From: Streptomyces sp. NK08204 | GTDB taxonomy: Bacteria; Actinomycetota; Actinomycetes; Streptomycetales; Streptomycetaceae | Assembly: GCF_020400585.1 (NCBI RefSeq) | Contig: NZ_JAINVF010000008.1 | Span: forward strand, 124,001 to 188,000 | Direction of reading: 5' to 3' | Length of the DNA stretch: 64,000 nt | Shown here: positions 1 to 64,000 of the stretch, one piece after another | How positions within the stretch are numbered: position 1 is the first letter of the stretch | How the letters are laid out: every line of letters starts with the position of its first letter | Program-made: the position numbers and the translations under genes | Notes under the pieces: generated by a model | What the model was told of the DNA's origin: nothing | The model's input: only the letters and a program-made list of their open reading frames with translations | Database searches by the model: none

Positions 1-471
1 CTGGTTGGCGCAGCCGGTGGAGCAGGTCAGGGCGGTGGTGTTGGTGACCAGGGCCACCTTCGCGGAGGTCGCGCTCATCGCCATGGTGCCGGTGGCGTCC
101 GGGGTGGGCAGCGACGCGCCGGTGCCGGCACCGGCGCCTTCCTGGACGAGGTAGTAGTGGCCGGGCGCGATGGTGCCCGACAGGGCGGTCTTCGACCAGG
201 TGGACGCGGACGCCGAGGCGTACTGCACGGTCCAGCCGGACAGGGACACCGTGCTCGTACCGCGGTTGTACAGCTCGATGTAGTCATTGGTGAACGGGGC
301 CCCCGAGTTGCCTCCGCCGCCGTAGACCTGGCTGATCACGATGTCCGGGGAGACCGCGTACGCGGCGCCCTGGGACGGCGTCAGCAGACCGGCGACCGCG
401 ATCGCGGTGGCCGTTGCCGCCGCACATCGGCGCGCGGCACTTCTTCCTGACTGTCTGTTGCCTGACTGCAC
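1..471 (-). CDS. secreted lamin-tail-domain protein (C-terminus cut by window edge)
   Basis: The frame is open from a GTG at 471 to the window edge (157 codons). GGGAGG lies 6 bases upstream of the GTG, which decides the start. The first 40 residues are an Arg-containing n-region, an Ala/Thr-rich hydrophobic stretch and a cleavage-like GAAYA, so a signal peptide. The mature part begins with the hallmark of a lamin tail domain: DIVISQVYGGGGNSG, then NDYIELYNRG, LSGWTVQY and a GHYYLVQEG strand. In bacteria such domains are extracellular beta-sandwiches at the N-terminus of secreted nucleases, phosphatases or adhesins. The catalytic or anchoring part would lie to the left of position 1, so the role of the whole protein cannot be read here. 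Confidence 0.85.
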   Translation of the reverse strand, partial: MQSGNRQSGRSAARRCAAATATAIAVAGLLTPSQGAAYAVSPDIVISQVYGGGGNSGAPFTNDYIELYNRGTSTVSLSGWTVQYASASASTWSKTALSGTIAPGHYYLVQEGAGAGTGASLPTPDATGTMAMSATSAKVALVTNTTALTCSTGCANQ

Positions 472-606
472 TGGATCCCTCCCGACGGCAGGTGACACTG
501 ACGCCGGGAACATTGGCAGCGGAAGACGCACCTACGCGCGTCAACCGGTCAACATCCAGTGAAAAAAATGGAAGCGGAAGGCTCCGACCGCGGTGCGGTT
601 CTCGGG

Positions 607-825
607 CTAGTGGCTGCTCTCGCGGTCGAGGACGCGGCGAGCCGCTTCGGCTTCTGCGGCTGGTGGGGACAGTTCGTCGAGGGTGTCGAGTTCGTCGTCT
701 GCTTCCAGTTCCCGTTCCCAGGCGGCGGCGAGCCGTTCCTGTTCGTCGCGAGGCTTGGCGCCGATGGTCTCCCGGTGGTCCGGGTCCAGGGCCGCCAGGA
801 ATCGTCGAACCGGGTCGGTCGGCAT
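607..825 (-). CDS. small acidic helical protein, unknown function
   Basis: A 72-aa frame begins at ATG 825 with AAGGAG 6-7 bases upstream. It is rich in Glu, Asp, Arg and Ala and looks alpha-helical and soluble. The stretch DPVRRFLAALDPDHRETIG followed by a charged helix resembles small uncharacterised actinobacterial proteins. No catalytic motif, metal ligand or membrane span is visible. It stands alone between the secreted protein on its left and the MerR regulator. The ribosome binding site and codon bias support it as real; the function is unknown. Confidence 0.6.
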   Translation of the reverse strand: MPTDPVRRFLAALDPDHRETIGAKPRDEQERLAAAWERELEADDELDTLDELSPPAAEAEAARRVLDRESSH

Positions 826-1208
826 GCGGTGCTCCTTGTCGCGGGGAAGGGATGCCGCTTCGGCTCAGCATGGCCAACCGGCCGTGGGCGGGCGGCCCGA
901 CACGGCCTGACACCACTCTGATGGCCGAGCCGCCCGCCGTCCCCCACGGCCAGGTCGGGCGTCCTCGGCGCTCGAGGCGGGTGCGGGGCCGTCCCGGGCG
1001 AGGCCGGTGTCGATGAGTCGGTCCGTCGCCGGACCGGTGACCTTGTCGGACACCTCGTCGCCGGTGGCAGCCGACATGAGACGGGCCGCGCCGGCGTCGT
1101 CGGTGACATCAGCCACCATGGACGGTATCCGGCCGGCGGCCGTCGGAAGCCGGTTGCACAGAGCGCGGCGACGGGGCGCGATCCCAGGCGCCGCCGACGG
1201 CGGCGGGT
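826..1208. other. 383-bp gap, no convincing gene
   Basis: No convincing gene. A minus-strand frame from ATG 1119 to 865 would encode 84 residues with a plausible start (MVADVTDDAGAARLMSAATG), but it has no ribosome binding site and its second half is low-complexity Pro/Arg/Gly typical of shadow frames. It could be a decayed remnant. Nothing else stands out. Confidence 0.4.
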
Positions 1209-1676
1209 TCAGTGAGCACCCGGCGAGCGGATGGGAGCCCACAGCCGGTCGGCGTCGCCGGCGGCGAGGCGGCCCCGGTAGACGTCGATCTTGTGGCCGA
1301 TGAGTCTCAGGTTCTCCTGGAGTTCGGCGATCCTGGCCAACACCTCGTCGCGGTGCGACTCGAGCAAGTCCAGTCGCTCTTCTTCGTTGCCCTGGCCCGC
1401 CGCGACGAGCTCTGCGTAGCGGCGGATGCCCCTGATGGACATGCCGGTCGCCCGCAGCCTGGTGCAGACGGTGATCCACTCGAGGTCGAGTCGGTGGTAG
1501 CGCCGTCGGCCGGCGTCGGTGCGGTCGACGGGGGTGACGACCAGACCGACACGTTCGTAATAGCGGAGGGTATGCACGCTGACGCCGGTACGGCGGGCGG
1601 CCTCTCCGATGCTCAGGCCCGCCTGCGGAACTGACGGACGGTGTTCGGATTCCGGCTGCGGATTGACCTCGACCAC
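1209..1676 (-). CDS. MerR-family transcriptional regulator
   Basis: 155 aa from GTG 1676, with AGGA 8 bases upstream. After a short tail, the winged helix-turn-helix signature of MerR regulators runs from about residue 21 (LSIGEAARRTGVSVHTLRYYERVGL) through the wing (GRRRYHRLDLEWI). A long dimerisation coiled coil follows (about 105-140). No metal-binding Cys cluster is seen after the helix, so it resembles the organic-signal or stress MerR types (ligand unknown) rather than metal sensors. It is divergent from the MFS exporter starting near 1749; MerR regulators usually act on such a shared intergenic promoter, so the exporter is the likely target (inference). Confidence 0.93.
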   Translation of the reverse strand: MVEVNPQPESEHRPSVPQAGLSIGEAARRTGVSVHTLRYYERVGLVVTPVDRTDAGRRRYHRLDLEWITVCTRLRATGMSIRGIRRYAELVAAGQGNEEERLDLLESHRDEVLARIAELQENLRLIGHKIDVYRGRLAAGDADRLWAPIRSPGAH

Positions 1677-1748
1677 GCTCTAGATCCTAGCGTCGATGTC
1701 ATTCGCCGTTCAGGCCTTCACCCCCCTGCCGGTCGTCGGCAGTGCCTC

Positions 1749-3284
1749 ATGACAGGACACCTCCGCATGCCCGAACTCAGCCGACGCCGCAGGCTCCTGG
1801 TGCTGGCGATCTGCTGCGCCAGCGTGATCGTCGTGGTGATGGACATCTCCATCGTCAACGTCGCCCTGCCGTCCATCCGTCGCGATCTGCACGCCTCGGT
1901 GTCCGGCCTGCAGTGGACGGTCGACGCGTACACGCTGGTGCTGGCCGGCTTCCTGGTGCTGGCCGGCTCCACCGCCGACCGGGTCGGCCGTCGGCGCGTC
2001 TTCCAGCTCGGCCTTGCCGCCTTCGGAACCGGCTCGCTGCTGTGCGGCCTGGCGCCGAGCCTCGACTGGCTGATCGCGGCGCGGGCGCTGCAGGCCGTCG
2101 GCGGCACCATGCTCAACCCGGTGGCGATGGCCATCGTCGCCACCACGTTCCCTGAACCGGTCGAACGGGCCCGGGCCATCGGCGCGTTCGGCTCGATGAC
2201 CGGCCTGTCGCTGGTGCTCGGACCGATCCTCGGGGGCGCCCTGGTCGATGGCTTCGGCTGGCGGTCCGTCTTCTGGATCAATGTGCCGATCGTGGTCACG
2301 GCGATCGTGTGCACGGCACTGTTCGTACCCGAGTCCCGCGCTGCCCGGGCACGCCGGTTCGATCCCGTGGGCCAGATCCTGGTGATCCTGGTACTGGGCG
2401 GCGTGGTCTTCTCGGTCATCGAGTCGAGGAGCATGGGCTGGGCCTCGCCGGTCATCCTGGGTCTGCTCGCCGTGGCTGCGCTCGGTGTGCTGGGCATCCT
2501 CGGCTACGAACCACGCCGCGCCGACCCGCTGTTGGAGCTGCGCCTGTTTCGCAGCGTGCCGTTCGCCTCGGCGATCCTGATGGCGCTCTTCGCTCTGTGC
2601 GGGTTCGGCGCGTTCCTGTTCATGACCACTGAGTACCTGCAGGACGTACGCGGCCTGTCGGCGCTGGTGACCGGAGTGTGCCTGCTCCCGGTCGGCGTCC
2701 CGGTCGTGGTGCTCTCCCCGGCCACCGGCCGGCTGGTCGGCGCGCGCGGCCCCAGGCTGCCGCTGCTGATCGCCGGGGCAGCGCTGGCCCTGGGCGGCGG
2801 CGCGTCGCTCCTGCTCGGACCGGCCACCCCACTGCCGACCGTGCTCGCGACCTACCTGTTGTTCGGCATCTTCCTGAGCACGGTGAACCCGCCGGTCACC
2901 AACACAGCGGTCTCAGGCATGCCCCGCTCGATGGCGGGGGTGGCCACCTCGCTGGCGTCCGCAGGCCGGCAGACCGGGACCACCCTGGGCGTCGCGGTCT
3001 CCGGAACGATCGTGGGACCCGCACTGCCCGGCGGCGGGACGGTGTTCATCACTGCGGAACACCGCGTGTGGTGGATGGTGCTCGGCCTGGGGACGGGCAT
3101 CGTGGTGCTGGGGCTGCTCAGCACGGGGCGGTGGGCCTTGGACACCGCGGCGGGAGCGGCGGCATTGTTCGAGGAGGTGGATCGCGGTGTGGACGTTCCG
3201 ACCGCCACGAGGGCCACCGTTGATCGGCAGCGCCCCCACGGCCCACGCCAGGACCACCATGGACGATGCGTTGACCTCCACTGA
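1749..3284 (+). CDS. MFS drug-efflux transporter, DHA2 (14-TMS) family
   Basis: About 511 aa. Conserved DHA2 features are seen: VVVMDISIVNVALPSI in the first membrane segment, LQWTVDAYTLVLAGFLVLAGSTADRVGRRR for the segment 2-3 loop (motif A), and a motif-C-like GLSLVLGPILGGALV in segment 5. About 14 hydrophobic segments are present, ending in a cytoplasmic Arg/His-rich tail. Proton-coupled export of drugs or metabolites is the family role. The start is 1749 or ATG 1767; the latter has AGGAC upstream and would remove six residues. It is divergent from the MerR regulator, which probably controls it. Confidence 0.92.
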   Translation: MTGHLRMPELSRRRRLLVLAICCASVIVVVMDISIVNVALPSIRRDLHASVSGLQWTVDAYTLVLAGFLVLAGSTADRVGRRRVFQLGLAAFGTGSLLCGLAPSLDWLIAARALQAVGGTMLNPVAMAIVATTFPEPVERARAIGAFGSMTGLSLVLGPILGGALVDGFGWRSVFWINVPIVVTAIVCTALFVPESRAARARRFDPVGQILVILVLGGVVFSVIESRSMGWASPVILGLLAVAALGVLGILGYEPRRADPLLELRLFRSVPFASAILMALFALCGFGAFLFMTTEYLQDVRGLSALVTGVCLLPVGVPVVVLSPATGRLVGARGPRLPLLIAGAALALGGGASLLLGPATPLPTVLATYLLFGIFLSTVNPPVTNTAVSGMPRSMAGVATSLASAGRQTGTTLGVAVSGTIVGPALPGGGTVFITAEHRVWWMVLGLGTGIVVLGLLSTGRWALDTAAGAAALFEEVDRGVDVPTATRATVDRQRPHGPRQDHHGRCVDLH

Positions 3285-3356
3285 CGTGCTGGCAGCGCAC
3301 CTGACCGTCTCGGCAGCCCGACGTGCATCGCCGCACCCCGCACCATGTCCGGCTAG

Positions 3357-3620
3357 TGCCTCGGTTGGATCTTCGACCCTCGGTGCGCCGGACGGGGCTA
3401 CGCCACCGAAGCGGCGCGCGCCCTCGCCTCGCCGGCTTTTGACCAGTTGGGAGTCCACCGGGTCTTCGCCCGACTCGATGTCCTCAACACCGCATCGGTA
3501 CGCGTGTGCGAGCGCCTTGGAATGCGCCGCGAGGCGCATCTGGTCGACAACGACCTCGACGGGGACCGTCGGGGCAGTGAGTACGTCTACGCGGTGCTTG
3601 CCCACGAGCGGAAGAACTGA
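3357..3620 (+). pseudogene. GNAT acetyltransferase remnant (C-terminal half, RimJ/RimL type)
   Basis: The frame just after a TAG at 3354 translates, through to TGA 3618-3620, as the C-terminal 87 residues of a RimJ/RimL-type GNAT N-acetyltransferase. It contains the acetyl-CoA loop with WIFDPRCAGRGYATEAARAL, then VFARLDVLNTASVRVCERLGM and REAHLVDNDLDGD. The N-terminal half is absent and the preceding bases give no start codon or matching frame, so this is a 5'-truncated relic. It sits directly behind the MFS gene, suggesting a deletion that joined the two. Too short to be active. Confidence 0.8.
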
Positions 3621-4037
3621 GCGTCAGCCTTGCCGGTGTTGACCGTTCACGCGGCTTTCGCCGAACGCCGCCCCAACGGATGCCCTTCTCGCCACGGATG
3701 CGGGCGGGCGCTCGCACCGTTGGGCGGCCAGCACGCCGGGATGGCGGGCGTTCTCGTTCCGCCGGCGTAAAGAGGCGTGCAGGGTGGGCGTCTGCGCGGT
3801 GTGGTTGCCGTGGTGGGAGGTGGGGCGGCGGTGAACGGCCACAGCGGTCCGAAGTGGGCCTCGATCCGCGGGTGACGTACATCCGTCCGTACGGCGTGCG
3901 GCACTTGGTCGGTCCGGAGTTCTTCCCTCCACCCGCCCACGATGCGGTTCGCGATCGTGCTCGACAACCTCTCCCCGTACCTGACGAGGAAAGAAGGAGC
4001 GAGAGCCGTTTCGGCTGCCCCAGTAATGTGGCTTCGC
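3621..4037. other. 417-bp gap without a recognisable gene
   Basis: Lies between the GNAT relic and the kinase gene. Frames here are short or Arg/Pro-rich on both strands. GAAGGAGCGAGAG around 3990-4003 looks like a ribosome site but no good start follows at the right distance. I see no repeats or hairpins that I would defend. Confidence 0.4.
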
Positions 4038-4940
4038 ATGACCGACTCCGCGATCGAGATCACCGCAGACCTGGTCCACAACCTGCTGCAGGAGCAGCAT
4101 CCGGACCTTGCAGGGCCGGCCATCCGTGAGGTGGTGGGCGGCTGGGACAACCAAATGTGGCGCCTGGGGGACGACTTGGCGGTGCGCATGCCGCGTACAG
4201 AACGTGCCCCGGAACTTCAGCGCAAGGAGTGCCGGTGGCTGCCCGTACTGGCTCCACGCCTGCCTCTGCCGGTTCCGAACCCTGTACGGATCGGTGAACC
4301 GTCCGCGCGTTTCCCGAAGCCCTGGACCATCATGACGTGGGTTCCCGGCGAGCCGCTGGACTGCTCCACCATCAGCCGCGGCGACCACGCGGCCGACGCA
4401 CTGGCGGGCTTCCTCAGAGCGCTCCATGTGGAGGCGCCCGCTGACGCGCCGATCAGTGAGGACCGCGGCGACCACCCCAAGAAGTGCACGGACGGCTTCG
4501 ACCACTTCTTCCACGCCGTCGTCCCCGACGACCTCGCCGGCGAGGTCCGGGCCGTCTGGGAGGATGCCGTCGCGGCGCCCGAGTGGGAGGGCTCGCCGGT
4601 CTGGGTGCACGGTGACCTTCATCCCGCGAACGTCGTCGTCTCGGACGGGACGCTCTCGGGCGTGATCGACTTCGGTGACGTGTTCGCCGGCGATCCGGCG
4701 TGGGACCTCGCGGCCGCATGGGTGATTCTTCCCGCGGGCGCCGCGTCACGCTTCTTCGACGTGTACGCCCAGGCGGACGAGGGGACGATCCGGCGCGCCC
4801 GCGGGCTGGCCGCTCTGAAAAGCCTGTTCCTCATGCTGATGGGCCAGAACGGAGACCGGGGTCTTCCCGGCGGCAAGCCGACATGGGGACCCGCAGGCCG
4901 GGCAGCGCTCGATCGTGTTCTGAGAGGCAGTCCGATGTAG
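4038..4940 (+). CDS. aminoglycoside phosphotransferase (APH) family kinase
   Basis: 300 aa from ATG 4038; an in-frame extension upstream to 3942 is possible but looks non-coding. The family core is clear: an ATP-lobe with GGWDNQMWRLGDDLAVRMPR, the Brenner catalytic motif HGDLHPANVVV (catalytic Asp) and the magnesium-binding DFGD about 20 residues later, followed by DPAWDLAAAW. APH-like kinases phosphorylate aminoglycosides, macrolides or homoserine/choline-type alcohols, and the substrate cannot be read from sequence alone. No resistance partner or transporter is adjacent. A hairpin at 5014-5035 probably terminates its transcript. Confidence 0.88.
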   Translation: MTDSAIEITADLVHNLLQEQHPDLAGPAIREVVGGWDNQMWRLGDDLAVRMPRTERAPELQRKECRWLPVLAPRLPLPVPNPVRIGEPSARFPKPWTIMTWVPGEPLDCSTISRGDHAADALAGFLRALHVEAPADAPISEDRGDHPKKCTDGFDHFFHAVVPDDLAGEVRAVWEDAVAAPEWEGSPVWVHGDLHPANVVVSDGTLSGVIDFGDVFAGDPAWDLAAAWVILPAGAASRFFDVYAQADEGTIRRARGLAALKSLFLMLMGQNGDRGLPGGKPTWGPAGRAALDRVLRGSPM

Positions 4941-5013
4941 GCACGCAGCGACGCGCTCATCCCGTACCCGCTTGCCGGAGCGACTCCGGCGCCGCGACGT
5001 CGTTCTCACATCG

Positions 5014-5035
5014 TTCACGAGGCCGTCCTCGTGAA
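5014..5035 (+). terminator. hairpin downstream of the APH-family gene
   Basis: Perfect 9-bp inverted repeat, TTCACGAGG and CCTCGTGAA with a CCGT loop, about 75 bp after the kinase stop and followed by an A-rich run (AAAACGA). It fits a GC-rich actinobacterial intrinsic terminator. Confidence 0.6.
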
Positions 5036-5166
5036 AACGAACGGGCCTCTGCCTGCTGCCAGCCGTTCGGTCCCGCGCGACTCGGTGCTCGACCTTCGGT
5101 GAGAACACTCGGCCTTCGCTGAGACAGGTCACCGTCCGTGCGCGGCAACCGTCCGCCTCGCCGCGG

Positions 5167-5541
5167 TCAGGGGTTGGCTGCGGTGAGTCCCTGGTCGTCG
5201 GGCTCCACCGCGCACCCCGGAGAGAGGATCACGGACCGCAACTCCTCGAACCGGATACGACGTGTGAAGCCCCCGTACTCGCGTACCAGGGACGGCGGCA
5301 CGCAATGACCGTGAATCAACCGGTGCACCTGCACACTGATCCCGAAGCAGGACATGGGACCGTCGGCGTCCGAGATGGAGACCTCCACCAGCCCGTAGTC
5401 CCGGCGCAGCACCTGGTCACCGGGATCGTCCAGGTAATCCGGCCCCACGGTGGCTCCCCATGCACCGGGCCCGGATCCGACTCCGGCCCCGAGGACGTCG
5501 CAGTGCGTGGCGACGTGGGCGTAGAAGTCAAGGCCGGACAC
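5167..5541 (-). CDS. conserved hypothetical protein
   Basis: 124 aa from GTG 5541, chosen because AAGGAG sits 8 bases upstream. The frame also opens further upstream, inside the TetR gene, but that part is a shadow. The sequence has a globular mix with DFYAHVATHCDVLG near the N-terminus, a central GLVEVSISDADGPMSCFGISVQVHRLI beta region and a short C-terminal tail. I do not recognise the family. The compact beta-rich shape recalls immunity-type proteins next to toxins, but no toxin gene is adjacent. It follows the TetR gene on the same strand by about 30 bp and may be co-transcribed with it. Confidence 0.65.
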   Translation of the reverse strand: MSGLDFYAHVATHCDVLGAGVGSGPGAWGATVGPDYLDDPGDQVLRRDYGLVEVSISDADGPMSCFGISVQVHRLIHGHCVPPSLVREYGGFTRRIRFEELRSVILSPGCAVEPDDQGLTAANP

Positions 5542-5572
5542 CCGCTGATCTCCTTGGTCGGGGGCGACTGCG

Positions 5573-6181
5573 TCACTGCGAGCCGTAGTACAGCCGGAGG
5601 AACTCCTCCATCGCCGCGTCGACGCCGGCGCGGTCACCGGTGGCCAGCAGGTCGAGCAGCAGACCGCGGACGGTGGCAAGTCCCAGCCTGGCGCGACTGC
5701 GGGCCGTGGCAGGATCCGCCCCTGCGCCGACCTCGGCGGTCACCAGCGGCTCCAGCCAGTCCGTCACGAGCCCGTCGAGGATCGGGGCGGCCTCGGGGCG
5801 GCCACGCAGCGCGTGCCCGCAGATCTCGAAGAAGAGTCGCTCCTGACCGGCCAGTTGAGGATCCGTCAGCTGCCGCCACAGTCGCCGCGCGACATCGGCG
5901 GGTGAAAGACCGGGCTCCGTGCGGAGCCGGACCAGCAGATCGCGCTGGCGTCGCTCCGACGTCCGGACGATCTCGACGAGCAGCTGTTCCTTGGAGCCGA
6001 AGTAGTGGAGCAGCATGCGGTGACTGACGCCGATCGCGGTGCCCAGGCGGCGCAGGCTCAGGTTCGCGATGCCGTGCGCTGCGACGTGGTCGACGGCCGC
6101 GTCCACCAGTTGTGTGCGCCGGTCCACGTCCGTGCCGTGCGTCGCCTCGCCCCCGGGATGCGGGCCGTCGGTGTCCAGCAC
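5573..6181 (-). CDS. TetR-family transcriptional regulator
   Basis: 202 aa from GTG 6181, preceded by GAGGAA at a 6-base spacing; in-frame GTGs at 6199 and 6202 are alternatives. The helix-turn-helix is clear: RRTQLVDAAVDHVAAHGIANLSLRRLGTAIGVS then HRMLLHYFGSKEQLL. The C-terminal ligand domain is all-helical. It is divergent from an SRPBCC-domain gene whose start overlaps a perfect palindrome, so local repression of that gene and self-control are likely (inference). Confidence 0.93.
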   Translation of the reverse strand: MLDTDGPHPGGEATHGTDVDRRTQLVDAAVDHVAAHGIANLSLRRLGTAIGVSHRMLLHYFGSKEQLLVEIVRTSERRQRDLLVRLRTEPGLSPADVARRLWRQLTDPQLAGQERLFFEICGHALRGRPEAAPILDGLVTDWLEPLVTAEVGAGADPATARSRARLGLATVRGLLLDLLATGDRAGVDAAMEEFLRLYYGSQ

Positions 6182-6210
6182 ATCACGTTCCTCATTCACC
6201 ACATCGCGAG

Positions 6211-6226
6211 TGTACCCATGGGCACA
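6211..6226. promoter_or_regulatory. near-perfect palindrome, possible TetR operator 1
   Basis: TGTACCCATGGGCACA reads almost identically on both strands (one mismatched pair), and flanking G and C extend it by one pair. It lies between the divergent TetR and SRPBCC genes, 20 bp from a second palindrome. It may cover the TetR gene promoter. Confidence 0.5.
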
Positions 6227-6231
6227 CGCTG

Positions 6232-6251
6232 CATGTACCGTCTGGTACATG
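6232..6251. promoter_or_regulatory. perfect palindrome overlapping SRPBCC start, likely TetR operator 2
   Basis: CATGTACCGTCTGGTACATG is a perfect inverted repeat with 8-bp arms and a 4-bp centre. Its last three bases are the ATG start codon of the SRPBCC gene (6249). Such symmetry and spacing are typical of TetR dimer operators. A repressor here would block transcription into the downstream gene, which must have a very short leader or start upstream of this site. Confidence 0.65.
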
Positions 6252-6713
6252 AAGTCTGTCACCGTGTCGATCGACGTGCCGCAGACCCCCGAGCAGGTCT
6301 ACGGCTTCCTCGATGTCCTGGCCCACCACGAGCGGTTCACCGACCACTACCTGACCGACTGGCGCCGCAGCGGCCCCGACCGCGGCATAGGATCGTGCGC
6401 CACTGTCACCGCCGCGCTGGGCGGAGTGAAGACCGACGTCACCATCGAGGTCGTCGAGGCCGACGCACCGCGGCGCATCGTCGAACGCAACGTCAGCGCG
6501 GCCGGCCGGCGCCTGGCTCACGGCGTCTACACCATCGAGCCGCTGCGAACCGGTGGGAGCCACGTGTCGTTCACGTACGCCTGGGTGCGTGCTCCGCTCT
6601 CCGAGCGCCTGCTGGCACCCCTTGTCCGGGCGGTGATGCGGCGCGCCAACCGCACGGTCATGGGACGCCTGGCCACCGAACTGGCTCGCCACGTCGGCGT
6701 CGGCGGATCCTGA
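6249..6713 (+). CDS. SRPBCC-family (polyketide cyclase/dehydrase-like) protein
   Basis: 154 aa from ATG 6249. The START/Bet-v-1-like fold shows as an N-terminal strand KSVTVSIDVPQTPEQVYGFL with a helix (LDVLAHHERFTDHYL), then a beta meander (TVTAALGGVKTDVTIEVVEADAPRRIVERN) and a long C-terminal helix rich in Arg and Leu. Such proteins bind hydrophobic ligands or act in lipid or polyketide handling; no catalytic residues are assignable. The ATG lies inside a palindrome, which argues for direct control by the divergent TetR regulator. No ribosome binding site can be seen at the usual distance, so translation may be leaderless. Confidence 0.85.
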   Translation: MKSVTVSIDVPQTPEQVYGFLDVLAHHERFTDHYLTDWRRSGPDRGIGSCATVTAALGGVKTDVTIEVVEADAPRRIVERNVSAAGRRLAHGVYTIEPLRTGGSHVSFTYAWVRAPLSERLLAPLVRAVMRRANRTVMGRLATELARHVGVGGS

Positions 6714-6873
6714 CCGCGGTGCCTGCTGTCGGTCCGGGCACGGGGCTGGGCCCGTGGGCAGCGGCCGGCGGCGGCGAGACGGGCTGGGCAGGACTGCACC
6801 TGGGGCCGGCAGGCCGGCGTTGCGATGGCCCGGACAGCTCGGTCGGCGCTGGTCCGGGGTCATCGCTGAAGCG

Positions 6874-8133
6874 TCAGCGCACGAACTCGGGGGTCGTTTC
6901 GGTGGGCACCGTGCGCATGGTCCGAAGAGGCGAAAGGAAGTTGGGCAGGGCACTCGCCGTCATGCCGGCTGCACCGATCCACAAGGTGGCTGTCGCTCCG
7001 AACACGGAGCCAGCGGCTCCCCCCAGAAGGCCACCCAGAGGAATGCCGCCCCAGGACACGAAACGGGTTGTCGCGCTCATCCGGCCCAGGAGCGGGTCCG
7101 GTGTGAGGCTCTGTTGCAGGCTCGCTTGCGTCACGACGCGGACGACTCCGCCCAGGGAAAGAGCCACCAGTCCGGTCGCCGCTGCGTACACGCTCCAACC
7201 TGGTTGCGCCAGCGGCATCAGGCAGGCCAACGGGCAGGTGACCAGCGTGGCGAGCCAGATGACGGGACCTTGCCCGACCCGCTTCGAGACCCTGGTTGCC
7301 AGCAGTGAGCCCAGCAGGGCACCACAGCCCATTCCCGACAGGATGAGGCCGACTCCGAAGGGCCGGAGGCCTGTCTCCCTCTCCAGGAAGACCAGCAGCA
7401 TGGTCTGGTACACGACCAGGAAGAGGTTGAATATCGCATCCCCCAGCATGATGGCCCGCAGGGTGGGGTGCCTGAGCACGAACTCCAGCCCCTGTCTGAT
7501 GTCGCGGCCCAGACGTCGGCGCTCACTCGGCCCTGGCGTTCGTTCCCGTTTGCGGATGGTGATCGCGAGCAGGCCCGACAGGGTCATCCCGGCCGAACTC
7601 GCCACAAGCGTTGCAGGGGCTCCCACCAGGCCGACCAGCGGACCTGCCACCGCCGGCCCGCTGATACTGGTCACCGAACGTATCGCCGAGAGCCTCGAGT
7701 TGCCCTCCACGAGATTGCCGCGTCCTACCAAGTGCGGGAGATAACTGACGTACGCGACATCGAAGAAGACAGTCAGTACTCCGTGAGCCAATGCGACGGC
7801 GTACAGCCACCAGATGCTCAGAAGGCCCGTCCACCACGCCATCGGCACCGTCAGGAGGACCAGCGCCCTGACGAGATCGGTGCTGATCATCACCGACCGC
7901 TTCCGCATGCGATCCACCCATGCTCCGGCCGGCAGTCCGACCAGGAGCGAACCCGCCGTGGTCATCGCTGTCAGGAAGCCGACCTGGAACTCGTCGGCGT
8001 GCAGCGCCGCGATCCCCACCAGCGGCAGCGCCAGGAAGATGATGCGATCGCCCAGCTGGCCGAGCGCGGTGGCGGCAAACAGACGTCTGAAGTCCGGATC
8101 TCGCAGGAGTCCTGATCGGTCGCGTGTCGGCAT
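6874..8133 (-). CDS. MFS transporter, DHA3 (macrolide-efflux-like) family
   Basis: 419 aa from ATG 8133, with AGGTGA upstream. The N-terminus LLRDPDFRRLFAATALGQLGDRI and the motif-A loop LPAGAWVDRMRKRSVM match the 12-span DHA3 drug-efflux group (MefA-like). A second half begins near residue 215 (FVLRHPTLRAIMLGDAIFN). It would export drugs or metabolites using the proton gradient. It lies 48 bp downstream of a GntR/HutC regulator on the same strand, so the two probably form one unit and the regulator may control the transporter. Confidence 0.92.
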   Translation of the reverse strand: MPTRDRSGLLRDPDFRRLFAATALGQLGDRIIFLALPLVGIAALHADEFQVGFLTAMTTAGSLLVGLPAGAWVDRMRKRSVMISTDLVRALVLLTVPMAWWTGLLSIWWLYAVALAHGVLTVFFDVAYVSYLPHLVGRGNLVEGNSRLSAIRSVTSISGPAVAGPLVGLVGAPATLVASSAGMTLSGLLAITIRKRERTPGPSERRRLGRDIRQGLEFVLRHPTLRAIMLGDAIFNLFLVVYQTMLLVFLERETGLRPFGVGLILSGMGCGALLGSLLATRVSKRVGQGPVIWLATLVTCPLACLMPLAQPGWSVYAAATGLVALSLGGVVRVVTQASLQQSLTPDPLLGRMSATTRFVSWGGIPLGGLLGGAAGSVFGATATLWIGAAGMTASALPNFLSPLRTMRTVPTETTPEFVR

Positions 8134-8181
8134 GGAGTCACCTACTGTCGGATGTGGAGGATCGGTCGACCGGCCTCAGCG

Positions 8182-8940
8182 TCACGGCTGATCGACGCCG
8201 AACTCGTAGGCCACTTCCCGGCGCCCGTCCGGAATGACGATGTCAGCGGTTTCCACCGGTCGCCCGTCGATGTCGTAGAGGGTCCGTTCGATGTGAAGCA
8301 CCAGGTCCCCGACGCCGATCCCCAGCAGGTTCGCCTGTGCCTGGGTGGCGCGAGCCGGGCGTGGTGACTCGACCACGGTCTCGATGACCACGCCGATGGA
8401 ACGCATGCGCTCGACCACCCCCTTTCCCGCCAGTGGGCCCATTTCGGGCAGTACGACCGGCGTTCCGTCCGTGATGGCCATCGGTTCCCAGGAGTCGGAG
8501 AGCTGGACGGGCTGCCCGTCGGCGAGGAACTCGTAGTGCGTGGTGACGCAGAGGTCTCGGGGGGCGATGGCGAGCCGCTCGGCGATCGGGTCAGGAGCGG
8601 GGACGCGCACCTGGCTGTGGGAGTCCCAAGCGGTCGCCCTGCCCCGCTCCCTCATGCCGACGCGGGAGAGGGAACCGCCCCGGCGATCGCGGTGCCGCGA
8701 CCTGACCATCCGCAGGCGCTCGCGCGGCAGGCGGACATAGGTGCCCGAGCCCGCGCGTCCTTCGAGGAGGCCTCTGGTGATGAGGCATTCCACGGCTCTT
8801 TGCGTGACGTTGCGCCCGACTCCGTACTCCTCGGCGAGCCGTGCCCGGGACGGCAGGCGGTCCCCGACTTCCCACTCGCCTTCGAGGATTCGGGCACGCA
8901 GCGCGTCTGCGACTGCCAGATACGGCGCGTCTCGGGGCAT
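8182..8940 (-). CDS. GntR-family regulator, HutC subfamily (UTRA domain)
   Basis: 252 aa from ATG 8940, with GGAGAG 8 bases upstream. The N-terminal winged helix has the GntR pattern YLAVADALRARILEGEWEVGDRLPSRARLAEEYGVGRNVTQRAV with the wing GLLEGRAGSGTYVR. The C-terminal UTRA ligand fold (about 95-250) includes VTTHYEFLADGQPVQLSDSW and ERTLYDIDGRPVETADIVI. Related streptomycete proteins control plasmid transfer or efflux; the ligand here is unknown. It precedes the DHA3 exporter and probably regulates it. Direct repeats upstream (9001-9028) are candidate binding sites. Confidence 0.93.
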   Translation of the reverse strand: MPRDAPYLAVADALRARILEGEWEVGDRLPSRARLAEEYGVGRNVTQRAVECLITRGLLEGRAGSGTYVRLPRERLRMVRSRHRDRRGGSLSRVGMRERGRATAWDSHSQVRVPAPDPIAERLAIAPRDLCVTTHYEFLADGQPVQLSDSWEPMAITDGTPVVLPEMGPLAGKGVVERMRSIGVVIETVVESPRPARATQAQANLLGIGVGDLVLHIERTLYDIDGRPVETADIVIPDGRREVAYEFGVDQP

Positions 8941-9312
8941 GATGCGACTCTCCGGTCGGTCCACTGCCCGGGGGCAGCTGTGTTTCCAGGCGGCGTTCGC
9001 AAGCTACTGCACCAGGGGAAAGCTACTGGAGTAGAAATACGCTCGGTGCTCAGGCCGGATTCGTGGAGTTCTGCGCCGCATCGGGCCCCGGTCCAGCCGT
9101 ACGCCGTCCGGGGGATCCGGACGTACCGCCGTACGAGTGAGCGCGTCAGGGGTGACGCCGACGAATTCCTCGTGTTCACCGCAGCCGTCGGGCGAGCCGT
9201 CGGTCCGGCCGCCGCATTCGGGTGCGCCATAAGAGGCGCCGCGGTGTGAACCGTGTGAGCGTGGTGGAACGGATGGTGAGCCGATGCCGTGACAGCCGTA
9301 CGAGGAGGCGAG
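8941..9312. other. 372-bp divergent intergenic region with AAGCTACTG direct repeats
   Basis: Separates the GntR gene (leftward) from the hydrogenase operon (rightward). AAGCTACTG occurs twice, at 9001-9009 and 9020-9028 (19-bp period, nearly two helical turns), close to the GntR start; this suits a HutC-type regulator site. The rest, 9035-9300, should hold the hydrogenase operon promoter, but I cannot pick out clear -10 and -35 boxes. No coding frame here is convincing. Confidence 0.5.
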
Positions 9313-10803
9313 ATGGCCGTCGTTGCCGGAGAGGGAAGCGCCAGTTCGGCGACGTCCTGCGCCGACGCCTTCCAGCAGCTGCGTGCGGTGGCCGATGCCG
9401 TTCTCTACGAGGGCTACCTTCTCTACCCGTACCGCAGGTCTTCGCCCAAGAACCGGGTGCGCTGGCAGTTCGGCGTCCTCGCCCCCCGCGAGTGGGCGGA
9501 ACGGGACGGCCCGGTGCCGGCGGTGCTGTCGGGGGCGGTGGACTCCTGGTACCAGCAGACGGAGTGCCTGGTGCGAGCTGCCCCCGGGGCTCTGCTGCGC
9601 GTGCGGGTGCGTTACCTGCAACTCCAGCGCAAACAGGTCGAGGAGCGGCTGCCCGACGGCGGTTACCGGCAGGTCGAGTCGCTGGACGACGGCGATGCCG
9701 TCCACCTGACCTTCGACGAAGCCGTCCCCCGCGAGGAGGTCGCCGCCTTCCCGCTGGACCAGTTGCTCGTGTGCGACCAGCGCCTGTGGGCCGGGTCCGC
9801 GGGTGGGGAGGAGAGCGAGATCGTCGCGGGCGGGGCCGGGCGGGTGGTGCGGCGGCGGGAGCAACTGGACGCGGTGACGACCCTGCGGGCCGAGCCCGTG
9901 GCGGACGGCCGGCCAGCCGCCGCCGGGGTCTACCGGCTCCGGGTGCGGACGGAGAACACCGGATCCCTGGACCGCGGCACCGAGGCATCGCGCGCCGAGG
10001 CTCTCGCCCACGCCCTCATGGCCACCCACACACTCATCGGCGGGGACGGCGTCGAGTTCCTGTCCCTCACCGATCCGCCGGGCCCGTACGAGCAGCACGC
10101 CCGCGCCTGCCGTAACGTGCACACCTTCCCCGTGCTCGGCGGCGAACCCGGCCGCGAGGCGTTGCTGTCGTCACCGATCCTCCTGCCCGACCACCCGCAG
10201 GTGGCCCCGGAGAGCCCGGGCGATCTCCACGACGCCGCCGAGATCGACGAGATCCTGACCCTGCGCACGCTGCTGCTGACCGACGAGGAGAAACGCGAGG
10301 CCCGTGCCACCGACCGGCGCGCGGCGGACATCCTCGACCGCGTCGAGACGATGCCGCCGGAGGTCTTCGCCCGGCTGCACGGAGCCATCCGTTCCCTGAA
10401 GCCATCCGCTCCGTCCGCTCCGGCCGGTCCGTCCCCCCGGCCGACCGCACCGGGCAGGACCTCATCAGGGGTTCCCTGGTGGCAGGACGGCGGCGACGAC
10501 GGACTGTCGCCCACGACCGACAGCGTGCTCGTCGACGGCGTGCCGGTGGCGGCCGGCAGCGCCGTGCGGCTGAACCCGGCCGGGCGCGGCGCCGACGCCC
10601 AGGACATGTTCCTGGCCGGACGCACCGCCCGGGTGGCGGCCGTTCTGCACGACGTGGACGGCAGCATGCATGTCGCCGTCACCCTCGACGACGACCCCGC
10701 GGCCGAACTCAACGGCTGGTACGGCCGCTTCCACTACTTCCGCCCGCATGAACTGACCCCCCTGACCGCCACTGACGAGGGAGGGCGCAATGGACGCCCT
10801 TGA
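9313..10803 (+). CDS. conserved protein of the high-affinity hydrogenase cluster, unknown role
   Basis: 496 aa; ATG 9313 is chosen over earlier in-frame starts because GGAGG lies 5 bases upstream. The N-terminal domain carries ADAVLYEGYLLYPYRRSSPKNR and VRWQFGVLAPREWAE, a pattern I associate with proteins found next to actinobacterial group 1h hydrogenases. A mid-region helical segment (about 305-370) is followed by a Pro/Ser linker and a small beta-barrel-like C-terminal domain ending GWYGRFHYFRPHELTPL. No metal-binding cysteines or membrane spans are visible. As first gene of the operon, overlapping the hemerythrin gene by 14 bp, it is probably an assembly or accessory factor. The function is not established. 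Confidence 0.85.
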   Translation: MAVVAGEGSASSATSCADAFQQLRAVADAVLYEGYLLYPYRRSSPKNRVRWQFGVLAPREWAERDGPVPAVLSGAVDSWYQQTECLVRAAPGALLRVRVRYLQLQRKQVEERLPDGGYRQVESLDDGDAVHLTFDEAVPREEVAAFPLDQLLVCDQRLWAGSAGGEESEIVAGGAGRVVRRREQLDAVTTLRAEPVADGRPAAAGVYRLRVRTENTGSLDRGTEASRAEALAHALMATHTLIGGDGVEFLSLTDPPGPYEQHARACRNVHTFPVLGGEPGREALLSSPILLPDHPQVAPESPGDLHDAAEIDEILTLRTLLLTDEEKREARATDRRAADILDRVETMPPEVFARLHGAIRSLKPSAPSAPAGPSPRPTAPGRTSSGVPWWQDGGDDGLSPTTDSVLVDGVPVAAGSAVRLNPAGRGADAQDMFLAGRTARVAAVLHDVDGSMHVAVTLDDDPAAELNGWYGRFHYFRPHELTPLTATDEGGRNGRP

Positions 10804-11335
10804 GGTACTGGTCCACGACCACCGCATGGTGGAACAGCTGTTCCGCAACTATCACGCCGCCGCCTCCGACAAGCAGCGCCGGGCCGTGGTGGAACTGATG
10901 GTGCGTGAGCTGTCCAAGCACGCCGCGCTGGAGGAGATGTTCGTCTACCCGCTGGCGAGGAACGCCTTCCCCGACGGCGCGGAGGAGATCGACGAGCAGC
11001 TCGAGGAGCACAGGGCCGTGAAGAGGACCCTCCTCGCCCTCGACAGGCTCTCCGAGGGCGACGAGCGCACCGACGACCTCGTCGAGCAGCTGCGCCAGGA
11101 GGTCGAGGAGCATGTCCGCGAGGAGGAGCAGCAGTTCCTGCCCCGGCTGCGCGAATGGGTGTCCCAGCGGGAGCTGGACCGGCTGGGGGAGCTGCTGACG
11201 AAGGCGAAGCAGACCGCGCCGACCCGTCCCCATCCGCACGCCCCCGACCATCCGCCCGGCCTCACCCTGGCCGCGCCGGTGGCAGCGGCGTACGACCGCT
11301 TCCGAGACCGACTCCAGCAAAGGCCCAGGACATGA
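10790..11335 (+). CDS. hemerythrin HHE-domain protein of the hydrogenase operon
   Basis: 181 aa. The HHE cation-binding repeats are visible: HDHRMVEQLF near residue 9, a HAALEEMFVYPLA helix, then EEHRAVKRTLLALD and EEHVREEEQQFLPRL. Together these give the His/Glu/Asp set for a di-iron O2-binding four-helix bundle. The last 45 residues are Pro/His-rich and probably disordered. Hemerythrins bind O2 or sense oxygen and iron state; beside an O2-tolerant hydrogenase a protective or O2-sensing role is attractive but unproven. The gene overlaps the one before by 14 bp and the one after by 4 bp (ATGA), so it is translationally coupled to hhyS. Confidence 0.92.
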   Translation: MDALEVLVHDHRMVEQLFRNYHAAASDKQRRAVVELMVRELSKHAALEEMFVYPLARNAFPDGAEEIDEQLEEHRAVKRTLLALDRLSEGDERTDDLVEQLRQEVEEHVREEEQQFLPRLREWVSQRELDRLGELLTKAKQTAPTRPHPHAPDHPPGLTLAAPVAAAYDRFRDRLQQRPRT

Positions 11336-12420
11336 CGATCGACAGCGGCACCACCGAAGTCAGTCAGGAGACCAGCCGGCCGACGCCGCGGAAGGGGTTC
11401 GACGAGATCCACATCCTCTGGATCTCCGAGGGCATGAGCTGTGACGGCGACACCGTCTCGCTCACCGCCGCCGGACAGCCGTCGATCGAGGACGTCGTCC
11501 AGGGCCTGATCCCCGGCCTGCCGACGGTACACCTGTACAACAAGGTGCTCTCGCCCACCCAGGGCGGCGAGGACTTCCTCGCCCCCTACCGGGCGGCGGC
11601 GCGCGGCGAACTCGCGCCGTTCATCCTGGTGATCGAAGGATCGATCCCCAACCAGGACATCATCGAGGGCGACGGCTACTGGACGTCCTTCGGCAACGAC
11701 CCGGAGACCGGTGAGCCCCTCACCCTCAACTGGTGGATCGACCAGCTCGCCCCGAAGGCCTGGGCGATCGTGGCGGCCGGCACCTGTGCGACGTACGGCG
11801 GCATCCACGCGATGGCGGGCAACCCGACCGGCAGCATGGGCCTGTCGGACTACCTGGGCTGGGACTTCACGTCACAGGGCGCGCTGCCCGTCGTCAACGT
11901 CCCCGGCTGCCCCATCCAGCCGGAGAACTTCATGGAGACCCTGGTCTGGGTCCTCCAGCACGCGGCGGGCGCGGCCCCGCCGCCCCCGCTGGACCACATG
12001 CTGCGCCCGCAGTGGCTGTTCGGGAAGACCGTCCACGAGGGCTGCGACCGCGCCGCCTACTACGAGCAGGCCGACTTCGCCAAGGACTACAACGCCCCCA
12101 AGTGCCAGGTGAAGGTGGGCTGTTGGGGACCCGTGGTCAACTGCAACGTGCCCAAGCGGGGTTGGATGAACGGGGTCGGCGGCTGCCCGAACGTCGGCGG
12201 CATCTGCATCGGCTGCACCATGCCCGGCTTCCCCGACGCCTTCATGCCGTTCATGGACGAGCCGCCCGGCGGCAGCCTGTCGTCGCTGCTCGTCAAGCCC
12301 TATGGCGCCTTCATCCGCCGGATGCGCGGCATCACGTCCATGGCCGTCAACCGGGAGCCGAAGTGGCGGCACAGAGGCACGGAGCTGACGAGCGGTTACG
12401 ACCCCCACTGGCGCCCCTGA
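11332..12420 (+). CDS. hhyS: [NiFe]-hydrogenase small subunit, group 1h
   Basis: 362 aa from ATG 11332, overlapping the hemerythrin stop. It carries the electron-transfer iron-sulfur clusters of the H2-oxidising heterodimer. The N-terminal proximal-cluster motif reads WISEGMSCDGDTVS: Cys37 is kept but the second Cys of the usual CxxC is Asp40, the Asp/3-Cys ligation known for group 5/1h actinobacterial-type enzymes and linked to O2 insensitivity. Further cysteines lie in GTCATYGG, NVPGCPIQP, EGCDRAAYY, KCQVKVGCWG, VNCNVP and GGCPNVGGICIGCTMPGF for the other clusters. There is no Tat signal and no C-terminal membrane anchor, so it is cytoplasmic or peripherally membrane-bound. Confidence 0.97.
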   Translation: MTIDSGTTEVSQETSRPTPRKGFDEIHILWISEGMSCDGDTVSLTAAGQPSIEDVVQGLIPGLPTVHLYNKVLSPTQGGEDFLAPYRAAARGELAPFILVIEGSIPNQDIIEGDGYWTSFGNDPETGEPLTLNWWIDQLAPKAWAIVAAGTCATYGGIHAMAGNPTGSMGLSDYLGWDFTSQGALPVVNVPGCPIQPENFMETLVWVLQHAAGAAPPPPLDHMLRPQWLFGKTVHEGCDRAAYYEQADFAKDYNAPKCQVKVGCWGPVVNCNVPKRGWMNGVGGCPNVGGICIGCTMPGFPDAFMPFMDEPPGGSLSSLLVKPYGAFIRRMRGITSMAVNREPKWRHRGTELTSGYDPHWRP

Positions 12421-12457
12421 CACAGCGAGACACCCCACCAGCGAGGGCAGGAAACAC

Positions 12458-14260
12458 ATGACAACGACCGAGGACCGGGCCGGGACCACCGGGCGTCAGC
12501 CCGCACAGATCGTGGACATGTCCTGGGACCCGATCACCCGGATCATCGGCAACCTGGGCATCTACACGAAGATCGACTTCGCCAACCGCGAAGTGGTCGA
12601 GTGCCACAGCACGTCGTCCCTCTTCCGCGGCTACTCCGTGTTCATGAAGGGCAAGGACCCGCGCGACGCCGGTTTCATCACGTCCCGCATCTGCGGTATC
12701 TGCGGGGACAACCACACCACCTGCTCCAACTACGCCCAGCAGATGGCGTACGGCATCAAACCGCCGGAACTGGCCGACCACATCGTCAACCTCGGTGAAG
12801 CGGCCGAGTACATGTTCGACCACACGATCTTCCAGGACAACCTGGTCTTCGTGGACTTCTGCGAGGCGATGGTCAAGGCCACCAACCCGGGTGTGCTGGC
12901 CCGGGCCGAGCGCACCGAGGCGCCCCGTGGCGACATCCACGGCCACCGGACCATTGCCGACATTATGCGCTCGTACAACCCCTTCGAGGGGGAGACGTAC
13001 AAGGAGGCGCTGAAGATCAGCCGGGTCACCCGGGAGATGTTCTGCAAGATGGAGGGCCGGCACGTCCACCCGTCGACGTTGTACCCCGGCGGGGTGGGCA
13101 CCGTCGCCACCCCGACCACCTTCACCGACTACCTCTCCCGGCTGATGACGACGCTCGACTTCGTCAAGAAGTCCGTCGCGATGAACGACGACGTCTTCGA
13201 CTTCTTCTACGAGGCCCTGCCCGGCTACGAGGAGGTCGGCCGCCGCCGCGTCCTGCTCGGCTGCTGGGGCGCCTTCCAGAACCCCGAGGTCTGCGACTAC
13301 CGTTACGAGACGATGAACGACTGGGGCAAGGCGATGTTCGTCACCCCCGGCATCATCGTCGACGGCCAACTGGTCACCAACAACCTCGTCGACATCAACC
13401 TCGGCATGCGGATCCTGCTGGGCAGCTCCTACTACGACGACTGGACGGCCGAGGAGCCGTTCGTCACCAAGGACCCGCTCGGCAACCCGGTGGACATGCG
13501 CCACCCGTGGAACCAGACAACCGTCCCGGTGCCGCAGAAGCGGCAGTTCGACGGCAACTACAGCTGGGTGATGAGCCCGCGCTGGTACCACCAGCAGAGC
13601 GACCAGCACCTGGCCCTGGACACCGGCGGCGGCCCGCTGGCGAGGCTGTGGTCGACGGCGCTGAGCGGACTGGTCGACACCCCGTACGTGAAGGCCACCG
13701 GCCACAGCGTGCGCATCACGCTGCCGAAGAGCGAGAAGCTCCCCGAGCAGACGCTGGAGTGGAAGATCCCCCAGTGGAGCAACACCATCGAACGGGACCG
13801 CGCCCGCCCCTACTTCGTGGCCTACGCCGCCGCGATGGCCTTCGAGTTCCTGGAGAAGGCGATGGCCCTGGTACGGGCCGGCGAGATCAAGGTATTCGAG
13901 AACTTCGAGGTGCCCGACGAGGCGATCGGCTGCGGGTTCCACGAGGCCGTCCGCGGGGTCCTCTCCCACCACCTGGTGATCAAGGACAAGAAGATCGCCA
14001 ACTACCACCCGTATCCGCCCACCCCCTGGAACGCCAGCCCCCGCGACAGCTACGGCACTCCGGGGCCGTACGAGGACGCCGTCCAGGGACAGCCGATCTT
14101 CGAGGAGAACGGGCCCGACGACTTCAAGGGCGTCGACATCATGCGCACCGTGCGCAGCTTCGACCCCTGCCTGCCCTGCGGCGTGCACATGTACCTGGGC
14201 AAGGGCAAGGAGCTGACCACGGTGCACACACCGACCTACGGAGCCGGCGGCCATGGCTGA
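12458..14260 (+). CDS. hhyL: [NiFe]-hydrogenase large subunit, group 1h
   Basis: 600 aa. It holds the Ni-Fe(CN)2CO active site that splits H2. The L1 motif RICGICGDNHTTC gives Cys79 and Cys82; the L2 motif FDPCLPCGVH gives Cys571 and Cys574, and His577 marks the maturation cleavage site. The 23 residues after His577 are the propeptide removed once nickel is inserted, which matches the M52 protease at 21728-22345. A long insertion region and overall length agree with group 1h rather than group 1d/2a enzymes. AGGGCAGGAAACAC precedes the ATG. Its last codons overlap the NifU-like gene by 8 bp. Confidence 0.97.
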   Translation: MTTTEDRAGTTGRQPAQIVDMSWDPITRIIGNLGIYTKIDFANREVVECHSTSSLFRGYSVFMKGKDPRDAGFITSRICGICGDNHTTCSNYAQQMAYGIKPPELADHIVNLGEAAEYMFDHTIFQDNLVFVDFCEAMVKATNPGVLARAERTEAPRGDIHGHRTIADIMRSYNPFEGETYKEALKISRVTREMFCKMEGRHVHPSTLYPGGVGTVATPTTFTDYLSRLMTTLDFVKKSVAMNDDVFDFFYEALPGYEEVGRRRVLLGCWGAFQNPEVCDYRYETMNDWGKAMFVTPGIIVDGQLVTNNLVDINLGMRILLGSSYYDDWTAEEPFVTKDPLGNPVDMRHPWNQTTVPVPQKRQFDGNYSWVMSPRWYHQQSDQHLALDTGGGPLARLWSTALSGLVDTPYVKATGHSVRITLPKSEKLPEQTLEWKIPQWSNTIERDRARPYFVAYAAAMAFEFLEKAMALVRAGEIKVFENFEVPDEAIGCGFHEAVRGVLSHHLVIKDKKIANYHPYPPTPWNASPRDSYGTPGPYEDAVQGQPIFEENGPDDFKGVDIMRTVRSFDPCLPCGVHMYLGKGKELTTVHTPTYGAGGHG

Positions 14261-14801
14261 GGCGGACCGGCTCGGCGACAGTGCGGTGACGGCCCGTCTG
14301 GCCCGCATCGACGAGCTGCTGGAACGACTGGAGAACGCCGCGGGACCGACGGCCCGCGACGCCCTGGAGGCGGTGCGCGCCCTGACAGAGGTCTACGGCG
14401 AGGCCCTCGCCCGGGTCCTGGACCGCGCCGACGCGTCGCTGGCCGCAGCCCTCGCGGACGACGAGCTCCTCGGGCATCTGATGGTGCTGCACGACGTCCA
14501 CCCCGAGCATGTGCTTCCCCGGCTGAACCGTGCCGTCGAGCAGCTGCGCGGCAGCCTGCGCGAACGCGGCGGCGATCTGGAGCTGGTCGCCGTCGACGAC
14601 GGAGTGGCCCGGGTCCGCCTGCGGTCCGGCGGATGCGGCTCGACGGCCGCCGGGCTGATGGACGCCGTCCGTGAGTCCCTGCTCGCGGTCGCCCCCGAGC
14701 TGCGGGGCGTCGAACGGGAAGCGGATCCCGGCCCCGGCTCCGCGTTCGTACCGCTGGACGCGGTGTCCCTCCGGCTCGCGCAGCCCCAGGGGACGCCATG
14801 A
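14253..14801 (+). CDS. NifU-like domain protein of the hydrogenase operon
   Basis: 182 aa. The N-terminal half is a helical segment (ARLARIDELLERLENAAG onwards). The C-terminal half (about 95-165) matches the NifU C-terminal fold: HPEHVLPRLNRAVEQLRGSLRERGGDLELVAVDDGVARVRL then RSGGCGSTAAGL. In true NifU scaffolds this loop is CxxC; here only one Cys remains (GCGST), so iron-sulfur scaffolding would need a dimeric or altered site. A role in delivering or repairing clusters of HhyS is likely from context. It overlaps both neighbours. Confidence 0.88.
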   Translation: MAEADRLGDSAVTARLARIDELLERLENAAGPTARDALEAVRALTEVYGEALARVLDRADASLAAALADDELLGHLMVLHDVHPEHVLPRLNRAVEQLRGSLRERGGDLELVAVDDGVARVRLRSGGCGSTAAGLMDAVRESLLAVAPELRGVEREADPGPGSAFVPLDAVSLRLAQPQGTP

Positions 14802-15397
14802 CCACCGGCGGGGCCCTGGCCCGGGTCGTCCGCTCGGCCACCGACCGGCGGACGGCGGCCCGGGAGAGCTGCGACCTGTGCGCGGCGCCCGTGTCCGACG
14901 GGCACCGCCATCTGTACGACGGCGAGCGGCAGGAGGTGCTGTGCGCCTGCCGGCCCTGCGCCCTGCTGTTCGTCAGGGACGAGGCGGGCGCCGGGCACTA
15001 CCGGCTGATCCCGGAGCGTCACCTCGAGCTCCCGCCGGTGGACACCGCGCCGCTGGGCGTGCCCGTGGGCCTGGCCTTCTTCGTCCCGCGTGCGGACGGC
15101 ACGGTCGTGGCGCACTACCCGGGCCCCGCAGGCGCGGTCCGCTGGGACGTGGAGGCCGCCGCCTGGCGGGAGGTGGTCGCCGGGTGTGCACTGGTGGGGA
15201 ACGTGGCACCCGATGTCGAGGCGCTGCTGGTCAACACCGCCCGGGGCGCGTGCCGGCACTGGATCGTCCCGGTCGACGTGTGCTTCCGCCTGGTAGCCCT
15301 CGTTCGGCACGAGTGGCGCGGGCTGTCGGGCGGCGCACGCGTGTGGCCCGCCGTCGAGCGGTTCTTCGCTGATCTGACGAACACAGGGAGCACATGA
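14798..15397 (+). CDS. DUF5947-type protein with CxxC pairs
   Basis: 199 aa. Two cysteine pairs near the N-terminus (CDLCAAP around residue 27 and CACRPCALLF around 50) could form a zinc ribbon or rubredoxin-like iron site. The following HYRLIPERHLELP and WIVPVDVCFRLVALVRHEWRGLSGG segments are features of DUF5947, a family that occurs with group 1h hydrogenases. The role is unknown; redox or assembly functions are possible. ATGA overlap with the NifU-like gene (14798) and with the next small gene shows tight coupling. Confidence 0.85.
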   Translation: MTTGGALARVVRSATDRRTAARESCDLCAAPVSDGHRHLYDGERQEVLCACRPCALLFVRDEAGAGHYRLIPERHLELPPVDTAPLGVPVGLAFFVPRADGTVVAHYPGPAGAVRWDVEAAAWREVVAGCALVGNVAPDVEALLVNTARGACRHWIVPVDVCFRLVALVRHEWRGLSGGARVWPAVERFFADLTNTGST

Positions 15398-15603
15398 TGG
15401 GAACGATCAGGGTCGGCAGACCTGTCGTGAAGCCGGACACGCCCACCCATGTCCTCGGTCTCCACCAGGGCAACAAGGGGCCGTACGGACACCAGGCCGG
15501 GCACCACAAGGACGGTACCGCCGACGCGCGCCGTTCCACCGGCATCCACTGGAAGAAGCACAACGCGATCATGAAGGTCATGCCGAACCTTCCCCCGGGA
15601 TGA
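15394..15603 (+). CDS. small conserved protein in hydrogenase operon
   Basis: 69 aa, starting in an ATGATG overlap with the DUF5947 stop. It is basic and rich in His, Gly and Lys (HVLGLHQGNKGPYGHQAGHH in the centre), with no membrane segment. The His cluster could bind metal, for example nickel, but this is inference. Its position between the structural and hypA genes, and coupled translation, support a hydrogenase-related function. I do not recognise a named family. Confidence 0.75.
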   Translation: MMGTIRVGRPVVKPDTPTHVLGLHQGNKGPYGHQAGHHKDGTADARRSTGIHWKKHNAIMKVMPNLPPG

Positions 15604-15613
15604 GGAGCACACC

Positions 15614-15772
15614 ATGGCACAGCTGACGGCCCGGCGCGTACTGACCGCACAGGCGGTGTTCGTGACAGGAGCGGCCCTTGCCCTGCTGATCATGGAGATT
15701 CCCGGGATCGTGCGCGAGATCAGGATCTTGCGGATGGTCGGCTTCCCGTCCGGCTCCCGCCGCCCGCGGTGA
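15614..15772 (+). CDS. 52-aa single-span membrane protein in hydrogenase operon
   Basis: Short gene from ATG 15614 with GAGGAGCACACC upstream, ending TGA 15770-15772. The product has a basic N-terminus (AQLTARRVLTAQ), one hydrophobic segment of about 20 residues (VFVTGAALALLIMEIPGIV), then a basic tail (REIRILRMVGF, ending in an Arg-rich stretch). It resembles other tiny actinobacterial proteins with a single span and Arg-rich cytoplasmic tail. In this operon it could dock the otherwise soluble hydrogenase on the membrane or near quinone, which is inference. It lies 10 bp after the 69-aa gene and 5 bp before hypA. Confidence 0.7.
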   Translation: MAQLTARRVLTAQAVFVTGAALALLIMEIPGIVREIRILRMVGFPSGSRRPR

Positions 15773-15777
15773 CGCCC

Positions 15778-16134
15778 GTGCACGAGTTGTCGATCGCCAC
15801 GGCCATCGTGGAACAGGCGGACGAGGTGGCGCGGGCCCATGGCTCGGGCGCCGTGTCCGTGGTCAATGTGCGGGTCGGAGAGTTGTCCGGGGTCGTCCCC
15901 GCAGCGCTGGCCTTCGCCTTCGAGGTGGCCCGGAACGGGACCGCGCTGGCGGCGGCCGAACTCGTCGTCGAGGAGGTCGCCGCCGTCGCCCACTGCGGGC
16001 CCTGCGACGAGGACTTCCCCGTGGGAGTACCGCCGTTCCTCTGGTGCCCGCGCTGCGACCGCCCCTGCGAAGGGCTGCTCAGCGGGCGGGAGCTGGAGAT
16101 CACCGGCCTGGATCTCGCCGGGGCGCCGGGCTGA
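15778..16134 (+). CDS. hypA: hydrogenase nickel-insertion protein HypA
   Basis: 118 aa. GTG 15778 is chosen over GTG 15769 because it gives the canonical N-terminus MHELSIA, in which His2 with the N-terminal amine binds nickel. The zinc-binding domain has CGPC near residue 70 and CPRC about 20 residues later. HypA passes nickel, with HypB, to the large subunit. It closes the plus-strand unit; only 24 bp separate its stop from the convergent hypE stop. Confidence 0.95.
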   Translation: MHELSIATAIVEQADEVARAHGSGAVSVVNVRVGELSGVVPAALAFAFEVARNGTALAAAELVVEEVAAVAHCGPCDEDFPVGVPPFLWCPRCDRPCEGLLSGRELEITGLDLAGAPG

Positions 16135-16158
16135 CCCCGGCGCCCCGCCGACGCTGCC

Positions 16159-17232
16159 TCAGCAGATCCGCGGCAACTGCTCCCCGAGCGGCAGGTCGAC
16201 CACCCGGGTGCCGCCGAGACCGGTCGACACCACCACCATGCCGGGGTGTTCGGCCACGCACTCACCGATGAGCGCGGCCTGCGCCCCCTGCGGATGCGCC
16301 CGCATCGCCGCCAGCACCGCATCGGCGTGCTCGCGGGGGACGAACGCCACCAGACGGCCCTCGTTGGCGACGTACAGCGGGTCCAGGCCCAGGAATGCGC
16401 AGGCGTTGGCGACGGCGTCCGGCACCGGGATCGCCCGCTCCGTCAGCCGCACCCCGGTGCCCGAGGCCCGGGCGATCTCGTTCAGCGACGCTGCGAGCCC
16501 GCCCCGCGTGGGATCGCGCAGCACGTGAAGGTCGGACGTGACCTCCAGCATCGCCGCGACCAGAGCGGCCAGCGGCGCGGTGTCGCTCGCGACCTCCACG
16601 CCGAACTCCAGCCCGTCGCGCACGCTCATGATGGCCACGCCGTGCAGGCCGATCGGCCCGCTGACCAGGACGGCGTCGCCGGGCCTCGCCCGCTGCGGCC
16701 GGATGTCCACGCCGTCGGCGACCAGGCCGATGCCGGAGGTGGTGAGGTACACGCCGTCCCCGTGCCCGGCCTCGACGACCTTGGTGTCCCCGGTGGCGAC
16801 GGTGACGCCGGCCGCCTGTGCGGCGGCACCGACGGCGCGGGCGACCCGGTCGACGACGTCCATCGCCACGCCCTCCTCCAGTACGAAGGCCGTCGACAGG
16901 AACGCCGGCACCGCACCGCTCATGGCGAGGTCGTTGACGGTGCCGTTCACGGCCAGGTCGCCGATGCAGCCGCCGGGGAAGAACAGCGGCCGTACCACGT
17001 AGGAGTCGGTGGAGAAGGCCAGCCGGGCCCCGCCGAGGCGGACCACCGCCGAGTCGGCGAGCCCGGCCAGCACCGGATTGCCGTAGGCCGGGGCGAAAAC
17101 CCCGTCCACGAGCTCCGCCGACAGGGCGCCGCCGCCCCCGTGGCCCATGACGACGACCGGCTGGTCGCGCAGCGGAGCGGGGCAGGACCAGTTCGACGGG
17201 TCGACGACTGCGGTGGCGGACGTGTCAGCCAA
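16159..17232 (-). CDS. hypE: carbamoyl-dehydratase HypE
   Basis: 357 aa. HypE converts the thiocarboxamide on its C-terminal Cys to thiocyanate, using ATP, to supply the cyanide ligands of the active-site iron. The protein ends PRIC, with the essential terminal cysteine. The PurM/AIR-synthase-like fold is seen in [47 protein letters not shown] and DPTRGGLA. It overlaps hypD by 8 bp. Confidence 0.96.
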
Positions 17233-18346
17233 CGGGGCTCATCTCCTTGTGCGGGGTGGTGTCCATCCGCCGGTAGAGGTAGTAGGCGGCACAGGCGCCC
17301 TCGTTGGAGACCATCGTGGCGCCCAGCGGGGTGCGTGGTGTGCAGGTCGTGCCGAAGGCCGGGCACTCGGTCGGCTTGATCAGGCCCTGGAGCACCTCGC
17401 CGCTGCGGCAGACGCCGGACTCCTCGGTACGGATGCCGCCGACGTCGAAGCGGTGCTCGGCGTCGTGGTCGCGGAACGCCTCCGTCAGCCGCCAGCCGCT
17501 GCCCGGGATGCGTCCGATACCGCGCCAGGAGCGGTCGGTGACCTCGAACACCTCTTCGATCATGCGCAGGGCGGCCGGGTTGCCGGTCTCCCGTACGGCA
17601 CGGGCGTAGGCGTTCTCCACGCGGTGCTCGCCGCGCTCCAGCTGGTGCACGGCGCGCCGGATGCCCTCCAGGATGTCCAGCGGCTCGAACCCGGTCACCA
17701 CGATGGGGACGCGGTGCCGCTCGGCAAGGTCCGGATACTCGGCGGTGCCCATCACGCTGCACACGTGGCCGGCCGCGAGGAATCCCTGCACCCGACAGGA
17801 GGGGGCGGTCATGATGGCCTCGACCGCCGGCGGCACCCGCACGTGCGACACCAGCAGGCTGAAGTTGGCAAGGCCCAGGCGGCGCGCCTGGTGCACGGCC
17901 ATGGCGTTGGCGGGCGCCGTGGTCTCGAAGCCGATGCCGAAGAACACGACCTCGCGGTCCGGGTGACGGCGGGCCAGCTCCAGCGCGTCCATGGGGGAGT
18001 AGACCACGCGGACGTCGCCGCCCTCGCTCTTGACCCGGAACAGGTCCCGGTCCGTGCCCGGCACCCGCAGCATGTCCCCGAAGGAGCAGAAGATCACCTC
18101 GGGCCGGGCGGCGATCGCCAGCGCCTTGTCGATGACCTCCAGCGGCGTCACACACACCGGACAGCCGGGTCCATGGATCAACTCGACTTTTTCGGGGAGG
18201 AGTTGGTCGATCCCGTGTCGGATGATGGAGTGGGTCTGACCGCCGCAGACCTCCATCAGTGCCCACGGCCGGGTGACCGTGGCGTGGATCTCGTCGAGCA
18301 GCCTGCGCGCCAGCTCGGGGTCGTTGAACTCGTCGATGTACTTCAT
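17225..18346 (-). CDS. hypD: Fe-(CN)2CO assembly scaffold HypD
   Basis: 373 aa. HypD with HypC builds the Fe(CN)2CO unit, using a [4Fe-4S] cluster and redox cysteines. Motifs visible are [49 protein letters not shown] and [10 protein letters not shown], and the C-terminal cluster ligands in [17 protein letters not shown] and [10 protein letters not shown]. It overlaps hypC by 4 bp (ATGA) and hypE by 8 bp, as expected for proteins made in fixed ratio. Confidence 0.97.
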
Positions 18347-18672
18347 CGGGCTCCTTCCTCGGCGCCGGACGTGGCCGCCGGGCCTGCGGGCTTCGGCACC
18401 CCCGCCTCCTGTGCCGCCCGCCCCCAGGCGTCACCGAACTCCTCCTCCAGCAGCCCCAGTTCCTCGAAGAGCCGCAGGGAGGCCTGCGCCGACTCCTCGT
18501 CCAGCCGCTGCAGCGCGAATCCGACGTGGACGATGACGTACTCCCCGACCCGCACATCGGGGACGTACTCGAGGCAGACGCGTTTGTGCACGCCGCCGAA
18601 GTCGATCAGCCCCGTCAGGGGATCGGTGCCGTCCTCGACGGCCAGGACGCGGCCGGGCACTGCCAGACACAT
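18343..18672 (-). CDS. hypC: hydrogenase maturation chaperone HypC
   Basis: 109 aa. It begins [10 protein letters not shown] with the essential Cys2 that carries the iron fragment with HypD and delivers it to the large-subunit precursor. The family [15 protein letters not shown] and [19 protein letters not shown] segments follow. A 35-residue Ala/Gly/Pro-rich C-terminal tail makes it longer than the usual 75-90 aa. It starts 3 bp after the hypF stop. Confidence 0.96.
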
Positions 18673-18675
18673 GGG

Positions 18676-21021
18676 TCACTCCGGGTTGTCGGCGGGGAAT
18701 GGTCGGCGGGCCGCGACCACGAGCTGGCCCAGAGCGAGCCCGCCGTCACCCGGCGGGACCTCCCCGTGCCGCAGCACCGTGAACCCGTCCACCGTCAGCA
18801 GGGCCGTGCAGGCCTCCTCCAGCAGCGTGTTGGCGAACACCCCGCCGGTCAGGGCCACCGTGGCGATGCCGGTGTCGCGGCGCGCCCGGCGGCACACGTC
18901 CGCGACCGTCACCGCGACACCCCGGTGGAAGCGGGCCGCCAGCACGGGGCGGGGTGCGCCACGGCGCAGGTCCGCGACGAGCGAGCGCAGGACGGGGGCC
19001 GGATCGAGCCGCAGCGCCGCGGCGTCGCCGGGTGCCGTGCGCAGGGTGTACGCGCAGTTGTCGGCGGTCCACCCCTGCACGGCCTCCGCCTCCAGCTCCA
19101 GCGCCGCCTGTGCCTCGTAGCCCGCCCGGTGGCACACGCCCAACAGCGACGAGACGGCGTCGAACAGGCGCCCCATGCTGGAGGTCGGCACACAGGCCAC
19201 GTCCCGCTCCAACTGGCGTGCCAGCAAGGTGCGTTCCTCGGGCGGGCAGGCGGCCGTGCACGGCAGGTCCGGGTCCCAGGCCAGACCGGCCGCGTGGAGC
19301 CGGGCCAGGGCCAGACGGCAGGGGTTGGCCACCCCGGCGTCCCCGCCGGGCAGCGCAGCGGGGGACAGATGGGCGTAGCGGCGGAAGCCGTCGTAGTCGG
19401 CGATCAGTACCTCGCCGCCCCAGACGGTGCGGTCGTCGCCGTATCCGGTGCCGTCGAAGGCGATGCCGATGACGGGGGCGGTACCGGTGAGACCGTGCTC
19501 GGCCATGGCGGAGGCGACGTGCGCGTGGTGGTGCTGCACCAGCCGCACCTCCCGCCCGTCGGCCCGGGCGCGCGCCCAGCGCGCCGAGTGGTAGCCGGGG
19601 TGCCGGTCGGCCGCGACCACCTCGGGCCGGATGCCGGTCAGGCACCGCAGGTTCGCCTCGGCCCGCTCCAGGGCGCCTAGCGATGCCAGGTCGCCCAGGT
19701 CGCCGATGTGCGGCCCGAACCAGGCCTGATCGTCCGCCCCGAGGCAGGACGCGTTCTTCAGGTCGCCGCCCACCGCGAGAACCGGGCGCACCGTGAACGG
19801 CAGGGCCAGCGGCCGGGGCACGTACCCGCGGGAGCGGCGCAGCACCTGCTCGGTGCCGTCGGGCCGCACCCGCAGCACGGAGTCGTCGCACGGCGAGGTG
19901 ATGGCACGGTCGTGGGCCAGCCAGGCGTCGGCCAGTCCGGACAGCCGCGTCAGAGCCTCGGCGTCGTCGGTGACGATGGGCTCGCCGGAACGGTTGCCGC
20001 TGGTCATCACCAGCAGGCGCGGGCCGGGCGGGTCGCCCGGCAGTCCGAACAACAGCGTGTGCACGGGCGTGTAGGGCAGCATGACGCCGACGTGCGGGCT
20101 GCCGGTGCACACGCCGTCGGCGAGCGGTCCGCCACGCGGACGCAGCAGCACGACCGGGCGGTGCGGCCCGGTCAGCGCGGCCCGTTCGGCCTCCCCGACC
20201 TCGGCGATCCGCGTGACGTCCGTCAGGTCCGCCGCCATCACCGCGAACGGTTTCCCGCCGCGCTGCTTGCGGGCCCGCAGCCGCGCCACGGCGTCCGCGT
20301 CGCTCGCGTCACAGGCCAGGTGGTAGCCCCCGACGCCCTTGACGGCGACGATCCGCCCCGCCGCGAGCAGGGCCCGTGCCGCGGCGAGGGCCTCGGCGTC
20401 CCGCGCGGGCCGCAACCCGGTCCCGGGAGCGGGCACGAGACGCAGGCCGGGACCGCAGGCGTGGCAGGCGACCGGCTGCGCGTGGAAGCGCCGGTCGCCG
20501 GGGTCGCCGTACTCCGCGGCGCACGCCCCGCACATCGCAAAAGCGTCCATGGTGGTGGTCGCCCGGTCGTACGGCAGCGCCCTCGCGATCGTGAAGCGGG
20601 GGCCGCAGTGCGTGCAGGTGATGAACGGATGCCGGTGCCGACGGTCGGCGGGGTCGGCCAGCTCCCGCAAACAGTCCGCGCACGTGGCGGTGTCCGGCGG
20701 CAGCACCGTGCGCCCGCTGCCGGTCTCGGAGGCGCGGATGGTGAAGCCGTCCGCAGCACCCGTCGTGGGTACGTCGGTGCAGTCGACGCCGGTCACGGTG
20801 GCCAGGGCGGGAGTCTCCCGGGGGAGCCGGGCACAGAACCGCTCCACCCCGTCGGGCGGGCCCTCCACCTCGATCAGGACGCCGCCGGAGTGGTTGGTGA
20901 CGAACCCGGTCAGCGCCTCCTCGGTGGCCAGGCGGTGCACGAACGGCCGGAACCCGACGCCCTGCACCACACCGCGCACGCCGATCCGGCGCCGTACCGT
21001 GGCGGTGGCCGGGGCCGTCAT
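18676..21021 (-). CDS. hypF: carbamoyltransferase HypF
   Basis: 781 aa from ATG 21021. HypF makes carbamoyl-adenylate from carbamoyl phosphate and passes it to HypE. All four domains are visible in order: acylphosphatase (GVVQGVGFRPFVHRLA, residues about 18-95); two zinc fingers (CADCLREL, CTHCGPRF, MCGACAAEYGD, CHACGPGL, 110-200); a YrdC-like nucleotide domain (VAVKGVGGYHLACDA, about 225-385); and a Kae1-like domain with the metal ligands in QHHHAHVASAMAEHG (about 400-780). The start overlaps the hypB stop as ATGA. Confidence 0.97.
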   Translation of the reverse strand: MTAPATATVRRRIGVRGVVQGVGFRPFVHRLATEEALTGFVTNHSGGVLIEVEGPPDGVERFCARLPRETPALATVTGVDCTDVPTTGAADGFTIRASETGSGRTVLPPDTATCADCLRELADPADRRHRHPFITCTHCGPRFTIARALPYDRATTTMDAFAMCGACAAEYGDPGDRRFHAQPVACHACGPGLRLVPAPGTGLRPARDAEALAAARALLAAGRIVAVKGVGGYHLACDASDADAVARLRARKQRGGKPFAVMAADLTDVTRIAEVGEAERAALTGPHRPVVLLRPRGGPLADGVCTGSPHVGVMLPYTPVHTLLFGLPGDPPGPRLLVMTSGNRSGEPIVTDDAEALTRLSGLADAWLAHDRAITSPCDDSVLRVRPDGTEQVLRRSRGYVPRPLALPFTVRPVLAVGGDLKNASCLGADDQAWFGPHIGDLGDLASLGALERAEANLRCLTGIRPEVVAADRHPGYHSARWARARADGREVRLVQHHHAHVASAMAEHGLTGTAPVIGIAFDGTGYGDDRTVWGGEVLIADYDGFRRYAHLSPAALPGGDAGVANPCRLALARLHAAGLAWDPDLPCTAACPPEERTLLARQLERDVACVPTSSMGRLFDAVSSLLGVCHRAGYEAQAALELEAEAVQGWTADNCAYTLRTAPGDAAALRLDPAPVLRSLVADLRRGAPRPVLAARFHRGVAVTVADVCRRARRDTGIATVALTGGVFANTLLEEACTALLTVDGFTVLRHGEVPPGDGGLALGQLVVAARRPFPADNPE

Positions 21022-21728
21022 GACGCGGTGTGCTGGTGCGCGGGTGCGGTCAGCGCCGGGCGGTGCGGCGGCGCACCGTTGCGGACGGCGAGGACCCGGT
21101 CCAGCAGGACATCGACGCCCTCGCCCCGTCGGGCGCTGGTGCGGACGACGTCCACGCCCGGGTTCACCCGCTCGACGTTGCCGGTGAAGGCGGCCTCGTC
21201 GAAGCCGGCGGCCTCGGCCAGGTCGGTCTTGGTGACCACCACCAGGTGGGCGGAGCCGAAGGCGGTGGGGTACTTCAGCGGCTTGTCCTCGCCCTCGGTC
21301 ACCGCCATCAGAACCACGCGCAGCGTCTCGCCGAGGTCGTAGGCCGCCGGACAGACGAGATTGCCCACGTTCTCCACGAACAGCAGCGCGGTGTCCACAG
21401 GCAGCCACCCCTCCAGGTGTCCGCGCACCTGCCGCGCCTCCAGGTGGCACAGCCCGCCCGTCAGCAACTGCTTGACCGGGGCGCCCGAGCGTGCCAGACG
21501 GCGGGCGTCGTTCTCCGTCGCCAGGTCCGCGGTCAGCGCGGCCACCGCGAGGCCACGCCGTACGGACAGGCCCAGCACATGCGTCAGCAGCTCCGTCTTA
21601 CCGCTGCCGGGGCTGGAGAGCAGGTTGACCGTGGTGACGCCCTGACGGTCCAGGTCGGTGCGCAGGGCCGCCGCCAGGTCGTCGTTCTTCGCCATGACAG
21701 CCTGTTTCACGTCCACGGACCGGCACAT
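21018..21728 (-). CDS. hypB: nickel-insertion GTPase HypB
   Basis: 236 aa from ATG 21728, overlapping the protease stop by 3 bp. GTP hydrolysis drives nickel insertion with HypA. Seen are the P-loop LLSSPGSGKTELL, the metal-site region GGLCHLEARQV (Cys-His), FVENVGNLVCPA and the G4 motif VVTKTDL. The His-rich nickel-storage N-terminus of some HypB proteins is absent; the N-terminus starts MCRSVDVKQAV. Confidence 0.96.
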   Translation of the reverse strand: MCRSVDVKQAVMAKNDDLAAALRTDLDRQGVTTVNLLSSPGSGKTELLTHVLGLSVRRGLAVAALTADLATENDARRLARSGAPVKQLLTGGLCHLEARQVRGHLEGWLPVDTALLFVENVGNLVCPAAYDLGETLRVVLMAVTEGEDKPLKYPTAFGSAHLVVVTKTDLAEAAGFDEAAFTGNVERVNPGVDVVRTSARRGEGVDVLLDRVLAVRNGAPPHRPALTAPAHQHTAS

Positions 21729-22345
21729 CACGCGTGCTCCTTGCTGACGGAGGGGCGAACGTGGTGATCCTCTTCCGGCCGGGCGGCGATCCCGCAAGGA
21801 CCGGCCGGTACACACCCCCCGGATTCCTCCGGCCGGCCGAACGCGAGCGGCGCGGAGGGGTCGGACAGCAGCCGCCGCACCACCGTGTGCAGCAGGGGCA
21901 CCGCCGCCGCGACGGCCGCGCGCACCGGGGCGCTCAGACCGTCGATGACGTCGGTGTCGTCCCGCGGCAGCCGCTCGGGCTCGCACGCCAGCAGCACGAC
22001 GCGGGGCAACGGCCTTTCGGCCAGGCGCGCGGCCAGTGCCAGCACCTTGACCGGGTCCATGCCGTGCGCCTCCGGCGCGCAGTCCGCGGCGTCGGGCAGC
22101 TCGGGCGCGATCAGGGACAGGGTGCCGGGGCGGTGGCCGCGCGCCGCGGCGTCGACGAGCACCACCGCGTCGTAGCCGTCCAGGAGCTGGTAGGCGAGGT
22201 CCAGGCCGCGGATGCCGAAGTCCCGCACATCGGCACCGGCGGGCAGCGGACGTTCCCGCAGGGCCGCGATCACTTCGGGGCCGAAGGCGTCGTCGGCGAG
22301 GAAGATGTTGCCGATGCCGGCCACGAGCAGACGGGTGGGGGCCAA
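21728..22345 (-). CDS. hydrogenase maturation protease (M52 family)
   Basis: 205 aa from a TTG at 22345, supported by AGGAG 7 bases upstream. It cleaves the C-terminal propeptide of the large subunit once nickel is in place. The family residues are visible: GIGNIFLADDAFG (the GxGN and conserved Asp), DVRDFGIRGLDLAY, VLVDAAARG and a metal-binding His in EAHGMDP. The C-terminal 35 residues are an unusual Gly/Pro-rich tail. It is the only protease in the locus, so HhyL is its expected substrate. It lies between hypX and hypB in the minus-strand unit. Confidence 0.93.
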   Translation of the reverse strand: MAPTRLLVAGIGNIFLADDAFGPEVIAALRERPLPAGADVRDFGIRGLDLAYQLLDGYDAVVLVDAAARGHRPGTLSLIAPELPDAADCAPEAHGMDPVKVLALAARLAERPLPRVVLLACEPERLPRDDTDVIDGLSAPVRAAVAAAVPLLHTVVRRLLSDPSAPLAFGRPEESGGCVPAGPCGIAARPEEDHHVRPSVSKEHA

Positions 22346-22393
22346 CGGAGTCTCCTGCCCAGAGGCCGGCGAAAAGTGCCGGCGGAGGGATGG

Positions 22394-22432
22394 TGCGGAT
22401 GGAGAGTGCGGATGGAGAGTGCGGATGGAGGG
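22394..22432. repeat. three tandem copies of a 13-bp unit
   Basis: TGCGGATGGAGAG is repeated at 22394, 22407 and 22420 (third copy ends GG instead of AG). It sits in the 120-bp gap between hypX and the protease gene. On the minus strand it reads CTCTCCATCCGCA. It may be simple slippage or a leader element. Confidence 0.75.
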
Positions 22433-22465
22433 TGACGCGCGACCGGGGGCAGCCGTCCGGTGTGC

Positions 22466-24163
22466 CTACGGCGCGGCCGGCGGCGCCAGCGGCCGAGAGG
22501 ATCCGCTCGGCACCTTCCGTACGAAGGCGGACCGCAGCGCGTGGTACGGGGCCTCACGGTCGAAGAAGATGCGGCGCATGCGTGTCTGCTCGTCATTGCG
22601 GTACACCGCGAGCGGCTTCCGTGCCTCGTCCCGCTCCCGCGCGGCCCGCTTGGCGGCGATCCGCTCCGGCAGATCCGGTGCCAGGGCCAGCGCCGCGGCC
22701 AGGCGGTCGACCTCGTGGCAGAAGGCGCCCGGGGAGGCCGGGACGAGGCGATCGACCAGGCCGAGCTGCCCGGCCAGGACCGCGCTCACCGGCAGCGCCT
22801 CCCGCGTGAGCCGCTCGGCGGTCTGTTCCCCCGTCCTGCGGGGCAGGCTGTACGTCCAGAACTCCGACCCGTACAGGCCCATACGACGGTAGTGCGGGTT
22901 CAGCACGACCCCGGTACGGCACCACACCTCGTCCGCCGCCAGCGCAAGCATCACCCCGCCCGCCGCCGCGTTGCCGCCCAGCGCGGCGACCACCAGCCGG
23001 TCGGTCGTCCGCAGCACCGCCTCGACCAGGTCGTTCATGGCGTCGAGATTCGTCCACGACTCGTCGGCCGGGTCCGGTGCGGCCTCGATGACGTTGAGGT
23101 GGATGCCGTTGGAGAAGAAGCCGCGCCCGCCGTCCAGGACCAGCACCGAGGCCGGCCGGGCCAGCGCCTGGCGGTAGCCGGCGAGCAGCCGTCGGCACTG
23201 GTCGGAACTCATCGCTCCGCCGGGGAAGGAGAAGCTCAGGAAGCCGACGTCTCCGCGCTGCCGGTAGCGGACGTCGGCCCAGGTGCGCCGTTCGGCGGGC
23301 AGCTCCAGGGGCACGGGCACCTCCGGGACGTCCCGGAGCCGGTCGCCCAGCACCGTGGTCGCCGGGCGGCGGAAGGGATGGGGGTCGCCCAAGGAGCGGC
23401 GTGGCCTCAGCTCCGGGATCCACACCGCCCCGTCCCGGGTGGCCCGGCACACCGCGCCGTGGCGTGTGGCCAGCACCTCCCCGGGACGGCCCCGCAGGGT
23501 GTCCTCGGGATGGCCGCCGTGCAGGAACACCTCCCGGCCGAGCAGTTCGTCGAGGACCCCCGGCTGCGAGTCGGCACCGCGCAGCTTGCGCAGGACTGCT
23601 TCCGTGCCGTCCGCCTGCCAGTCGATGCGGCGCGATTCCTGTCGGAAGGCGTCGCGCCACACGACGCCGATCGAGGGGTCGCCCTGCGATTGCGGCTTGA
23701 AGGAGCTGTCGGCATGACGCTGCACCGCCAGCAGTACGGCGGCCACGGCGGCGTCGGACACCTCACCCCGGTACAGGTCGCTCTTGCCGACGGGCGGCAC
23801 GGCGCACGGCACCGAGGCCCAGATGTCACCCGCGTCCAGAACGGCCTCGGCCTGCAGGACGGTCACGCCCCAGCGGGGTGCTCCGCCGGCGACGGCCCAG
23901 TCCAGGGCGGACGGACCGCGGTCGCCCGGCGGGCCCGGGTGGACGATCAGACAGGTGTGCTCACGCCACACGTCCTCGGGCAGCGCTGTCCTCAGCATCG
24001 GCGCGATGATCAGCTCCGGGCCGGTCTCCCGCACGGCGGCGCGGACCGCGTCGTCACCGTGCGAGGCCAGCACCGCCTCCACCCGGTGCCCGCGGTCGGA
24101 GAGCTCGGCGTACACCCTTTGGGACAGGCTGTTGAAAGCACTGGCGACGAGGAGGATGTCCAT
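22466..24163 (-). CDS. hypX: HypX, CO-ligand synthase for [NiFe]-hydrogenase
   Basis: 565 aa from ATG 24163, with AAGGGG upstream. HypX takes a formyl group from formyl-tetrahydrofolate to coenzyme A and decarbonylates it, giving the active-site CO ligand under aerobic conditions. The N-terminal formyltransferase-like domain (1-270) shows VASAFNSLSQRVY, LIVHPGPPGDRGPSALDWA and RIDW. The C-terminal enoyl-CoA hydratase-like domain (about 285-540) shows FLSFSFPGGAMSSDQC, VLDGGRGFFSNGIHLN, ALGGNAAAGGVMLALAADEV and LNPHYRRMGLYGSEFW. Its presence agrees with an enzyme matured in air. Confidence 0.95.
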   Translation of the reverse strand: MDILLVASAFNSLSQRVYAELSDRGHRVEAVLASHGDDAVRAAVRETGPELIIAPMLRTALPEDVWREHTCLIVHPGPPGDRGPSALDWAVAGGAPRWGVTVLQAEAVLDAGDIWASVPCAVPPVGKSDLYRGEVSDAAVAAVLLAVQRHADSSFKPQSQGDPSIGVVWRDAFRQESRRIDWQADGTEAVLRKLRGADSQPGVLDELLGREVFLHGGHPEDTLRGRPGEVLATRHGAVCRATRDGAVWIPELRPRRSLGDPHPFRRPATTVLGDRLRDVPEVPVPLELPAERRTWADVRYRQRGDVGFLSFSFPGGAMSSDQCRRLLAGYRQALARPASVLVLDGGRGFFSNGIHLNVIEAAPDPADESWTNLDAMNDLVEAVLRTTDRLVVAALGGNAAAGGVMLALAADEVWCRTGVVLNPHYRRMGLYGSEFWTYSLPRRTGEQTAERLTREALPVSAVLAGQLGLVDRLVPASPGAFCHEVDRLAAALALAPDLPERIAAKRAARERDEARKPLAVYRNDEQTRMRRIFFDREAPYHALRSAFVRKVPSGSSRPLAPPAAP

Positions 24164-24325
24164 ACGGCCCCTTCACGGCGGCGAAGCGGAGGGCGCGCGG
24201 TGCCCCGGACGAGACAGCAGGATCGTCCCGTCGGCGGTGTGGGCGGCGCAGCGCAACGGCCGCCGCCCGGAAGTTCCACCGGATGGTGGCGCCGCGGACG
24301 GGACCACCGGGCGGCGCCGCGGACC

Positions 24326-24697
24326 CTACGTCTCCTCCTCCATCCGGATCGACTCCTGCAGCTTCTTGCGGGCGTCCGTCTCCTCGCGGTCCTCGCCCAT
24401 TTCGAGCAGTGCCTCCGCGATGGCGTCGAGCTTGCGCTGGATGGCGTGCTCGGCACGCATCTCGGAGTTCTTCAGCAGGGCCAGGAGCAACAGGGTGACC
24501 GCGGTCATCGCCTCGCCCGCGAGCAGCAGCCATCTGAGGGGCAGTTCCGCGGCGTGACTGGCGACGAAGAAGCCGACCAGTCCCAGGCAGATCACGAAGA
24601 AGAGCGGGGAACTCGTCAGGTTCGAGGCGTTCTCGGCGAGCCGCTCGAACCGGCCCGGCTCGGGTCCACCGCGTTGGACAGGGCTCGGAAACCTCAT
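24326..24697 (-). CDS. low-affinity iron permease-like small membrane protein
   Basis: 123 aa from ATG 24697. After RFERLAENASNLTSSPL come two membrane spans (FFVICLGLVGFFVASHAAE and WLLLAGEAMTAVTLLLLALLKN). A charged C-terminal helix follows (RAEHAIQRKLDAIAEALLEMGED). This two-span layout and SSPLFF start match short bacterial members of the low-affinity iron permease family. Transport has not been shown for most of these. It lies 160 bp upstream of hypX on the same strand and may belong to the same transcript, but the gap is larger than inside the hyp run. Confidence 0.7.
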   Translation of the reverse strand: MRFPSPVQRGGPEPGRFERLAENASNLTSSPLFFVICLGLVGFFVASHAAELPLRWLLLAGEAMTAVTLLLLALLKNSEMRAEHAIQRKLDAIAEALLEMGEDREETDARKKLQESIRMEEET

Positions 24698-24949
24698 GGC
24701 GCAACCCCTACCCGCTTCCCCGCCGCAATCGGCGCACCTGCGGCCGACCGGGCGTGGCCCGGGGGCCGAAACGGGTGATGCGCGCCGCCGTCGACGCGCA
24801 GTGCGGCGACAGAGGCCGATTCCCGGCTTCCACCGGCACCGCTGCGCGCCCTTGGCCGCGAGGGGGAGCGGCACGTGACGTCCGCGTCGCGGCCGGCATC
24901 GTGAAGGTTCTGCGGCGTCAGCGCCGGTGTGCAGCTTGACGGGGTCCCT

Positions 24950-25320
24950 GGCGATGCCACCGGCGGGCGAAGTCCGGGCCGGGGACCCGCAGCGGCACTG
25001 ACCGAGGACCGTCACAGCGGCCAGATCTACCAGCTGACCGGAGCACGGGCGATCGGTTTCGGTGAAGCGGCGAACCTCATCGGCGAGGCGACCGGGCGCA
25101 CGATCCGGCACGTCGACACCGACCCGATGCCTTCGTCCAGCAGCAGGTCGCGGCAGGCGTCTCACCCGATGTCGCGCGACTGCTCACCGAGCTCCTCGTG
25201 GCCGCGGGCGGCGGCTCGGGCGCCGTGCTCCGCGACGGCGTGCAACGAGCACTCGGCCGGCCGCCCCGGCCCTTCGAGAACTTCGTCGCCGAGGCTGCCG
25301 CCGCCGGCCACTGGGCCTGA
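24950..25320 (+). pseudogene. decayed NmrA-like NAD(P)-binding protein (C-terminal part)
   Basis: Two adjoining frames together spell the C-terminus of an NmrA/SDR-like atypical reductase. A first frame from about 24998 reads LTEDRHSGQIYQLTGARAI, then GFGEAANLIGEATGRTIRHV to DTDP. A second, shifted near 25128, reads AFVQQQVAAGVSPDVARLL to ENFVAEAAAAGHWA and the stop at 25318-25320. Restoring one G after GACCCG would rejoin them. Upstream, a third frame gives MPPAGEVRAGDP, which fits the family segment before LTED but with an internal deletion. The Rossmann-fold N-terminus is missing. It stands 1 kb from the ECF41 sigma gene, a sigma type commonly paired with such proteins. Confidence 0.75.
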
Positions 25321-25443
25321 CCCCTTCGTCGAACCGTCGAGGCTCAGCCCGGCCCGGACGCGCAGGTCCGCGCACTCGGTGGGCCTCCTCCTTCCCACGG
25401 TCAGCGGGCGTCGCCCCAGGTCATGACCTGCCGCCCGGCAGCG

Positions 25444-25485
25444 CAAGCACTCCCGCCCGGGGTGAGGCGCAGGCGGGAGTGCTTG
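25444..25485. terminator. strong intrinsic hairpin; 25321-25640 otherwise empty
   Basis: A perfect 14-bp inverted repeat: CAAGCACTCCCGCC, a 14-base loop, then GGCGGGAGTGCTTG. It lies between the plus-strand pseudogene and the minus-strand CMD gene and could end transcription from either side. The remaining bases of 25321-25640 show no gene. Confidence 0.75.
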
Positions 25486-25640
25486 GTGTCGGCTGTCGGC
25501 CTCCCGTGCAGGCGAGGCTCCCGGCCTGCCCGAGCACCCGGACTTCCCCCTGTGTCCACGTCCTCGTCAGCCGGGTCGCCGGCATGACCGGCCCGCCCCG
25601 GATCGAACGGGTCCGGGCTGGGCGGTCCTTCGTCCGGCGA

Positions 25641-26120
25641 TCAGTTCGCCATGTTGGCGAACATGCCGGGCTCGTACGAACCCCCGGCGTTGTGCACGAT
25701 CACGTTCATCCGGGTGGCCGCGTTGATCAGGCTGATCAGGCAGACCAGCGCACCGACCTCGTCGTCGTCGAAGTGCTTGCGCACCTCGGCCCAGGTCTCG
25801 TCGGTCACGCCGTGGTCGCCGAGCCGGGTGCCCTCCTCGGCGAGTGCCAGCGCGGCCCGCTCGGCCTCGGTGAACACGGTGCTGTGGCGCCAGGCGGCCA
25901 CCAGGTGCAGTCGCAGCGCGCTCTCACCGGCGGCGGCCGCCTCCTTGGTGTGGATGTCGACACAGAACCCGCAGCCGTTGATCTGGCTGACCCGCAGCTC
26001 CACAAGCTCCCGCAGGGTCTTCGGCAGCGTCGAGTCCTCAAGAGCCAACGAGACGTTGTAGAACCGCTTGGCGACCTTCGCGGCGGTCGGGCTGTCGAAC
26101 AGGTTGAAACGAGGTTCCAT
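25641..26120 (-). CDS. carboxymuconolactone decarboxylase-family protein (AhpD-like)
   Basis: 159 aa from ATG 26120. The AhpD/CMD fold shows the redox motif NGCGFCVDIHTKEA (CxxC with the following His), preceded by LRELVELRVSQI. Such proteins act as alkylhydroperoxidase-like peroxidatic or disulfide enzymes. It is divergent from the ECF41 sigma gene at 26326, and a TGTCACA-type promoter box lies about 75-100 bp upstream; CMD genes are a classical target of ECF41 sigma factors. Confidence 0.92.
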   Translation of the reverse strand: MEPRFNLFDSPTAAKVAKRFYNVSLALEDSTLPKTLRELVELRVSQINGCGFCVDIHTKEAAAAGESALRLHLVAAWRHSTVFTEAERAALALAEEGTRLGDHGVTDETWAEVRKHFDDDEVGALVCLISLINAATRMNVIVHNAGGSYEPGMFANMAN

Positions 26121-26195
26121 GACTTCTTCCTCACTCGTGGTGTTGCGGTGTTGCGTACCGCGCGGATCGTTCGCACGGCGTCATGACGACATGGA

Positions 26196-26222
26196 GATGC
26201 CGCTGCCCCGGTCCTTGTGACA
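26196..26222 (-). promoter_or_regulatory. ECF41-type promoter for the CMD gene
   Basis: On the minus strand: TGTCACA (26222-26216), 16 bases, then CATC (26199-26196). The known ECF41 consensus is TGTCACA-N16-CGTC; the -10 here has one mismatch. The spacer shares the core CGGGGCAGCG with the plus-strand box. Confidence 0.7.
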
Positions 26223-26256
26223 GCCACGTCATGTGACGTGCGCCACCGATCATGGG

Positions 26257-26283
26257 TGTCACAAAGTGCGGGGCAGCGACGTC
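26257..26283 (+). promoter_or_regulatory. ECF41-type promoter for the sigma gene itself
   Basis: TGTCACA (26257-26263), 16 bases, CGTC (26280-26283), a perfect match to the ECF41 consensus and 43 bases before the sigma start. It indicates autoregulation. Confidence 0.8.
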
Positions 26284-26325
26284 TTGTGTGGGTCACGGTC
26301 GACAGCGAAAGGGCAGGAGCCAGCC

Positions 26326-27261
26326 ATGGGTGAGCGCAGCGCGGGAACGAGGGGCACGGCCGAGCCGCTCGCTCAAGGCGGTCGTACGGACGTGGCCACC
26401 GAGGCGTTCGTCGCCCACCGCAACCTGCTCTTCACGGTCGCCTACGAGATGCTCGGCTCGGCCGCCGACGCGGAGGACGTCCTGCAGGAGACCTGGATGC
26501 GATGGGCGGGCGTCGCACTCGACACCGTGCAGGACCAGCGCGCCTACCTGGTCCGCATCACCACCCGCCAGGCGCTGAACCGGCTGCGTGCACTCCGCCG
26601 GCGCAAGGAGTCCTACGTCGGCCCCTGGCTGCCGGAGCCACTGCTCACCACACCCGACGTGGCCGAGGACATCGAGCTGGCCGACAGCGTGTCGATGGCG
26701 ATGCTGCTGGTTCTGGAGACACTCACCCCTACCGAGCGGGCGGTCTTCGTGCTGCGCGAGGTGTTCGACCTGGCCTATGGCGAGATCGCGGAAGCCGTCG
26801 ACAAGACCCCGGGCACGGTCCGCCAGATCGCGCACCGGGCGCGGGCTCACGTTGCGGCGCGGCGACCGCGCGGCGTCGTCTCCCCGGCCGAGACCCGAGA
26901 GGCCCTCGAAGCGTTCCAACGGGCGATCGAGACGGGTGATCTGCAGAGCCTGCTCGACATCCTCGCGCCCGATGTCGTCCTCGTGGGTGACGGTGGCGGA
27001 GTCGTGCAGGCCGTACTGGACCCCGTGGTGGGTGCCGGCCCGGTGGCTGAGCTGGTCGCCGGGATGGGCAGGTTCGGCGCCGCGGCGTCGCTGCAGCTGG
27101 CACAGGTCAACGGCTACCCGGCGCTGATTCTCCGGCTCAACGGGGAGATCGACACCATGGTGGCGGTGCGCATCGACGACGGCCTCATCACCGGGCTCTA
27201 CGCCGTGCGCAATCCCGTGAAGCTGTCACGAGTGGAGCAGCCGACCAGCCTGCGCCGCTAG
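26326..27261 (+). CDS. ECF41-family RNA polymerase sigma factor with SnoaL-like C-terminal domain
   Basis: 311 aa from ATG 26326, with AGGAG 7 bases upstream. Sigma region 2 runs from about 25 to 95 (FVAHRNLLFTVAYEMLGSAADAEDVLQETWMRW). The linker carries YVGPWLPEPL, typical for this group. Region 4 (about 130-185) has LTPTERAVFVLREVFDLAYGEIAEAV. The C-terminal SnoaL-like domain (190-300) contains the group signature DGGG in LVGDGGGVVQA and replaces a separate anti-sigma factor. It is divergent from a CMD gene, both with matching promoters, and a decayed NmrA-like gene is nearby: the usual partners of this sigma type. Confidence 0.93.
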   Translation: MGERSAGTRGTAEPLAQGGRTDVATEAFVAHRNLLFTVAYEMLGSAADAEDVLQETWMRWAGVALDTVQDQRAYLVRITTRQALNRLRALRRRKESYVGPWLPEPLLTTPDVAEDIELADSVSMAMLLVLETLTPTERAVFVLREVFDLAYGEIAEAVDKTPGTVRQIAHRARAHVAARRPRGVVSPAETREALEAFQRAIETGDLQSLLDILAPDVVLVGDGGGVVQAVLDPVVGAGPVAELVAGMGRFGAAASLQLAQVNGYPALILRLNGEIDTMVAVRIDDGLITGLYAVRNPVKLSRVEQPTSLRR

Positions 27262-27434
27262 AAAGCGGTCGGGGCGAGGCGGACCCAGCGATCGACTGAC
27301 CTTCTTGGAACTTGTGACGAGTGAAATCCACTCGTACGGCTCCGCTAACATGATCGAACTCATGACGGGCGCCCTCGTCGCCCGTCCTTCACCGGAAAAC
27401 CATGATGTCCGGCACGAAGAGTGACGTGTAATTA

Positions 27435-27469
27435 ATATCTAGCAAATCGGCCAAACAATTGATATCTAG
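27435..27469. promoter_or_regulatory. ATATCTAG direct repeats in an AT-rich island
   Basis: ATATCTAG occurs at 27435-27442 and 27462-27469 (27-bp period) inside about 45 bp of much lower GC than the surroundings. The half-site resembles PadR/TetR-type operators. It lies immediately upstream of, or just inside, the longest frame of the following membrane enzyme, and may be its promoter region. Confidence 0.45.
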
Positions 27470-28859
27470 AGCATCACGGGCGTTTTCACGAATAACCTGC
27501 AGAATCGACTTCGCCGCGTGGCGTCGGCCACGGGCGGTGCTGTGGGCCACGGCGGGTGTCGTGGCCCTCGTGTTCCTCGTCGTGCTGGAGGTCGCCGCGC
27601 GTCACTACGGCCTGCCGGGGCCGATCACCAACCAGGCGCGAGAGGTGATATTCCCACCCAAATCAGGTTTCCTCCTGTACGCCAGTATGGGATTGATGAT
27701 GGTGGTGCTCACCTGGCGGGAAAGATTCATCGCCGCTGGTGTCGCGATCGGCATCGACATCGCCTTCGTGCTGGTGCGGTGGGCGGCGGACGTCAAGGTG
27801 ACCGACGGGCACCCCTTCGGCAACGGCGCGTTGTGGGTGATGCTGGGCTGTGCGGTCATCGCCGTCACACGCCGCACGGGCCGGGAACGCGTCCTGCTGC
27901 TGAAGGGCGTCGGGCTGGGCCTGCTGCTGGTGGCCGGACGCAAGACCGGCGACACCTGGCTGCTCATCACCTCGAAGACCCGCCCCGCGGTGTTCGACCA
28001 GTACGTGGCGACCGCCGATCACGCGCTGGGCAACCCGTCGTGGCTGGCAGGCCGGCTTGTCGAGGCCACCGGCCCGATCGGCGCCCATGTTCTCGACTAC
28101 GTCTACGTGCAGCTTGCGGTGGCCGCGGTCGTCGTCGCGCTGTACCAGTTGCGGAACGTGGCGGTCGAGCGACGCTTCCCGCGCCATCATCTGGTGCGCA
28201 CCTTTCTGGTGATCGGCCTCCTCGGACCGGGCATCTACATGCTCTTCCCGGTGGTCGGACCGGTCTTCGCCTACGGGCCGGGCGCCTCCGGCACCGGTGG
28301 CCTGCACTGGGCGGTGGCCAACCTGTGGCCGGACACACCGCCGCCGATCCACGCCCCGCACCCGATGCCGTACGACGGGATCACCCCCCGCAACTGCATG
28401 CCCAGCCTGCACACCGCATGGGCCACCACAATTTTCGTCCATTCCCGCAAGGGCCCCCGGATACTGCGGTACGCAGGCGCTTTCTGGCTGATCGCCACGC
28501 TCGGCGCAACGCTGGGATTCGGCTACCACTACGGTGCGGATCTCGTGGCCGGCGTGGTGTTCGCGCTGACGATCGAGGCAGCGCTGCGCTCACTCGAACG
28601 TGGCTGGGACCGTTCGGGAACGCAGCTGGTCGCTCACGGCGCGACGGTCTTCGCCGCGCTGCTGATGTCATATCGCTATCTTCCGTTGGAGATGGCCGAA
28701 CATCCGTGGGTGTTCGGACCACTCCTCATTCTGGCGATGACCTCAGTGATCCACGGCTACATACGCACCACGAAACTGTGGGAGCCGGAGGCCGCACCTG
28801 TGCGGCAACCCGAACCGGGACCCGAACCACAACCCGAACCGCAACCCGAACCTGCTTGA
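27459..28859 (+). CDS. PAP2-superfamily membrane enzyme, inositolphosphotransferase/phosphatase-like
   Basis: Up to 466 aa. The start is uncertain: TTG 27459 lies in the AT-rich operator-like DNA, and GTG 27537 would give a start right at the first membrane span, so the true protein is perhaps 440 aa. Several spans follow. The PAP2 catalytic blocks are clear: RNCMPSLHTAWATTIF (SxxxHxxxx with His) and GFGYHYGADLVAGVVF (second His and Asp). The long loop before them and 12 or so spans match the Aur1/Ipt1-like branch that transfers phospho-alcohol head groups to lipids. The C-terminus is a Pro-Glu-Pro-Gln repeat. Substrate unknown. Confidence 0.85.
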   Translation: MISRASRAFSRITCRIDFAAWRRPRAVLWATAGVVALVFLVVLEVAARHYGLPGPITNQAREVIFPPKSGFLLYASMGLMMVVLTWRERFIAAGVAIGIDIAFVLVRWAADVKVTDGHPFGNGALWVMLGCAVIAVTRRTGRERVLLLKGVGLGLLLVAGRKTGDTWLLITSKTRPAVFDQYVATADHALGNPSWLAGRLVEATGPIGAHVLDYVYVQLAVAAVVVALYQLRNVAVERRFPRHHLVRTFLVIGLLGPGIYMLFPVVGPVFAYGPGASGTGGLHWAVANLWPDTPPPIHAPHPMPYDGITPRNCMPSLHTAWATTIFVHSRKGPRILRYAGAFWLIATLGATLGFGYHYGADLVAGVVFALTIEAALRSLERGWDRSGTQLVAHGATVFAALLMSYRYLPLEMAEHPWVFGPLLILAMTSVIHGYIRTTKLWEPEAAPVRQPEPGPEPQPEPQPEPA

Positions 28860-28957
28860 GCACGTCGCCGGCGAGGCCGACGGCGACGAGCCCGACGAGC
28901 CGTGCTGCGTCCGAGAAGCCGCCGGGGAAGGGGGAGCCGGTGCCGGACGGGATGGTG

Positions 28958-31093
28958 TCAGCCGGCTTCCCGCGGGGAGTGGATGAGGAGCAGGGCGATG
29001 TCGTCTCTGCGGGCCTGGGACTGCTGGGCGTGTGCGATGAAGCTGTCGGCGATGGTGCCGATGTCCTCGTTGCGGGCCTGCGCGAGCTGCTCGGCGAGAG
29101 TGGTGATCGCGTCTCCGACGTCGGTGCCGGGGGCCTCGACGAGTCCGTCGGTGTACAGGGCGAGCACGGAACCGGGTGCCAGGACGATCTCGGTCATGGG
29201 GTAGTCGGCGGCGGCGTCGATGCCGAGCAGGAGTCCGGGCGGCAGGTCGAGGACCTCGGTGTGGCCGTCGGGGTGGCGCAGGATCGGCGGGGGGTGTCCG
29301 GCGGTGGCCAGGCAGGCCCGGTGCCGGGCGAGATCGAGGTCCATGTAGAGGCAGCTGGTGAACAGACCGGGGTTGAGGTCGGTGAGCAGGCGGTTGGTGC
29401 GGGCGAGCACCTCGCCGGGGGATGCGCCGGCGGTGGCGTGGACGGCGGTGCGGACCTGCCCCATGAGGGTGGCGGCCTGCACGTTGTGGCCCTGGACGTC
29501 GCCGATGGCTGCGGCGGCCTTTGCCTCGTTGAGGTGGATGAGGTCGTAGAAGTCGCCTCCGATGTCCATGCCGTGACTGGCGGGCAGGTATCGGGCGGCC
29601 GTGTCCAGGCCGGGGATGCTGGGCAGGCTGCGAGGCAGCAGGCCGGCCTGGAGATTGTGGGCGAGCTGCTGTTTGGCGTCGTAGAGACGGGCGCGGTCGA
29701 GTGCTTGGGCGATGAGTCCGGCGGTGGAGGTGAGGACGGAGCGTTCCTCGGGGGGAAAGGACCGCGGCCGGTCGTACGAGAGGACCAGCGAGCCGACGGG
29801 GCTCTTGGAGCTGATCAGGGGGAGGAACACCCAGGCGGCCATGTCGTCCTGCGGGACGGCGGCAGGATGGGCCTGTTTGAGGTCGGCGAAGTCGGCGAAG
29901 AAGCTGGGGACGCCTGTCGTGAGGACCTGCGCCGCGGGGGTGTCCGTAGTCAGCGGGACCGCGTCGAAGCGGGCTATGAGCTCGGCCGGGTAGCCGTTGT
30001 GGCCGACGATCCGCAGCCGGCCCTCCTCGGCGGCCATCAGGGCGAAGGCCTGAGCCCCGAAGGCGGGCAGCACCTGGTCGGCGACCCTTGCGACCACATC
30101 CTGCACACCGACGGCTTCGGTGAGCGTCGCAGCGAGATGCATCAGGTGGTAGAGGGATGTGGCCCGGCCGGGTCCGGCGGGGGGCGCCGGATACAGCAGC
30201 TGTGGAGGGGGGCCGGCATCGGGTGAGGGGGTGGGGACGATGCGCACGCTGATGCCCGAGGCGTCCGGGTAGAGGTGGAAGGACAGCCAGTGGTCCGGTG
30301 GGCGCCGGGCGGTGAAGGACGTCGGCTGGCGGCTGAGCGCCGTGGCCCGGTAGCGGTCTTCGGCGACGGGGTTGTCCAGCCAGGGCAGTGCCTCCCAGGG
30401 CCGGGCGCCCAGCAGGTCGCCGATGCCGGTGCCGAGGAGGTCTGCCGCAGCAGTGGTGATGAAGGTGAGACGGCCGTCCGGGTCGAGCGCACAGCAGCCT
30501 CCGGGAAGGCGCTCGGCGAAGCCGACCGCGGCCTGCGCCTCGGCCGTCGAGGCGGTGCGGACCGGCGGAGTGGGCAGGACCCGGGGCTCGGGCCCGGCCA
30601 GAACGGGGCGGCCGCTGTCGGCGGCCTGCTGCAAGATCAGCCCCAGGCGGTGGCAGATGCCGGCGAGCGCCTGTCGTTCATGTTCCCTCAGCGCGGGCGG
30701 GTGCGTGCTGGACCAGTGCACCACCAGGCCACCCCAGGTGCTCGGGCCTGCCGTGATCGGGGCGGCGGCCATGGTGAAGGGGTGGGGCAGGACCAGCGCG
30801 AGCTGCGGATAGCGGCGGGCCAGTTCCTCCTCGCTGTTGATCCACACCAGACGTTGCTCCCGTACGGCGTCGCTCACGGGCGTCGCCGCCGCCAGGGCGA
30901 CCCGGGTCCAGGGCGAGGCGATCCGCCACGAGACGCCGCTCAGGACGGCGAGCTGCAGCGCCGATCCGTCCTGGGACAGCAGATAGACGGCGGTGACATA
31001 GGCGCCGGTCTCCCGCGTGAACCGGCTCAGGAGAGGGCCCATCGCTTCGGGACCGAAGTCCTCGCAGGGAGCGCCGGAGGCGGTGTCGGACAC
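28958..31093 (-). CDS. SpoIIE-type PP2C phosphatase with GAF and PAS domains
   Basis: 711 aa from ATG 31093. Domains in order: a GAF-like sensor (about 15-160, with YVTAVYLLSQDG and WGGLVVHWSS), a PAS-like segment (about 190-290, CALDPDGRLTFITTAAADLLG), a second GAF (about 315-465, AFALMAAEEGRLRIVGHNGYP), and a PP2C/SpoIIE phosphatase (about 485-705). The phosphatase has the metal-binding Asp residues in GMDIGGDFYDLIHL, IGDVQGHN, ATAGHPPPIL, LYTDGLVEA and RRDDIALLLI. These enzymes usually dephosphorylate anti-anti-sigma proteins to switch on stress or development sigma factors. No anti-sigma or STAS gene is adjacent. Its start overlaps the Zn/HTH gene by 67 bp. Confidence 0.94.
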   Translation of the reverse strand: MSDTASGAPCEDFGPEAMGPLLSRFTRETGAYVTAVYLLSQDGSALQLAVLSGVSWRIASPWTRVALAAATPVSDAVREQRLVWINSEEELARRYPQLALVLPHPFTMAAAPITAGPSTWGGLVVHWSSTHPPALREHERQALAGICHRLGLILQQAADSGRPVLAGPEPRVLPTPPVRTASTAEAQAAVGFAERLPGGCCALDPDGRLTFITTAAADLLGTGIGDLLGARPWEALPWLDNPVAEDRYRATALSRQPTSFTARRPPDHWLSFHLYPDASGISVRIVPTPSPDAGPPPQLLYPAPPAGPGRATSLYHLMHLAATLTEAVGVQDVVARVADQVLPAFGAQAFALMAAEEGRLRIVGHNGYPAELIARFDAVPLTTDTPAAQVLTTGVPSFFADFADLKQAHPAAVPQDDMAAWVFLPLISSKSPVGSLVLSYDRPRSFPPEERSVLTSTAGLIAQALDRARLYDAKQQLAHNLQAGLLPRSLPSIPGLDTAARYLPASHGMDIGGDFYDLIHLNEAKAAAAIGDVQGHNVQAATLMGQVRTAVHATAGASPGEVLARTNRLLTDLNPGLFTSCLYMDLDLARHRACLATAGHPPPILRHPDGHTEVLDLPPGLLLGIDAAADYPMTEIVLAPGSVLALYTDGLVEAPGTDVGDAITTLAEQLAQARNEDIGTIADSFIAHAQQSQARRDDIALLLIHSPREAG

Positions 31094-31521
31094 GCTTCAC
31101 CTCCCCGCGTGCCGGTCGCCGGTTCCCGCGTCCGTCCGAAGCGGCTGCGAGCGGTGTCCGGGGTGAGGCCCAGAGCGGCGCCGATCTGGGCCCAGGTGGC
31201 CCCGGCCCGCCGGTCGGCCAGCACCGCGCAGTGCACCAGTTGTCCGGCCAGCTCCGGCACCTGCGCCACAGCAGCGCAGTGACAGGCCCCGGCAGACGCC
31301 CCCGGCACCGGACCGGTGCCCTGCTGCAGTGCCACCGCTTGTACGTGGGGAAGCAACTCGGTTCCGGCGACCACCATCGCCTGCCGCTCCTGCTGCGCCG
31401 CCCGCCACCGGCGTCTGGCCCGCCACGCCGCCTGCCGGTGCGCCGGAGTGCAGTACCGGCGGCCATGGCCGGCCGGCTCCGGCAGCGCTGCACCGCACCA
31501 GCCGCACAGAGCGTCACCCAT
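31027..31521 (-). CDS. small Zn-ribbon/HTH protein overlapping the SpoIIE gene
   Basis: 164 aa from ATG 31521. The N-terminus has GDALCGWCGAALPEP and RRYCTPAHRQAAWRARRRW, a C-x2-C...C-x3-H arrangement suited to zinc. The C-terminal part carries GATWAQIGAALGLTPDTARSRFGRT, which reads as a sigma-region-4-like helix-turn-helix. It looks like a small DNA-binding protein, but the family has no name I can give. The 3' end overlaps the phosphatase start by 67 bp in another frame, so the two should be co-expressed. In the overlap its codons are less biased, so the last 20 residues may be poorly conserved. Confidence 0.75.
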   Translation of the reverse strand: MGDALCGWCGAALPEPAGHGRRYCTPAHRQAAWRARRRWRAAQQERQAMVVAGTELLPHVQAVALQQGTGPVPGASAGACHCAAVAQVPELAGQLVHCAVLADRRAGATWAQIGAALGLTPDTARSRFGRTREPATGTRGGEACPTPPPALPARTSVPKRWALS

Positions 31522-31669
31522 ACAGGGACAATACGCCCGCTCTGAGGTGACGGCACTGCGGTGCCGGCCATCCCGCGGGAAGCGTGGGACGGCGTCCTGC
31601 TGCGGACTTCGTGCCCGGAGGAAGGGTGACCGGCTGAGCGCCGTGCCGTAAGGGCGGGTGCCGTGAGGC

Positions 31670-31685
31670 ATCTACATCCGTAGAT
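31670..31685. promoter_or_regulatory. short palindrome ATCTAC-atcc-GTAGAT
   Basis: Perfect 6-bp arms with a 4-bp centre, in the divergent region between the Zn/HTH gene and the pyruvyl-transferase gene. It may be an operator; no regulator can be assigned. Confidence 0.4.
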
Positions 31686-31793
31686 TTGCGGCATTCTGGT
31701 ACGAACGTCATGAAATGGGGCACACCGCAGATGGTCGTCTTCCCGCACTCAAGTCGTCGGAGCACTTCTGGTGAACGTCGTTCGGGAGCGGTC

Positions 31794-32996
31794 ATGAACC
31801 GGGCAGACAGCATGACCGTGGGCGTACTGGGCTCCTACGGGGGCCGGAACGTGGGCGACGAGGCCATCCTCACCGCCCTGCTGGAGCGCGTTCGGGCCGG
31901 GCGGCCTCAGACTCGCTTCGTGGTCTTCTCCCGCGATCCCGCACACACCCGACGCGTCCATCCGGATGTCGAGGTCGTCGGTTGGGAAGGTGTGTGCAGG
32001 GAGGACATCTCAGGGCATCTGCGCAGGCTGAACCTGCTCGTGCTCGGTGGCGGCGGAATTCTTTACAACACCGAGGCACGTCGGTATCTGCGGATGGCCC
32101 GCACCGCCCAGGATCTCGGCGTACCCGTCTTCGCCTATGCGGTGGGAGCCGGGCCGCTGACCGACGAGGCGGACTGTGCATGGGTGCGCACGGTGCTCTC
32201 CGACGCGGTCGAGGTGACGGTCCGTGACGAGGAGTCGAAGCTCGTCCTCGAGGAGGCCGGGCTCACCGGGCCCGTGACCGTCACCGCCGATCCGGCGCTG
32301 CTGCTGGTACCCGGCGATCGCGGTCAGGCGCTGCTGCGGGCGGAGGCGGTGCCGAGCGGGGTGCGCCTGGTCGGCATGAGCGTGCGGGAGCCCGGGCGCG
32401 CGGCCGAGCATCTCGACGAGGAGGGCTATCACCAGCTCCTGGCGAGCGTCGGCGATTTCCTCGTCCACCGCCTGGACGCTCATGTCGTCTTCGTCTCGAT
32501 GGAACGCGGCGACATCCGGCACGCGCACGCCGTGGTGTCCCGCATGGCCACTGCGGACCGCTGCACGGTGCTGCGCGGTGATCACGGGCCGCAGCAGGTC
32601 CTCGACATCGTCACGCAGCTGGACCTGGCCGTCGGCATGCGGCTGCACTTTCTGATCTTCGCCGCGCTCGCGGGCATCCCCCTGCTGCCCCTGCCCTACG
32701 CGGGCAAGGTCTTCGACTTCGCCCAGCAGGTCGGCGCACCCGCCTTGCGGGGTGTGATCAGGGAGACGACGGGGCTGCTGCTGGCGGAGGTGGACCGCCT
32801 GTGGGACGAGCGGCCCGCCCGGACGGCCGACACGGCCGTTCGCGTGGCGTCGCTGCGGGCACGGGCGGCCCGCACCGCTGACCGGCTGCTTGCCTATCTG
32901 GATGTGATCGCCGCACGCGACCTCGTCCAGGACAGCACGCCGATGCCCGCTGTCGCTGCGGCTGAAGCCGACAGCCACCGGTTTCCGAGGGAGTAG
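31794..32996 (+). CDS. polysaccharide pyruvyl transferase-family protein (CsaB-like)
   Basis: 400 aa from ATG 31794, with GGGAG 7 bases upstream. Family features are VGVLGSYGGRNVGDEAILTAL at the N-terminus, LLVLGGGGILYNTE, FAYAVGAGPL, EVTVRDEESKLVLEEAGL and, near the end, LAVGMRLHFLIFAALAGIPLLPLPY. Members attach pyruvate ketals from phosphoenolpyruvate to sugars of cell-wall or capsular polymers, though many actinobacterial homologues are uncharacterised. It is followed after 3 bp by an FAD oxidoreductase gene, forming a two-gene unit. No glycosyltransferase lies next to it, so a conventional polymer locus is unlikely. Confidence 0.88.
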   Translation: MNRADSMTVGVLGSYGGRNVGDEAILTALLERVRAGRPQTRFVVFSRDPAHTRRVHPDVEVVGWEGVCREDISGHLRRLNLLVLGGGGILYNTEARRYLRMARTAQDLGVPVFAYAVGAGPLTDEADCAWVRTVLSDAVEVTVRDEESKLVLEEAGLTGPVTVTADPALLLVPGDRGQALLRAEAVPSGVRLVGMSVREPGRAAEHLDEEGYHQLLASVGDFLVHRLDAHVVFVSMERGDIRHAHAVVSRMATADRCTVLRGDHGPQQVLDIVTQLDLAVGMRLHFLIFAALAGIPLLPLPYAGKVFDFAQQVGAPALRGVIRETTGLLLAEVDRLWDERPARTADTAVRVASLRARAARTADRLLAYLDVIAARDLVQDSTPMPAVAAAEADSHRFPRE

Positions 32997-32999
32997 ACC

Positions 33000-34409
33000 G
33001 TGACCCACCTGATGCCTCCCCGCGTACCCAGGAGGGTGGATCTCCCTCCTCGTCAGGCCCTGCACGCCGGAACCACCCAGGTGCTGGTGATCGGCGGTGG
33101 ACCGGCCGGCATCGGCGCGGCCCTCGGTGCCTCGAACGCCGGCGCCGAGGTGATCCTCGTCGAGCGCTACGGGTTCCTCGGGGGCAACGCCACCGCTGCA
33201 CTGGTGATGCCGCTGATGAGTTTCCACAACGAGGTGAAGCAGGCCGTGGCAGGGGACACCGCCCGCCTGCTGCCGCCCGACCACGGCGAGGGCGAGCCGG
33301 TCGTCGGCGGGGTGCTGTGGGTGCTGCTCAACCAGCTCGTCCGCACGGGCGCGGCGATCGAGCCCTCACTGGAGACCGGATACACCGTGCCCTTCGACCC
33401 GGAGCTGTTCAAGCTGGCGGTGTACGACCTGCTGGAAGTGCACGAGGTCCGTACGCTCCTGCACGCCTTCGCCTCCGACGTCCTCAGCATGCCCGACCGC
33501 GCACGCGCGGTGCTCGAGACCAAGTCCGGTCCCCTCGTGATCGACGCGGACGTGATCGTCGACTGCACCGGCGACGGCGACATCGCCGCAGCGGCGGGCG
33601 CGGGGTACGAGATCGGCCGACCGGAGGACGGCTGGACCCAGCCCATGTCGCTGATGTTCCGCATGGTCCGCTTCGCCCACGAGGACTTCACCGCCTACAC
33701 CCGCGCCCACCCGGACCAGTGGCGGGGCGTGCACGGACTGTGGGACCTGGTCCGCGCCGCGACGGACGCCGGGGAACTGGACCTGCCGCGTGAGGACGTG
33801 CTCTTCTTCGCCACCCCGAACGCCGGAGAGGTGGCCGTCAACTCCACCCGCATCACCGAGGTCCTCGGCACGAGCGTCTGGGACCTCACCCGCGCGGAGT
33901 TCACCGCGCACCGCCAGATGGCACAGATCGCCCGTTTCCTGCGCGAGCACGTGCCGGGCTTCTCCGACTCCTACATCGTGCAGAGCGGTGTCCAGGTGGG
34001 CGTCCGGGAGACGCGCCGGATCATGGGCGAGTACAAGCTGACCGGCGAAGACGTACTGACGGCCCGCACGTTCGACGACGCGATCGCGCGCGGCGCCTAC
34101 CCGGTGGACATCCACAACCCGAGCGGCCGTGGCACCGTCCTCAAACGGGTGCCGCGCGGCAAGTCCTACGACATCCCCCTGCGCTGTCTCTTCCCCCGCG
34201 ACCTGGACCGGATCCTCGTCGCGGGCCGCTGCATCTCCGGCGACCACGTGGCCCACTCCTCCTACCGGGTCATGCCGATCTCCATGGCCACCGGACAGGC
34301 GGCAGGTGTCTGCGCGGCCCTCGCGGCGACCCAGGGCCGACAGCCCCGGGACATCCCGGCGAGCGTGGTCCAGCGGGAACTGCGCGCACAGGGCGCGAGC
34401 CTCAACTGA
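33000..34409 (+). CDS. FAD-dependent oxidoreductase
   Basis: 469 aa from GTG 33000, with GGGAG upstream. The FAD-binding Rossmann motif is LVIGGGPAGIGAALGASNAGAEVILVE, followed by RYGFLGGNAT. A second cofactor block near the C-terminus reads RILVAGRCISGDHVAHSSYRVMP with MATGQAAGVCAAL. This layout is that of the FAD_oxidored family (PF12831), whose members are mostly uncharacterised dehydrogenases. Coupled to the pyruvyl-transferase-like gene, it may act on the same metabolite. Confidence 0.9.
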   Translation: MTHLMPPRVPRRVDLPPRQALHAGTTQVLVIGGGPAGIGAALGASNAGAEVILVERYGFLGGNATAALVMPLMSFHNEVKQAVAGDTARLLPPDHGEGEPVVGGVLWVLLNQLVRTGAAIEPSLETGYTVPFDPELFKLAVYDLLEVHEVRTLLHAFASDVLSMPDRARAVLETKSGPLVIDADVIVDCTGDGDIAAAAGAGYEIGRPEDGWTQPMSLMFRMVRFAHEDFTAYTRAHPDQWRGVHGLWDLVRAATDAGELDLPREDVLFFATPNAGEVAVNSTRITEVLGTSVWDLTRAEFTAHRQMAQIARFLREHVPGFSDSYIVQSGVQVGVRETRRIMGEYKLTGEDVLTARTFDDAIARGAYPVDIHNPSGRGTVLKRVPRGKSYDIPLRCLFPRDLDRILVAGRCISGDHVAHSSYRVMPISMATGQAAGVCAALAATQGRQPRDIPASVVQRELRAQGASLN

Positions 34410-34556
34410 CCCGGTTCACCGCGCTGCGCATGCATCGACACGACCGTGCGGGAAACCCGGCGACCGAGGAAGCCCGGGGGGAAGCCGGTCGAGCCGGAGG
34501 CGGTCCAGCCGACGGCGACGCGACAGAGTGAAGGCCTAGAGACGAAGGGGTCTGCC

Positions 34557-35177
34557 ATGGCTGGCGATGTCATCACGATGCTGACCACCGACCACCGAGA
34601 GCTGCAGCGCCTGTTCGACATGATGAGCAAGGACAGGGACTCCCGGCCCCTGGCCCTCCCGCTGGCGGTGGCCATGCTGGAGGCCCACAGCGAGGCGGAG
34701 GAGGAGCAGGTGTACCCCGCCCTGGCCCGCGAGGCCGGTCAGAAGGCGGAGGCCGAGCACGCCGCCGAAGAGCACCACGAGGCCGAGCACCTCGGCAAGC
34801 ACCTGCTGGAGATGGACTGGAGCAGCGAGGAGTTCGACCGCTCCCTGGAGGAGTGGATGGGCAACGTCCTCCACCACGTCGAGGAGGAGGAGAACGACAT
34901 CCTGCCCGCACTGAGCGAGTCTCTGGATCGCGACCGACTGCAGGAACTGGGCCTTGCGTTCGCGCGGCGCCGGTCTCAGACCCTGACGGGCCAGCGCCTC
35001 CAGGCCGCGGGCGCCGAGCCCGGCACCGGCGGACAGCAGGAGACCGGCGCGGAGGAGACCCGGGCGCAGCTGTACCAGAAGGCCCGCGACCTCGACATCG
35101 AGGGACGGTCCTCGATGAAGAAGGAGGAGCTGGCCGCGGAGGTCCACCGCGCCGAGGCCGAGAAGGGCGGCAGCTGA
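34557..35177 (+). CDS. hemerythrin HHE-domain protein with C-terminal Rho-N/SAP-like segment
   Basis: 206 aa from ATG 34557, with AAGGGG upstream. The di-iron HHE ligands are in TTDHRELQRLFD, EAHSEAEEEQVYP, EEHHEAEHLGKHLLEMD and LHHVEEEENDILPAL. After a Gly/Gln linker, the C-terminus reads TRAQLYQKARDLDIEGRSSMKKEELAAEV, a Rho N-terminal/SAP-like motif able to bind nucleic acid. It is a second, more distant hemerythrin than the hydrogenase-operon one. An iron, oxygen or nitric-oxide stress role near DNA is possible, but unproven. Confidence 0.9.
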   Translation: MAGDVITMLTTDHRELQRLFDMMSKDRDSRPLALPLAVAMLEAHSEAEEEQVYPALAREAGQKAEAEHAAEEHHEAEHLGKHLLEMDWSSEEFDRSLEEWMGNVLHHVEEEENDILPALSESLDRDRLQELGLAFARRRSQTLTGQRLQAAGAEPGTGGQQETGAEETRAQLYQKARDLDIEGRSSMKKEELAAEVHRAEAEKGGS

Positions 35178-35234
35178 GCACCCGCGCCGCCGACACGTGA
35201 TGCCCGGCAGCGCCACGGTGCGGTGGGCGGTTCG

Positions 35235-35921
35235 TCAGGAGCCGCTTCCCGGTGTACAGGGGAGTGCCCCCGGCGTCGGGACCACGCGGTGTCCGGGCGC
35301 CTGCGGTACGTCGACCGTCGTCGTGACGGCTACGAGGCTCGGCCTTCGGGGCGTGGAGCCGAAGCCGAACCGTACGGCCGGTTCCACCGCGGTGAGGGCG
35401 CCCAGGTACCGCCCCTCCAGGGTGGTGGTCGCCGAGAGGACCCGCCGTAGGTCGCGTGCGCCGTACCACTCGTACCGTCCGCCGCCGGCGGTGCCGCGGG
35501 TGCGCACACCGAGCAGCAGACGAGCCGGCGGGTCCGTCACCACCGTCCAGAAGGGCCGGGAGGCCAGCACACCGGGGACCGTCCGCAGCACGAGCCCCAG
35601 CAGGCCGCGCCGTGCCGTGGTGAACCGCATGTCGAGCAGCGGGCCCGCGGTGACAGCCCACGTGTCGCCCCTGACGCGGACCCGCACGGGTACGACCCGA
35701 ACCTCGTCGAAGGCGTAGGTGGCGGCGATGAAGTCGGCCGTCCGCCGGGTGGGGGCCAGCAACAGACGGTGCCCGTCGCCTCGTTCCACCATCACGTCGC
35801 TGAACGGTCCGAAGGGCGAGCGGGGCCAGTGGCCGAGGACCAGGCGGGTGCCGGACGCGGTGCCGATGCCCGCGATCCAGCCGTCGAAGCGCAGCCGGGC
35901 GGCCCGTGCGGACCGGCGCAT
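35235..35921 (-). CDS. conserved hypothetical protein (third gene of DUF2071 operon)
   Basis: 228 aa from ATG 35921, coupled to the upstream membrane-protein gene by an ATGA overlap. It contains FDGWIAGIGTASGTRLVLGHW, SPFGPFSDVMVERGDGHRLLLAP and a beta-rich middle (RVVPVRVRVRGDTWAVTAGPLL). A single weak hydrophobic stretch is not a clear membrane span. I do not recognise a named family. The constant coupling suggests work with the DUF2071 protein. Confidence 0.8.
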   Translation of the reverse strand: MRRSARAARLRFDGWIAGIGTASGTRLVLGHWPRSPFGPFSDVMVERGDGHRLLLAPTRRTADFIAATYAFDEVRVVPVRVRVRGDTWAVTAGPLLDMRFTTARRGLLGLVLRTVPGVLASRPFWTVVTDPPARLLLGVRTRGTAGGGRYEWYGARDLRRVLSATTTLEGRYLGALTAVEPAVRFGFGSTPRRPSLVAVTTTVDVPQAPGHRVVPTPGALPCTPGSGS

Positions 35922-36325
35922 CAGCGGGCCGCGGTCGCGGCGGGGCCGTTCGTCCCCATGTGCTCGCGGGGGAGCCCGAGCCGTCCGCAGCGACACCATG
36001 CCAGCAGCCATCCTGCCTGCATCACCGCGTCCAGCAGATAGGTCGGGCGGATCCGGCCCCGCGGTACGTACACCAGGTCCACGGCCAACAGGGTCACCGC
36101 CGTCCCGAGTCCGGTGCGGCGGGCCTGGCGCACTGCGCCGCAGGTGGCCGGCGTGAGCAGCATGCTCCAGCCGGCGGTGGCGAGCAGACCGGCCGTCGTA
36201 CGCTGGAGCCACCTTTCGCGCTTGGGTCCGAAGACCCCTTCGAAGCTGCGCAGGTGCAGCAGCGGCCAGCCGCCGCCGACCAGGTTGAACAGCCCCTGGG
36301 ACCGGGCGACCAGTACCGGGTTCAT
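35921..36325 (-). CDS. small membrane protein of DUF2071 operon
   Basis: 134 aa from ATG 36325, four bases into the end of the DUF2071 gene. It has NPVLVARSQGLFNLVGGGWPLLHLRSFEGVFGPK at the N-terminus and about three hydrophobic segments (LLATAGWSMLLTPA, VTLLAVDLVYV, LLDAVMQAGWLLAW). The family is uncharacterised. It is translationally coupled on both sides. Confidence 0.82.
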   Translation of the reverse strand: MNPVLVARSQGLFNLVGGGWPLLHLRSFEGVFGPKRERWLQRTTAGLLATAGWSMLLTPATCGAVRQARRTGLGTAVTLLAVDLVYVPRGRIRPTYLLDAVMQAGWLLAWCRCGRLGLPREHMGTNGPAATAAR

Positions 36326-37041
36326 CCCTTCCTCCTCGCTTGCCGCCCCACCGGGTGCGAGATGCCGAGGCGCACCTTGTGGACCCCGTCCGAGAAGTGC
36401 ACGAGCGGCTCCTGGGTGAGCGGAGGCAGCCCCGCCGCGCGGGTGAGGGTCTCCTCGAGGCCGTCGAGGCGGGCCGCGCGCAGCGGCCAGGGCTCGTGCT
36501 CGACCGGCGTCTCCCACAGCATGCCGAAACTTCGGGTGAATGCCCGCCACCGCGACGTCAGCCACACGTCCCGCCGAGTGGGCGGGACCGGCTCGCCCAC
36601 CCGCACGGCCACACGGTACGACGGCCCACCGCGCCCCCGGGATCCCGTGTAGGCCAGGACGTCACTGCCGTGCGACAGCTCCAGGCGGCCGAGGTGGTAC
36701 GGCGCCCCGATCGTGCGCGCGGCCAGCATCACCGGGGAGCCCACCTCGATGGACAGGAACCACAGGCCGTCCCGGCCGTCCCGGCCGCGTACGTAGGTGC
36801 GCAGATTCGTCTCCGGGAAGGAGGGCAGAGCGGCAGGGAAGCCCGGCGGGCGTACATCGGCCATCACGAACGGCGTGAGACTCACCCACGCCCATCCGTC
36901 GCAGACGTCCACCGTCAGCCCTTCGGGCAGCAGGCGCTGTACCTGATCGGCCGGGCAGGCCCAGTGCACGAACGTCTGGGTCAGCCAGTGGGCACGCAGC
37001 GCCGGAACAGGCACCCGCTGCTCCGGTCCGTACGACACCAC
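36322..37041 (-). CDS. DUF2071 (YqjF-like) protein
   Basis: 239 aa from GTG 37041, where GGGGAG lies 9 bases upstream; nearby GTGs at 37038 and 37047 are alternatives. Features of DUF2071 are HWLTQTFVHWACPADQVQRLLPEGLTVD, AWVSLTPFVMADVRPPGFPA, ETNLRTYVRGRDGRDGLWFLSIEVGS and AARTIGAPYHLGRLEL. The family is made of acetoacetate-decarboxylase-like beta proteins of unknown substrate. First gene of a three-gene ATGA-linked operon with the two downstream genes. Confidence 0.9.
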   Translation of the reverse strand: MVSYGPEQRVPVPALRAHWLTQTFVHWACPADQVQRLLPEGLTVDVCDGWAWVSLTPFVMADVRPPGFPAALPSFPETNLRTYVRGRDGRDGLWFLSIEVGSPVMLAARTIGAPYHLGRLELSHGSDVLAYTGSRGRGGPSYRVAVRVGEPVPPTRRDVWLTSRWRAFTRSFGMLWETPVEHEPWPLRAARLDGLEETLTRAAGLPPLTQEPLVHFSDGVHKVRLGISHPVGRQARRKG

Positions 37042-37250
37042 GCGCACCGACTCCCCGGACCACCCGCTTCGAAACCCGCCGCCGACCCGACGACAGTCAC
37101 GTGCTCCTCCCTCCGCGACGTGTCGGAAGTCGCGGTCGAAGCCCGCGCGGGTGCCAGGTCCCGGCCGGTGATGCGCGGCACTGCCGGCGGGCGCTGCGGC
37201 GAACGTTCCTCGGCCGGTCCGTACGGGAGAGGCCGCCCGGGAACTCGGGC

Positions 37251-38642
37251 TCATCGACGGACGCGCCGCGACAACTGGGCCATGAGGAGCAGCACGAGGC
37301 CGCAGGCGGCCACCAGGACCCACCCGGGCCGCGACGCGCGGGCCAGACCGGCCGGGGTGCTGTGGGCCACCAGGCTGCCGGCGAGGGCGACGCCGAGGGC
37401 GGAGCCGAGCTGTCGTGCGGTGGACGTGATCGCTCCTGCCACGGCCGCGCGTGCGGGAGGCAGCCCGCTGACCGCGGTGTTGGTGATCGGCGCGTTGGCG
37501 AACCCGAACCCGATGCCGATCAGCAGGTAGGCAAGGAGAAGGAGGGACAGGTCCGTGTGCCGGTCGAGTCCCACCAGGCACAGTCCGCCGGCCGTGATGA
37601 AGGCGCCGGCCAGGGTCAGGGGCGTCCGCGGACCGGCACGACCCACCAGACGGCCGGACCAGGGTGCGCAGAGGGTCGCTCCCACGGCCATGGGCAGGGT
37701 CGCCATCCCGGCGGCCAGGGGGGTGAAGCCCCGGCTGTGCTGGAGGTAGAGAGTGTTGAGCAGCAGCGTCACGTTCAGGGTGACGAAGACCGCCACGGCA
37801 CCCAGGACGGCACCGCTGAACACAGGGCTGCGAAAGAGCCGCAGGTCCATCAGCGGCTCGGGCCGGCGGCACTCCACCCACCCGAACGCGACCGCCACCA
37901 CAGCGGCGCAACCGTAGGCGGCCAGCGCCACCGGCGACGTCCAGCCGATGCGTGGTCCTTCGATGAGCACGCCGACCCAGACAGCGATGAGTACGGTCAG
38001 CAGAGCCTGCCCCGGAGCGTCGAGCCGCCGCGCCCGCGGCCCCCGGGACTCGGGCACGAACACCGCGCTGAGCACCAGGGCCGCCGCGATGACCGGGGCG
38101 TTGATCCAGAACAGGGCCCGCCAGCCGAGCCCCGCGACGAGGGCACCGCCCGTGACCGGACCGACGGCCATGCTGAGTCCGAACACGGACGCCCAGACAC
38201 CGATCGCCTGCGCCCTCTCCCGCGGATCCGGCATCGCGTTCACCACGATCGCCAGAGCCACCGGGCTGAGCATCGAAGCGCCGACCCCCTGCAGCGCGCG
38301 GGCCGCGACGAGCGCGCCCACCGAGCCGGCCGTCGCACAGAGCAGTGAGGCCGCGCCGAACACGGCCAGGCCCGACTGGAACACCCGCCGGCGCCCGAAC
38401 CGGTCCGCCAGCGCGCCCGAGGAGATCAGCAGACCGGCCAGGACGATGGTGTAGGCGTCCACGGTCCACTCGAGACTGCGCGTCCCGACGCCCAGGCCAT
38501 GCCCGATGGCGGGCAGACCCACATTGACGACGGTGGTGTCCAGGCCCACCAGAAACATGCTCAGGCAGCAGACGGCCAGCACCGTCCAGCGTCTGCGCGC
38601 GCTCGGAACGGGCTGAACGGGAAGGGTCGTTGTGGCGGTCAT
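37251..38642 (-). CDS. MFS drug-efflux transporter, DHA2 family
   Basis: 463 aa from ATG 38642. The family motifs are SMFLVGLDTTVVNVGLPAIG, LEWTVDAYTIVLAGLLISSGALADRFGRRR (motif A) and FGLSMAVGPVTGGALVAGLGWRALFWINAP (motif C). About 14 spans are visible. It is divergent from an XRE-cupin regulator that begins at 38747, with a symmetrical site between them, so the regulator probably controls this pump. Confidence 0.93.
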   Translation of the reverse strand: MTATTTLPVQPVPSARRRWTVLAVCCLSMFLVGLDTTVVNVGLPAIGHGLGVGTRSLEWTVDAYTIVLAGLLISSGALADRFGRRRVFQSGLAVFGAASLLCATAGSVGALVAARALQGVGASMLSPVALAIVVNAMPDPRERAQAIGVWASVFGLSMAVGPVTGGALVAGLGWRALFWINAPVIAAALVLSAVFVPESRGPRARRLDAPGQALLTVLIAVWVGVLIEGPRIGWTSPVALAAYGCAAVVAVAFGWVECRRPEPLMDLRLFRSPVFSGAVLGAVAVFVTLNVTLLLNTLYLQHSRGFTPLAAGMATLPMAVGATLCAPWSGRLVGRAGPRTPLTLAGAFITAGGLCLVGLDRHTDLSLLLLAYLLIGIGFGFANAPITNTAVSGLPPARAAVAGAITSTARQLGSALGVALAGSLVAHSTPAGLARASRPGWVLVAACGLVLLLMAQLSRRVRR

Positions 38643-38712
38643 GGCCTGCCTCTCGCCTCGGGGAGTCGTGCCCGGCCAGGCTCGGGCAGTGCGACGACCG
38701 CCGCCGAGCATC

Positions 38713-38729
38713 TTTGCGAAGAGCGCAAA
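38713..38729. promoter_or_regulatory. putative XRE-cupin operator, TTTGCG-N5-CGCAAA
   Basis: Perfect 6-bp inverted repeat TTTGCG aagag CGCAAA in the 104-bp divergent region between the MFS and XRE-cupin genes, only 18 bp before the regulator start. The symmetry suits an XRE dimer repressing both genes. Confidence 0.6.
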
Positions 38730-38746
38730 ATATCCGACACTGAACC

Positions 38747-39361
38747 GTGGACACGGAACTCCAGCAGATGCTCGATGCCATCGGGCCGAGGCTGCGCACA
38801 CTGCGACGGGACCGCGGACTGACGCTGGAGGCGCTCGCAGCCGCCACCGGGCTTTCGGTGAGCACGCTGTCCCGTCTCGAATCGGGCAAGCGCCGCCCGA
38901 CCCTGGACCTGCTCGTTCCGCTGGCGCGTGCGCACCGCGTCGCACTCGACCAACTGGTGGACGCACCGGCCACGGGTGACCCCCGGGTGCATCTCACGCC
39001 CCTGCGCAAAGGCCACGGCAGCGTCCTGGTCCCGCTGACGCAGTACCCGGGCCGCGTACAGGTCTTCAAGCACGTACTCGCTCCCCGCGAGCAGAAACTG
39101 GTGACGCACGAAGGCTATGAGTGGCTCTACGTCCTCGCGGGCGAGCTACGCCTCGTTCTCGGGGACCGCGCATGCACTCTCCGCCCCGGCGAAGTCGCCG
39201 AGTTCGACACCAGACAGCCGCACTGGTTCGGCCCGGCCGACACACAACCGGTGGAGATCCTGCACCTGTTCGGACCGCGAGGCGACCAAGCCGTCGTCCG
39301 CACGGGACAGTCGTCGCCGGCCCCAGCACCACCACCGGACGGCGCCGCCGCCCCGGCGTGA
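38747..39361 (+). CDS. XRE-family regulator with C-terminal cupin domain
   Basis: 204 aa from GTG 38747. The helix-turn-helix covers about 14-68: PRLRTLRRDRGLTLEALAAATGLSVSTLSRLESGKRRPTL. The cupin sensor (about 100-175) has EQKLVTHEGYEWLYVLAGELRLVLGD and LRPGEVAEFDTRQPHWFG. The tail is Ala/Pro-rich. Such regulators bind small metabolites in the cupin and often control a nearby transporter or catabolic gene; here the divergent MFS pump is the obvious target. Confidence 0.93.
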   Translation: MDTELQQMLDAIGPRLRTLRRDRGLTLEALAAATGLSVSTLSRLESGKRRPTLDLLVPLARAHRVALDQLVDAPATGDPRVHLTPLRKGHGSVLVPLTQYPGRVQVFKHVLAPREQKLVTHEGYEWLYVLAGELRLVLGDRACTLRPGEVAEFDTRQPHWFGPADTQPVEILHLFGPRGDQAVVRTGQSSPAPAPPPDGAAAPA

Positions 39362-39372
39362 CACCCGCGGAC

Positions 39373-40237
39373 TCATCCGCGCGGATACGCCTCCGCGATC
39401 GCCGGGGCCGCCGCAGATGCTCGGTCGGGGGGCGACCTGCGGGCAGCCGGGAGCACCGAGGCATCGGCGATCACTACTCCGTGGACTCCGCGGAGCCGGC
39501 CCCGCGGCTCGGTGGGAAAGCCCTGTGCGCTCGCACCCGCGGCAACGGTCCCGGTGCGGTGGCAGGCCGACGGACGGAGGCGCCACGCCCTCTGCGAGGC
39601 TGCCTGCGCGGGGTGCGGTGGGGATGCCGGTGAGCCCTTCCTCGGTGCCCGCCGCGAACAGCGGCTCGCCCGTTGCACGGACGGCCGTATCAGGCGGCCC
39701 GCGCCGCGGCGGCCCGGGTCGTGACGGACGAGCGGGCGGTCGCGGCCGAGGGGACGAACGGAGGGACGGTCGGCGGTCATCGCGCCGAACGTGGCGAGCC
39801 GGCCGGTGTGTTCCGGTTCGCGGCGCAGTTCGTCGCCCAGTCCGGGGAGGACGAGAGAGCCCGTGCCGGGTGGGCCGGCGGTGGCCTCGATGAGGACGCC
39901 GTCCGCGAGATACCGCGCCACCGGGGGGAGGAGGCCGGCCGGGGCCGGAGCGGCGTGCGGCGGCGGTCCCCTTCCTGCGCGCCCCCGCCGCCCGTGGGCC
40001 TCCCGGCCGGTCCGGGTCGACCACGATGCGCTGCGCCCGCGCCCGCGCTCCGGTGCCGATGCCGGCCCCGGCGGCGCAGGCGTCGGGCAGCAGGAGGCTG
40101 CACGCTCTGTTCGGCACCGGCCGGGCAGCCGACCGCGCACGGGCAGGAGCCTTGGCAGCCGGGCGGGTTGCGGCGCAGGCGGGCGGCGAGGGTGGACCCG
40201 AGGCCGTTGCGCCAGTGGGGTCCGCCGTCCACCGCAC
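39373..40237 (-). pseudogene. decayed GMC oxidoreductase gene with several frameshifts
   Basis: Reading the minus strand from about 40237 to 39373, three different frames in order match a long GMC oxidoreductase. First comes RRNPPGCQGSCPCAVGCPAGAEQS (the Cys-rich segment typical of this subfamily). Then follows LLLPDACAAGAGIGTGARARAQRIVVD. Finally the frame ending at 39373 gives VARYLADGVLIEATAGPPGTG, GLGDELRREPEHTGRLATFGAM, RPLVRHD and GVHGVVIADASVLPA, followed by a short end. The FAD-binding N-terminus and the His-Asn active-site region are missing or scrambled. It is a non-functional relic occupying the 940 bp between the XRE-cupin and msrA genes. Confidence 0.72.
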
Positions 40238-40303
40238 CTGTGAGCACGGTCGGATGAACTTCAGCAGGGCTGCCCTGACCGGTGGCCGGGGAAGGCCCCC
40301 GGC

Positions 40304-40813
40304 TCAGGCGGCTCGACGCGGTAGCTTCCAGTTGGGACGCGGGAAATGGCAGGTGTAGCCGTTCGGGTAGCGCTCCAGGTAGTCCTGGTGCTCGGGCTCG
40401 GCTTCCCAGAAGTCGCCCACCGGCTCGACCTCCGTGACCACCTTCCCCGGCCACAGCCCGCTCGCCTCGACGTCCGCGATCGTGTCGACAGCGACACGGT
40501 GCTGATCCTCGTCGGTGTAGTAGATGGCGGACCGGTAGCTACGGCCGATGTCGTTGCCCTGCCGGTCCCTCGTCGTCGGATCGTGGATCTGGAAGAAGAA
40601 CTCCAGGATGTCGCGGTAGCTCGTGGCCGCGGGATCGAAGAGGATCTCGATGGCTTCGGCGTGGTCGCCGTGGTCACGATAGGTGGCGTTGGGTGTGTCC
40701 CCGCCGGTGTACCCGACACGGGTGGACACCACCCCCGGCTGCTTGCGGATCAGGTCCTGCATGCCCCAGAAACAACCGCCCGCAAGGACGGCTCGTTCGG
40801 TTCCCGCTGTCAT
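40304..40813 (-). CDS. msrA: peptide methionine sulfoxide reductase MsrA
   Basis: 169 aa from ATG 40813, with GAGGGAGCG upstream. It reduces methionine-S-sulfoxide in proteins with thioredoxin. The catalytic motif is [13 protein letters not shown] with the nucleophilic Cys. [27 protein letters not shown] and [28 protein letters not shown] are family hallmarks. No clear resolving Cys appears near the C-terminus (it ends [19 protein letters not shown] with one Cys that may serve). It is monocistronic. Confidence 0.96.
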
Positions 40814-40919
40814 CGTTCGCTCCCTCGCGTTCGGGTCAGCACGGTCGTCGACGTGCCCGCCGCACATTCACCCACCCTATGGCCGGCTCGGCCCCGGGGT
40901 CGCACCACCGGCCCCGTAG

Positions 40920-40940
40920 AATAAGCAAGCGCTTAGTAAT
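40920..40940. promoter_or_regulatory. TetR-like operator around AAGCGCTT
   Basis: TAAGCAAGCGCTTAGTA contains the perfect 8-bp palindrome AAGCGCTT (40927-40934) and TAAGC/GCTTA arms. It lies in the divergent region between msrA and the thioesterase gene, about 50 bp before the latter. Such sites are typical of TetR regulators of acyl-CoA metabolism, consistent with the adjacent thioesterase. No TetR gene is nearby. Confidence 0.5.
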
Positions 40941-40984
40941 ATGGTGATCCGGGCGGAGGGTCCGCCCTACAGGAGGGGGCAGCG

Positions 40985-41785
40985 ATGACGATGTCGCAAG
41001 CCGAGGCCTTTTACGAGCGGGAGGCCTCCGACCGGTTCTTGCCCACCGCTTACACCCGGGGTCCCTGGGCCGCCGACTCCCAGCACGCCGGGCCGCCGGC
41101 CGCACTGCTCGCTCTGGCCGTCGAGCAACGGCCGGGTGCCCGGCCGGACATGCGGGTCACCCGGCTCACGTACGAGATCATGCGCCCGGTTCCGATACGG
41201 CCGCTGACCGTGACCACGCGGGTGCTGCGCGCCGGGCGCAGCGTCGAGCTGGTGGAGGCCGCCCTGACACCGGACGGCGGCCAGGAGGTGATGCGGGCGA
41301 CGGCTTTGCTGATGAAGGCCGCGCCGGGGTCGGTGCCGGAGGCGGCGCCGGGCCCGCAGGTGCCCGGGCCGGAGGCGGCGCCCACGAAGGCGTTCTTCCC
41401 GGTCCCGTGGGACCAGGGCTACCACACCGCGATGGAACTGCGCTTCGCCGCCGGTTCGTTCCTCGAGTCCGGCCCGGCCACGGCATGGATGCGCATGAGG
41501 GTTCCCCTGGTCGCGGGTGAGGAGATCACTCCGCTCAGCCGGGTTCTGACGGCTGCCGACTCGGGCAACGGCATCAGCGCCGAGCTGGACTTCCACCGCT
41601 ACGTCTTCGTCAACGCCGACCTCACCGTCAGCCTGCACCGTCACCCCGTGGGCGAGTGGGTCTGCCTGGACGCCCGCACGATGGTGGACGGCGCCGGCAT
41701 CGGCCTCGCCGAGTCCGCCCTGCACGACGAGAAGGGCCCGCTCGGCCGCAGCACCCAGAGCCTGTACGTGGCCGCGCGCGACTGA
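40985..41785 (+). CDS. acyl-CoA thioesterase-family protein (double hotdog)
   Basis: 266 aa from ATG 40985, with GGAGG 9 bases upstream. It has two hotdog-like halves: PWAADSQHAGPPAALLALAVEQ with the ligand-binding helix and MRVTRLTYEIMRPVPIRPLTVTTRVLRAGR in the first, and WMRMRVPLVAGEEITPLSRVLTAADSGNG to WVCLDARTMVDGAGIGLAESALHDEKG in the second. This is the TesB-like/4HBT_3 architecture of acyl-CoA thioesterases. The natural acyl chain is unknown. The AAGCGCTT palindrome upstream fits control by an acyl-CoA-responsive repressor. Confidence 0.88.
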   Translation: MTMSQAEAFYEREASDRFLPTAYTRGPWAADSQHAGPPAALLALAVEQRPGARPDMRVTRLTYEIMRPVPIRPLTVTTRVLRAGRSVELVEAALTPDGGQEVMRATALLMKAAPGSVPEAAPGPQVPGPEAAPTKAFFPVPWDQGYHTAMELRFAAGSFLESGPATAWMRMRVPLVAGEEITPLSRVLTAADSGNGISAELDFHRYVFVNADLTVSLHRHPVGEWVCLDARTMVDGAGIGLAESALHDEKGPLGRSTQSLYVAARD

Positions 41786-41920
41786 GGCGGCGGGCGCGCC
41801 CCCCTTCCGTACCTCCGCACAGGTCGCGGCGGCGCCGACCCGACCGGCGTGCCCTCGCCGCCCGATCAGGCGTCGGCGGCGAGGACGCGCACCACCTCAC
41901 CGCGGCGCGACCGCCGGGCG

Positions 41921-42928
41921 TCAGCCGTGCGCGGTGGAGCGGCCCGCTTCGCGAACCGGCCGGCGGAACATGGCGCGGTAGTCCCGGGGCCCCTGGCCGG
42001 TGTGCCGGGCGAAGAGGGCGCTGAAGGTGCTCGTGTCCGCGTAACCCAGGTCGGCGGCGATGCGCTTGACGGTCCTGTCGGTCGTCTCCAGCAGATGACG
42101 AGCCCGGCGGACCCGAGCGGACTGCAGGTACGCCAGCGGGGTCTGGCCGGCCTCCTCACCGAAGCGGCGCAACATCGTTCGCGTGCTCACGTGGAACGCT
42201 TCGGCGAGGGCGGACAGGTCATAACGTGCCCCGAGATTCTGATCGAGCCACCGCTTCACACCGCGGGAGAACTCACGTCCGGCGGTGGGCATGAGCTCAA
42301 GGTCGACGTAGGGAGCCTGCGTGGAGCGCGCGTCGTCGACGAGCGCGATGCGTGCGGTGCTGCGGGCGACGAGGGGACCGTCGTGCTCACGGACCAGTTG
42401 GAGCGCGAAATCGTACATGGCACTGAAGGCGGCGGTGGTCGTCACACCGCGATCGGTGACCACCAGGTGGTCGGGGCGCACCTTGACGTCGGCGTACCGA
42501 CGGGCCAACTGGTCCGCGAAGAGCCAGGACGTCGTCGCCTCGCGCCCGTCGAGCAGGCCGGCCTCGGCGACGAGGAAGGCGCCGACACATATCGACACGA
42601 CGGCGACACCGGAGGCGGCCTGCGACCGGATCGACGCGACTTCGGGCGTCAGGCCGGCGAGTGTCGCATCGAGATCGAGCCCTGGCGAAAGCTCGAACCC
42701 CGGCACGATCAGGACGTCGACGGGGCGCAACGCCGAGACCTCGATCGCCGAGCCGCCGGATGCGACCACCCGCCGCCTGGGTGAGACGACGCACACCTCG
42801 TACGGCGGCCGATCCGAACCGTGCGCCGCCGCGATGTGATCGGCCATGGTGAGCAGGTCGGGGATGCCGAACACCTCCGAGGCGAAGCAGCCGGGGTACG
42901 CCAGCACGCCCAGGCGCAGCGCTTCCAT
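41921..42928 (-). CDS. GlxA-type regulator (DJ-1/PfpI plus AraC HTH)
   Basis: 335 aa from ATG 42928, with GGAGGGACG upstream. The N-terminal DJ-1/PfpI fold (about 1-175) has LGVLAYPGCFASEVFGIPDLL and VAVVSICVGAFLVAEAGLLDGREATTSW (the pseudo-catalytic Cys). The C-terminal AraC domain (about 235-325) has LDQNLGARYDLSALAEAFHVSTRTMLRRF and RRARHLLETTDRTVKRIAADLGYADTSTFSALF. It is divergent from a dienelactone hydrolase-family gene and is likely to regulate it through the nested inverted repeats between them. Confidence 0.94.
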   Translation of the reverse strand: MEALRLGVLAYPGCFASEVFGIPDLLTMADHIAAAHGSDRPPYEVCVVSPRRRVVASGGSAIEVSALRPVDVLIVPGFELSPGLDLDATLAGLTPEVASIRSQAASGVAVVSICVGAFLVAEAGLLDGREATTSWLFADQLARRYADVKVRPDHLVVTDRGVTTTAAFSAMYDFALQLVREHDGPLVARSTARIALVDDARSTQAPYVDLELMPTAGREFSRGVKRWLDQNLGARYDLSALAEAFHVSTRTMLRRFGEEAGQTPLAYLQSARVRRARHLLETTDRTVKRIAADLGYADTSTFSALFARHTGQGPRDYRAMFRRPVREAGRSTAHG

Positions 42929-42948
42929 CGTCCCTCCGGCTCCCCCCG

Positions 42949-42986
42949 CAGATGGCGACATCACCCCGCCATCTGGCGATGTCGCC
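42949..42986. promoter_or_regulatory. nested inverted repeats between GlxA-type and hydrolase genes
   Basis: Two interleaved perfect inverted repeats: CAGATGGC (42949-42956) with GCCATCTG (42968-42975), and GGCGACATC (42954-42962) with GATGTCGCC (42978-42986). They fill the centre of the 97-bp divergent region and are probable AraC-type operators. Confidence 0.6.
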
Positions 42987-43025
42987 GGTTCTCGTGGGAG
43001 ACAGTCTCTCGCGACACTCTCGATC

Positions 43026-43844
43026 ATGACAACGATGCGAACGCAGCGCGACGACCCCTTGGACGACTTCTCCCGGAGAGTCGTCACCGTCGACGGCGTC
43101 AGCAAGACCGTGTACGTCGCCGGGGCAGGACCCGGCGTCATCCTGATGCCCGAGATGCCGGGCATCAGCCCCGACGTCGCGCGGTTGGCCCGCTGGATAC
43201 GGGATGCCGGCCTCTGCGTGTATCTGCCCTCCCTCTTCGGCGTCGACGGTGCCTACCCGACCGCCGAGGCAGGCGAGGCCGTCGTCCGGCGTGCTTGCGT
43301 CAGCGCCGAGTTCCGGGCGTTCGCCGGGGGCGGCACCAGCCCCGTCGTGGCGTGGCTGCGCGGCCTCGCGCGTCACGCGCACGAGGAGTGCGGCGGGCCG
43401 GGCGTCGGCGCGGTCGGGCTGTGTTTCACCGGCAACTTCGCCTTGACCATGGCGCTGGAACCGGCCGTCATCGCCCCGGTCGTCAATCACCCCTCGCTGC
43501 CGCTCGACGACCCCGGGGGCCTCGAGATCGGGGACGAGGACGCAGCGGCCCTGGCCGGACGCGTCGAACGAGACGGGTTGAAGGTGCTCGCCTACCGCTT
43601 CGACGACGACAGGTGGTGCACGGGCCGGCGGTTCGCGGCCTACCGAGCGCTGCTCGGCGAAGCGTTCGACGGCCGGGTGCTTCCCGCCGACGTGGCGAAC
43701 AGGAACCCCCCGCCCTTCTTCCGCGAGGTCGTCGGGTGCGCCCACAGCGTCGTCACGGCACACCTCGTGGACGAGCACGGTCACCCGACGGCGCGTGCCC
43801 GCGATGAGATCATCGCCTTCCTCACGGAGCGGCTCAGAGGGTGA
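43026..43844 (+). CDS. dienelactone hydrolase-family protein
   Basis: 272 aa from ATG 43026 (ATG 43035 is an alternative). The alpha/beta hydrolase core shows GVILMPEMPGISPDVARLARW, CVYLPSLFG and the nucleophile elbow VGAVGLCFTGNFALTM (Cys, as in dienelactone hydrolases). RFDDDRWC and a C-terminal CAHSVVTAHLVDEHGH (His) complete the triad. It would hydrolyse a lactone or ester. Paired with the divergent GlxA-type regulator. Confidence 0.9.
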   Translation: MTTMRTQRDDPLDDFSRRVVTVDGVSKTVYVAGAGPGVILMPEMPGISPDVARLARWIRDAGLCVYLPSLFGVDGAYPTAEAGEAVVRRACVSAEFRAFAGGGTSPVVAWLRGLARHAHEECGGPGVGAVGLCFTGNFALTMALEPAVIAPVVNHPSLPLDDPGGLEIGDEDAAALAGRVERDGLKVLAYRFDDDRWCTGRRFAAYRALLGEAFDGRVLPADVANRNPPPFFREVVGCAHSVVTAHLVDEHGHPTARARDEIIAFLTERLRG

Positions 43845-43876
43845 CGGGCTCCGGCGTCCCGTGGCGGCGCACCCTT

Positions 43877-43912
43877 GCTGGTGCTGGTGCTGGTGCTGGT
43901 GCTGGTGCTGGT
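43877..43912. repeat. six tandem GCTGGT hexamers
   Basis: Exact GCTGGT x6 in the intergenic region after the hydrolase gene. A simple-sequence tract likely made by slippage; it overlaps no gene. Confidence 0.9.
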
Positions 43913-43915
43913 GCG

Positions 43916-44060
43916 TCACAGCGTCAGCGACGTCCCCTCCTTGCGGGCCAGGATCGTGCAGGCGGCCCACTGGCCCGCCCGTGCCGTGCTGAAGAGGTAC
44001 GGGTCCACGGCCGGCCCCTGAAGCGTCGCCCCGCGACCAACAGGTCTGTCCCCGCCGCCC
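43916..44060 (-). pseudogene. possible C-terminal remnant of an oxidoreductase
   Basis: A minus-strand frame ending TGA at 43916-43918 reads GTDLLVAGR and [20 protein letters not shown], then QWAACTILARKEGTSLTL, with good amino-acid composition and a flavoprotein-like LLVAGR turn. Upstream of about 44060 the frame becomes low-complexity Arg/Pro and no start is seen. It may be the tail of a lost FAD enzyme. The remaining bases of 43845-44265 hold the hexamer repeat and nothing else. Confidence 0.35.
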
Positions 44061-44265
44061 CTTCACCCCAGATCGAGGGTGCGGCGACGGCGGGCTGCCG
44101 TGCCTGTGGCCGGGCGGCGCCCCGGCCTCCTCGGCGTTGTCCTCCGGCCGGGCCGCGGTGCCGTCCTCGGCAGGAGGCCGTCCAGCGGATGGTCCGCCGG
44201 CGCGGACGGTTCGTCGTAAGGACTGCGGTCGGGCGGAGCCGCATGGCCAGGGCCATGATGGGGGT

Positions 44266-44922
44266 GTGCCCTGTCCTGCGACGCCCAGCCCGGCCGAGCG
44301 TCCTGGCCCCGCCACGGGCACTGGCCGCCTCGAGTCGGGGCCCACGCCCCGGACCGCTGTGGCGTGGCTTCCTCCGGCCCGGCTGTGGCCCGCCATCCAG
44401 GACATCCGCGCCGAGCACGACCCGCAGATCCGCCGCTGGCCGCCCCACGTGAACCTGCTCTTCGGCTTCGTACCGGAGGAGGACTTCCCAGCGGCGCTCG
44501 AGCTGCTGGCCGCCGCGGCTGCCGAGTGCCGGCCCTTCGACATCCGGCTCGGCGGCGTCCGCTTCTTCCGCCACCGCTCCTACGCGACCCTGTGGCTCGA
44601 CCCCGCGGCGGCCGGCACCGCACCCTGGACGGAGCTGCGCAGCGCGCTGGCGGAGCCCTTCCCGTACTGCACGGACCGCTTCCCCCGCTTCACCCCGCAC
44701 CTCTCGCTCGGGCGAACGCGCGTTCCGCGCATCCTGGCGGCGGAATGTGCCGCCCGGCTCGGCGTGTTGCACGCACGGGTGGCCGACATCGCGCTCCTCT
44801 CCCGCAGAGGTGACGGCCCCATGTGGACGCGCGCCACGGTCGACCTGGGCACCGGCGCGGTGCACCGCCACCTCGGACCCGAACCGGGCAGCGGCGGGTA
44901 CGGGCCACCGCAGCCGCACTGA
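44266..44922 (+). CDS. 2'-5' RNA ligase/2H phosphoesterase-family protein
   Basis: 218 aa from GTG 44266; a start at GTG 44361 before [12 protein letters not shown] is possible. The two HxT/S-like catalytic motifs are [12 protein letters not shown] (near residue 65) and [12 protein letters not shown] (near 150), the second with a clear His-x-Ser. These proteins cleave cyclic phosphodiesters in RNA or nucleotides. No RNA-processing neighbour is present. The N-terminal 30 residues are Pro/Gly-rich and probably disordered or not translated. Confidence 0.8.
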
Positions 44923-44944
44923 CCGGGCAATCGGCACGACCGCG

Positions 44945-45568
44945 TCACAGACAGCGGTGCACCGGAACGTGTACGACGGCCAGAGAGGCCGCCGCGGCCG
45001 CGAAGCCGAGGACCGCACCGGCGGCGACGTCGCCGGGGTAGTGCACGCCCGTGTGGACCCGGGAGTAGCCGACGGCGACCGCCAGCGCTCCGAGCGGCAC
45101 CGCCGCCGGGGGCAGCACGACGCCCACGGCGGTGGCGAACGCGGTCGCCGATGCCGTATGGCCGGACGGGAAGGACGCGGACTTCGGCATGGGCACATGC
45201 CGGTCCGCCACCACCCGGGCCGCTTCCCGATCGGGCCGCTGCCGACGGACCATCCGCTTGCCGAACAGGTTCGCCGCAGCCGACGCCAGCGCGACCGCGC
45301 AGACCCCGGCCAGCGCCGCGCGACGCGGACGGCCGGGCCGGAGGGCGAGGCCCGCCGCGACGGTCAGCGAGATCTTCGAGTGGTCGGCCGTGTGCGACAG
45401 CCGTCGCAGTGCGCGGTCCAGCGTGGGCGTGGGCGTGCCGGCCACGGCCGCGTACAGGGCCCCGTCGATCGCACGCAGGTCGCTGAGCACGGCCGCCGCG
45501 GCGGACCGGGCCGTGGCGACGGTCCGGCGGGCCGGTGCGGGGGGCGGGGCGGTGTTCCGGTCAGGCAC
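44945..45568 (-). CDS. PAP2-family lipid phosphatase
   Basis: 207 aa from ATG 45568. The three-part acid phosphatase signature is complete: KRMVRRQRPDRE (KxxxxxxRP), FPSGHTASATAF (PSGH) and SRVHTGVHYPGDVAAG (SRxxxxxHxxxD). About five or six membrane spans are predicted. It dephosphorylates lipids such as phosphatidate or undecaprenyl pyrophosphate. The gene overlaps the upstream lipid kinase gene by 8 bp, so kinase and phosphatase are coupled. Confidence 0.93.
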   Translation of the reverse strand: MPDRNTAPPPAPARRTVATARSAAAAVLSDLRAIDGALYAAVAGTPTPTLDRALRRLSHTADHSKISLTVAAGLALRPGRPRRAALAGVCAVALASAAANLFGKRMVRRQRPDREAARVVADRHVPMPKSASFPSGHTASATAFATAVGVVLPPAAVPLGALAVAVGYSRVHTGVHYPGDVAAGAVLGFAAAAASLAVVHVPVHRCL

Positions 45569-46913
45569 GGAGGTCTCCTTGGGACGTTCGCTCGGTACGA
45601 CCGAACGCGAGGTCGATGAGCCGCCGCCAGTTCAGCGGCGGCGCGGGAACCGGGACGCCCGGACGGTCACGCGGCACCAGTACGCGCAGTGCGCCGGCGC
45701 GCAGCGTGCACACGACCGGCGTGGGCATCTGCAGCGCCTCGCCGTCCACCGCCACGGGAATCTCGTGCGTCTCGCAGGTCACCTCGACCCGCTGCGCGGT
45801 CATGACGGTCAGCCCCGTGGACTGCGAGCCGCGCACGGCCAGCTCGGCGGCCTGGGCCGCACCCTCCACCCGGATACCCAGCACGCCCAGCTCGCCGCTG
45901 TCGAGCCGGGGCCGACGGGCGCCGCCGCTCAGGTCGTCGGGGGAGACGTACGGGTTGTTGCTGACCAGCAGCGCCTGCTGGGACACGAGCGTGGTGTCGT
46001 CGACCCGGGCGTCGAGCCGCCGCACGCCCTCGCCGACCAGCAGGTCCGGCATGAGGCTCAGCGCCGTACCCGCCTTGTCGTCGCGGTACTCGGGGCGCCG
46101 CACGACGTCCGCGTACACCCCGAACGACACGGTGTTGACGAAGGCCCGGCCCGCCACGTCGCCGAGATCGACCCGGAGTTCCTCGCCGTCGGTCAGCGCG
46201 TCGAGGCAGCTGGCCGGGTCGGACCGGTCGAGGCCGAGGTCCATGGCGAAGTGGTTGCGGGTGCCGGCGCACACCACCAGGAACGGCAGATCGTGCTCGG
46301 CGGCGACCGCCGCGACCAGCGCCTGGGTGCCGTCACCGCCCGCCACGCCGAGCAGGTCCGCACCCTCGGCGACGGCCTGGCGGGCCAGCGCGGCGACATC
46401 GGTTTCGGCGGAGGGATCGAGCAGGATCACCCGCGCGCCGAGTTCCTCCGCCTGCTCGACGAGCCCGAAGCGGCCGACCTTTCCGTCCCCCGACTTCGGA
46501 TTCATGATGATGACCGGCCGCAGCACCCGGGGTGCGGGCCTCACCGGCTTCGCCCGCTGCGGACGCGACCTGCGCAGCGCTGCCCGGGCGCAGACAAGCG
46601 ACGTGCCCCAGCACAGGCTCGAGGACAGTGCCGTCAGCCACAGGCCGCCCTGCGTGAAGAGGACCAGGAGGGTGACGGGTGCCGCGACCGCGATGAGCGC
46701 CCCGAACAGCCGCACCACGCCGTGGTGGGCCAGGAACCACCAGACACCGGCGGCGCAGACGATCAGCCCGAGGAGCCCGACCCCGATGATCAACAGCCCC
46801 CGGCCTCCCAGTGCGAGCAGCAGCACGACCACGGCGCCGACCGCCGCCAGCACGGCGCCGCAGGCGAGCAGCCGCGCGGCCGTGCTCCCGTCGGAGTTCC
46901 TCGTCCGCGTCAC
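45561..46913 (-). CDS. diacylglycerol kinase-family lipid kinase with N-terminal membrane spans
   Basis: 450 aa from GTG 46913. Residues about 10-105 carry three or four membrane spans (VLLLALGGRGLLIIGVGLLGLIV and LFGALIAVAAPVTLLVLF). The soluble DAGK catalytic domain starts near 130 with RPVIIMNPKSGDGKVGRFGLVEQA and the glycine-rich GVAGGDGTQALVA nucleotide site, and continues with FLVVCAGTRNHFAMDLGL. It phosphorylates a lipid, probably diacylglycerol or a sphingoid-like lipid. It is unusual in having an integral N-terminus, and it is coupled to a PAP2 phosphatase that would do the reverse reaction. Confidence 0.92.
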   Translation of the reverse strand: MTRTRNSDGSTAARLLACGAVLAAVGAVVVLLLALGGRGLLIIGVGLLGLIVCAAGVWWFLAHHGVVRLFGALIAVAAPVTLLVLFTQGGLWLTALSSSLCWGTSLVCARAALRRSRPQRAKPVRPAPRVLRPVIIMNPKSGDGKVGRFGLVEQAEELGARVILLDPSAETDVAALARQAVAEGADLLGVAGGDGTQALVAAVAAEHDLPFLVVCAGTRNHFAMDLGLDRSDPASCLDALTDGEELRVDLGDVAGRAFVNTVSFGVYADVVRRPEYRDDKAGTALSLMPDLLVGEGVRRLDARVDDTTLVSQQALLVSNNPYVSPDDLSGGARRPRLDSGELGVLGIRVEGAAQAAELAVRGSQSTGLTVMTAQRVEVTCETHEIPVAVDGEALQMPTPVVCTLRAGALRVLVPRDRPGVPVPAPPLNWRRLIDLAFGRTERTSQGDLRA

Positions 46914-47426
46914 GTCCGTGTCGCCCTCCCCACGTCGTGTTCATCCCTTCGGCCCAGTCCGTGACACCAGCCTGCACGTTCCCTGAACGCGGAGCGTCCC
47001 GGCCGGGCCGTGTGGGTGAGCCCCGCGAGCGGGATCCGCCCATTTGACTGTGTCCAAGCTTGTTACCGCAGGCCAGGAGCCGAAACGTGCGGTCCGGTCG
47101 GAGAGGGCTGGGTCGGCTTCGCACGTCGTTCATCGGAGAACCGGCGGTCGCGGATGAGACGGGCTGCGATCGCCGCGAAGGCCGGAAGGTGCTCGGGGCC
47201 TGCGCTCGTACCGACGACGCAGACGTTCACCCGCAGGGAGCAGGCGACAGTACGCCCCTGGCCCGACGGCGCCGGCCGGGCATGCCGAGGAGAGGTGATC
47301 GAACGGCCCGATTCGGGACCGCCCGGCCACGCGGGCCCGTGAGGCCGGGGCAACGTGGACGGACGCTGGGCTCGCCGCCCACGGACGGTCCGGTGAGGGC
47401 CCGCCACCCCGGGCGTCCGCACATCA
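46914..47426. other. 513-bp gap
   Basis: Between the lipid-kinase start and the Spo0M-like stop, both on the minus strand. The stretch 47041-47070 (CATTTGACTGTGTCCAAGC) is locally AT-richer and could hold the kinase promoter. A minus-strand frame around 47090-47230 (VCVVGTSAGPEHLPAFAAIA) has decent composition but no start or domain; probably not a gene. Confidence 0.4.
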
Positions 47427-48206
47427 TCAACGGCCGTCGATCAGTACGAGTTCCTCGAGCGCCTTGCGTACCTGTGGGCGCCAGCTGACGTGGCCGACCT
47501 CGTGGTGGGCGGCGGGAAAACGGCGGACGGGAGGCTTCCTGTCCCAGGCGCGCTCATCAGGTGCCGCCCGCCGAACGTGGACCAGGGCCCCGACGACGTT
47601 CGTGTGGAAGACGACCTCCAGTTGTTCCGGCCGCCCGGGTCCGGGTGAGCGGTCCGTGAGGACGAAGGACTGGTGGAAGCCATGGCGCTGCTCCACCTCG
47701 GGGATGTAGGAGCCCACGACGTACGCGGAGTCGCAGTAGTACCCCTCCTCAGCGAACGCTTCCAAGACGGCCTCGTGCAGGGGCAGAGCCGAAATGTGCA
47801 ACAGGTCGTTGTCCACATCCGCCCCCTCGTCGTTCCAGTCGCGGCGAAGTCTGCTCTTGACCGAGAGCACCACTCCCAGGGCCCGGCCGCCGAGTTCGCT
47901 CACCGGAGTCTCCCAGGGCAGCCGTTCGCAGAAGGTGAGCCGTTGCTCCTTGCCCTTGCGCAGGGTGAAGCCCGAGGGTCTGGCACAGCAGCTGTCGAAC
48001 TCGTAGTCGCACTCCTCACCGTTGTAATTCGTGTACCGGACCGTCATACGCAGATAGACGGCATCGATCGGCGTGTCGCGCGACCCGCCTCTGAGGAGGA
48101 CCTCACCCTTCACGTCCCCGCCCGGATACACCGGTCCCAGGATCTGGGTGTCCACCTCGATCGCTTGGTCCGGATCCCCGATCCCGAACAGCCGCTTGAA
48201 CCCCAC
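47427..48206 (-). CDS. Spo0M-like sporulation-control protein
   Basis: 259 aa from GTG 48206, chosen because GGAGGGG lies upstream. It begins GFKRLFGIGDPDQAIEVDTQ and continues with PGGDVKGEVLLRGGS, the arrestin-like beta fold of Spo0M proteins. The C-terminal half has YIPEVEQRHGFHQSFVLTD. The family affects sporulation or stress in Bacillus; its function in actinomycetes is not settled. Five or six cysteines (CDYEFDSCCAR, TFCERL, YYCDSAYV) are unusual and might bind metal. Confidence 0.82.
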   Translation of the reverse strand: MGFKRLFGIGDPDQAIEVDTQILGPVYPGGDVKGEVLLRGGSRDTPIDAVYLRMTVRYTNYNGEECDYEFDSCCARPSGFTLRKGKEQRLTFCERLPWETPVSELGGRALGVVLSVKSRLRRDWNDEGADVDNDLLHISALPLHEAVLEAFAEEGYYCDSAYVVGSYIPEVEQRHGFHQSFVLTDRSPGPGRPEQLEVVFHTNVVGALVHVRRAAPDERAWDRKPPVRRFPAAHHEVGHVSWRPQVRKALEELVLIDGR

Positions 48207-48526
48207 GCGCGCCCCTCCCCGAGTCCGCGATGACCAGGTCAGAAGGCTAACAGCGGAGCCCGTTGTGCCCGGCGCGGGCGTCAGGAACCTCGGTCGGACG
48301 GCGGCGAGCACTGTCTGCCCCGGACGACGAGCCCGGTTCGCCGTAGGCGTCGACCCGGGCGCAGCCGCAGAGAAACCGGGAGGCCGGCCCGGAGGCGGCT
48401 CGGACAAGTGGACGGGGCTTTGCGGGAGTTGGACGAGCATCGCTTACCTGCCAGGTCATCGACCCCGGTGCGCCCGCCTGTCATGATCGTCGGTGTACAG
48501 GCCGGACCGAACCCCGGAAGGACGTC
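48207..48526. other. 320-bp divergent intergenic region
   Basis: Separates the Spo0M-like gene (leftward) and the DUF1330 gene (rightward). No frame is convincing and I see no strong inverted repeat. It should hold both promoters. Confidence 0.4.
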
Positions 48527-48874
48527 ATGCCCGCCTACGCCATCGCTCATCTCCAGGAAGCCGCACCGCACCCGGAGATCGCCGAGTACATCGAGCGGAT
48601 CACCGCCACCTTCGAGCCTCACGGCGGCCGTTTCCTGGTCCACGCCTTGCCGCACGAGGAGAAGGAGGGCAGCTGGCCCGGACATGTCGTGGTCATCGGC
48701 TTCCCCGGGATGGACGAGGCCCGGGCCTGGTGGGACTCGCCCGCCTACCAGGAGATAGCACCGCTGCGCTCGAGGCACATCGCCGGCGACATCATCCTCG
48801 TCCCGGGCGTCCCCGACGACTACGACCCCGCTGCCACCGCCCAGGCGATGCGCGAGGCCATGTCCGCGCAGTAG
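48527..48874 (+). CDS. DUF1330-family protein
   Basis: 115 aa from ATG 48527, with GAAGGAC upstream. The family ferredoxin-like dimeric alpha-beta barrel is seen in YAIAHLQEAAPHPEIAEYIERITATFEPHGGRFLVH, WPGHVVVIGFPGMDEARAWWDSPAYQEI and IILVPGV. Enzymatic activity is unknown. It is convergent with the ECF-CAP fusion gene, 38 bp away. Confidence 0.9.
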   Translation: MPAYAIAHLQEAAPHPEIAEYIERITATFEPHGGRFLVHALPHEEKEGSWPGHVVVIGFPGMDEARAWWDSPAYQEIAPLRSRHIAGDIILVPGVPDDYDPAATAQAMREAMSAQ

Positions 48875-48912
48875 CCGTCCACGGGCAGACCCCGGCAACC
48901 CCGGCGCGCAGG

Positions 48913-50547
48913 TCAGAGCTTCGTACCGAAGTCCTGTGTCCACCACGGTCCGCCCGTACCCGTGTGGACGCCCACGCCGATGTTCTTGAACGCGCAGTTG
49001 AGGATGTTGGCGCGGTGGCCGGGACTGTTCATCCAGGAGTCCATCACGGCCTGCGGGGTCTGCTGGCCCAGGGCGATGTTCTCCCCGTAGGCGGACCAGC
49101 GGTAGCCCGCGGCCGTGATGCGCTGCCCTGGGCCGAGACCGTCCGGGTTGGTGTGGTCGAAGAAGTCACGGGACGCCATGTCGTCGGAGTGGCCCTGTGC
49201 GGCCTTCTGCAGCTGCGGGTCCTGGGCGAGAGGTCCGCAGCCGGCCGCCGCCCGCTCCTTGTTCACCAGCGCGACCACCTGCGTGACGGTGCCCGAAGGA
49301 GCCGTCCGGGTCTGTGGTGCGATGGACGCGGTCCGAGTGGGCCGGGCGGCCTGCCCGGGGGTGGACGCGCTCGATGCGGCGGGGTGCGGGGTCTTCTTGG
49401 CGACGGGCTTCTTCGTCGCCGACGCGGTCGGCGCGGAAGGTGTCGTTCTGGTCGGTGGGGCGGTCTCGACCGGGCGCGGGACGGAGAGGTCCGCGACGGG
49501 ATCGTCGGGGGTCTGTGCACGGGTCGCGCTGCCGTTCCCCGTCCCGGCACCGGTCCCGAAGTACCAGAGGCCGCCGCCCGCGACGCAGGCCACCAGCATG
49601 GCGCCGCCGACGGCCCGGCGCCGCACGCGCCGACGACGGCGCCTCTCGCCGCGGGAGCCGGCCCGGCCGCGGGCGGCCCGGTGCTTCGCCGCCGGGTCCG
49701 TGCCGGCGCCCCCGGCGGACATCCGCGCTGCGTATGCCGCCGTCGCCGTCCGGTCCGCGGTGGGACCCCACTTGGCGAGCAGCGCGGACGACACCGAGAC
49801 CAGTGCCAGGCCCGCCAGGAGTCCCTCCGCGGGCATCAATCCGCTCCACAGGCCGGAGCACCGTATGCAGCTGCGGGCGTGCCGGGCTATCCGCTTGCGC
49901 CACAGTGCCGAGGGCCGGCCGTCCCAGGGATCCAGCATGCCCCGGAGTTCCTCGCAGGGAGGCTGCGCGTCGAGCGCCCGCACCACGACACGGGCCGCCG
50001 CCAGCTGTGCCTTCATGCGCTGTACCCGTACCGCGGTGTGCTGCGGCGACAGCTCCAGGGCCGCGGCGACCTCGGTGCGGGTCAGCTCGCCGGCGCACTC
50101 CAGCCACCACAGCGACAGCAGTCCTCGATCGTCCGGATCCAGCCAGCGAGTTGCTCGCGCGGTCTCCTGCCGCTGGCCGGACAACTGCAGCCGCACCAGG
50201 GTCAGGTCCACGAAGTCCGCACCCGGATCCGCGAGATCGGCGGCTTCCTCCACGGCGTCCGGCGCGGACTGCCGGGCCTGCCAGTGCGCCCGGACCTGGT
50301 TCATCGCGATCGCCACGAGCCAGGAGCGGAAGCGCTCGGGAGCACGCAGGTCACCCAACGCGTCCAGAGCCCGGAGCATCGTCTCCTGCACCACGTCGTC
50401 CACGTCGACCGAGCCGTTCAGAGCACGGCCCACGATGTTGTAAACCAGCGGAAGGTACGCGCTGACCAGGGCGTCCTGGGCCTCCGGGTCGCCTGCTCCG
50501 GCAGCGGTCACCAGCGCTGCCGACTCCACCGCATGCTGTGTACTCAT
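48913..50547 (-). CDS. ECF sigma factor - anti-sigma-like zinc motif - membrane span - extracellular CAP domain fusion
   Basis: 544 aa from ATG 50547, with GGGAAG upstream. Order: sigma region 2 (about 25-92, LVYNIVGRALNGSVDVDDVVQETMLRALDAL), region 4 (130-190, GLLSLWWLECAGELTRTEVAAALELSP), a zinc-type anti-sigma segment with H223-x3-C227-x2-C230 (ARHARSCIRCSG), a hydrophobic stretch (about 240-259) and a clear membrane span after an Arg-rich stop (312-330). A Pro/Thr/Ala linker (340-418) follows, then a CAP/SCP domain (420-544) with HSDDM, FFDHTNP, YGENIALG and SPGHRANIL. It looks like a self-contained transmembrane signalling sigma factor. Release by proteolysis would be needed for the sigma part to act (inference). 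Confidence 0.93.
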   Translation of the reverse strand: MSTQHAVESAALVTAAGAGDPEAQDALVSAYLPLVYNIVGRALNGSVDVDDVVQETMLRALDALGDLRAPERFRSWLVAIAMNQVRAHWQARQSAPDAVEEAADLADPGADFVDLTLVRLQLSGQRQETARATRWLDPDDRGLLSLWWLECAGELTRTEVAAALELSPQHTAVRVQRMKAQLAAARVVVRALDAQPPCEELRGMLDPWDGRPSALWRKRIARHARSCIRCSGLWSGLMPAEGLLAGLALVSVSSALLAKWGPTADRTATAAYAARMSAGGAGTDPAAKHRAARGRAGSRGERRRRRRVRRRAVGGAMLVACVAGGGLWYFGTGAGTGNGSATRAQTPDDPVADLSVPRPVETAPPTRTTPSAPTASATKKPVAKKTPHPAASSASTPGQAARPTRTASIAPQTRTAPSGTVTQVVALVNKERAAAGCGPLAQDPQLQKAAQGHSDDMASRDFFDHTNPDGLGPGQRITAAGYRWSAYGENIALGQQTPQAVMDSWMNSPGHRANILNCAFKNIGVGVHTGTGGPWWTQDFGTKL

Positions 50548-50745
50548 CAAAAGCTTCCCTGTCCTCGATACCGAACGGCGCTGCCCGGCACATGGGAGAC
50601 CGCGCGGCGAGCCCCGGATAACACTTCTTCGCAGACTCGTTCGAGCAGAGGCTCCTCGCACCGGTCGACGACCGCAATGGAGGAGATCACAGGGCCGCCA
50701 GTGGGCGCGTGATCGCGGGCGCGAGGGGCGGAAGGGGGAGGTGCG

Positions 50746-51590
50746 GTGGACGTCGGCGCCGTGCTGGACAACCTGGCGAAGCGGTGCGTCGAGGCGGTCC
50801 TGGTGGAGGTGACCGGATCGGGGGGCGAGACCGGGGTACAGCTGGCGGCCTGGCTCGACGGCGAGTTGGTGGTGGACGCCGGGCGGGGACGGCCGATGGG
50901 CTCGGACGCCTTGGTCCCGGCCTGGTCGACCGGGAAGGGCGTGGCGGCGGCCCTGGCCGCGGTGCTGGTGGACCGAGGAGTGCCGGCCTACGAGGCACCG
51001 GTGGCGCGGTACTGGCCACGGTCCGGCAGGGCCGAAGTGCTCATCCACGTCCCCGAGCACCTGGCGTCCAGGGTGGCCACCCGCTACGACGGTGGTCACC
51101 TGCGACGACGGCGGCCGGGCTGCGCGGCTGCAACGGATGCCGCCCAGGGCGCCGTTCTTAGACTGCGTTCCGCACAGGATGCTCCCTGTTGCCGAGCCGG
51201 CCAACCGCCGCGACGTCCGGGGCACGGCACTGCCGGCCAACGGCATCATGGCCGCACGCGGGCTGCCCGGATGTACGCGGCGCCGGCCCGCGGCGCCGGC
51301 CCGCGGCGCCGGCCCGCGGCGCCGGCCCGCGGCGGCGGCCCGCGGCGGCGGACTGCAAGGCGTGCGGCTGCCGTCGGCGACGACCTCGAAGGCGGCGGCC
51401 ACCGGGTGGGTCGAGCGGGGTGGACACGGTGCTGGGCGCACCGCGGACCGTGGGTCACGGCTTCGGGGTGGGGGACAGCGCATCCGAACCGGCGTGCCCC
51501 GCGGGCGGCTTCGGCCACAGCGGGTCCGGCGCTAGCACGGCCTGCGCCGACCCGCTGACCGGGTTCGCCTTCGCGCTGGGCGGGCGTCGT
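50746..51590 (+). pseudogene. decayed beta-lactamase-family serine hydrolase (esterase)
   Basis: From GTG 50746 (GGAGGTGCG upstream) the frame encodes a good N-terminus with the SxxK motif in AWSTGKGVAAALAAVLVDRGVPAY. After about 51090 the continuation falls into other frames. One reads TALPANGIMAAR, another MYAAP, and the last reads GVDTVLGAPRTVGHGFGVGD followed by FGHSGSG and ADPLTGFAFAL, the C-terminus of EstB-like esterases. At least two frameshifts and the GC-rich tandem repeat (51277-51341) break it. It cannot make a functional enzyme. Confidence 0.8.
51277..51341. repeat. five tandem copies of a 13-bp GC unit
   Basis: GCGGCGCCGGCCC occurs four times exactly (51277, 51290, 51303, 51316), and a fifth with C-to-G change at 51329, then a partial. 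Since 13 is not a multiple of 3, the expansion alters the reading frame of the esterase pseudogene it sits in. Confidence 0.9.
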
Positions 51591-51675
51591 GGTTGTGGTG
51601 GCTGCGGCGCTGGGCCTCGGGGTCTCGGGGTCTCTGTACTCCTTGGGACGCCGACGGCCGGAGACGGTGTCCCCG

Positions 51676-52686
51676 TCAGGAATCCGGCGCGGCCTTGTAG
51701 AGCCGTACCGTGGTCGCGACTCTCCGTACGGTCGCGTCCGGTACCTCGTCGGGCACGTTCTTGGCCCCGACGAACGACCAGGAGACCAGATCCCCTGCGG
51801 TGTTCTTGAAGGCGAAGGTCCATGCCTTGCCGTCCGTGGCGCACTTCTTCGACTTCTTCACGCCCACGGACCAGGCAACGCCCAGCCTGCCCTCCAGGCC
51901 GGAGTTCGTGGTGAACGCCTCGACGGGGGCGGACTTCACCTTCGCCTTGTCCGGCTGCGTGTAGGCCCCGTACACCCAGGTCTCGGGGTCTGAACCGGCG
52001 ATCTCCTGAGTGGACCGGTAACCGTTGTTGCCCCTCGTACCCACCTCGGCCAGTGGTGTGTCCTCCGGCGTGCCGTCCCGGTTCCCGTCCGAGGAACACC
52101 ACTTCTTCTCCAGCATCGCGACATTGCGTATCGCGATGAGTGGTTTGTCGTCCGGGTCCCCGTCCTTGGAGACATAGGAGACCCAGCCGGACGACTGGAG
52201 CTCCCATTGGGGCGGGACATCGAACGCGATTCCCTGGGTCGGGTTCACCACGACCTTCCAGCCCTTGACCGTGGCGGTCCGGGTGTCGGATCCCCGGGGA
52301 TCGGCCGAACTCCGCGACGGTGATGCGACGTCGGTCGGCTTCGGGCCGGGCCCGTCGTGCCGGTGGCCGTCGAGCACGAGGAATCCGGTGACGCCCGCGG
52401 CGAGCACGACGGCCGCCGCGGCGACGACGGCGACGAGTCCGGTCCGGTTCCGGGCGCCGCCCTTCGACGGGGGCACGGGTGCGCCGGCTGCCGGCTGCGT
52501 GGACATCTGCCAGGACTGGGGCTGCCCGTAGGAGTCCGGCTGGAACGTGCTGCCGGGGCTGGGCTGCTGGTACGGGTTCGACTGGAACGTGCCGGGGTCG
52601 GGCTGCTGGTACGGGTTCGACCGGCCTCCGGCCGCGGGCTGCTGCGGATTCTGTCCGTCTCTTGACGACTGCTGTCCTGGCCACAT
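51676..52686 (-). CDS. Pro/Gln-rich membrane-anchored secreted protein, unknown function
   Basis: 336 aa from ATG 52686. The N-terminal 90 residues are Pro/Gln/Ser-rich with NPYQQPDPGTF-type repeats. One membrane span follows (GLVAVVAAAAVVLAAGVTGFLVL, about 95-117), then an extracellular domain with TVKGWKVVVNPTQGIAFDVPPQWEL, EKKWCSSDGNRDG and KKSKKCATDGKAWTFAF. The two Cys could form a disulfide outside the cell. This layout is common in streptomycetes, perhaps DUF8017-like, with no known function. It is convergent with the pseudogene to its left. Confidence 0.85.
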   Translation of the reverse strand: MWPGQQSSRDGQNPQQPAAGGRSNPYQQPDPGTFQSNPYQQPSPGSTFQPDSYGQPQSWQMSTQPAAGAPVPPSKGGARNRTGLVAVVAAAAVVLAAGVTGFLVLDGHRHDGPGPKPTDVASPSRSSADPRGSDTRTATVKGWKVVVNPTQGIAFDVPPQWELQSSGWVSYVSKDGDPDDKPLIAIRNVAMLEKKWCSSDGNRDGTPEDTPLAEVGTRGNNGYRSTQEIAGSDPETWVYGAYTQPDKAKVKSAPVEAFTTNSGLEGRLGVAWSVGVKKSKKCATDGKAWTFAFKNTAGDLVSWSFVGAKNVPDEVPDATVRRVATTVRLYKAAPDS

Positions 52687-53093
52687 GCGCCGTAACGATA
52701 CGACAGCCGCTTCCAGCCACAACGACCAAGGGTGTCCGGGGCGTTGCCGGGTTTGCCGGAGTGACGCATCCGCTGAGGGCCGGACCGCCGGCGGTGCCCA
52801 CTCACGGACGGCGTCAGGCGGCGGGACGAGCCGCCGCCGCGCTCACCCGGTGGCCGTGTCCGGGACGGTGACCGCAGCCCCATGCCGGTCGGCCCGGGGC
52901 GAGGAGGCCCATCCGCCTGCTCGGCGAGGAGGAGACCTGCGGCCAGGCGGCTCCTGGTGGCGGTGCAGCCGGCTGCGATGCGTTCGGCCGCCCACGCAAG
53001 TGGGCCCGCCTCGGGGCGCCGGACGCCGCGCCAGACCCAGTCGACCGCCCCCAGCGCGTCACCCGCTGCGCATCCTCAGCGGGCGCCCGGCAC
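52687..53093. other. 407-bp gap with one suggestive minus-strand frame
   Basis: No annotated gene. A minus-strand stretch about 53060-52880 reads AAGDALGAVDWVWRGVRRPE and WAAERIAAGCTATRSRLAAG, with protein-like composition but no start or end that makes a gene; it may be a relic. Nothing else is visible. Confidence 0.4.
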
Positions 53094-54998
53094 TCAGTCC
53101 TGCCGGCCGCAACGGTAGAGGGCGAAGCTGCCCCTGGTGCGCCAGCCGTAGGCCCCGGAGCGGATACGCGTGCAGTGCGACTTCACCCAAGCCGTGGCGG
53201 GGGTGGCGGGCCGCCGGGGGGTGAGAAGCGCGTAGCTCAGTTGGTGAGTGGCGACGAGGGTGCTCAGCTGCCGGGCTGTGGGGAAGGGGGTCTTGCCGGT
53301 GAATCCGCCCATCACCAGCGTCGGGTGGGAACGGGCACGCAGAAGGCGCTCCGCGGGATAGGCGGCCTGGGTGGCGAGCAGGTACTTCTCGCCGTGGCGG
53401 TGCGCGGTGAGGTAGTCGAGCAGTGCGGTGTCCCGGCTGCTGGGACGGTCGAGCTCCACCCGGCGCAGAGCGGATCGGTTGTGGACGGCGCGGTGATACG
53501 TCTTGCCGACCGGACCGGCCGTGGGTGAAGTGGAGGCGCCCGCGTAGAGCGGGTCGAGGCAGGAGACGGCCCAGCCGACAGGTACGAGCAAAGTGGCCGC
53601 GATTCCGGCGGCCAGAGCCCCCTGGACCATCCGGTAGGAGGCGCGCGGACCGAGGACCCACAGGCCCAGCGCGGCGCACATCCCAAGGATCACGGCGAGC
53701 AGCAGCAGCAAGGAGAGGAACCCGGTCGGCCAGTCGAGCACCAGCGCCCAGGCCACCGTCAGCACGATGGCCGACGGAAGCGCGATGCGCCGCCGACCGC
53801 CCGCCTCGTACTCGGACCGGAAGAGGGCGAGCCCGCCGCCCGCCAGCGCGGCGAGTGCCGGGGCGATGACGGCGGTGTAGTACGGGTGGTTGCCGTTGGA
53901 GACGCTGAACACCACGGCGTGTATGGCCAGCCAGCCGCCCCAGAGGAGAAATCCGGCCCGCAGCACGTCGGTGCGCGGCTCGCGGGCGCGCCAGACGAGG
54001 CCCAGCACGGCGGCGAGCACGGCGAGCGGCAGGAACCAGGCGACCTGCGGGCCGACGGTGTGATTGATCAGCATTCCCCAGCCGGTGTTTCCGGTGGTCC
54101 GGCTGGCGGCGGTGCCCGGAACGGCACCGAAGGCGTGGGGATCGCTGCTGAAGCGGCTCATGCCGTTGTATCCGAAGACCAGACTGAACGGATTGTTGTT
54201 GGAGGTGCCGTCGAGGTAGGGGCGGTCCGCGGCGGGGGTTGCCCAGGCCAGCAGCACCCACGAGCAGGAGACGAGGAGTGCGACCGCTCCGCCCAGCAGG
54301 AAGCGCAGAGCCCGCTTCAACGGGGTGCCGGGCGCGGTGATCTGGTGGACGACGGCGAAGACCGGCAGTACCAGCCACGCCTGCAGCATCTTCGCCTGGA
54401 AGGCGAGTCCGACCCAGATGCCGCAGGTGATCAGCGGCAGCAGCCGCTCGGTCCGCGCTGCCTTATGCAGAGCACCGGCGGCTGCCACCAGCAGCAGGGT
54501 GAGTGTGGTGTCCGGGATGGTGGCCCGGTTGAGTACCACGGTGACCGGGGTGAAGGTGAGCGTCAGTGCGGCGACCAGTGCGGCGAACGGGCCCGCCCAG
54601 CCCCGCACGATCCGATGCAGGAGCCAGACGGTGAGCACGCCCTCGGCGACCTGCGGCAGCGCGGCTGCCCACGTGTGCGGGCCGAAGAGCCAGACGCCGG
54701 CGGCCTCGGGCCAGAAGGCGCCGGGCAGCTTGTCGAGGGTGATCGAACCGCTGGGGTCGAGGCCGCCGAAGAAGAAGGCGCGCCAGCTGGTGGCCATGGA
54801 CCGTATCGCCGCACTGTAGTAAGGGTGGATCGCGGCGTGACCGATGCCCCAGGCGTACAGCAACGCGGCGACGGCCAGGACCGCGGCGAGCGCCGGGCGT
54901 TCCCAGCGGGCAGGGGCTTCCGGCCGGCCGCCGCGGCGGTGCGATGTCCGGCGGCGGCCGTGGGAACCGGCGGGCTGGGCGTGGGAGGTGGTGGCCAT
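53094..54998 (-). CDS. glycosyltransferase family 39 (ArnT/PMT-like) membrane protein
   Basis: 634 aa from ATG 54998, with GAGGA upstream. About 11 to 13 spans. The first periplasmic loop has HPYYSAAIRSMATSWRAFFFGGLDPSGSITLDKLPGAFW, matching the family donor/catalytic site (Asp in the first loop). The C-terminal soluble region (about 500-634) has a Rossmann-like or carbohydrate-binding sequence. Such enzymes move a sugar from a polyprenyl-phosphate to protein or lipid outside the cytoplasm. No partner polyprenyl-phosphate sugar synthase is adjacent. Confidence 0.93.
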   Translation of the reverse strand: MATTSHAQPAGSHGRRRTSHRRGGRPEAPARWERPALAAVLAVAALLYAWGIGHAAIHPYYSAAIRSMATSWRAFFFGGLDPSGSITLDKLPGAFWPEAAGVWLFGPHTWAAALPQVAEGVLTVWLLHRIVRGWAGPFAALVAALTLTFTPVTVVLNRATIPDTTLTLLLVAAAGALHKAARTERLLPLITCGIWVGLAFQAKMLQAWLVLPVFAVVHQITAPGTPLKRALRFLLGGAVALLVSCSWVLLAWATPAADRPYLDGTSNNNPFSLVFGYNGMSRFSSDPHAFGAVPGTAASRTTGNTGWGMLINHTVGPQVAWFLPLAVLAAVLGLVWRAREPRTDVLRAGFLLWGGWLAIHAVVFSVSNGNHPYYTAVIAPALAALAGGGLALFRSEYEAGGRRRIALPSAIVLTVAWALVLDWPTGFLSLLLLLAVILGMCAALGLWVLGPRASYRMVQGALAAGIAATLLVPVGWAVSCLDPLYAGASTSPTAGPVGKTYHRAVHNRSALRRVELDRPSSRDTALLDYLTAHRHGEKYLLATQAAYPAERLLRARSHPTLVMGGFTGKTPFPTARQLSTLVATHQLSYALLTPRRPATPATAWVKSHCTRIRSGAYGWRTRGSFALYRCGRQD

Positions 54999-55657
54999 GG
55001 GGAAGGGTCCTCGATCAGTGGTCAGGCGGGGCGGCGGCGGGGTACGGGCGGCGGGCGGCCCGGAAGCCGCGGTGCACGGTCGGTGGCGCCCAGCAGTACG
55101 CGGCCCGGCGGATGGTGCGTGCTCGGGGCGGCGGCCCAGCGGCCGGGGCCCAAGCGGCGGCGGCTGTGGTCGACGAGGCCCCGGTACGTGCGGCAGTGGT
55201 CGCCGGCCGCGGCCGGCGACACCGCGCCGCCGGCGTCGGTACGTCAAGGGTGTCCACGGCGTCGCGGATGCCCACGGTGCGTCCGGTGCCGTGCGCTGCC
55301 ACGGATGTCCGCGGCGGTCTGCCGCGCTCCCGGCGGCACGGCCTGCGGAATGCGCCCGGAACCGATGCCGCCCAGGCCTGCCCGGGTGGGAACCACCACC
55401 GGGGACGGCAGCGCGATGCGCGGGGCGACCGGCAAGCGCACCCCGTCGAGCAGCGGCACATCGGCGGGACGGAGGGTGCGGTGTCGGCGTGGCGTCCGAG
55501 AAGCGGTGGCCAGGGCAGCGGATCCTCTCTCAACCGGCGACAAGCGCTCGAACGTTCGACAAGTGCACACATTAGCCGCACGAGATCACACGACCATCAC
55601 ACTCGCGACCATCACACTTACGACCCTTCGCCGGGGCCTCCACGTCGTTCCCCCAGC
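54999..55657. other. 660-bp gap upstream of the glycosyltransferase
   Basis: No recognised gene. A minus-strand frame (55570-55244) contains RTLRPADVPLLDGVRLPVAP and GLGGIGSGRIPQAVPPG with natural-looking composition, but has no domain or ribosome site; it may be a relic. CGACCATCACACT is repeated at 55591 and 55606. I see nothing else. Confidence 0.4.
55591..55618. repeat. two copies of CGACCATCACACT
   Basis: Direct repeat of 13 bp (55591-55603 and 55606-55618), separated by 2 bp, in an AT-richer intergenic stretch. Confidence 0.8.
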
Positions 55658-55691
55658 GGAGACCGGGCCCCTCGTACGAGGCCCGGTCTCC
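55658..55691 (-). terminator. strong hairpin after the secreted esterase
   Basis: Perfect 12-bp inverted repeat GGAGACCGGGCC and GGCCCGGTCTCC with a 10-base loop that is itself nearly palindromic. It lies just 11 bp beyond the stop of the minus-strand esterase gene. Confidence 0.85.
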
Positions 55692-55701
55692 GGATGCACG
55701 G

Positions 55702-57030
55702 TCAGCGGACGAAGGAGATCTCCGGGTAACTGCTGGCGGGTCCGTCCAGCAGGGACCTGTGCTTGTGGCGCAGCTCCTGGTCGAAGAAGGCAGCGAGGTA
55801 GACACGCTGGATCTTGATCGCTCGGTCCGGGTCGATCGTGCCGTACATCTGGTCCAGCTGGTCCGGGGAGAGCCCCAGCAGCTCCGCTTCCTGCGGCACC
55901 AGCGTCTCGCTGTCGCTGAACGACAGGTGCTTGGAGCCGTGGAGCTGGATGTCGACCCGGTATCCCTTGAGATGGGACCACAGCGTGCGCCACGACGCGT
56001 CGTTGTTGCGGTTGTGCGTGCCGGAACTGAACAGCATGAAGGGCCGGTCCAGGTCCTTGCCGGGCGCCGAGCCGAAGAACTGGCCGTCCAGGTTGGCGCC
56101 CGCGTCGATGCGGTGGTCGAGCTGCATGGCGGTGTCGACCGCAGCGCCGCCCAGCGACCAGCCGAACATCCCGATGCGGGACGTGTCCACGGCGTGCGAC
56201 AGACCGGAGGGGAGCTTGGCGTGGTCGACGTCCGGGTTGCCCCCCTGGGCGATGACGCCGAGCTGGTTGATGACGAAGCGGATGTCGGCAGCGCGTACGT
56301 TGAGCGTGTCGGAGGAGTGCGCACCGGCCGGCATGGTGCTGAACTCGAGCCGTCCGTTCGGGAACTGGACCTCATTGGCGTCGTGGGTGTGATCGACGGT
56401 GACGACGATGTAGCCCCGGCTGGCGAGGTCCTGGACGAGCGCGGTGCCCATCGCACGGTCGGAGTGCAGCCCGGTCGAGTACAGCAGAACGGGCAGCTTG
56501 CCGAGCGTGGTGTCGACCGGGGCGAGCATGTGGCCGGCGGTCTGCGGCAGCGCCACCTGCTGCGGCGTCAGGCCGCGTGTGGCGAGGAAGTGACCACCGG
56601 AGACCGACGGCATCCACGGTGCCCGTGCGTGGCCGGACGTGGAGGAGGCCGGATACCAGATCGTCACCATCAACTCGCGGGCCCTGTTGCCCGGTACGTA
56701 GGGGTCGATGCGGGACCTGTCGACGAGGTGCTGGCTGAACCTGCCGACCGGGTGGCGTCCGCTCGGCGCGGGAAGCGTGAGCTGGAGAGTGGAACTTCCC
56801 TCCTGGTCGGGTGTGACGGCCGGGTGCACGGCTTCCTGCGGTGGCGTGGCGTCGTTCTCCGGTGCCCAGGGCGCGGCCTGGTCGGGCGCGGTGGCCGTGC
56901 TTTTCCGAGGCGTCTTTCCAGAGGCCATCGCCGGGGTGATTCCGGCACTTACTGCAACGGCCAGCACGCCTGCGGTACCGACCGCTCGGGCTATACGTCT
57001 GCTGCGGTGGCGGGGTCGGCGGTGTCGCAT
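55702..57030 (-). CDS. secreted alpha/beta hydrolase, PAF-acetylhydrolase-like
   Basis: 442 aa from ATG 57030, with AGGGGAG upstream. The signal peptide is RHRRPRHRSRRIARAVGTAG then VLAVAVSAGITPAMASG. The hydrolase part begins near 110. LPVLLYSTGLHSDRAMGTALVQDLASRGYIVVTVDHTHDA gives the oxyanion strand, and IGMFGWSLGGAAVDTAMQLD holds the nucleophilic Ser. A region with SKHLSFSDSETL provides the His. It resembles bacterial platelet-activating-factor acetylhydrolase-type esterases. It is monocistronic, with its own terminator. Confidence 0.9.
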   Translation of the reverse strand: MRHRRPRHRSRRIARAVGTAGVLAVAVSAGITPAMASGKTPRKSTATAPDQAAPWAPENDATPPQEAVHPAVTPDQEGSSTLQLTLPAPSGRHPVGRFSQHLVDRSRIDPYVPGNRARELMVTIWYPASSTSGHARAPWMPSVSGGHFLATRGLTPQQVALPQTAGHMLAPVDTTLGKLPVLLYSTGLHSDRAMGTALVQDLASRGYIVVTVDHTHDANEVQFPNGRLEFSTMPAGAHSSDTLNVRAADIRFVINQLGVIAQGGNPDVDHAKLPSGLSHAVDTSRIGMFGWSLGGAAVDTAMQLDHRIDAGANLDGQFFGSAPGKDLDRPFMLFSSGTHNRNNDASWRTLWSHLKGYRVDIQLHGSKHLSFSDSETLVPQEAELLGLSPDQLDQMYGTIDPDRAIKIQRVYLAAFFDQELRHKHRSLLDGPASSYPEISFVR

Positions 57031-57631
57031 GGAACTCCCCTGGTTGGTCATAGGCCACGGGCCCGACGAATGTCTGCGGCACACCGTACCGCTGCCCGGG
57101 GCCACCGGGTCCGGGACCATGTGTCTACCGCGCCCACCCGCGACAAGCAAGGTCGGATCACGGCCAGTGCCTCATCCGGCAGCCGCACCGCAGCCGCCGC
57201 GGTCACTCCGCAGCCACCCCTGGGAAGCGGGCCTTTGCCGGTGGTCCTCCCACCGCCCTCGGCCGGGTGACGGCTCGTGAGGAGCGGTCCGGTCGACTGC
57301 CGGCGGGCGCTTTTGCGGCGGAGGAGTCACTCGATGCCGACGCACGGGGAACCATGCCCGCGCCCGGCGTCGTCGTCCGCACGGAACGTCTCCTCGACGA
57401 GCCGGTGGTGAGGAGGACCGGACGCGGAGCCAGGCTTTTCCATCTGGAGGGCCAGCACCTGCGGGCCCGGCTGGGAGATCCGGCTGCTCCAGGTGACCGT
57501 CTCGGGCGCGGCAGCCGAACAGGGGCCGCTGTGAGCGGGCCGACCTGGTCGCCCCGCTCACAGCGGCCGGTGCGGTGACCGGCCGGCCATGACGTGTGCC
57601 TGCGGGGAAAGCCCCGTCGGCGCCGAACGGT
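57031..57631. other. 601-bp gap between esterase and aldo/keto reductase genes
   Basis: Holds the esterase upstream region at its left end and the reductase terminator (57524-57568). A plus-strand frame 57267-57578 has an odd composition and runs through that terminator hairpin, so I do not call it. Nothing else is visible. Confidence 0.45.
57524..57568 (-). terminator. 16-bp hairpin ending the aldo/keto reductase unit
   Basis: Perfect inverted repeat GGCCGCTGTGAGCGGG and CCCGCTCACAGCGGCC with a 13-base loop, about 64 bp beyond the reductase stop on the minus strand. It marks the end of the 64000-to-57632 gene run. Confidence 0.85.
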
Positions 57632-58576
57632 TCAGGGCAGCGGGCGGCCACGCGCGGCGACCCACAACTCGTACCACTCCTCGTGGGTGAGGTCCGGCTC
57701 GCGCAGGACCGCGTCCCGGCAGGCGCTGATGCGCTCGGGGCGGGAGGTGCCGATGACGGGGGTGATTCCGGCCGGATGGCGTTGCAGCCACCACAGGAGG
57801 ATGGTCTGCGGTGTGGTGTCCTTGCGCCGGGCGAGGTCGGCGACGAGCCGGTTCACCGGGGTGTCCGTACCGGTGGTGAAGCGCCCCTGGGCGAGCGGGC
57901 CCCAGGCCTGCAGCCGGATGCCGCCGGACGCGCAGGACTCCAGCGTGCCGGGAGCGAAGCCGTTCTGCGTGGCGGCCGGCGTGTTGAACAGGACACCCGC
58001 CTCCACCCAGTCGCGCTGGGCCAGACTCATCTCCAGCTGGTTGACGACGAGCGGGACGTCCAGGTGCGCTTGGAGGGAGGCGATCTGCGGGCCGGTCATG
58101 TTGGACACGCCGAACTGCCGGACCAGGCCCTGGGCCCGCAGCGAGGTCAGCGCCTCGGCGATCTCGACGGGGTCGGCGAGCGGGTCGGGCCGGTGCAGGA
58201 GGAGGACGTCCAGCACGTCCGTGCGCAGCCGGCCCAGGCTTTCCTCGACCCGCCGCAGGATGCTCGCCGCCCGCAGGTCGTAGTGTCCGGGCTGGTCGCC
58301 GTCGGGCATCCGGATGCCGCACTTGGTCTGCAGGACGATGCGTCCCCGCAGCCCGGGCGTCCGGGCGAGCACCTCGCCGAAGACGGCCTCCGACTTGCCG
58401 TACCGGTAGATGTCGGCGTGGTCGAACGCCGTGATCCCGGCGGCCAGGGCCGCTTCGACCGTGCTCTCGGCGTGCTGGACGTCCTCGGCCGTGTACGGCC
58501 GGCTGTCCCAGCCTCCGCCGAGTCCCATGCAGCCGTGGATCAGCTTGTGTGCGCGTATGTCGCTCTGTTCCGCCAT
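57632..58576 (-). CDS. aldo/keto reductase-family oxidoreductase
   Basis: 314 aa from ATG 58576, with GGAGACC upstream. It is an NADPH-dependent TIM barrel reductase. The tetrad appears as FDHADIYRYGKSEAVFGEVL (Asp, Tyr), LQTKCGIRM (Lys) and VLLLHRPDPLADP (His). ITPVIGTSRPERI near the C-terminus is the cofactor phosphate loop. It ends the minus-strand unit with GMC, radical SAM, RmlD-like and ROK genes and probably interconverts a sugar-type aldehyde or ketone. Confidence 0.94.
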   Translation of the reverse strand: MAEQSDIRAHKLIHGCMGLGGGWDSRPYTAEDVQHAESTVEAALAAGITAFDHADIYRYGKSEAVFGEVLARTPGLRGRIVLQTKCGIRMPDGDQPGHYDLRAASILRRVEESLGRLRTDVLDVLLLHRPDPLADPVEIAEALTSLRAQGLVRQFGVSNMTGPQIASLQAHLDVPLVVNQLEMSLAQRDWVEAGVLFNTPAATQNGFAPGTLESCASGGIRLQAWGPLAQGRFTTGTDTPVNRLVADLARRKDTTPQTILLWWLQRHPAGITPVIGTSRPERISACRDAVLREPDLTHEEWYELWVAARGRPLP

Positions 58577-58614
58577 GGCGGTCTCCGTGATGAGTGCGGG
58601 TGGTGAAGGGACGG

Positions 58615-60108
58615 TCAGGCGCGCAGGGTGTCGGCGAGCATCTCGGCGACGGCCAGGACCGGCAGCTGGGTGTTGGCGGCGGGTACCGTCGGCAGGACGG
58701 AGGCGTCGGCGATCCGCAGTCCGGCCACACCGTGGACCGCGCCTTCCCCGTCGACCACCGACTGCCGGTCGTCCGCCGGGCCCATGGCACAGGTCCCGAC
58801 GGGATGCCAGTACGTGCCCACCCGGTCGCGGAGATCGGCGTCGGCCAGCGCGTGAACCGGTGCCGCGTCCGCGGGCGCTGCCAGCGGCTTCATGACCGTC
58901 GCCAGCTGCTGCGCCTTCTCCAGCCCCGACCGCAGGACGGCGAGGTCGCGGCCGTCGGGGTCAGTGAGGAACGCCGGGTCGATCTGCGGGGGTTCGAGGG
59001 GATCGGCCGAGCGGAGCCGGACGTGCCCGCGGGAGACCGGCTTCATCAGGAAGGCGGAGACACCGGCCTCGTACGTCCCCGGCGCGAGCTTGCCGAACAG
59101 GGGCGGACCCGCCGTGGGCAGCAGGTGCAGGTCCCACGCCCCGTCCGGACAGTGCTCGCTGGCCGCCCGGACCAGCATCCGGCTGACGTACAGCTCCCCG
59201 GCCCTCTCCTTGGCGGCCAGCGCCGCGTTCAGTCCGTCCGTGGGCGACAGGGGTATGAACACACCGGGCTGGTCCGACAGGTTGGCGCCGACACCGGGCA
59301 GATCCGCCTCGCACCGGATGCCGGTCTCCTTCAGGTGCGCGGCGGGTCCGATGCCGCTGCGCAGGAGCACGGCGGGGGAGCCGAAGGTGCCGGACGCCAG
59401 CACGTACGTGTCGGCCGCCAGTGTCACCTGCTGCCCGTCGACGACGACGTGCACGCCGTGCACCCGGCCCGCGCGGACGACGAGCCGGTCCACCACGGCA
59501 CCGGCGAGGACCGTCAGGTTCGGCCGCGACCGGGTCGCCGGATCCAGGTAGGCGAAGGCGGCGTTCCAGCGCAGGCCGTCGGCGGTGTTGAGCAGCGGCC
59601 GACCGTAGCCGGGCCGGCCGGGCGCGCCCATGTCCACCTCGGCGTAGCCGAGTTCGCCTGCTGCCGCCAGGGCGGCCAGGGCCCAGGCGGACAGTTCGCG
59701 GTCGGGGACGGTGCGCAGGCCCATCCGGTCCACGGCCCGCAGACGGTACGGCTCCAGCGCCGCGGCCGACCACCGCCGGCCGCCCGCGTGCGTCCACTCG
59801 TCATGGTCGGCGTGCGAACCCCACGTGTTCCACGCGCCGTTGATGCATGAGGAACCGCCGAGGACCCGGGCCCGGATGCGGTAGAACGCGGTGTGCCGCT
59901 CCCACACGTCGTCACGCGGCAGGGCACGGGCGTTCAGCAGCTTCTGCGGCCACTCCTGCGGCCGTGGCCCGTAGTCGGGGCCCGCCTCCACCAGGCACAC
60001 CGACCGGCCCGGGTCCTCGCTGAGGCGGGCCGCCAGCACGCATCCGGCCACCCCGCCGCCGAGAACGACGACGTCATAGCCGGAGGGGGTGGATGAGTGG
60101 TTCGTCAT
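58615..60108 (-). CDS. GMC-family FAD-dependent oxidoreductase
   Basis: 497 aa from ATG 60108, with GGAG 6 bases upstream. The FAD motif is VVVLGGGVAGCVLAARLSEDPG; the GMC signature is RVLGGSSCINGAWNTWGSHADHD; the C-terminal active site is WHPVGTCAMGPADD (catalytic His) and GLRIADASVLPTVPAANTQLPVL (second His position reads Asn). These enzymes oxidise primary or secondary alcohols of sugars or related compounds. The start of the gene lies upstream of the aldo/keto reductase by 38 bp, so they are co-transcribed. Confidence 0.94.
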   Translation of the reverse strand: MTNHSSTPSGYDVVVLGGGVAGCVLAARLSEDPGRSVCLVEAGPDYGPRPQEWPQKLLNARALPRDDVWERHTAFYRIRARVLGGSSCINGAWNTWGSHADHDEWTHAGGRRWSAAALEPYRLRAVDRMGLRTVPDRELSAWALAALAAAGELGYAEVDMGAPGRPGYGRPLLNTADGLRWNAAFAYLDPATRSRPNLTVLAGAVVDRLVVRAGRVHGVHVVVDGQQVTLAADTYVLASGTFGSPAVLLRSGIGPAAHLKETGIRCEADLPGVGANLSDQPGVFIPLSPTDGLNAALAAKERAGELYVSRMLVRAASEHCPDGAWDLHLLPTAGPPLFGKLAPGTYEAGVSAFLMKPVSRGHVRLRSADPLEPPQIDPAFLTDPDGRDLAVLRSGLEKAQQLATVMKPLAAPADAAPVHALADADLRDRVGTYWHPVGTCAMGPADDRQSVVDGEGAVHGVAGLRIADASVLPTVPAANTQLPVLAVAEMLADTLRA

Positions 60109-60138
60109 GGTTGCTCCGTCGAGGTGTCGGCGCCGGGG

Positions 60139-60183
60139 GAACGGCGGTCGGAGGAACGGTGGTCGGAGGAACGGTGGTCGGGG
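60139..60183. repeat. three tandem 15-bp units
   Basis: GAACGGTGGTCGGAG-type unit at 60139, 60154 and 60169 (single changes between copies), in the 122-bp spacer between the radical SAM and GMC genes. It may be slippage. On the transcribed minus strand it falls between the radical SAM stop and the GMC start. Confidence 0.85.
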
Positions 60184-60230
60184 GACCGGTCGAGCCGGGG
60201 AGGGCGGAGGCGGAGGAGGGCCCGCAGGCA

Positions 60231-62171
60231 TCAGGCAGGCGGCACTCCGAGTTCGGCGAGGAGCAGACGCCGTTCGATGTGCCGCGCGGTCGCCGGGTCC
60301 GCGGCGGCCTTCCAGCGCCTGACCGCCGCGCGGAGCGCTTCGGTGTCCGCGTGGCGCAGGGCCGCCGCGAACCGCTCCGGTTCCCGGCCGCCGCGCGCCT
60401 CCTCGGGGGTCGGTACCGGACCGGCTGCCGGCGTCCTCGCTGCGACCGGCTCGCCGACCAGCGCGGGGACCAGCTCCGGGGAGAACAGGCAGGCCAGCTC
60501 CGTACGGCGCTCCGGGCCGGCCAGGGAGCGCAGCAGCTTCACGGCCAACGGCTCCTCCGCGTGTCCGCGCGGCGAGCCCCAGGAGGCGATGTCCGCGGCG
60601 GGCAGCGTGCTGAGCGAGGCCAGCAGAGCCAGCGCCGACGCACCGGGCCGGCCGCGCAGCGCCCGCCCGGCGCGGTCGCACCAGCGCGCCAGCCGCTGCC
60701 GTGCGGCGGTGTCCGGTGCACCGCCGGCGGGCAGCGGCGAGAGCAGGATGCTCCAGCAGTCCAGTTGGACGTCCAGGACCTCCTCGATGAGTGCGGACGC
60801 CCGCGGGAGGTCTGCCTGCCGGTCGTCGGCCAGCGCGGGAACGATCTCGCTGTACAGCAGCCGTACGATCCGGTGCGGGCTGCGCTGGACCCGCCAGCAG
60901 TCGTCATGGGCGTGGTCCGCCAGCAGCTCCTCCACCGTGACCGGCTCCGCCGCAAGGCCGGTGCGCACGCCCCCGTCCTCCGCCTCGAAGTGGTAGAGCT
61001 CGTCGAGGTGTTGCCCGGGCCGCAGCGGGGCGGACACGCGCTCCACCTCCGCCAGCACCGCATCGCTCCGCTCCAGCAGTACGGCACGGCGCTCGGGCGT
61101 CATGGCCTCGGCGTACGGTTTGAGGCGGTCCAGTTCGCGCGAGAACGCCTGCAGCAGGAACGGCGTGGTCAGCCGGTGGCTCATCGGCAGCCCCAGGTAG
61201 GGGAAGACCGCACAGGTGCGGCACGCGGGGCGGTGTCCCACCTCCTCGTCCCGCACCCGGATCAGCTCCGGGTCCCGCACCAGTTCCCGGTACGGCCGTT
61301 CCCAGGCGAGCGAGGCGTCCCAGTCGTGGTAGCAGGGCAGCATCACCCGGCCGTCCGGACCGATGGTGAGAATGCGCGAGCCGGCCCCGCAGGCGGTCAC
61401 GGTCGCCGGGTCGAGCGTGCGCAGATGGTGCAGGAAGGCCAGGTTCACCACGGTGCGCCGCTCGTACCGCTGCTCCGCGACCTTCCGCAGCAGGAGGGAC
61501 GAGGGGACCTTGCGCGGCGCCTGGGCCGGGGCGGTCGCGTCGCTGCGCCCGTTGACGGCGGCCAGCTTGAGCATGCGGACCGAGCCGGCCGGGCGCACCT
61601 CGCTCTGCGCGGCGAAGTAGTCGAACATCGGCGCCAGGTAGATGTCCACCTCGTGCTGCTGCGCGTAGGCGACCACGTCCTGCAGTTCCGCCGCGTTCTG
61701 GTCGGTGACGACGCAGATCAGCTTGAGGTTGTCCGCCCCGTCGGCCCGGAGCTTCTCCACCAGGGTGAGGGTGCGGTCCAGTGTGTCGGTCCCGCGGATG
61801 CGGTGGTAGCGCTCGGCGCTGAGCGTGTCCAGCGAGATGTTCAGTGTGTCGACGAGCGGAACGATCTCGGCGGCCTGCGGGGCGAACCGGATGGCGTTGG
61901 TGGTGAGTTCCACGGTCATGCCGAGGTCACGGGCATGGCGCACCGCCGTGACCAGCTCGCGGTGCAGGGACGGTTCGCCACCGGTGATATCCAGGTAGGT
62001 GACGCCCAGTTCCGCGAGTTCCTCCAGGCAGCGGCGCAGTCCGTCGGCCGTCAGCTCCCGGTGTCCGTCGAAGACGGGGTCCTGCCAGACATTGCAGTAT
62101 CCGCAGCGGGAGTTGCAGCGGAAGGTGAGGTACAGCCGGGCATGCCGGAAACGCGTGGGTGCTGTGGCCAA
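60231..62171 (-). CDS. radical SAM enzyme with extended C-terminal domain
   Basis: 646 aa from ATG 62171. The radical SAM motif is LTFRCNSRCGYCNVW (Cys19, Cys23, Cys26, coordinating the cleaving [4Fe-4S] cluster), followed by ITGGEPS (64-68). A SPASM-like cysteine set after the barrel includes ACGAGSR, LPCYHD and ACRTCAVFPY. The last 250 residues are an Ala/Leu/Arg-rich helical domain that I do not recognise; it may recognise the substrate. Radical SAM enzymes of the SPASM type modify peptides or sugars. Among the neighbouring sugar-type enzymes, oxidation or rearrangement of a sugar or cyclitol is likelier. Confidence 0.92.
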   Translation of the reverse strand: MATAPTRFRHARLYLTFRCNSRCGYCNVWQDPVFDGHRELTADGLRRCLEELAELGVTYLDITGGEPSLHRELVTAVRHARDLGMTVELTTNAIRFAPQAAEIVPLVDTLNISLDTLSAERYHRIRGTDTLDRTLTLVEKLRADGADNLKLICVVTDQNAAELQDVVAYAQQHEVDIYLAPMFDYFAAQSEVRPAGSVRMLKLAAVNGRSDATAPAQAPRKVPSSLLLRKVAEQRYERRTVVNLAFLHHLRTLDPATVTACGAGSRILTIGPDGRVMLPCYHDWDASLAWERPYRELVRDPELIRVRDEEVGHRPACRTCAVFPYLGLPMSHRLTTPFLLQAFSRELDRLKPYAEAMTPERRAVLLERSDAVLAEVERVSAPLRPGQHLDELYHFEAEDGGVRTGLAAEPVTVEELLADHAHDDCWRVQRSPHRIVRLLYSEIVPALADDRQADLPRASALIEEVLDVQLDCWSILLSPLPAGGAPDTAARQRLARWCDRAGRALRGRPGASALALLASLSTLPAADIASWGSPRGHAEEPLAVKLLRSLAGPERRTELACLFSPELVPALVGEPVAARTPAAGPVPTPEEARGGREPERFAAALRHADTEALRAAVRRWKAAADPATARHIERRLLLAELGVPPA

Positions 62172-62196
62172 GGTGGCTCCTCGTGCAGGTGCGGGT

Positions 62197-63126
62197 TCAG
62201 ACGGCGGAAGTCCCGGCGAACGCCGGCGCCAGCACGCGCGCTCCCTCGCGCACGCCCCGGACGTTGATCTTTTCGGTGGCGGGGAGATCCGCCAGCAGCT
62301 CGCTGGTGAGACAGGCGTTCACCGGGCGGGAGGCATAGCGCGTACGGGCCCGCGGCACCGGTGTCACCAGGCCCGTGGGGACGCCCAGCGCCCGCGCGAT
62401 GACGGTGGCCCACTCGGCGCGTGTGACGCGGTCGGGCCCGCCCAGGTGCAGCACCGGGGGCAGCGGGTGTCCGGCGTGCAGGAGGGCGGCGGTCACCTCC
62501 GCCACGTCGTCCAGGAGGACCGGTGTCGTCCAGTGGTCGTCAGGGGCCTCGATCCGCTCACCGCGTTGCAGCCCGTGGGCGCAGGCGGCGAAGAAGTTCA
62601 GCCACTTGCCCGCGTCGGCCGGCTCGTGTCCGTAGACCAGGCTGACGCGCAGGACCACGGCACGGGGGGCGTTGGTGAGCAGCGCCCGCTCGGCCGTCAG
62701 CTTGGCCCGGCCGTAGGCGTTCGCCGGCGACACGGGGGTGCTCTCGGTGTTGTGGGCCGTCCCGCCGCCGAAGACGTTGTCGGTGGAGATCATGACGATC
62801 CGCGTGCCGGGCGCCAGGGCGGCGAAGGTGCCCGCCACGGCGACGTGCGCGGCCCGCGCCTCCTCCGGGTGGTCCTCGCACCAGGTGACGTCGGACGGGC
62901 CGTGCACCAGGACGATCCGCCCGGGACGCAGACGGTCGAGCAGCCCCTGGCAGGCCTCGGCGTCGGTGGCGTCCAGGGCGTCCCAGCGGGCTCCGTAGCT
63001 CTCGGGCGGCAGGACGGGCCGGCGGCGCGAGACGAGGGTCACGGCCTCACCCGCCGATGCCAGATGCCGGGCTATGCCGGTGCCGACCAGGCCGCTGCCC
63101 ACCACGAGGGTGCTGTCAACGCTCAC
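62197..63126 (-). CDS. NAD-dependent dTDP-4-dehydrorhamnose reductase-like (RmlD/SDR) protein
   Basis: 309 aa from GTG 63126. It has the extended-SDR pattern: TLVVGSGLVGTGIARHLASAG for NAD(P) binding, VMISTDNVFGGGTAHNTESTPVSPANAYGRAKLTAERALL with the Thr/Ser-Tyr-Lys catalytic set (YGRAK) and RVSLVYGHEP. RmlD-like reductases act on nucleotide-linked 4-keto sugars; the exact substrate is unknown. It overlaps the ROK gene stop by 4 bp. Confidence 0.9.
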   Translation of the reverse strand: MSVDSTLVVGSGLVGTGIARHLASAGEAVTLVSRRRPVLPPESYGARWDALDATDAEACQGLLDRLRPGRIVLVHGPSDVTWCEDHPEEARAAHVAVAGTFAALAPGTRIVMISTDNVFGGGTAHNTESTPVSPANAYGRAKLTAERALLTNAPRAVVLRVSLVYGHEPADAGKWLNFFAACAHGLQRGERIEAPDDHWTTPVLLDDVAEVTAALLHAGHPLPPVLHLGGPDRVTRAEWATVIARALGVPTGLVTPVPRARTRYASRPVNACLTSELLADLPATEKINVRGVREGARVLAPAFAGTSAV

Positions 63127-64000
63127 GGCGCCCCCTGCGAGGAGGACACCAGGGTCCGGTCCGCCAGCAGCCGGCCCGCACCGATCAGCCCGTGGTCGTC
63201 GTCGGCGACCCCGAGCGACACCATCCGGTCGATCTGGGCGGCATCGAGGCCGAAGCAGCCCAGCCGCACCAACTCGCCCACCAGCAGCCGCCGGTACGGT
63301 TCTCCGACGGCCAGGGCGAAGCCGCCCATCAGGATGAAGCGGCACACCGCGATCGCCGTGAAGACTCCCGTGATCGCCTGGGCGAGGCAGGTGAGGGTGG
63401 CGCGCAGCACCTCGGTGGCGAAGGGATCGCCCGCGCGTACCGCCGCGGCGACGGCCCGGTTGTCGATGTGCTCCGCACGGCCGTCGCACAGCGCGGCGAG
63501 GCGGGAGCCGCGGAAGGCGGTCCCGTCCGCGTGAGCGGCCCGGCGCGTCGCTGCCAGCACGCCCCGCCCGGAGGCGATGGCGCCCAGGTGGCCGCGTCCC
63601 CCGCAGTCGCACAGCGGCGCGTCCGGGGAGAGGTCGCAGACCCAGTGGCCCAGCTCGCCGCCGTGGCCGTCGGCGTCGACGAGGACCTCGCCGCCGCGGA
63701 ACACCTTGTTGCCGATGCCGGAGCTGACGGTCAGCAGGCAGAAGTCCCCGGGTTCGGTGGCCGCGTACCGCCAGGCCGCCGCCGTCAGGTCGTTCACCAC
63801 CACGGCCGGTGCACCGGTGCGTTCCGCCAGCAGCTCGCCGAGCGGCAACGGATCCCCGCGCCGCCCCCAGACGGTGGGGGCGGCGAGCACCAGCCCGGCG
63901 GCCGTGATCGGCCCCGCGAAGGCCACGCCCAGCGCCCGCGGCGGACGTCCGCCGGTGTGCACGGCGACCTCGCGCACGATCTGCTCCACCACCCGCCGCT
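63123..64000 (-). CDS. ROK-family sugar kinase or regulator (N-terminus beyond window)
   Basis: At least 291 residues, open to the right-hand edge, so the ATP-binding DxGGT start of the family is not in the window. The middle has LGVAFAGPITAAGLVLAAPTVWGRRG, VNDLTAAAW, LTVSSGIGNKVF and GGELGHWVCDLSPDAPLCDCGGRGHLGAIASGRGV. The ROK zinc motif usually reads CxCGxxGCxE; here the third Cys is His (CDCGGRGH). The rest shows ATLTCLAQAITGVFTAIAVCRFILMGGFA. It could phosphorylate a hexose or an N-acetylhexosamine precursor of the pathway. A DNA-binding N-terminal domain cannot be excluded. Confidence 0.85.
   Translation of the reverse strand, partial: RRVVEQIVREVAVHTGGRPPRALGVAFAGPITAAGLVLAAPTVWGRRGDPLPLGELLAERTGAPAVVVNDLTAAAWRYAATEPGDFCLLTVSSGIGNKVFRGGEVLVDADGHGGELGHWVCDLSPDAPLCDCGGRGHLGAIASGRGVLAATRRAAHADGTAFRGSRLAALCDGRAEHIDNRAVAAAVRAGDPFATEVLRATLTCLAQAITGVFTAIAVCRFILMGGFALAVGEPYRRLLVGELVRLGCFGLDAAQIDRMVSLGVADDDHGLIGAGRLLADRTLVSSSQGAP

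Follow-up and report, generated by a model that had tools for sequence, protein, structure and literature searches.

Gene organization at the locus

The window, that is the whole 64,000-nucleotide stretch of Streptomyces sp. NK08204 DNA that was analysed, carries at its right-hand end five genes and a hairpin, all on the minus strand:

57524..57568, minus strand, terminator-like hairpin without a T tail, at the operon end (fold energy)
57632..58576, minus strand, aldo/keto reductase (AKR), 314 aa (PF00248, 5.7e-50)
58615..60108, minus strand, GMC-family FAD oxidoreductase, 497 aa (PF00732, 1.8e-33; PF05199, 8.1e-35)
60231..62171, minus strand, radical SAM enzyme, 646 aa, TTG start (PF04055, 8.4e-24)
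62197..63126, minus strand, RmlD-like SDR reductase, 309 aa, SctO counterpart by position and size (PF04321, 5.8e-35)
63123..64163 (window part 63123..64000), minus strand, ROK-family kinase, SctM counterpart (PF00480, 2e-24)

The Pfam family of each of the five genes scored above its curated cut-off, bearing out the set of co-directional, closely spaced genes described in an earlier, sequence-only reading of this DNA. The ROK kinase and RmlD-like genes overlap by 4 bp and the gaps after the RmlD-like gene are, in the direction of transcription, 25, 122 and 38 bp. The strong terminator of the same reading stood in part: the long, GC-rich hairpin is stable (-77.3 kcal/mol vs -56.5 for shuffles, z -5.1) but the T tail is absent, and a terminator scan requiring a T-run gave no match.

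As had been anticipated, the gene set continues beyond the window edge. The ROK kinase gene starts 163 bases past it, and the co-directional run comprises 17 genes over ~23 kb, from 80381 down to 57632 (extended window coordinates), which probably form one operon. The order is V-W-X-Y-U-S-R-K-I-Q-C-J-M-O-radical SAM-GMC-AKR, with the five window genes at the 3' end, and A, B and the amylases are divergently oriented relative to this run. Since the five genes are on the minus strand, the sequence to the right of 64000 lies upstream of them, and not downstream; the two glycosyltransferases, the aminotransferase and the ABC exporter present there are of the kinds that the reading had proposed to look for. 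The arrangement is not due to chance, because the same neighbours recur in other genomes and the three tail genes (radical SAM, GMC and AKR) show a dN/dS of 0.23-0.41 in pairwise comparisons of the window with two related loci, L014 and L015.

Relationship with acarbose and acarviostatin clusters

Judging from the sequence, the region is the tail of an acarbose/acarviostatin-type operon. Gene content and order agree with the sct cluster of Streptomyces coelicoflavus ZG0656, as tabulated in PMC8234114 (Table 1), from B and A through V, W, X, Y, U, S, R, K, I, Q, C, J, M and O, with amylases alongside, and the protein lengths are comparable (window/sct, aa: U 483/487, S 697/691, I 1005/1027, C 402/393, J 118/138, M 346/350, O 309/324). 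The two clusters differ after O, since in the sct table SctO is followed by SctT (464 aa, function given as unknown) and Scim, whereas in the window the radical SAM, GMC and AKR genes follow. A short-motif search of 15 stretches for a tendamistat-like peptide, as Scim, retrieved nothing convincing and one chance-looking match (L070).

R, M, U, K, V, the WXY exporter and A/B were recognised by their Pfam/NCBIfam families and sct-table order, the APH match of U being weak (20.6 bits, below the 23.2 cut-off); AcbQ (MalQ-like) and the permease X were identified by reading the translated sequences rather than by a family scan. An O homologue was found in 16 of the 17 genomes searched. Two GT5-like paralogues, 52% identical and with starch-synthase/GT domains, were named S and I by comparing gene order and protein length with the sct table, and I carries a HAD phosphatase domain fused at its C-terminus. 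The best solved relative of the cyclase C is the ‘Cyclase’ 4p53 (9.7e-75), which we take to be ValA, while the best 3-dehydroquinate synthase scored 3.2e-53. The window cyclase has the motif GHTFSP where DHQS-like cyclases have GHTxGH, a difference that presumably separates EEVS-type from DHQS-like enzymes, and its sequence assigns it to the EEVS type. The closeness to 4p53 is a likeness with validamycin-type clusters (ValA, ValL), from which the window cluster differs in having two GT5-like enzymes; a GT20 enzyme is found in the clusters of Allokutzneria and strain 8K308, which share the radical SAM type of the window.

Besides sct, whose primary paper is reportedly that of Guo (2012), comparison was made with the gac cluster of Streptomyces glaucescens GLA.O, said to be described by Rockser and Wehmeier (2009) and recorded, according to the accessible text of PMC6804068, as GenBank AM409314. 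All 15 letters listed as required for gac in PMC13240717 (A,V,W,X,Y,U,S,R,K,I,Q,C,J,M,O) occur in the window cluster, a likeness by gene letters alone that holds if these mean the same as in the sct table; no radical enzyme is mentioned for gac in the accessible text of that paper. With the acb cluster of Actinoplanes sp. SE50/110 the window cluster shares, according to the accessible text of PMC9200736 and PMC7081202, the EEVS, ROK-type 7-kinase, 1-kinase, phosphatase, nucleotidyltransferase, GT5-type AcbI, pseudo-glycosyltransferase AcbS, acarbose kinase and amylomaltase. It differs from acb in that a cupin J and an RmlD-like O take the place of AcbO/AcbL/AcbN (accessible text of PMC8234114), and in that a HAD phosphatase is fused to I where AcbJ is a separate phosphatase (PMC9200736, accessible text, in which radical, GMC and cupin are not mentioned).

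The sugar or cyclitol pathway proposed earlier is therefore borne out by the neighbouring genes as a cyclitol/amino-sugar pathway, and the outcome named as its refutation, a housekeeping or catabolic operon, is ruled out by the cyclitol and pseudo-oligosaccharide genes found there. The pathway is, however, built around the EEVS-type cyclase and the pseudo-glycosyltransferase rather than centred on the radical SAM enzyme, and the statement that nothing resembling it had been described did not hold, the cluster being of acarbose/acarviostatin type with the ROK kinase and RmlD-like reductase matching SctM and SctO.

As far as our literature search reaches, only the radical SAM/GMC/AKR tail is new here, the rest of the cluster being of a known type. 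No published report of this tail was found, in a search that covered subscription papers thinly and leaves its absence from print unproven; nor was any literature found joining valienol with radical SAM, or acarbose clusters with a GMC oxidoreductase. In the accessible text of the sole acarbose paper found to cite radical S-adenosylmethionine the mention is a yatakemycin reference, and in that of PMC8234114 one of two radical mentions concerns AviX12. Radical enzymes are unmentioned in the accessible text of PMC13240717, PMC9200736, PMC12498427 and PMC5526262.

The radical SAM, GMC and AKR enzymes

The radical SAM enzyme consists of a core with a CX3CX2C motif, a region with four more invariant cysteines, predicted to be an auxiliary iron-sulphur cluster site, and a helical C-terminal domain of ~310 residues. 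In an alignment of 22 sequences (A1), C19/C23/C26, C261/C280/C317/C320, C153 and C425 are invariant, the first seven, putatively cluster-binding, being kept in 22/22; L034 and L036, whose genes are cut short, were left out of this alignment and of the radical SAM tree. The SPASM Pfam match (17.0 bits) fell below its 21.5 cut-off, and among the 25 NCBIfam matches listed no model scored above cut-off, none of them placing the enzyme with sugar/cyclitol epimerases or dehydrogenases of the NeoN, AviX12 or BtrN kind. A mycofactocin link of the enzyme was discarded (MftC model, 73 bits vs a 265 cut-off).

The core reached Z scores of 17-20 with several radical SAM structures. Fold neighbours of the whole model (VIA-align Z) include BlsE (18.4), PqqE (18.8), SuiB (19.7) and MoaA (17.7), aligned over 248-283 residues at 15-17% identity; the matches listed cover approximately residues 1-355, thus the core fold and the next domain, and lie outside the helical C-terminal domain. 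These four enzymes act on a nucleoside sugar acid, peptides or GTP, and the likeness is generic, favouring neither an epimerase nor a dehydrogenase. The cysteine spacing presumably resembles that of BtrN, whose absence among the matches listed for the whole model excludes nothing.

The large C-terminal domain remained without assignment, as had been noted earlier: this part had no Pfam match above cut-off, and its model, although confident (pLDDT 90.1), gave no PDB match at E <= 0.001. Its best VIA Z as a known fold, 5.6, is in the chance range by the tool's own note. Among the candidates scored in 197 genomes of the class (at most 11 in each genome listed), the domain was found only in the window's own genome.

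In the GMC oxidoreductase, GMC_oxred_N (residues 11-281) and GMC_oxred_C (residues 357-488) both scored above cut-off, and the nearest solved structures are 4udp (GMC/HMF oxidase) and choline oxidase 2jbv. Its nearest NCBIfam model is the mycofactocin dehydrogenase MftG, an identity that was rejected together with the mycofactocin link (247 bits vs a 387 cut-off). The best solved relatives of the AKR are aryl-alcohol dehydrogenase 7bby and YdhF 1og6, and the AKR gene directly adjoins the GMC gene in 19 loci.

Distribution of the tail and exchange of its radical SAM gene

Of 199 Streptomyces genomes, 13 contain an AcbS-like S, that of the window among them. In these 13, O was present in 12, the GMC gene in 8 (E <= 1e-90), the AKR gene in 8 (E <= 1e-70; the G089 copy lies away from the cluster piece) and the radical SAM gene in 5 (E <= 1e-25). 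The latter was found in 2 of 21 relatives searched, so that its presence was tested in the 13 S-positive genomes and 21 relatives, with few genomes outside the S-positive Streptomyces; one 20-genome search covered 19, L015's genome being left out. In G110 (1420 contigs) O, GMC, AKR and radical SAM were not found.

Four loci (window, L013, L014 and L015) share the order O-radical SAM-GMC-AKR, and G044, G085 and G189 have O-GMC-AKR without a radical SAM gene. At 16 more loci the order is kinase-GMC-AKR-radical SAM, the last gene being cut short in two; Kitasatospora purpeofusca and S. altiplanensis carry truncated versions of the radical SAM gene. No GMC, AKR or radical SAM gene lies beside O in G025 and G089, drafts of 1140 and 700 contigs, respectively. 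In G089, C, J and M are on one contig and O on another, with an AKR homologue (73%) elsewhere in the genome; in G025, O is present and C, J and M were not seen. On these comparisons the radical SAM/GMC/AKR genes are an accessory tail.

The same arrangements bear on an alternative that we regard as unlikely, namely that GMC and AKR, with the radical SAM enzyme where present, take part in converting 2-epi-5-epi-valiolone to valienol 7-phosphate in Streptomyces, in place of AcbO/AcbL/AcbN. According to the accessible text of PMC8234114, the sct cluster has no homologues of these three and its route is a proposal only, and SctT (464 aa) follows SctO in the position that the GMC gene, with the AKR gene after it, occupies directly behind O in G044, G085 and G189. 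Nevertheless, nothing of the tail accompanies O in G089 and G025, the C-J-M-O chemistry could suffice on paper, and many genes lie between the K-GMC-AKR-radical SAM block and C and J in S. griseofuscus and S. litmocidini.

K directly precedes GMC in 19 of the 22 loci holding both, which would suit a block acting on the finished, re-imported pseudo-oligosaccharide, for self-protection or salvage in the carbophore cycle. K is the counterpart of SctK, ‘acarbose-7-kinase’ in the sct table (PMC8234114), and the accessible text of PMC6804068 implicates GacK in intracellular acarbose inactivation. We nonetheless consider this quite improbable: loci of the window type (window, L013-L015) have K placed between R and I, at a distance from the tail, and no degradative enzyme was seen inside the block.

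Radical SAM relatives occur at 24 loci and cluster-related genes adjoin 23 of them. Only a cyclase was seen at L019 (a 4.4-kb contig) and only K, GMC, AKR and an amylase at L034; the one miss is L035 (24% match, Fibrobacteres MAG), where no cluster-related gene was seen. The gene is near full-length at 21 loci in about twenty species and falls into two diverged lineages, both found in clusters of this kind. S. lucensis and S. olivaceoviridis are among the carriers of the gene. Its tree conflicts with that of GMC in two contradictory 100/100 splits, and the GMC tree places L015 (S. achromogenes), which has the radical SAM gene, as sister to G189, which lacks it. Trees and gene contents indicate that the radical SAM gene is optional and has been exchanged between lineages.

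Such conflict and patchiness within one GMC clade, as well as the two truncated copies, could also be read as marks of a passenger, an exchangeable accessory with no role in pseudo-oligosaccharide formation. This is highly improbable given a dN/dS of 0.32-0.34 among window, L014 and L015, the conservation of all putative cluster cysteines, the cluster-related neighbours and the recurrence of two diverged lineages in such clusters.

Proposed pathway and role of the tail

We consider it probable that the five genes are the 3' end of an acarbose/acarviostatin-type operon whose optional radical SAM/GMC/AKR tail modifies the product in its C7-cyclitol moiety. The cluster type and the optional tail come from comparison, the pathway steps are assigned by homology to published ones, and substrate, site and reaction of the tail are what we infer.

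C would convert sedoheptulose 7-phosphate to 2-epi-5-epi-valiolone, which M, a C7-cyclitol 7-kinase in the sct table (PMC8234114), would phosphorylate. The cupin J and the reductase O would replace Actinoplanes AcbO/AcbL/AcbN toward valienol 7-phosphate, from which U, R and the HAD domain of I would form an NDP-valienol. A, B and V would lead to dTDP-4-amino-4,6-dideoxyglucose, and I and S would assemble the pseudo-oligosaccharide. For its part, the radical SAM enzyme may attack a C-H of the C7-cyclitol, free or within the product, by hydrogen-atom abstraction and, with a putative auxiliary iron-sulphur cluster, oxidise or epimerise this position, while GMC and AKR might act on an adjacent hydroxyl by oxidation followed by reduction. 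Such editing, of stereochemistry or redox state, would yield a modified acarviostatin.

The cyclitol side is suggested as the shared substrate because Allokutzneria and strain 8K308 have radical SAM/GMC/K together with V, W, Y, U, S, R and O, and no A, B, I or Q in the stretches read, these absences being partial for 8K308, whose stretch is near a contig end. The cyclase of the Allokutzneria-type clusters is DHQS-like and not EEVS-like, so that a cyclitol other than valienol may be made there, and the argument is weaker for it. Against a tailoring role, GMC-AKR pairs are common enough in Streptomyces clusters that they could serve the early cyclitol route instead. More tentatively, and with somewhat less than even confidence, the tail may define a new acarviostatin class, marked by radical epimerisation or oxidation at one carbon of the valienamine ring, or of a carba-sugar equivalent, with two radical SAM lineages, both having the unassigned C-terminal domain, recruited into acarbose-type clusters.

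Acarbose is a marketed diabetes drug. Acarviostatins inhibit pancreatic amylase with a Ki down to 8 nM, according to the accessible text of PMC8234114, which also frames the matter of how Streptomyces reaches valienol 7-phosphate without AcbO/AcbL/AcbN, on which the tail bears. If the proposed role is true, the acarbose family would have its first radical enzyme, and its scaffold could be diversified by a new route, through a radical SAM enzyme and two redox partners. Closely related clusters that differ in the presence of the radical SAM gene (L015 vs G189) lend themselves to comparison.

Gene content and cluster type

The window covers C91:124001-188000 of a 7.65-Mb genome. At its end, five genes (57632-64163, - strand) code, in transcription order, for a ROK kinase, an RmlD-like SDR, a radical SAM enzyme, a GMC oxidoreductase and an aldo/keto reductase (AKR). 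The organisation noticed in the sequence-only reading was confirmed, all five genes lying on the - strand with a GC-rich hairpin after the last one. Because of this orientation, the sequence beyond 64000 lies upstream of them. Genes there were called from codon-position GC and start sites, and families were assigned by family searches, except for Q and X, which were identified from their translations. They are listed below in extended window coordinates, with the letters of their acb/gac/sct counterparts.

Features of the run
57524-57568, GC-rich hairpin ending the five-gene set (fold z -5.1)
64160-64516, -, cupin J
64509-65717, -, cyclase C
65726-67774, -, MalQ-like Q
67771-70788 (3771-6788 of L010, the stretch starting after 64000), -, GT5-like + HAD protein I
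70800-71750, -, PfkB kinase K
71747-72853, -, GlgC-like R
72846-74939, -, GT5-like S
74936-76387, -, APH-like U
76395-77195, -, ABC-2 permease Y
77192-78049, -, ABC-2 permease X
78046-79092, -, ABC ATPase W
79089-80381, -, class III aminotransferase V
80617-81693, divergent from the run, A
81690-82667, divergent from the run, B
83081-91301, divergent, three amylase-type genes beside A/B (first from Pfam on its 5' part, others from translations)

The glycosyltransferase, aminotransferase and transporter genes that had been proposed as a check past 64000 are indeed present (I and S; V; W, X and Y). Amylase-type neighbours of such clusters have been linked to inhibitor-resistant amylases (PMC13240717). 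Just past the putative end of the operon lie genes for two probably unrelated proteins, a glycosyltransferase of the YkcB/PMT type (53094-54998) and a hydrolase resembling PAF-acetylhydrolase (55702-57054).

By comparison with the sct acarviostatin genes, as given in Table 1 of PMC8234114, the run has the same order and similar gene lengths, the sct end being C-J-M-O-T-Scim. The same gene letters form the core of acarbose-like clusters, reported in 12 of 295 Streptomyces (PMC13240717), and the Actinoplanes enzymology of the pathway is treated in PMC9200736 and PMC7081202. Cyclase C has 4p53 as its closest solved structure and carries the motif GHTFSP. On gene order, lengths and these cyclase features, SctM is the counterpart of the ROK kinase, and SctO that of the RmlD-like protein. 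The five genes are therefore made up of two genes of a known pathway and a tail of three (radical SAM, GMC, AKR). The earlier remark that no described pathway with exactly this set was known thus holds, as far as the literature searched goes, for the tail and not for the first two genes.

Residues 742-994, at the C-terminal end of protein I, form a HAD phosphatase domain. It is absent from the description of I in the sct table (PMC8234114) and could be the source of AcbJ activity, possibly through an AcbI-AcbJ fusion. Within the stretches examined, the HAD part is the sole part of I matched at loci L020-L025 and L029, and at locus L071 it is a separate ORF.

Distribution of the tail

AcbS-like S was found in 13 of 199 Streptomyces genomes, the window's own counted (E <= 1e-80); among these, radical SAM was present in 5, GMC in 8, AKR in 8 and O in 12. 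The O and AKR searches took in 17 genomes altogether (O in 16, AKR in 9). Three states were observed: no tail gene beside O (neighbourhoods in G025 and G089, both fragmented drafts, with an AKR homologue elsewhere in G089); O-GMC-AKR (G044, G085, G189); and O-radical SAM-GMC-AKR (the window, S. lucensis, S. olivaceoviridis and S. achromogenes). By this comparison, the tail is accessory and nested.

Two further Streptomyces clusters, L072 (G073) and L073 (G076), have AcbS-like (44-46%), R (67-68%) and O (52-56%) relatives; radical SAM, GMC and AKR were not found there at the thresholds used.

Exchange of the radical SAM gene

Scanning of genome contigs retrieved 24 loci with a radical SAM relative, 23 of them with related cluster genes beside it. 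Sixteen (L020-L034, L036) have the genes arranged as K-GMC-AKR-radical SAM, with GMC and AKR about 70% (61-75%) and intact radical SAM copies 42-48% identical to those of the window. At L016-L018, from the Allokutzneria-type cluster, radical SAM is 63-69% and GMC 42-44% identical, and no AKR was seen. The window groups with Allokutzneria, 8K308 and S. hainanensis in the radical SAM tree (9 rows, 100/100) and with the Streptomyces lineage in the GMC tree (24 rows, 100/100). In the GMC tree, S. achromogenes and G189 are sisters (100/100), although the radical SAM gene is present in the first and missing from the second. Shortened copies also occur: in Kitasatospora purpeofusca (L036 10001-11367) the radical SAM match is 33 residues long, a transposase domain follows some 0.6 kb further on, and the adjoining GMC and AKR match at 71 and 75%; in S. 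altiplanensis (L034 5639-8148) the match extends over about 65 residues, and the distance to the transposase domain that follows is about 1.9 kb. Tree conflict, patchy presence and shortened copies show the radical SAM gene to be separable and laterally exchanged, yet kept with this cluster type.

The radical SAM protein

Alignment of 22 radical SAM sequences showed invariant C19/C23/C26 (CX3CX2C), C261/C280/C317/C320, C153 and C425. The second group would fit one putative auxiliary [4Fe-4S] cluster, its spacing presumably resembling that of BtrN. The AlphaFold model (pLDDT 80.6; <50 at residues 18-35, 66-68 and 186-219) matched the folds of SuiB, PqqE, BlsE, viperin and MoaA (Z 17-20), DesII (15.8) and EpeE (13.1). 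The C-terminal domain, modelled by itself from residues 334-646 (pLDDT 90.1), consists of helices and a two-strand element; it gave no PDB match at E <= 0.001 and, among the candidates scored in 197 genomes of the class (at most 11 in each genome listed), was found only in the window's genome. Comparison of the window, L014 (S. olivaceoviridis) and L015 (S. achromogenes) gave low dN/dS for the three tail genes (radical SAM 0.32-0.34, GMC 0.23-0.34, AKR 0.26-0.41).

Proposed role of the tail

No account of an acarbose-type cluster with a radical SAM enzyme turned up in the literature searched, which did not include the primary gac, sct and trestatin papers. The family's chemical variety, as covered in PMC8234114, includes oligostatins (saturated, hydroxylated), adiposins, the epoxide compounds W-46 and CKD-711, and trestatins; these are candidate types for the tail product, and nothing was found tying the tail to any of them.

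Since clusters without the tail exist, it would edit the product rather than build the core. The putative auxiliary cluster of the radical SAM enzyme would suit oxidation or epimerisation, and GMC and AKR might oxidise, then re-reduce, a hydroxyl. The tail probably acts on the C7-cyclitol part, since radical SAM, GMC and K are likewise present in Allokutzneria-type clusters, and the genes of the 6-deoxyhexose/maltose side (A, B, I and Q) were not seen in the stretches examined there. Against a shared C7-cyclitol substrate, the cyclase of the Allokutzneria-type clusters is DHQS-like (GHTxGH motif), so the cyclitol may differ. In 19 genomes searched for C, the cyclase is 64-89% identical in 14 and 34-39% in four Allokutzneria-type genomes; the S. 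altiplanensis match is partial (36%).

The Allokutzneria-type loci (L016-L018, L078, L079, L086; Allokutzneria and Streptomyces sp. 8K308) represent a divergent pseudo-oligosaccharide-type cluster. Besides radical SAM and GMC, L016-L018 have relatives of AcbV, W, Y, U, S and K, with R, O and a GT20 glycosyltransferase farther along (read in 8K308 and one Allokutzneria). The AcbS relative and the GT20 enzyme thus place GT5-like and GT20 candidate pseudo-glycosyltransferases in one cluster.
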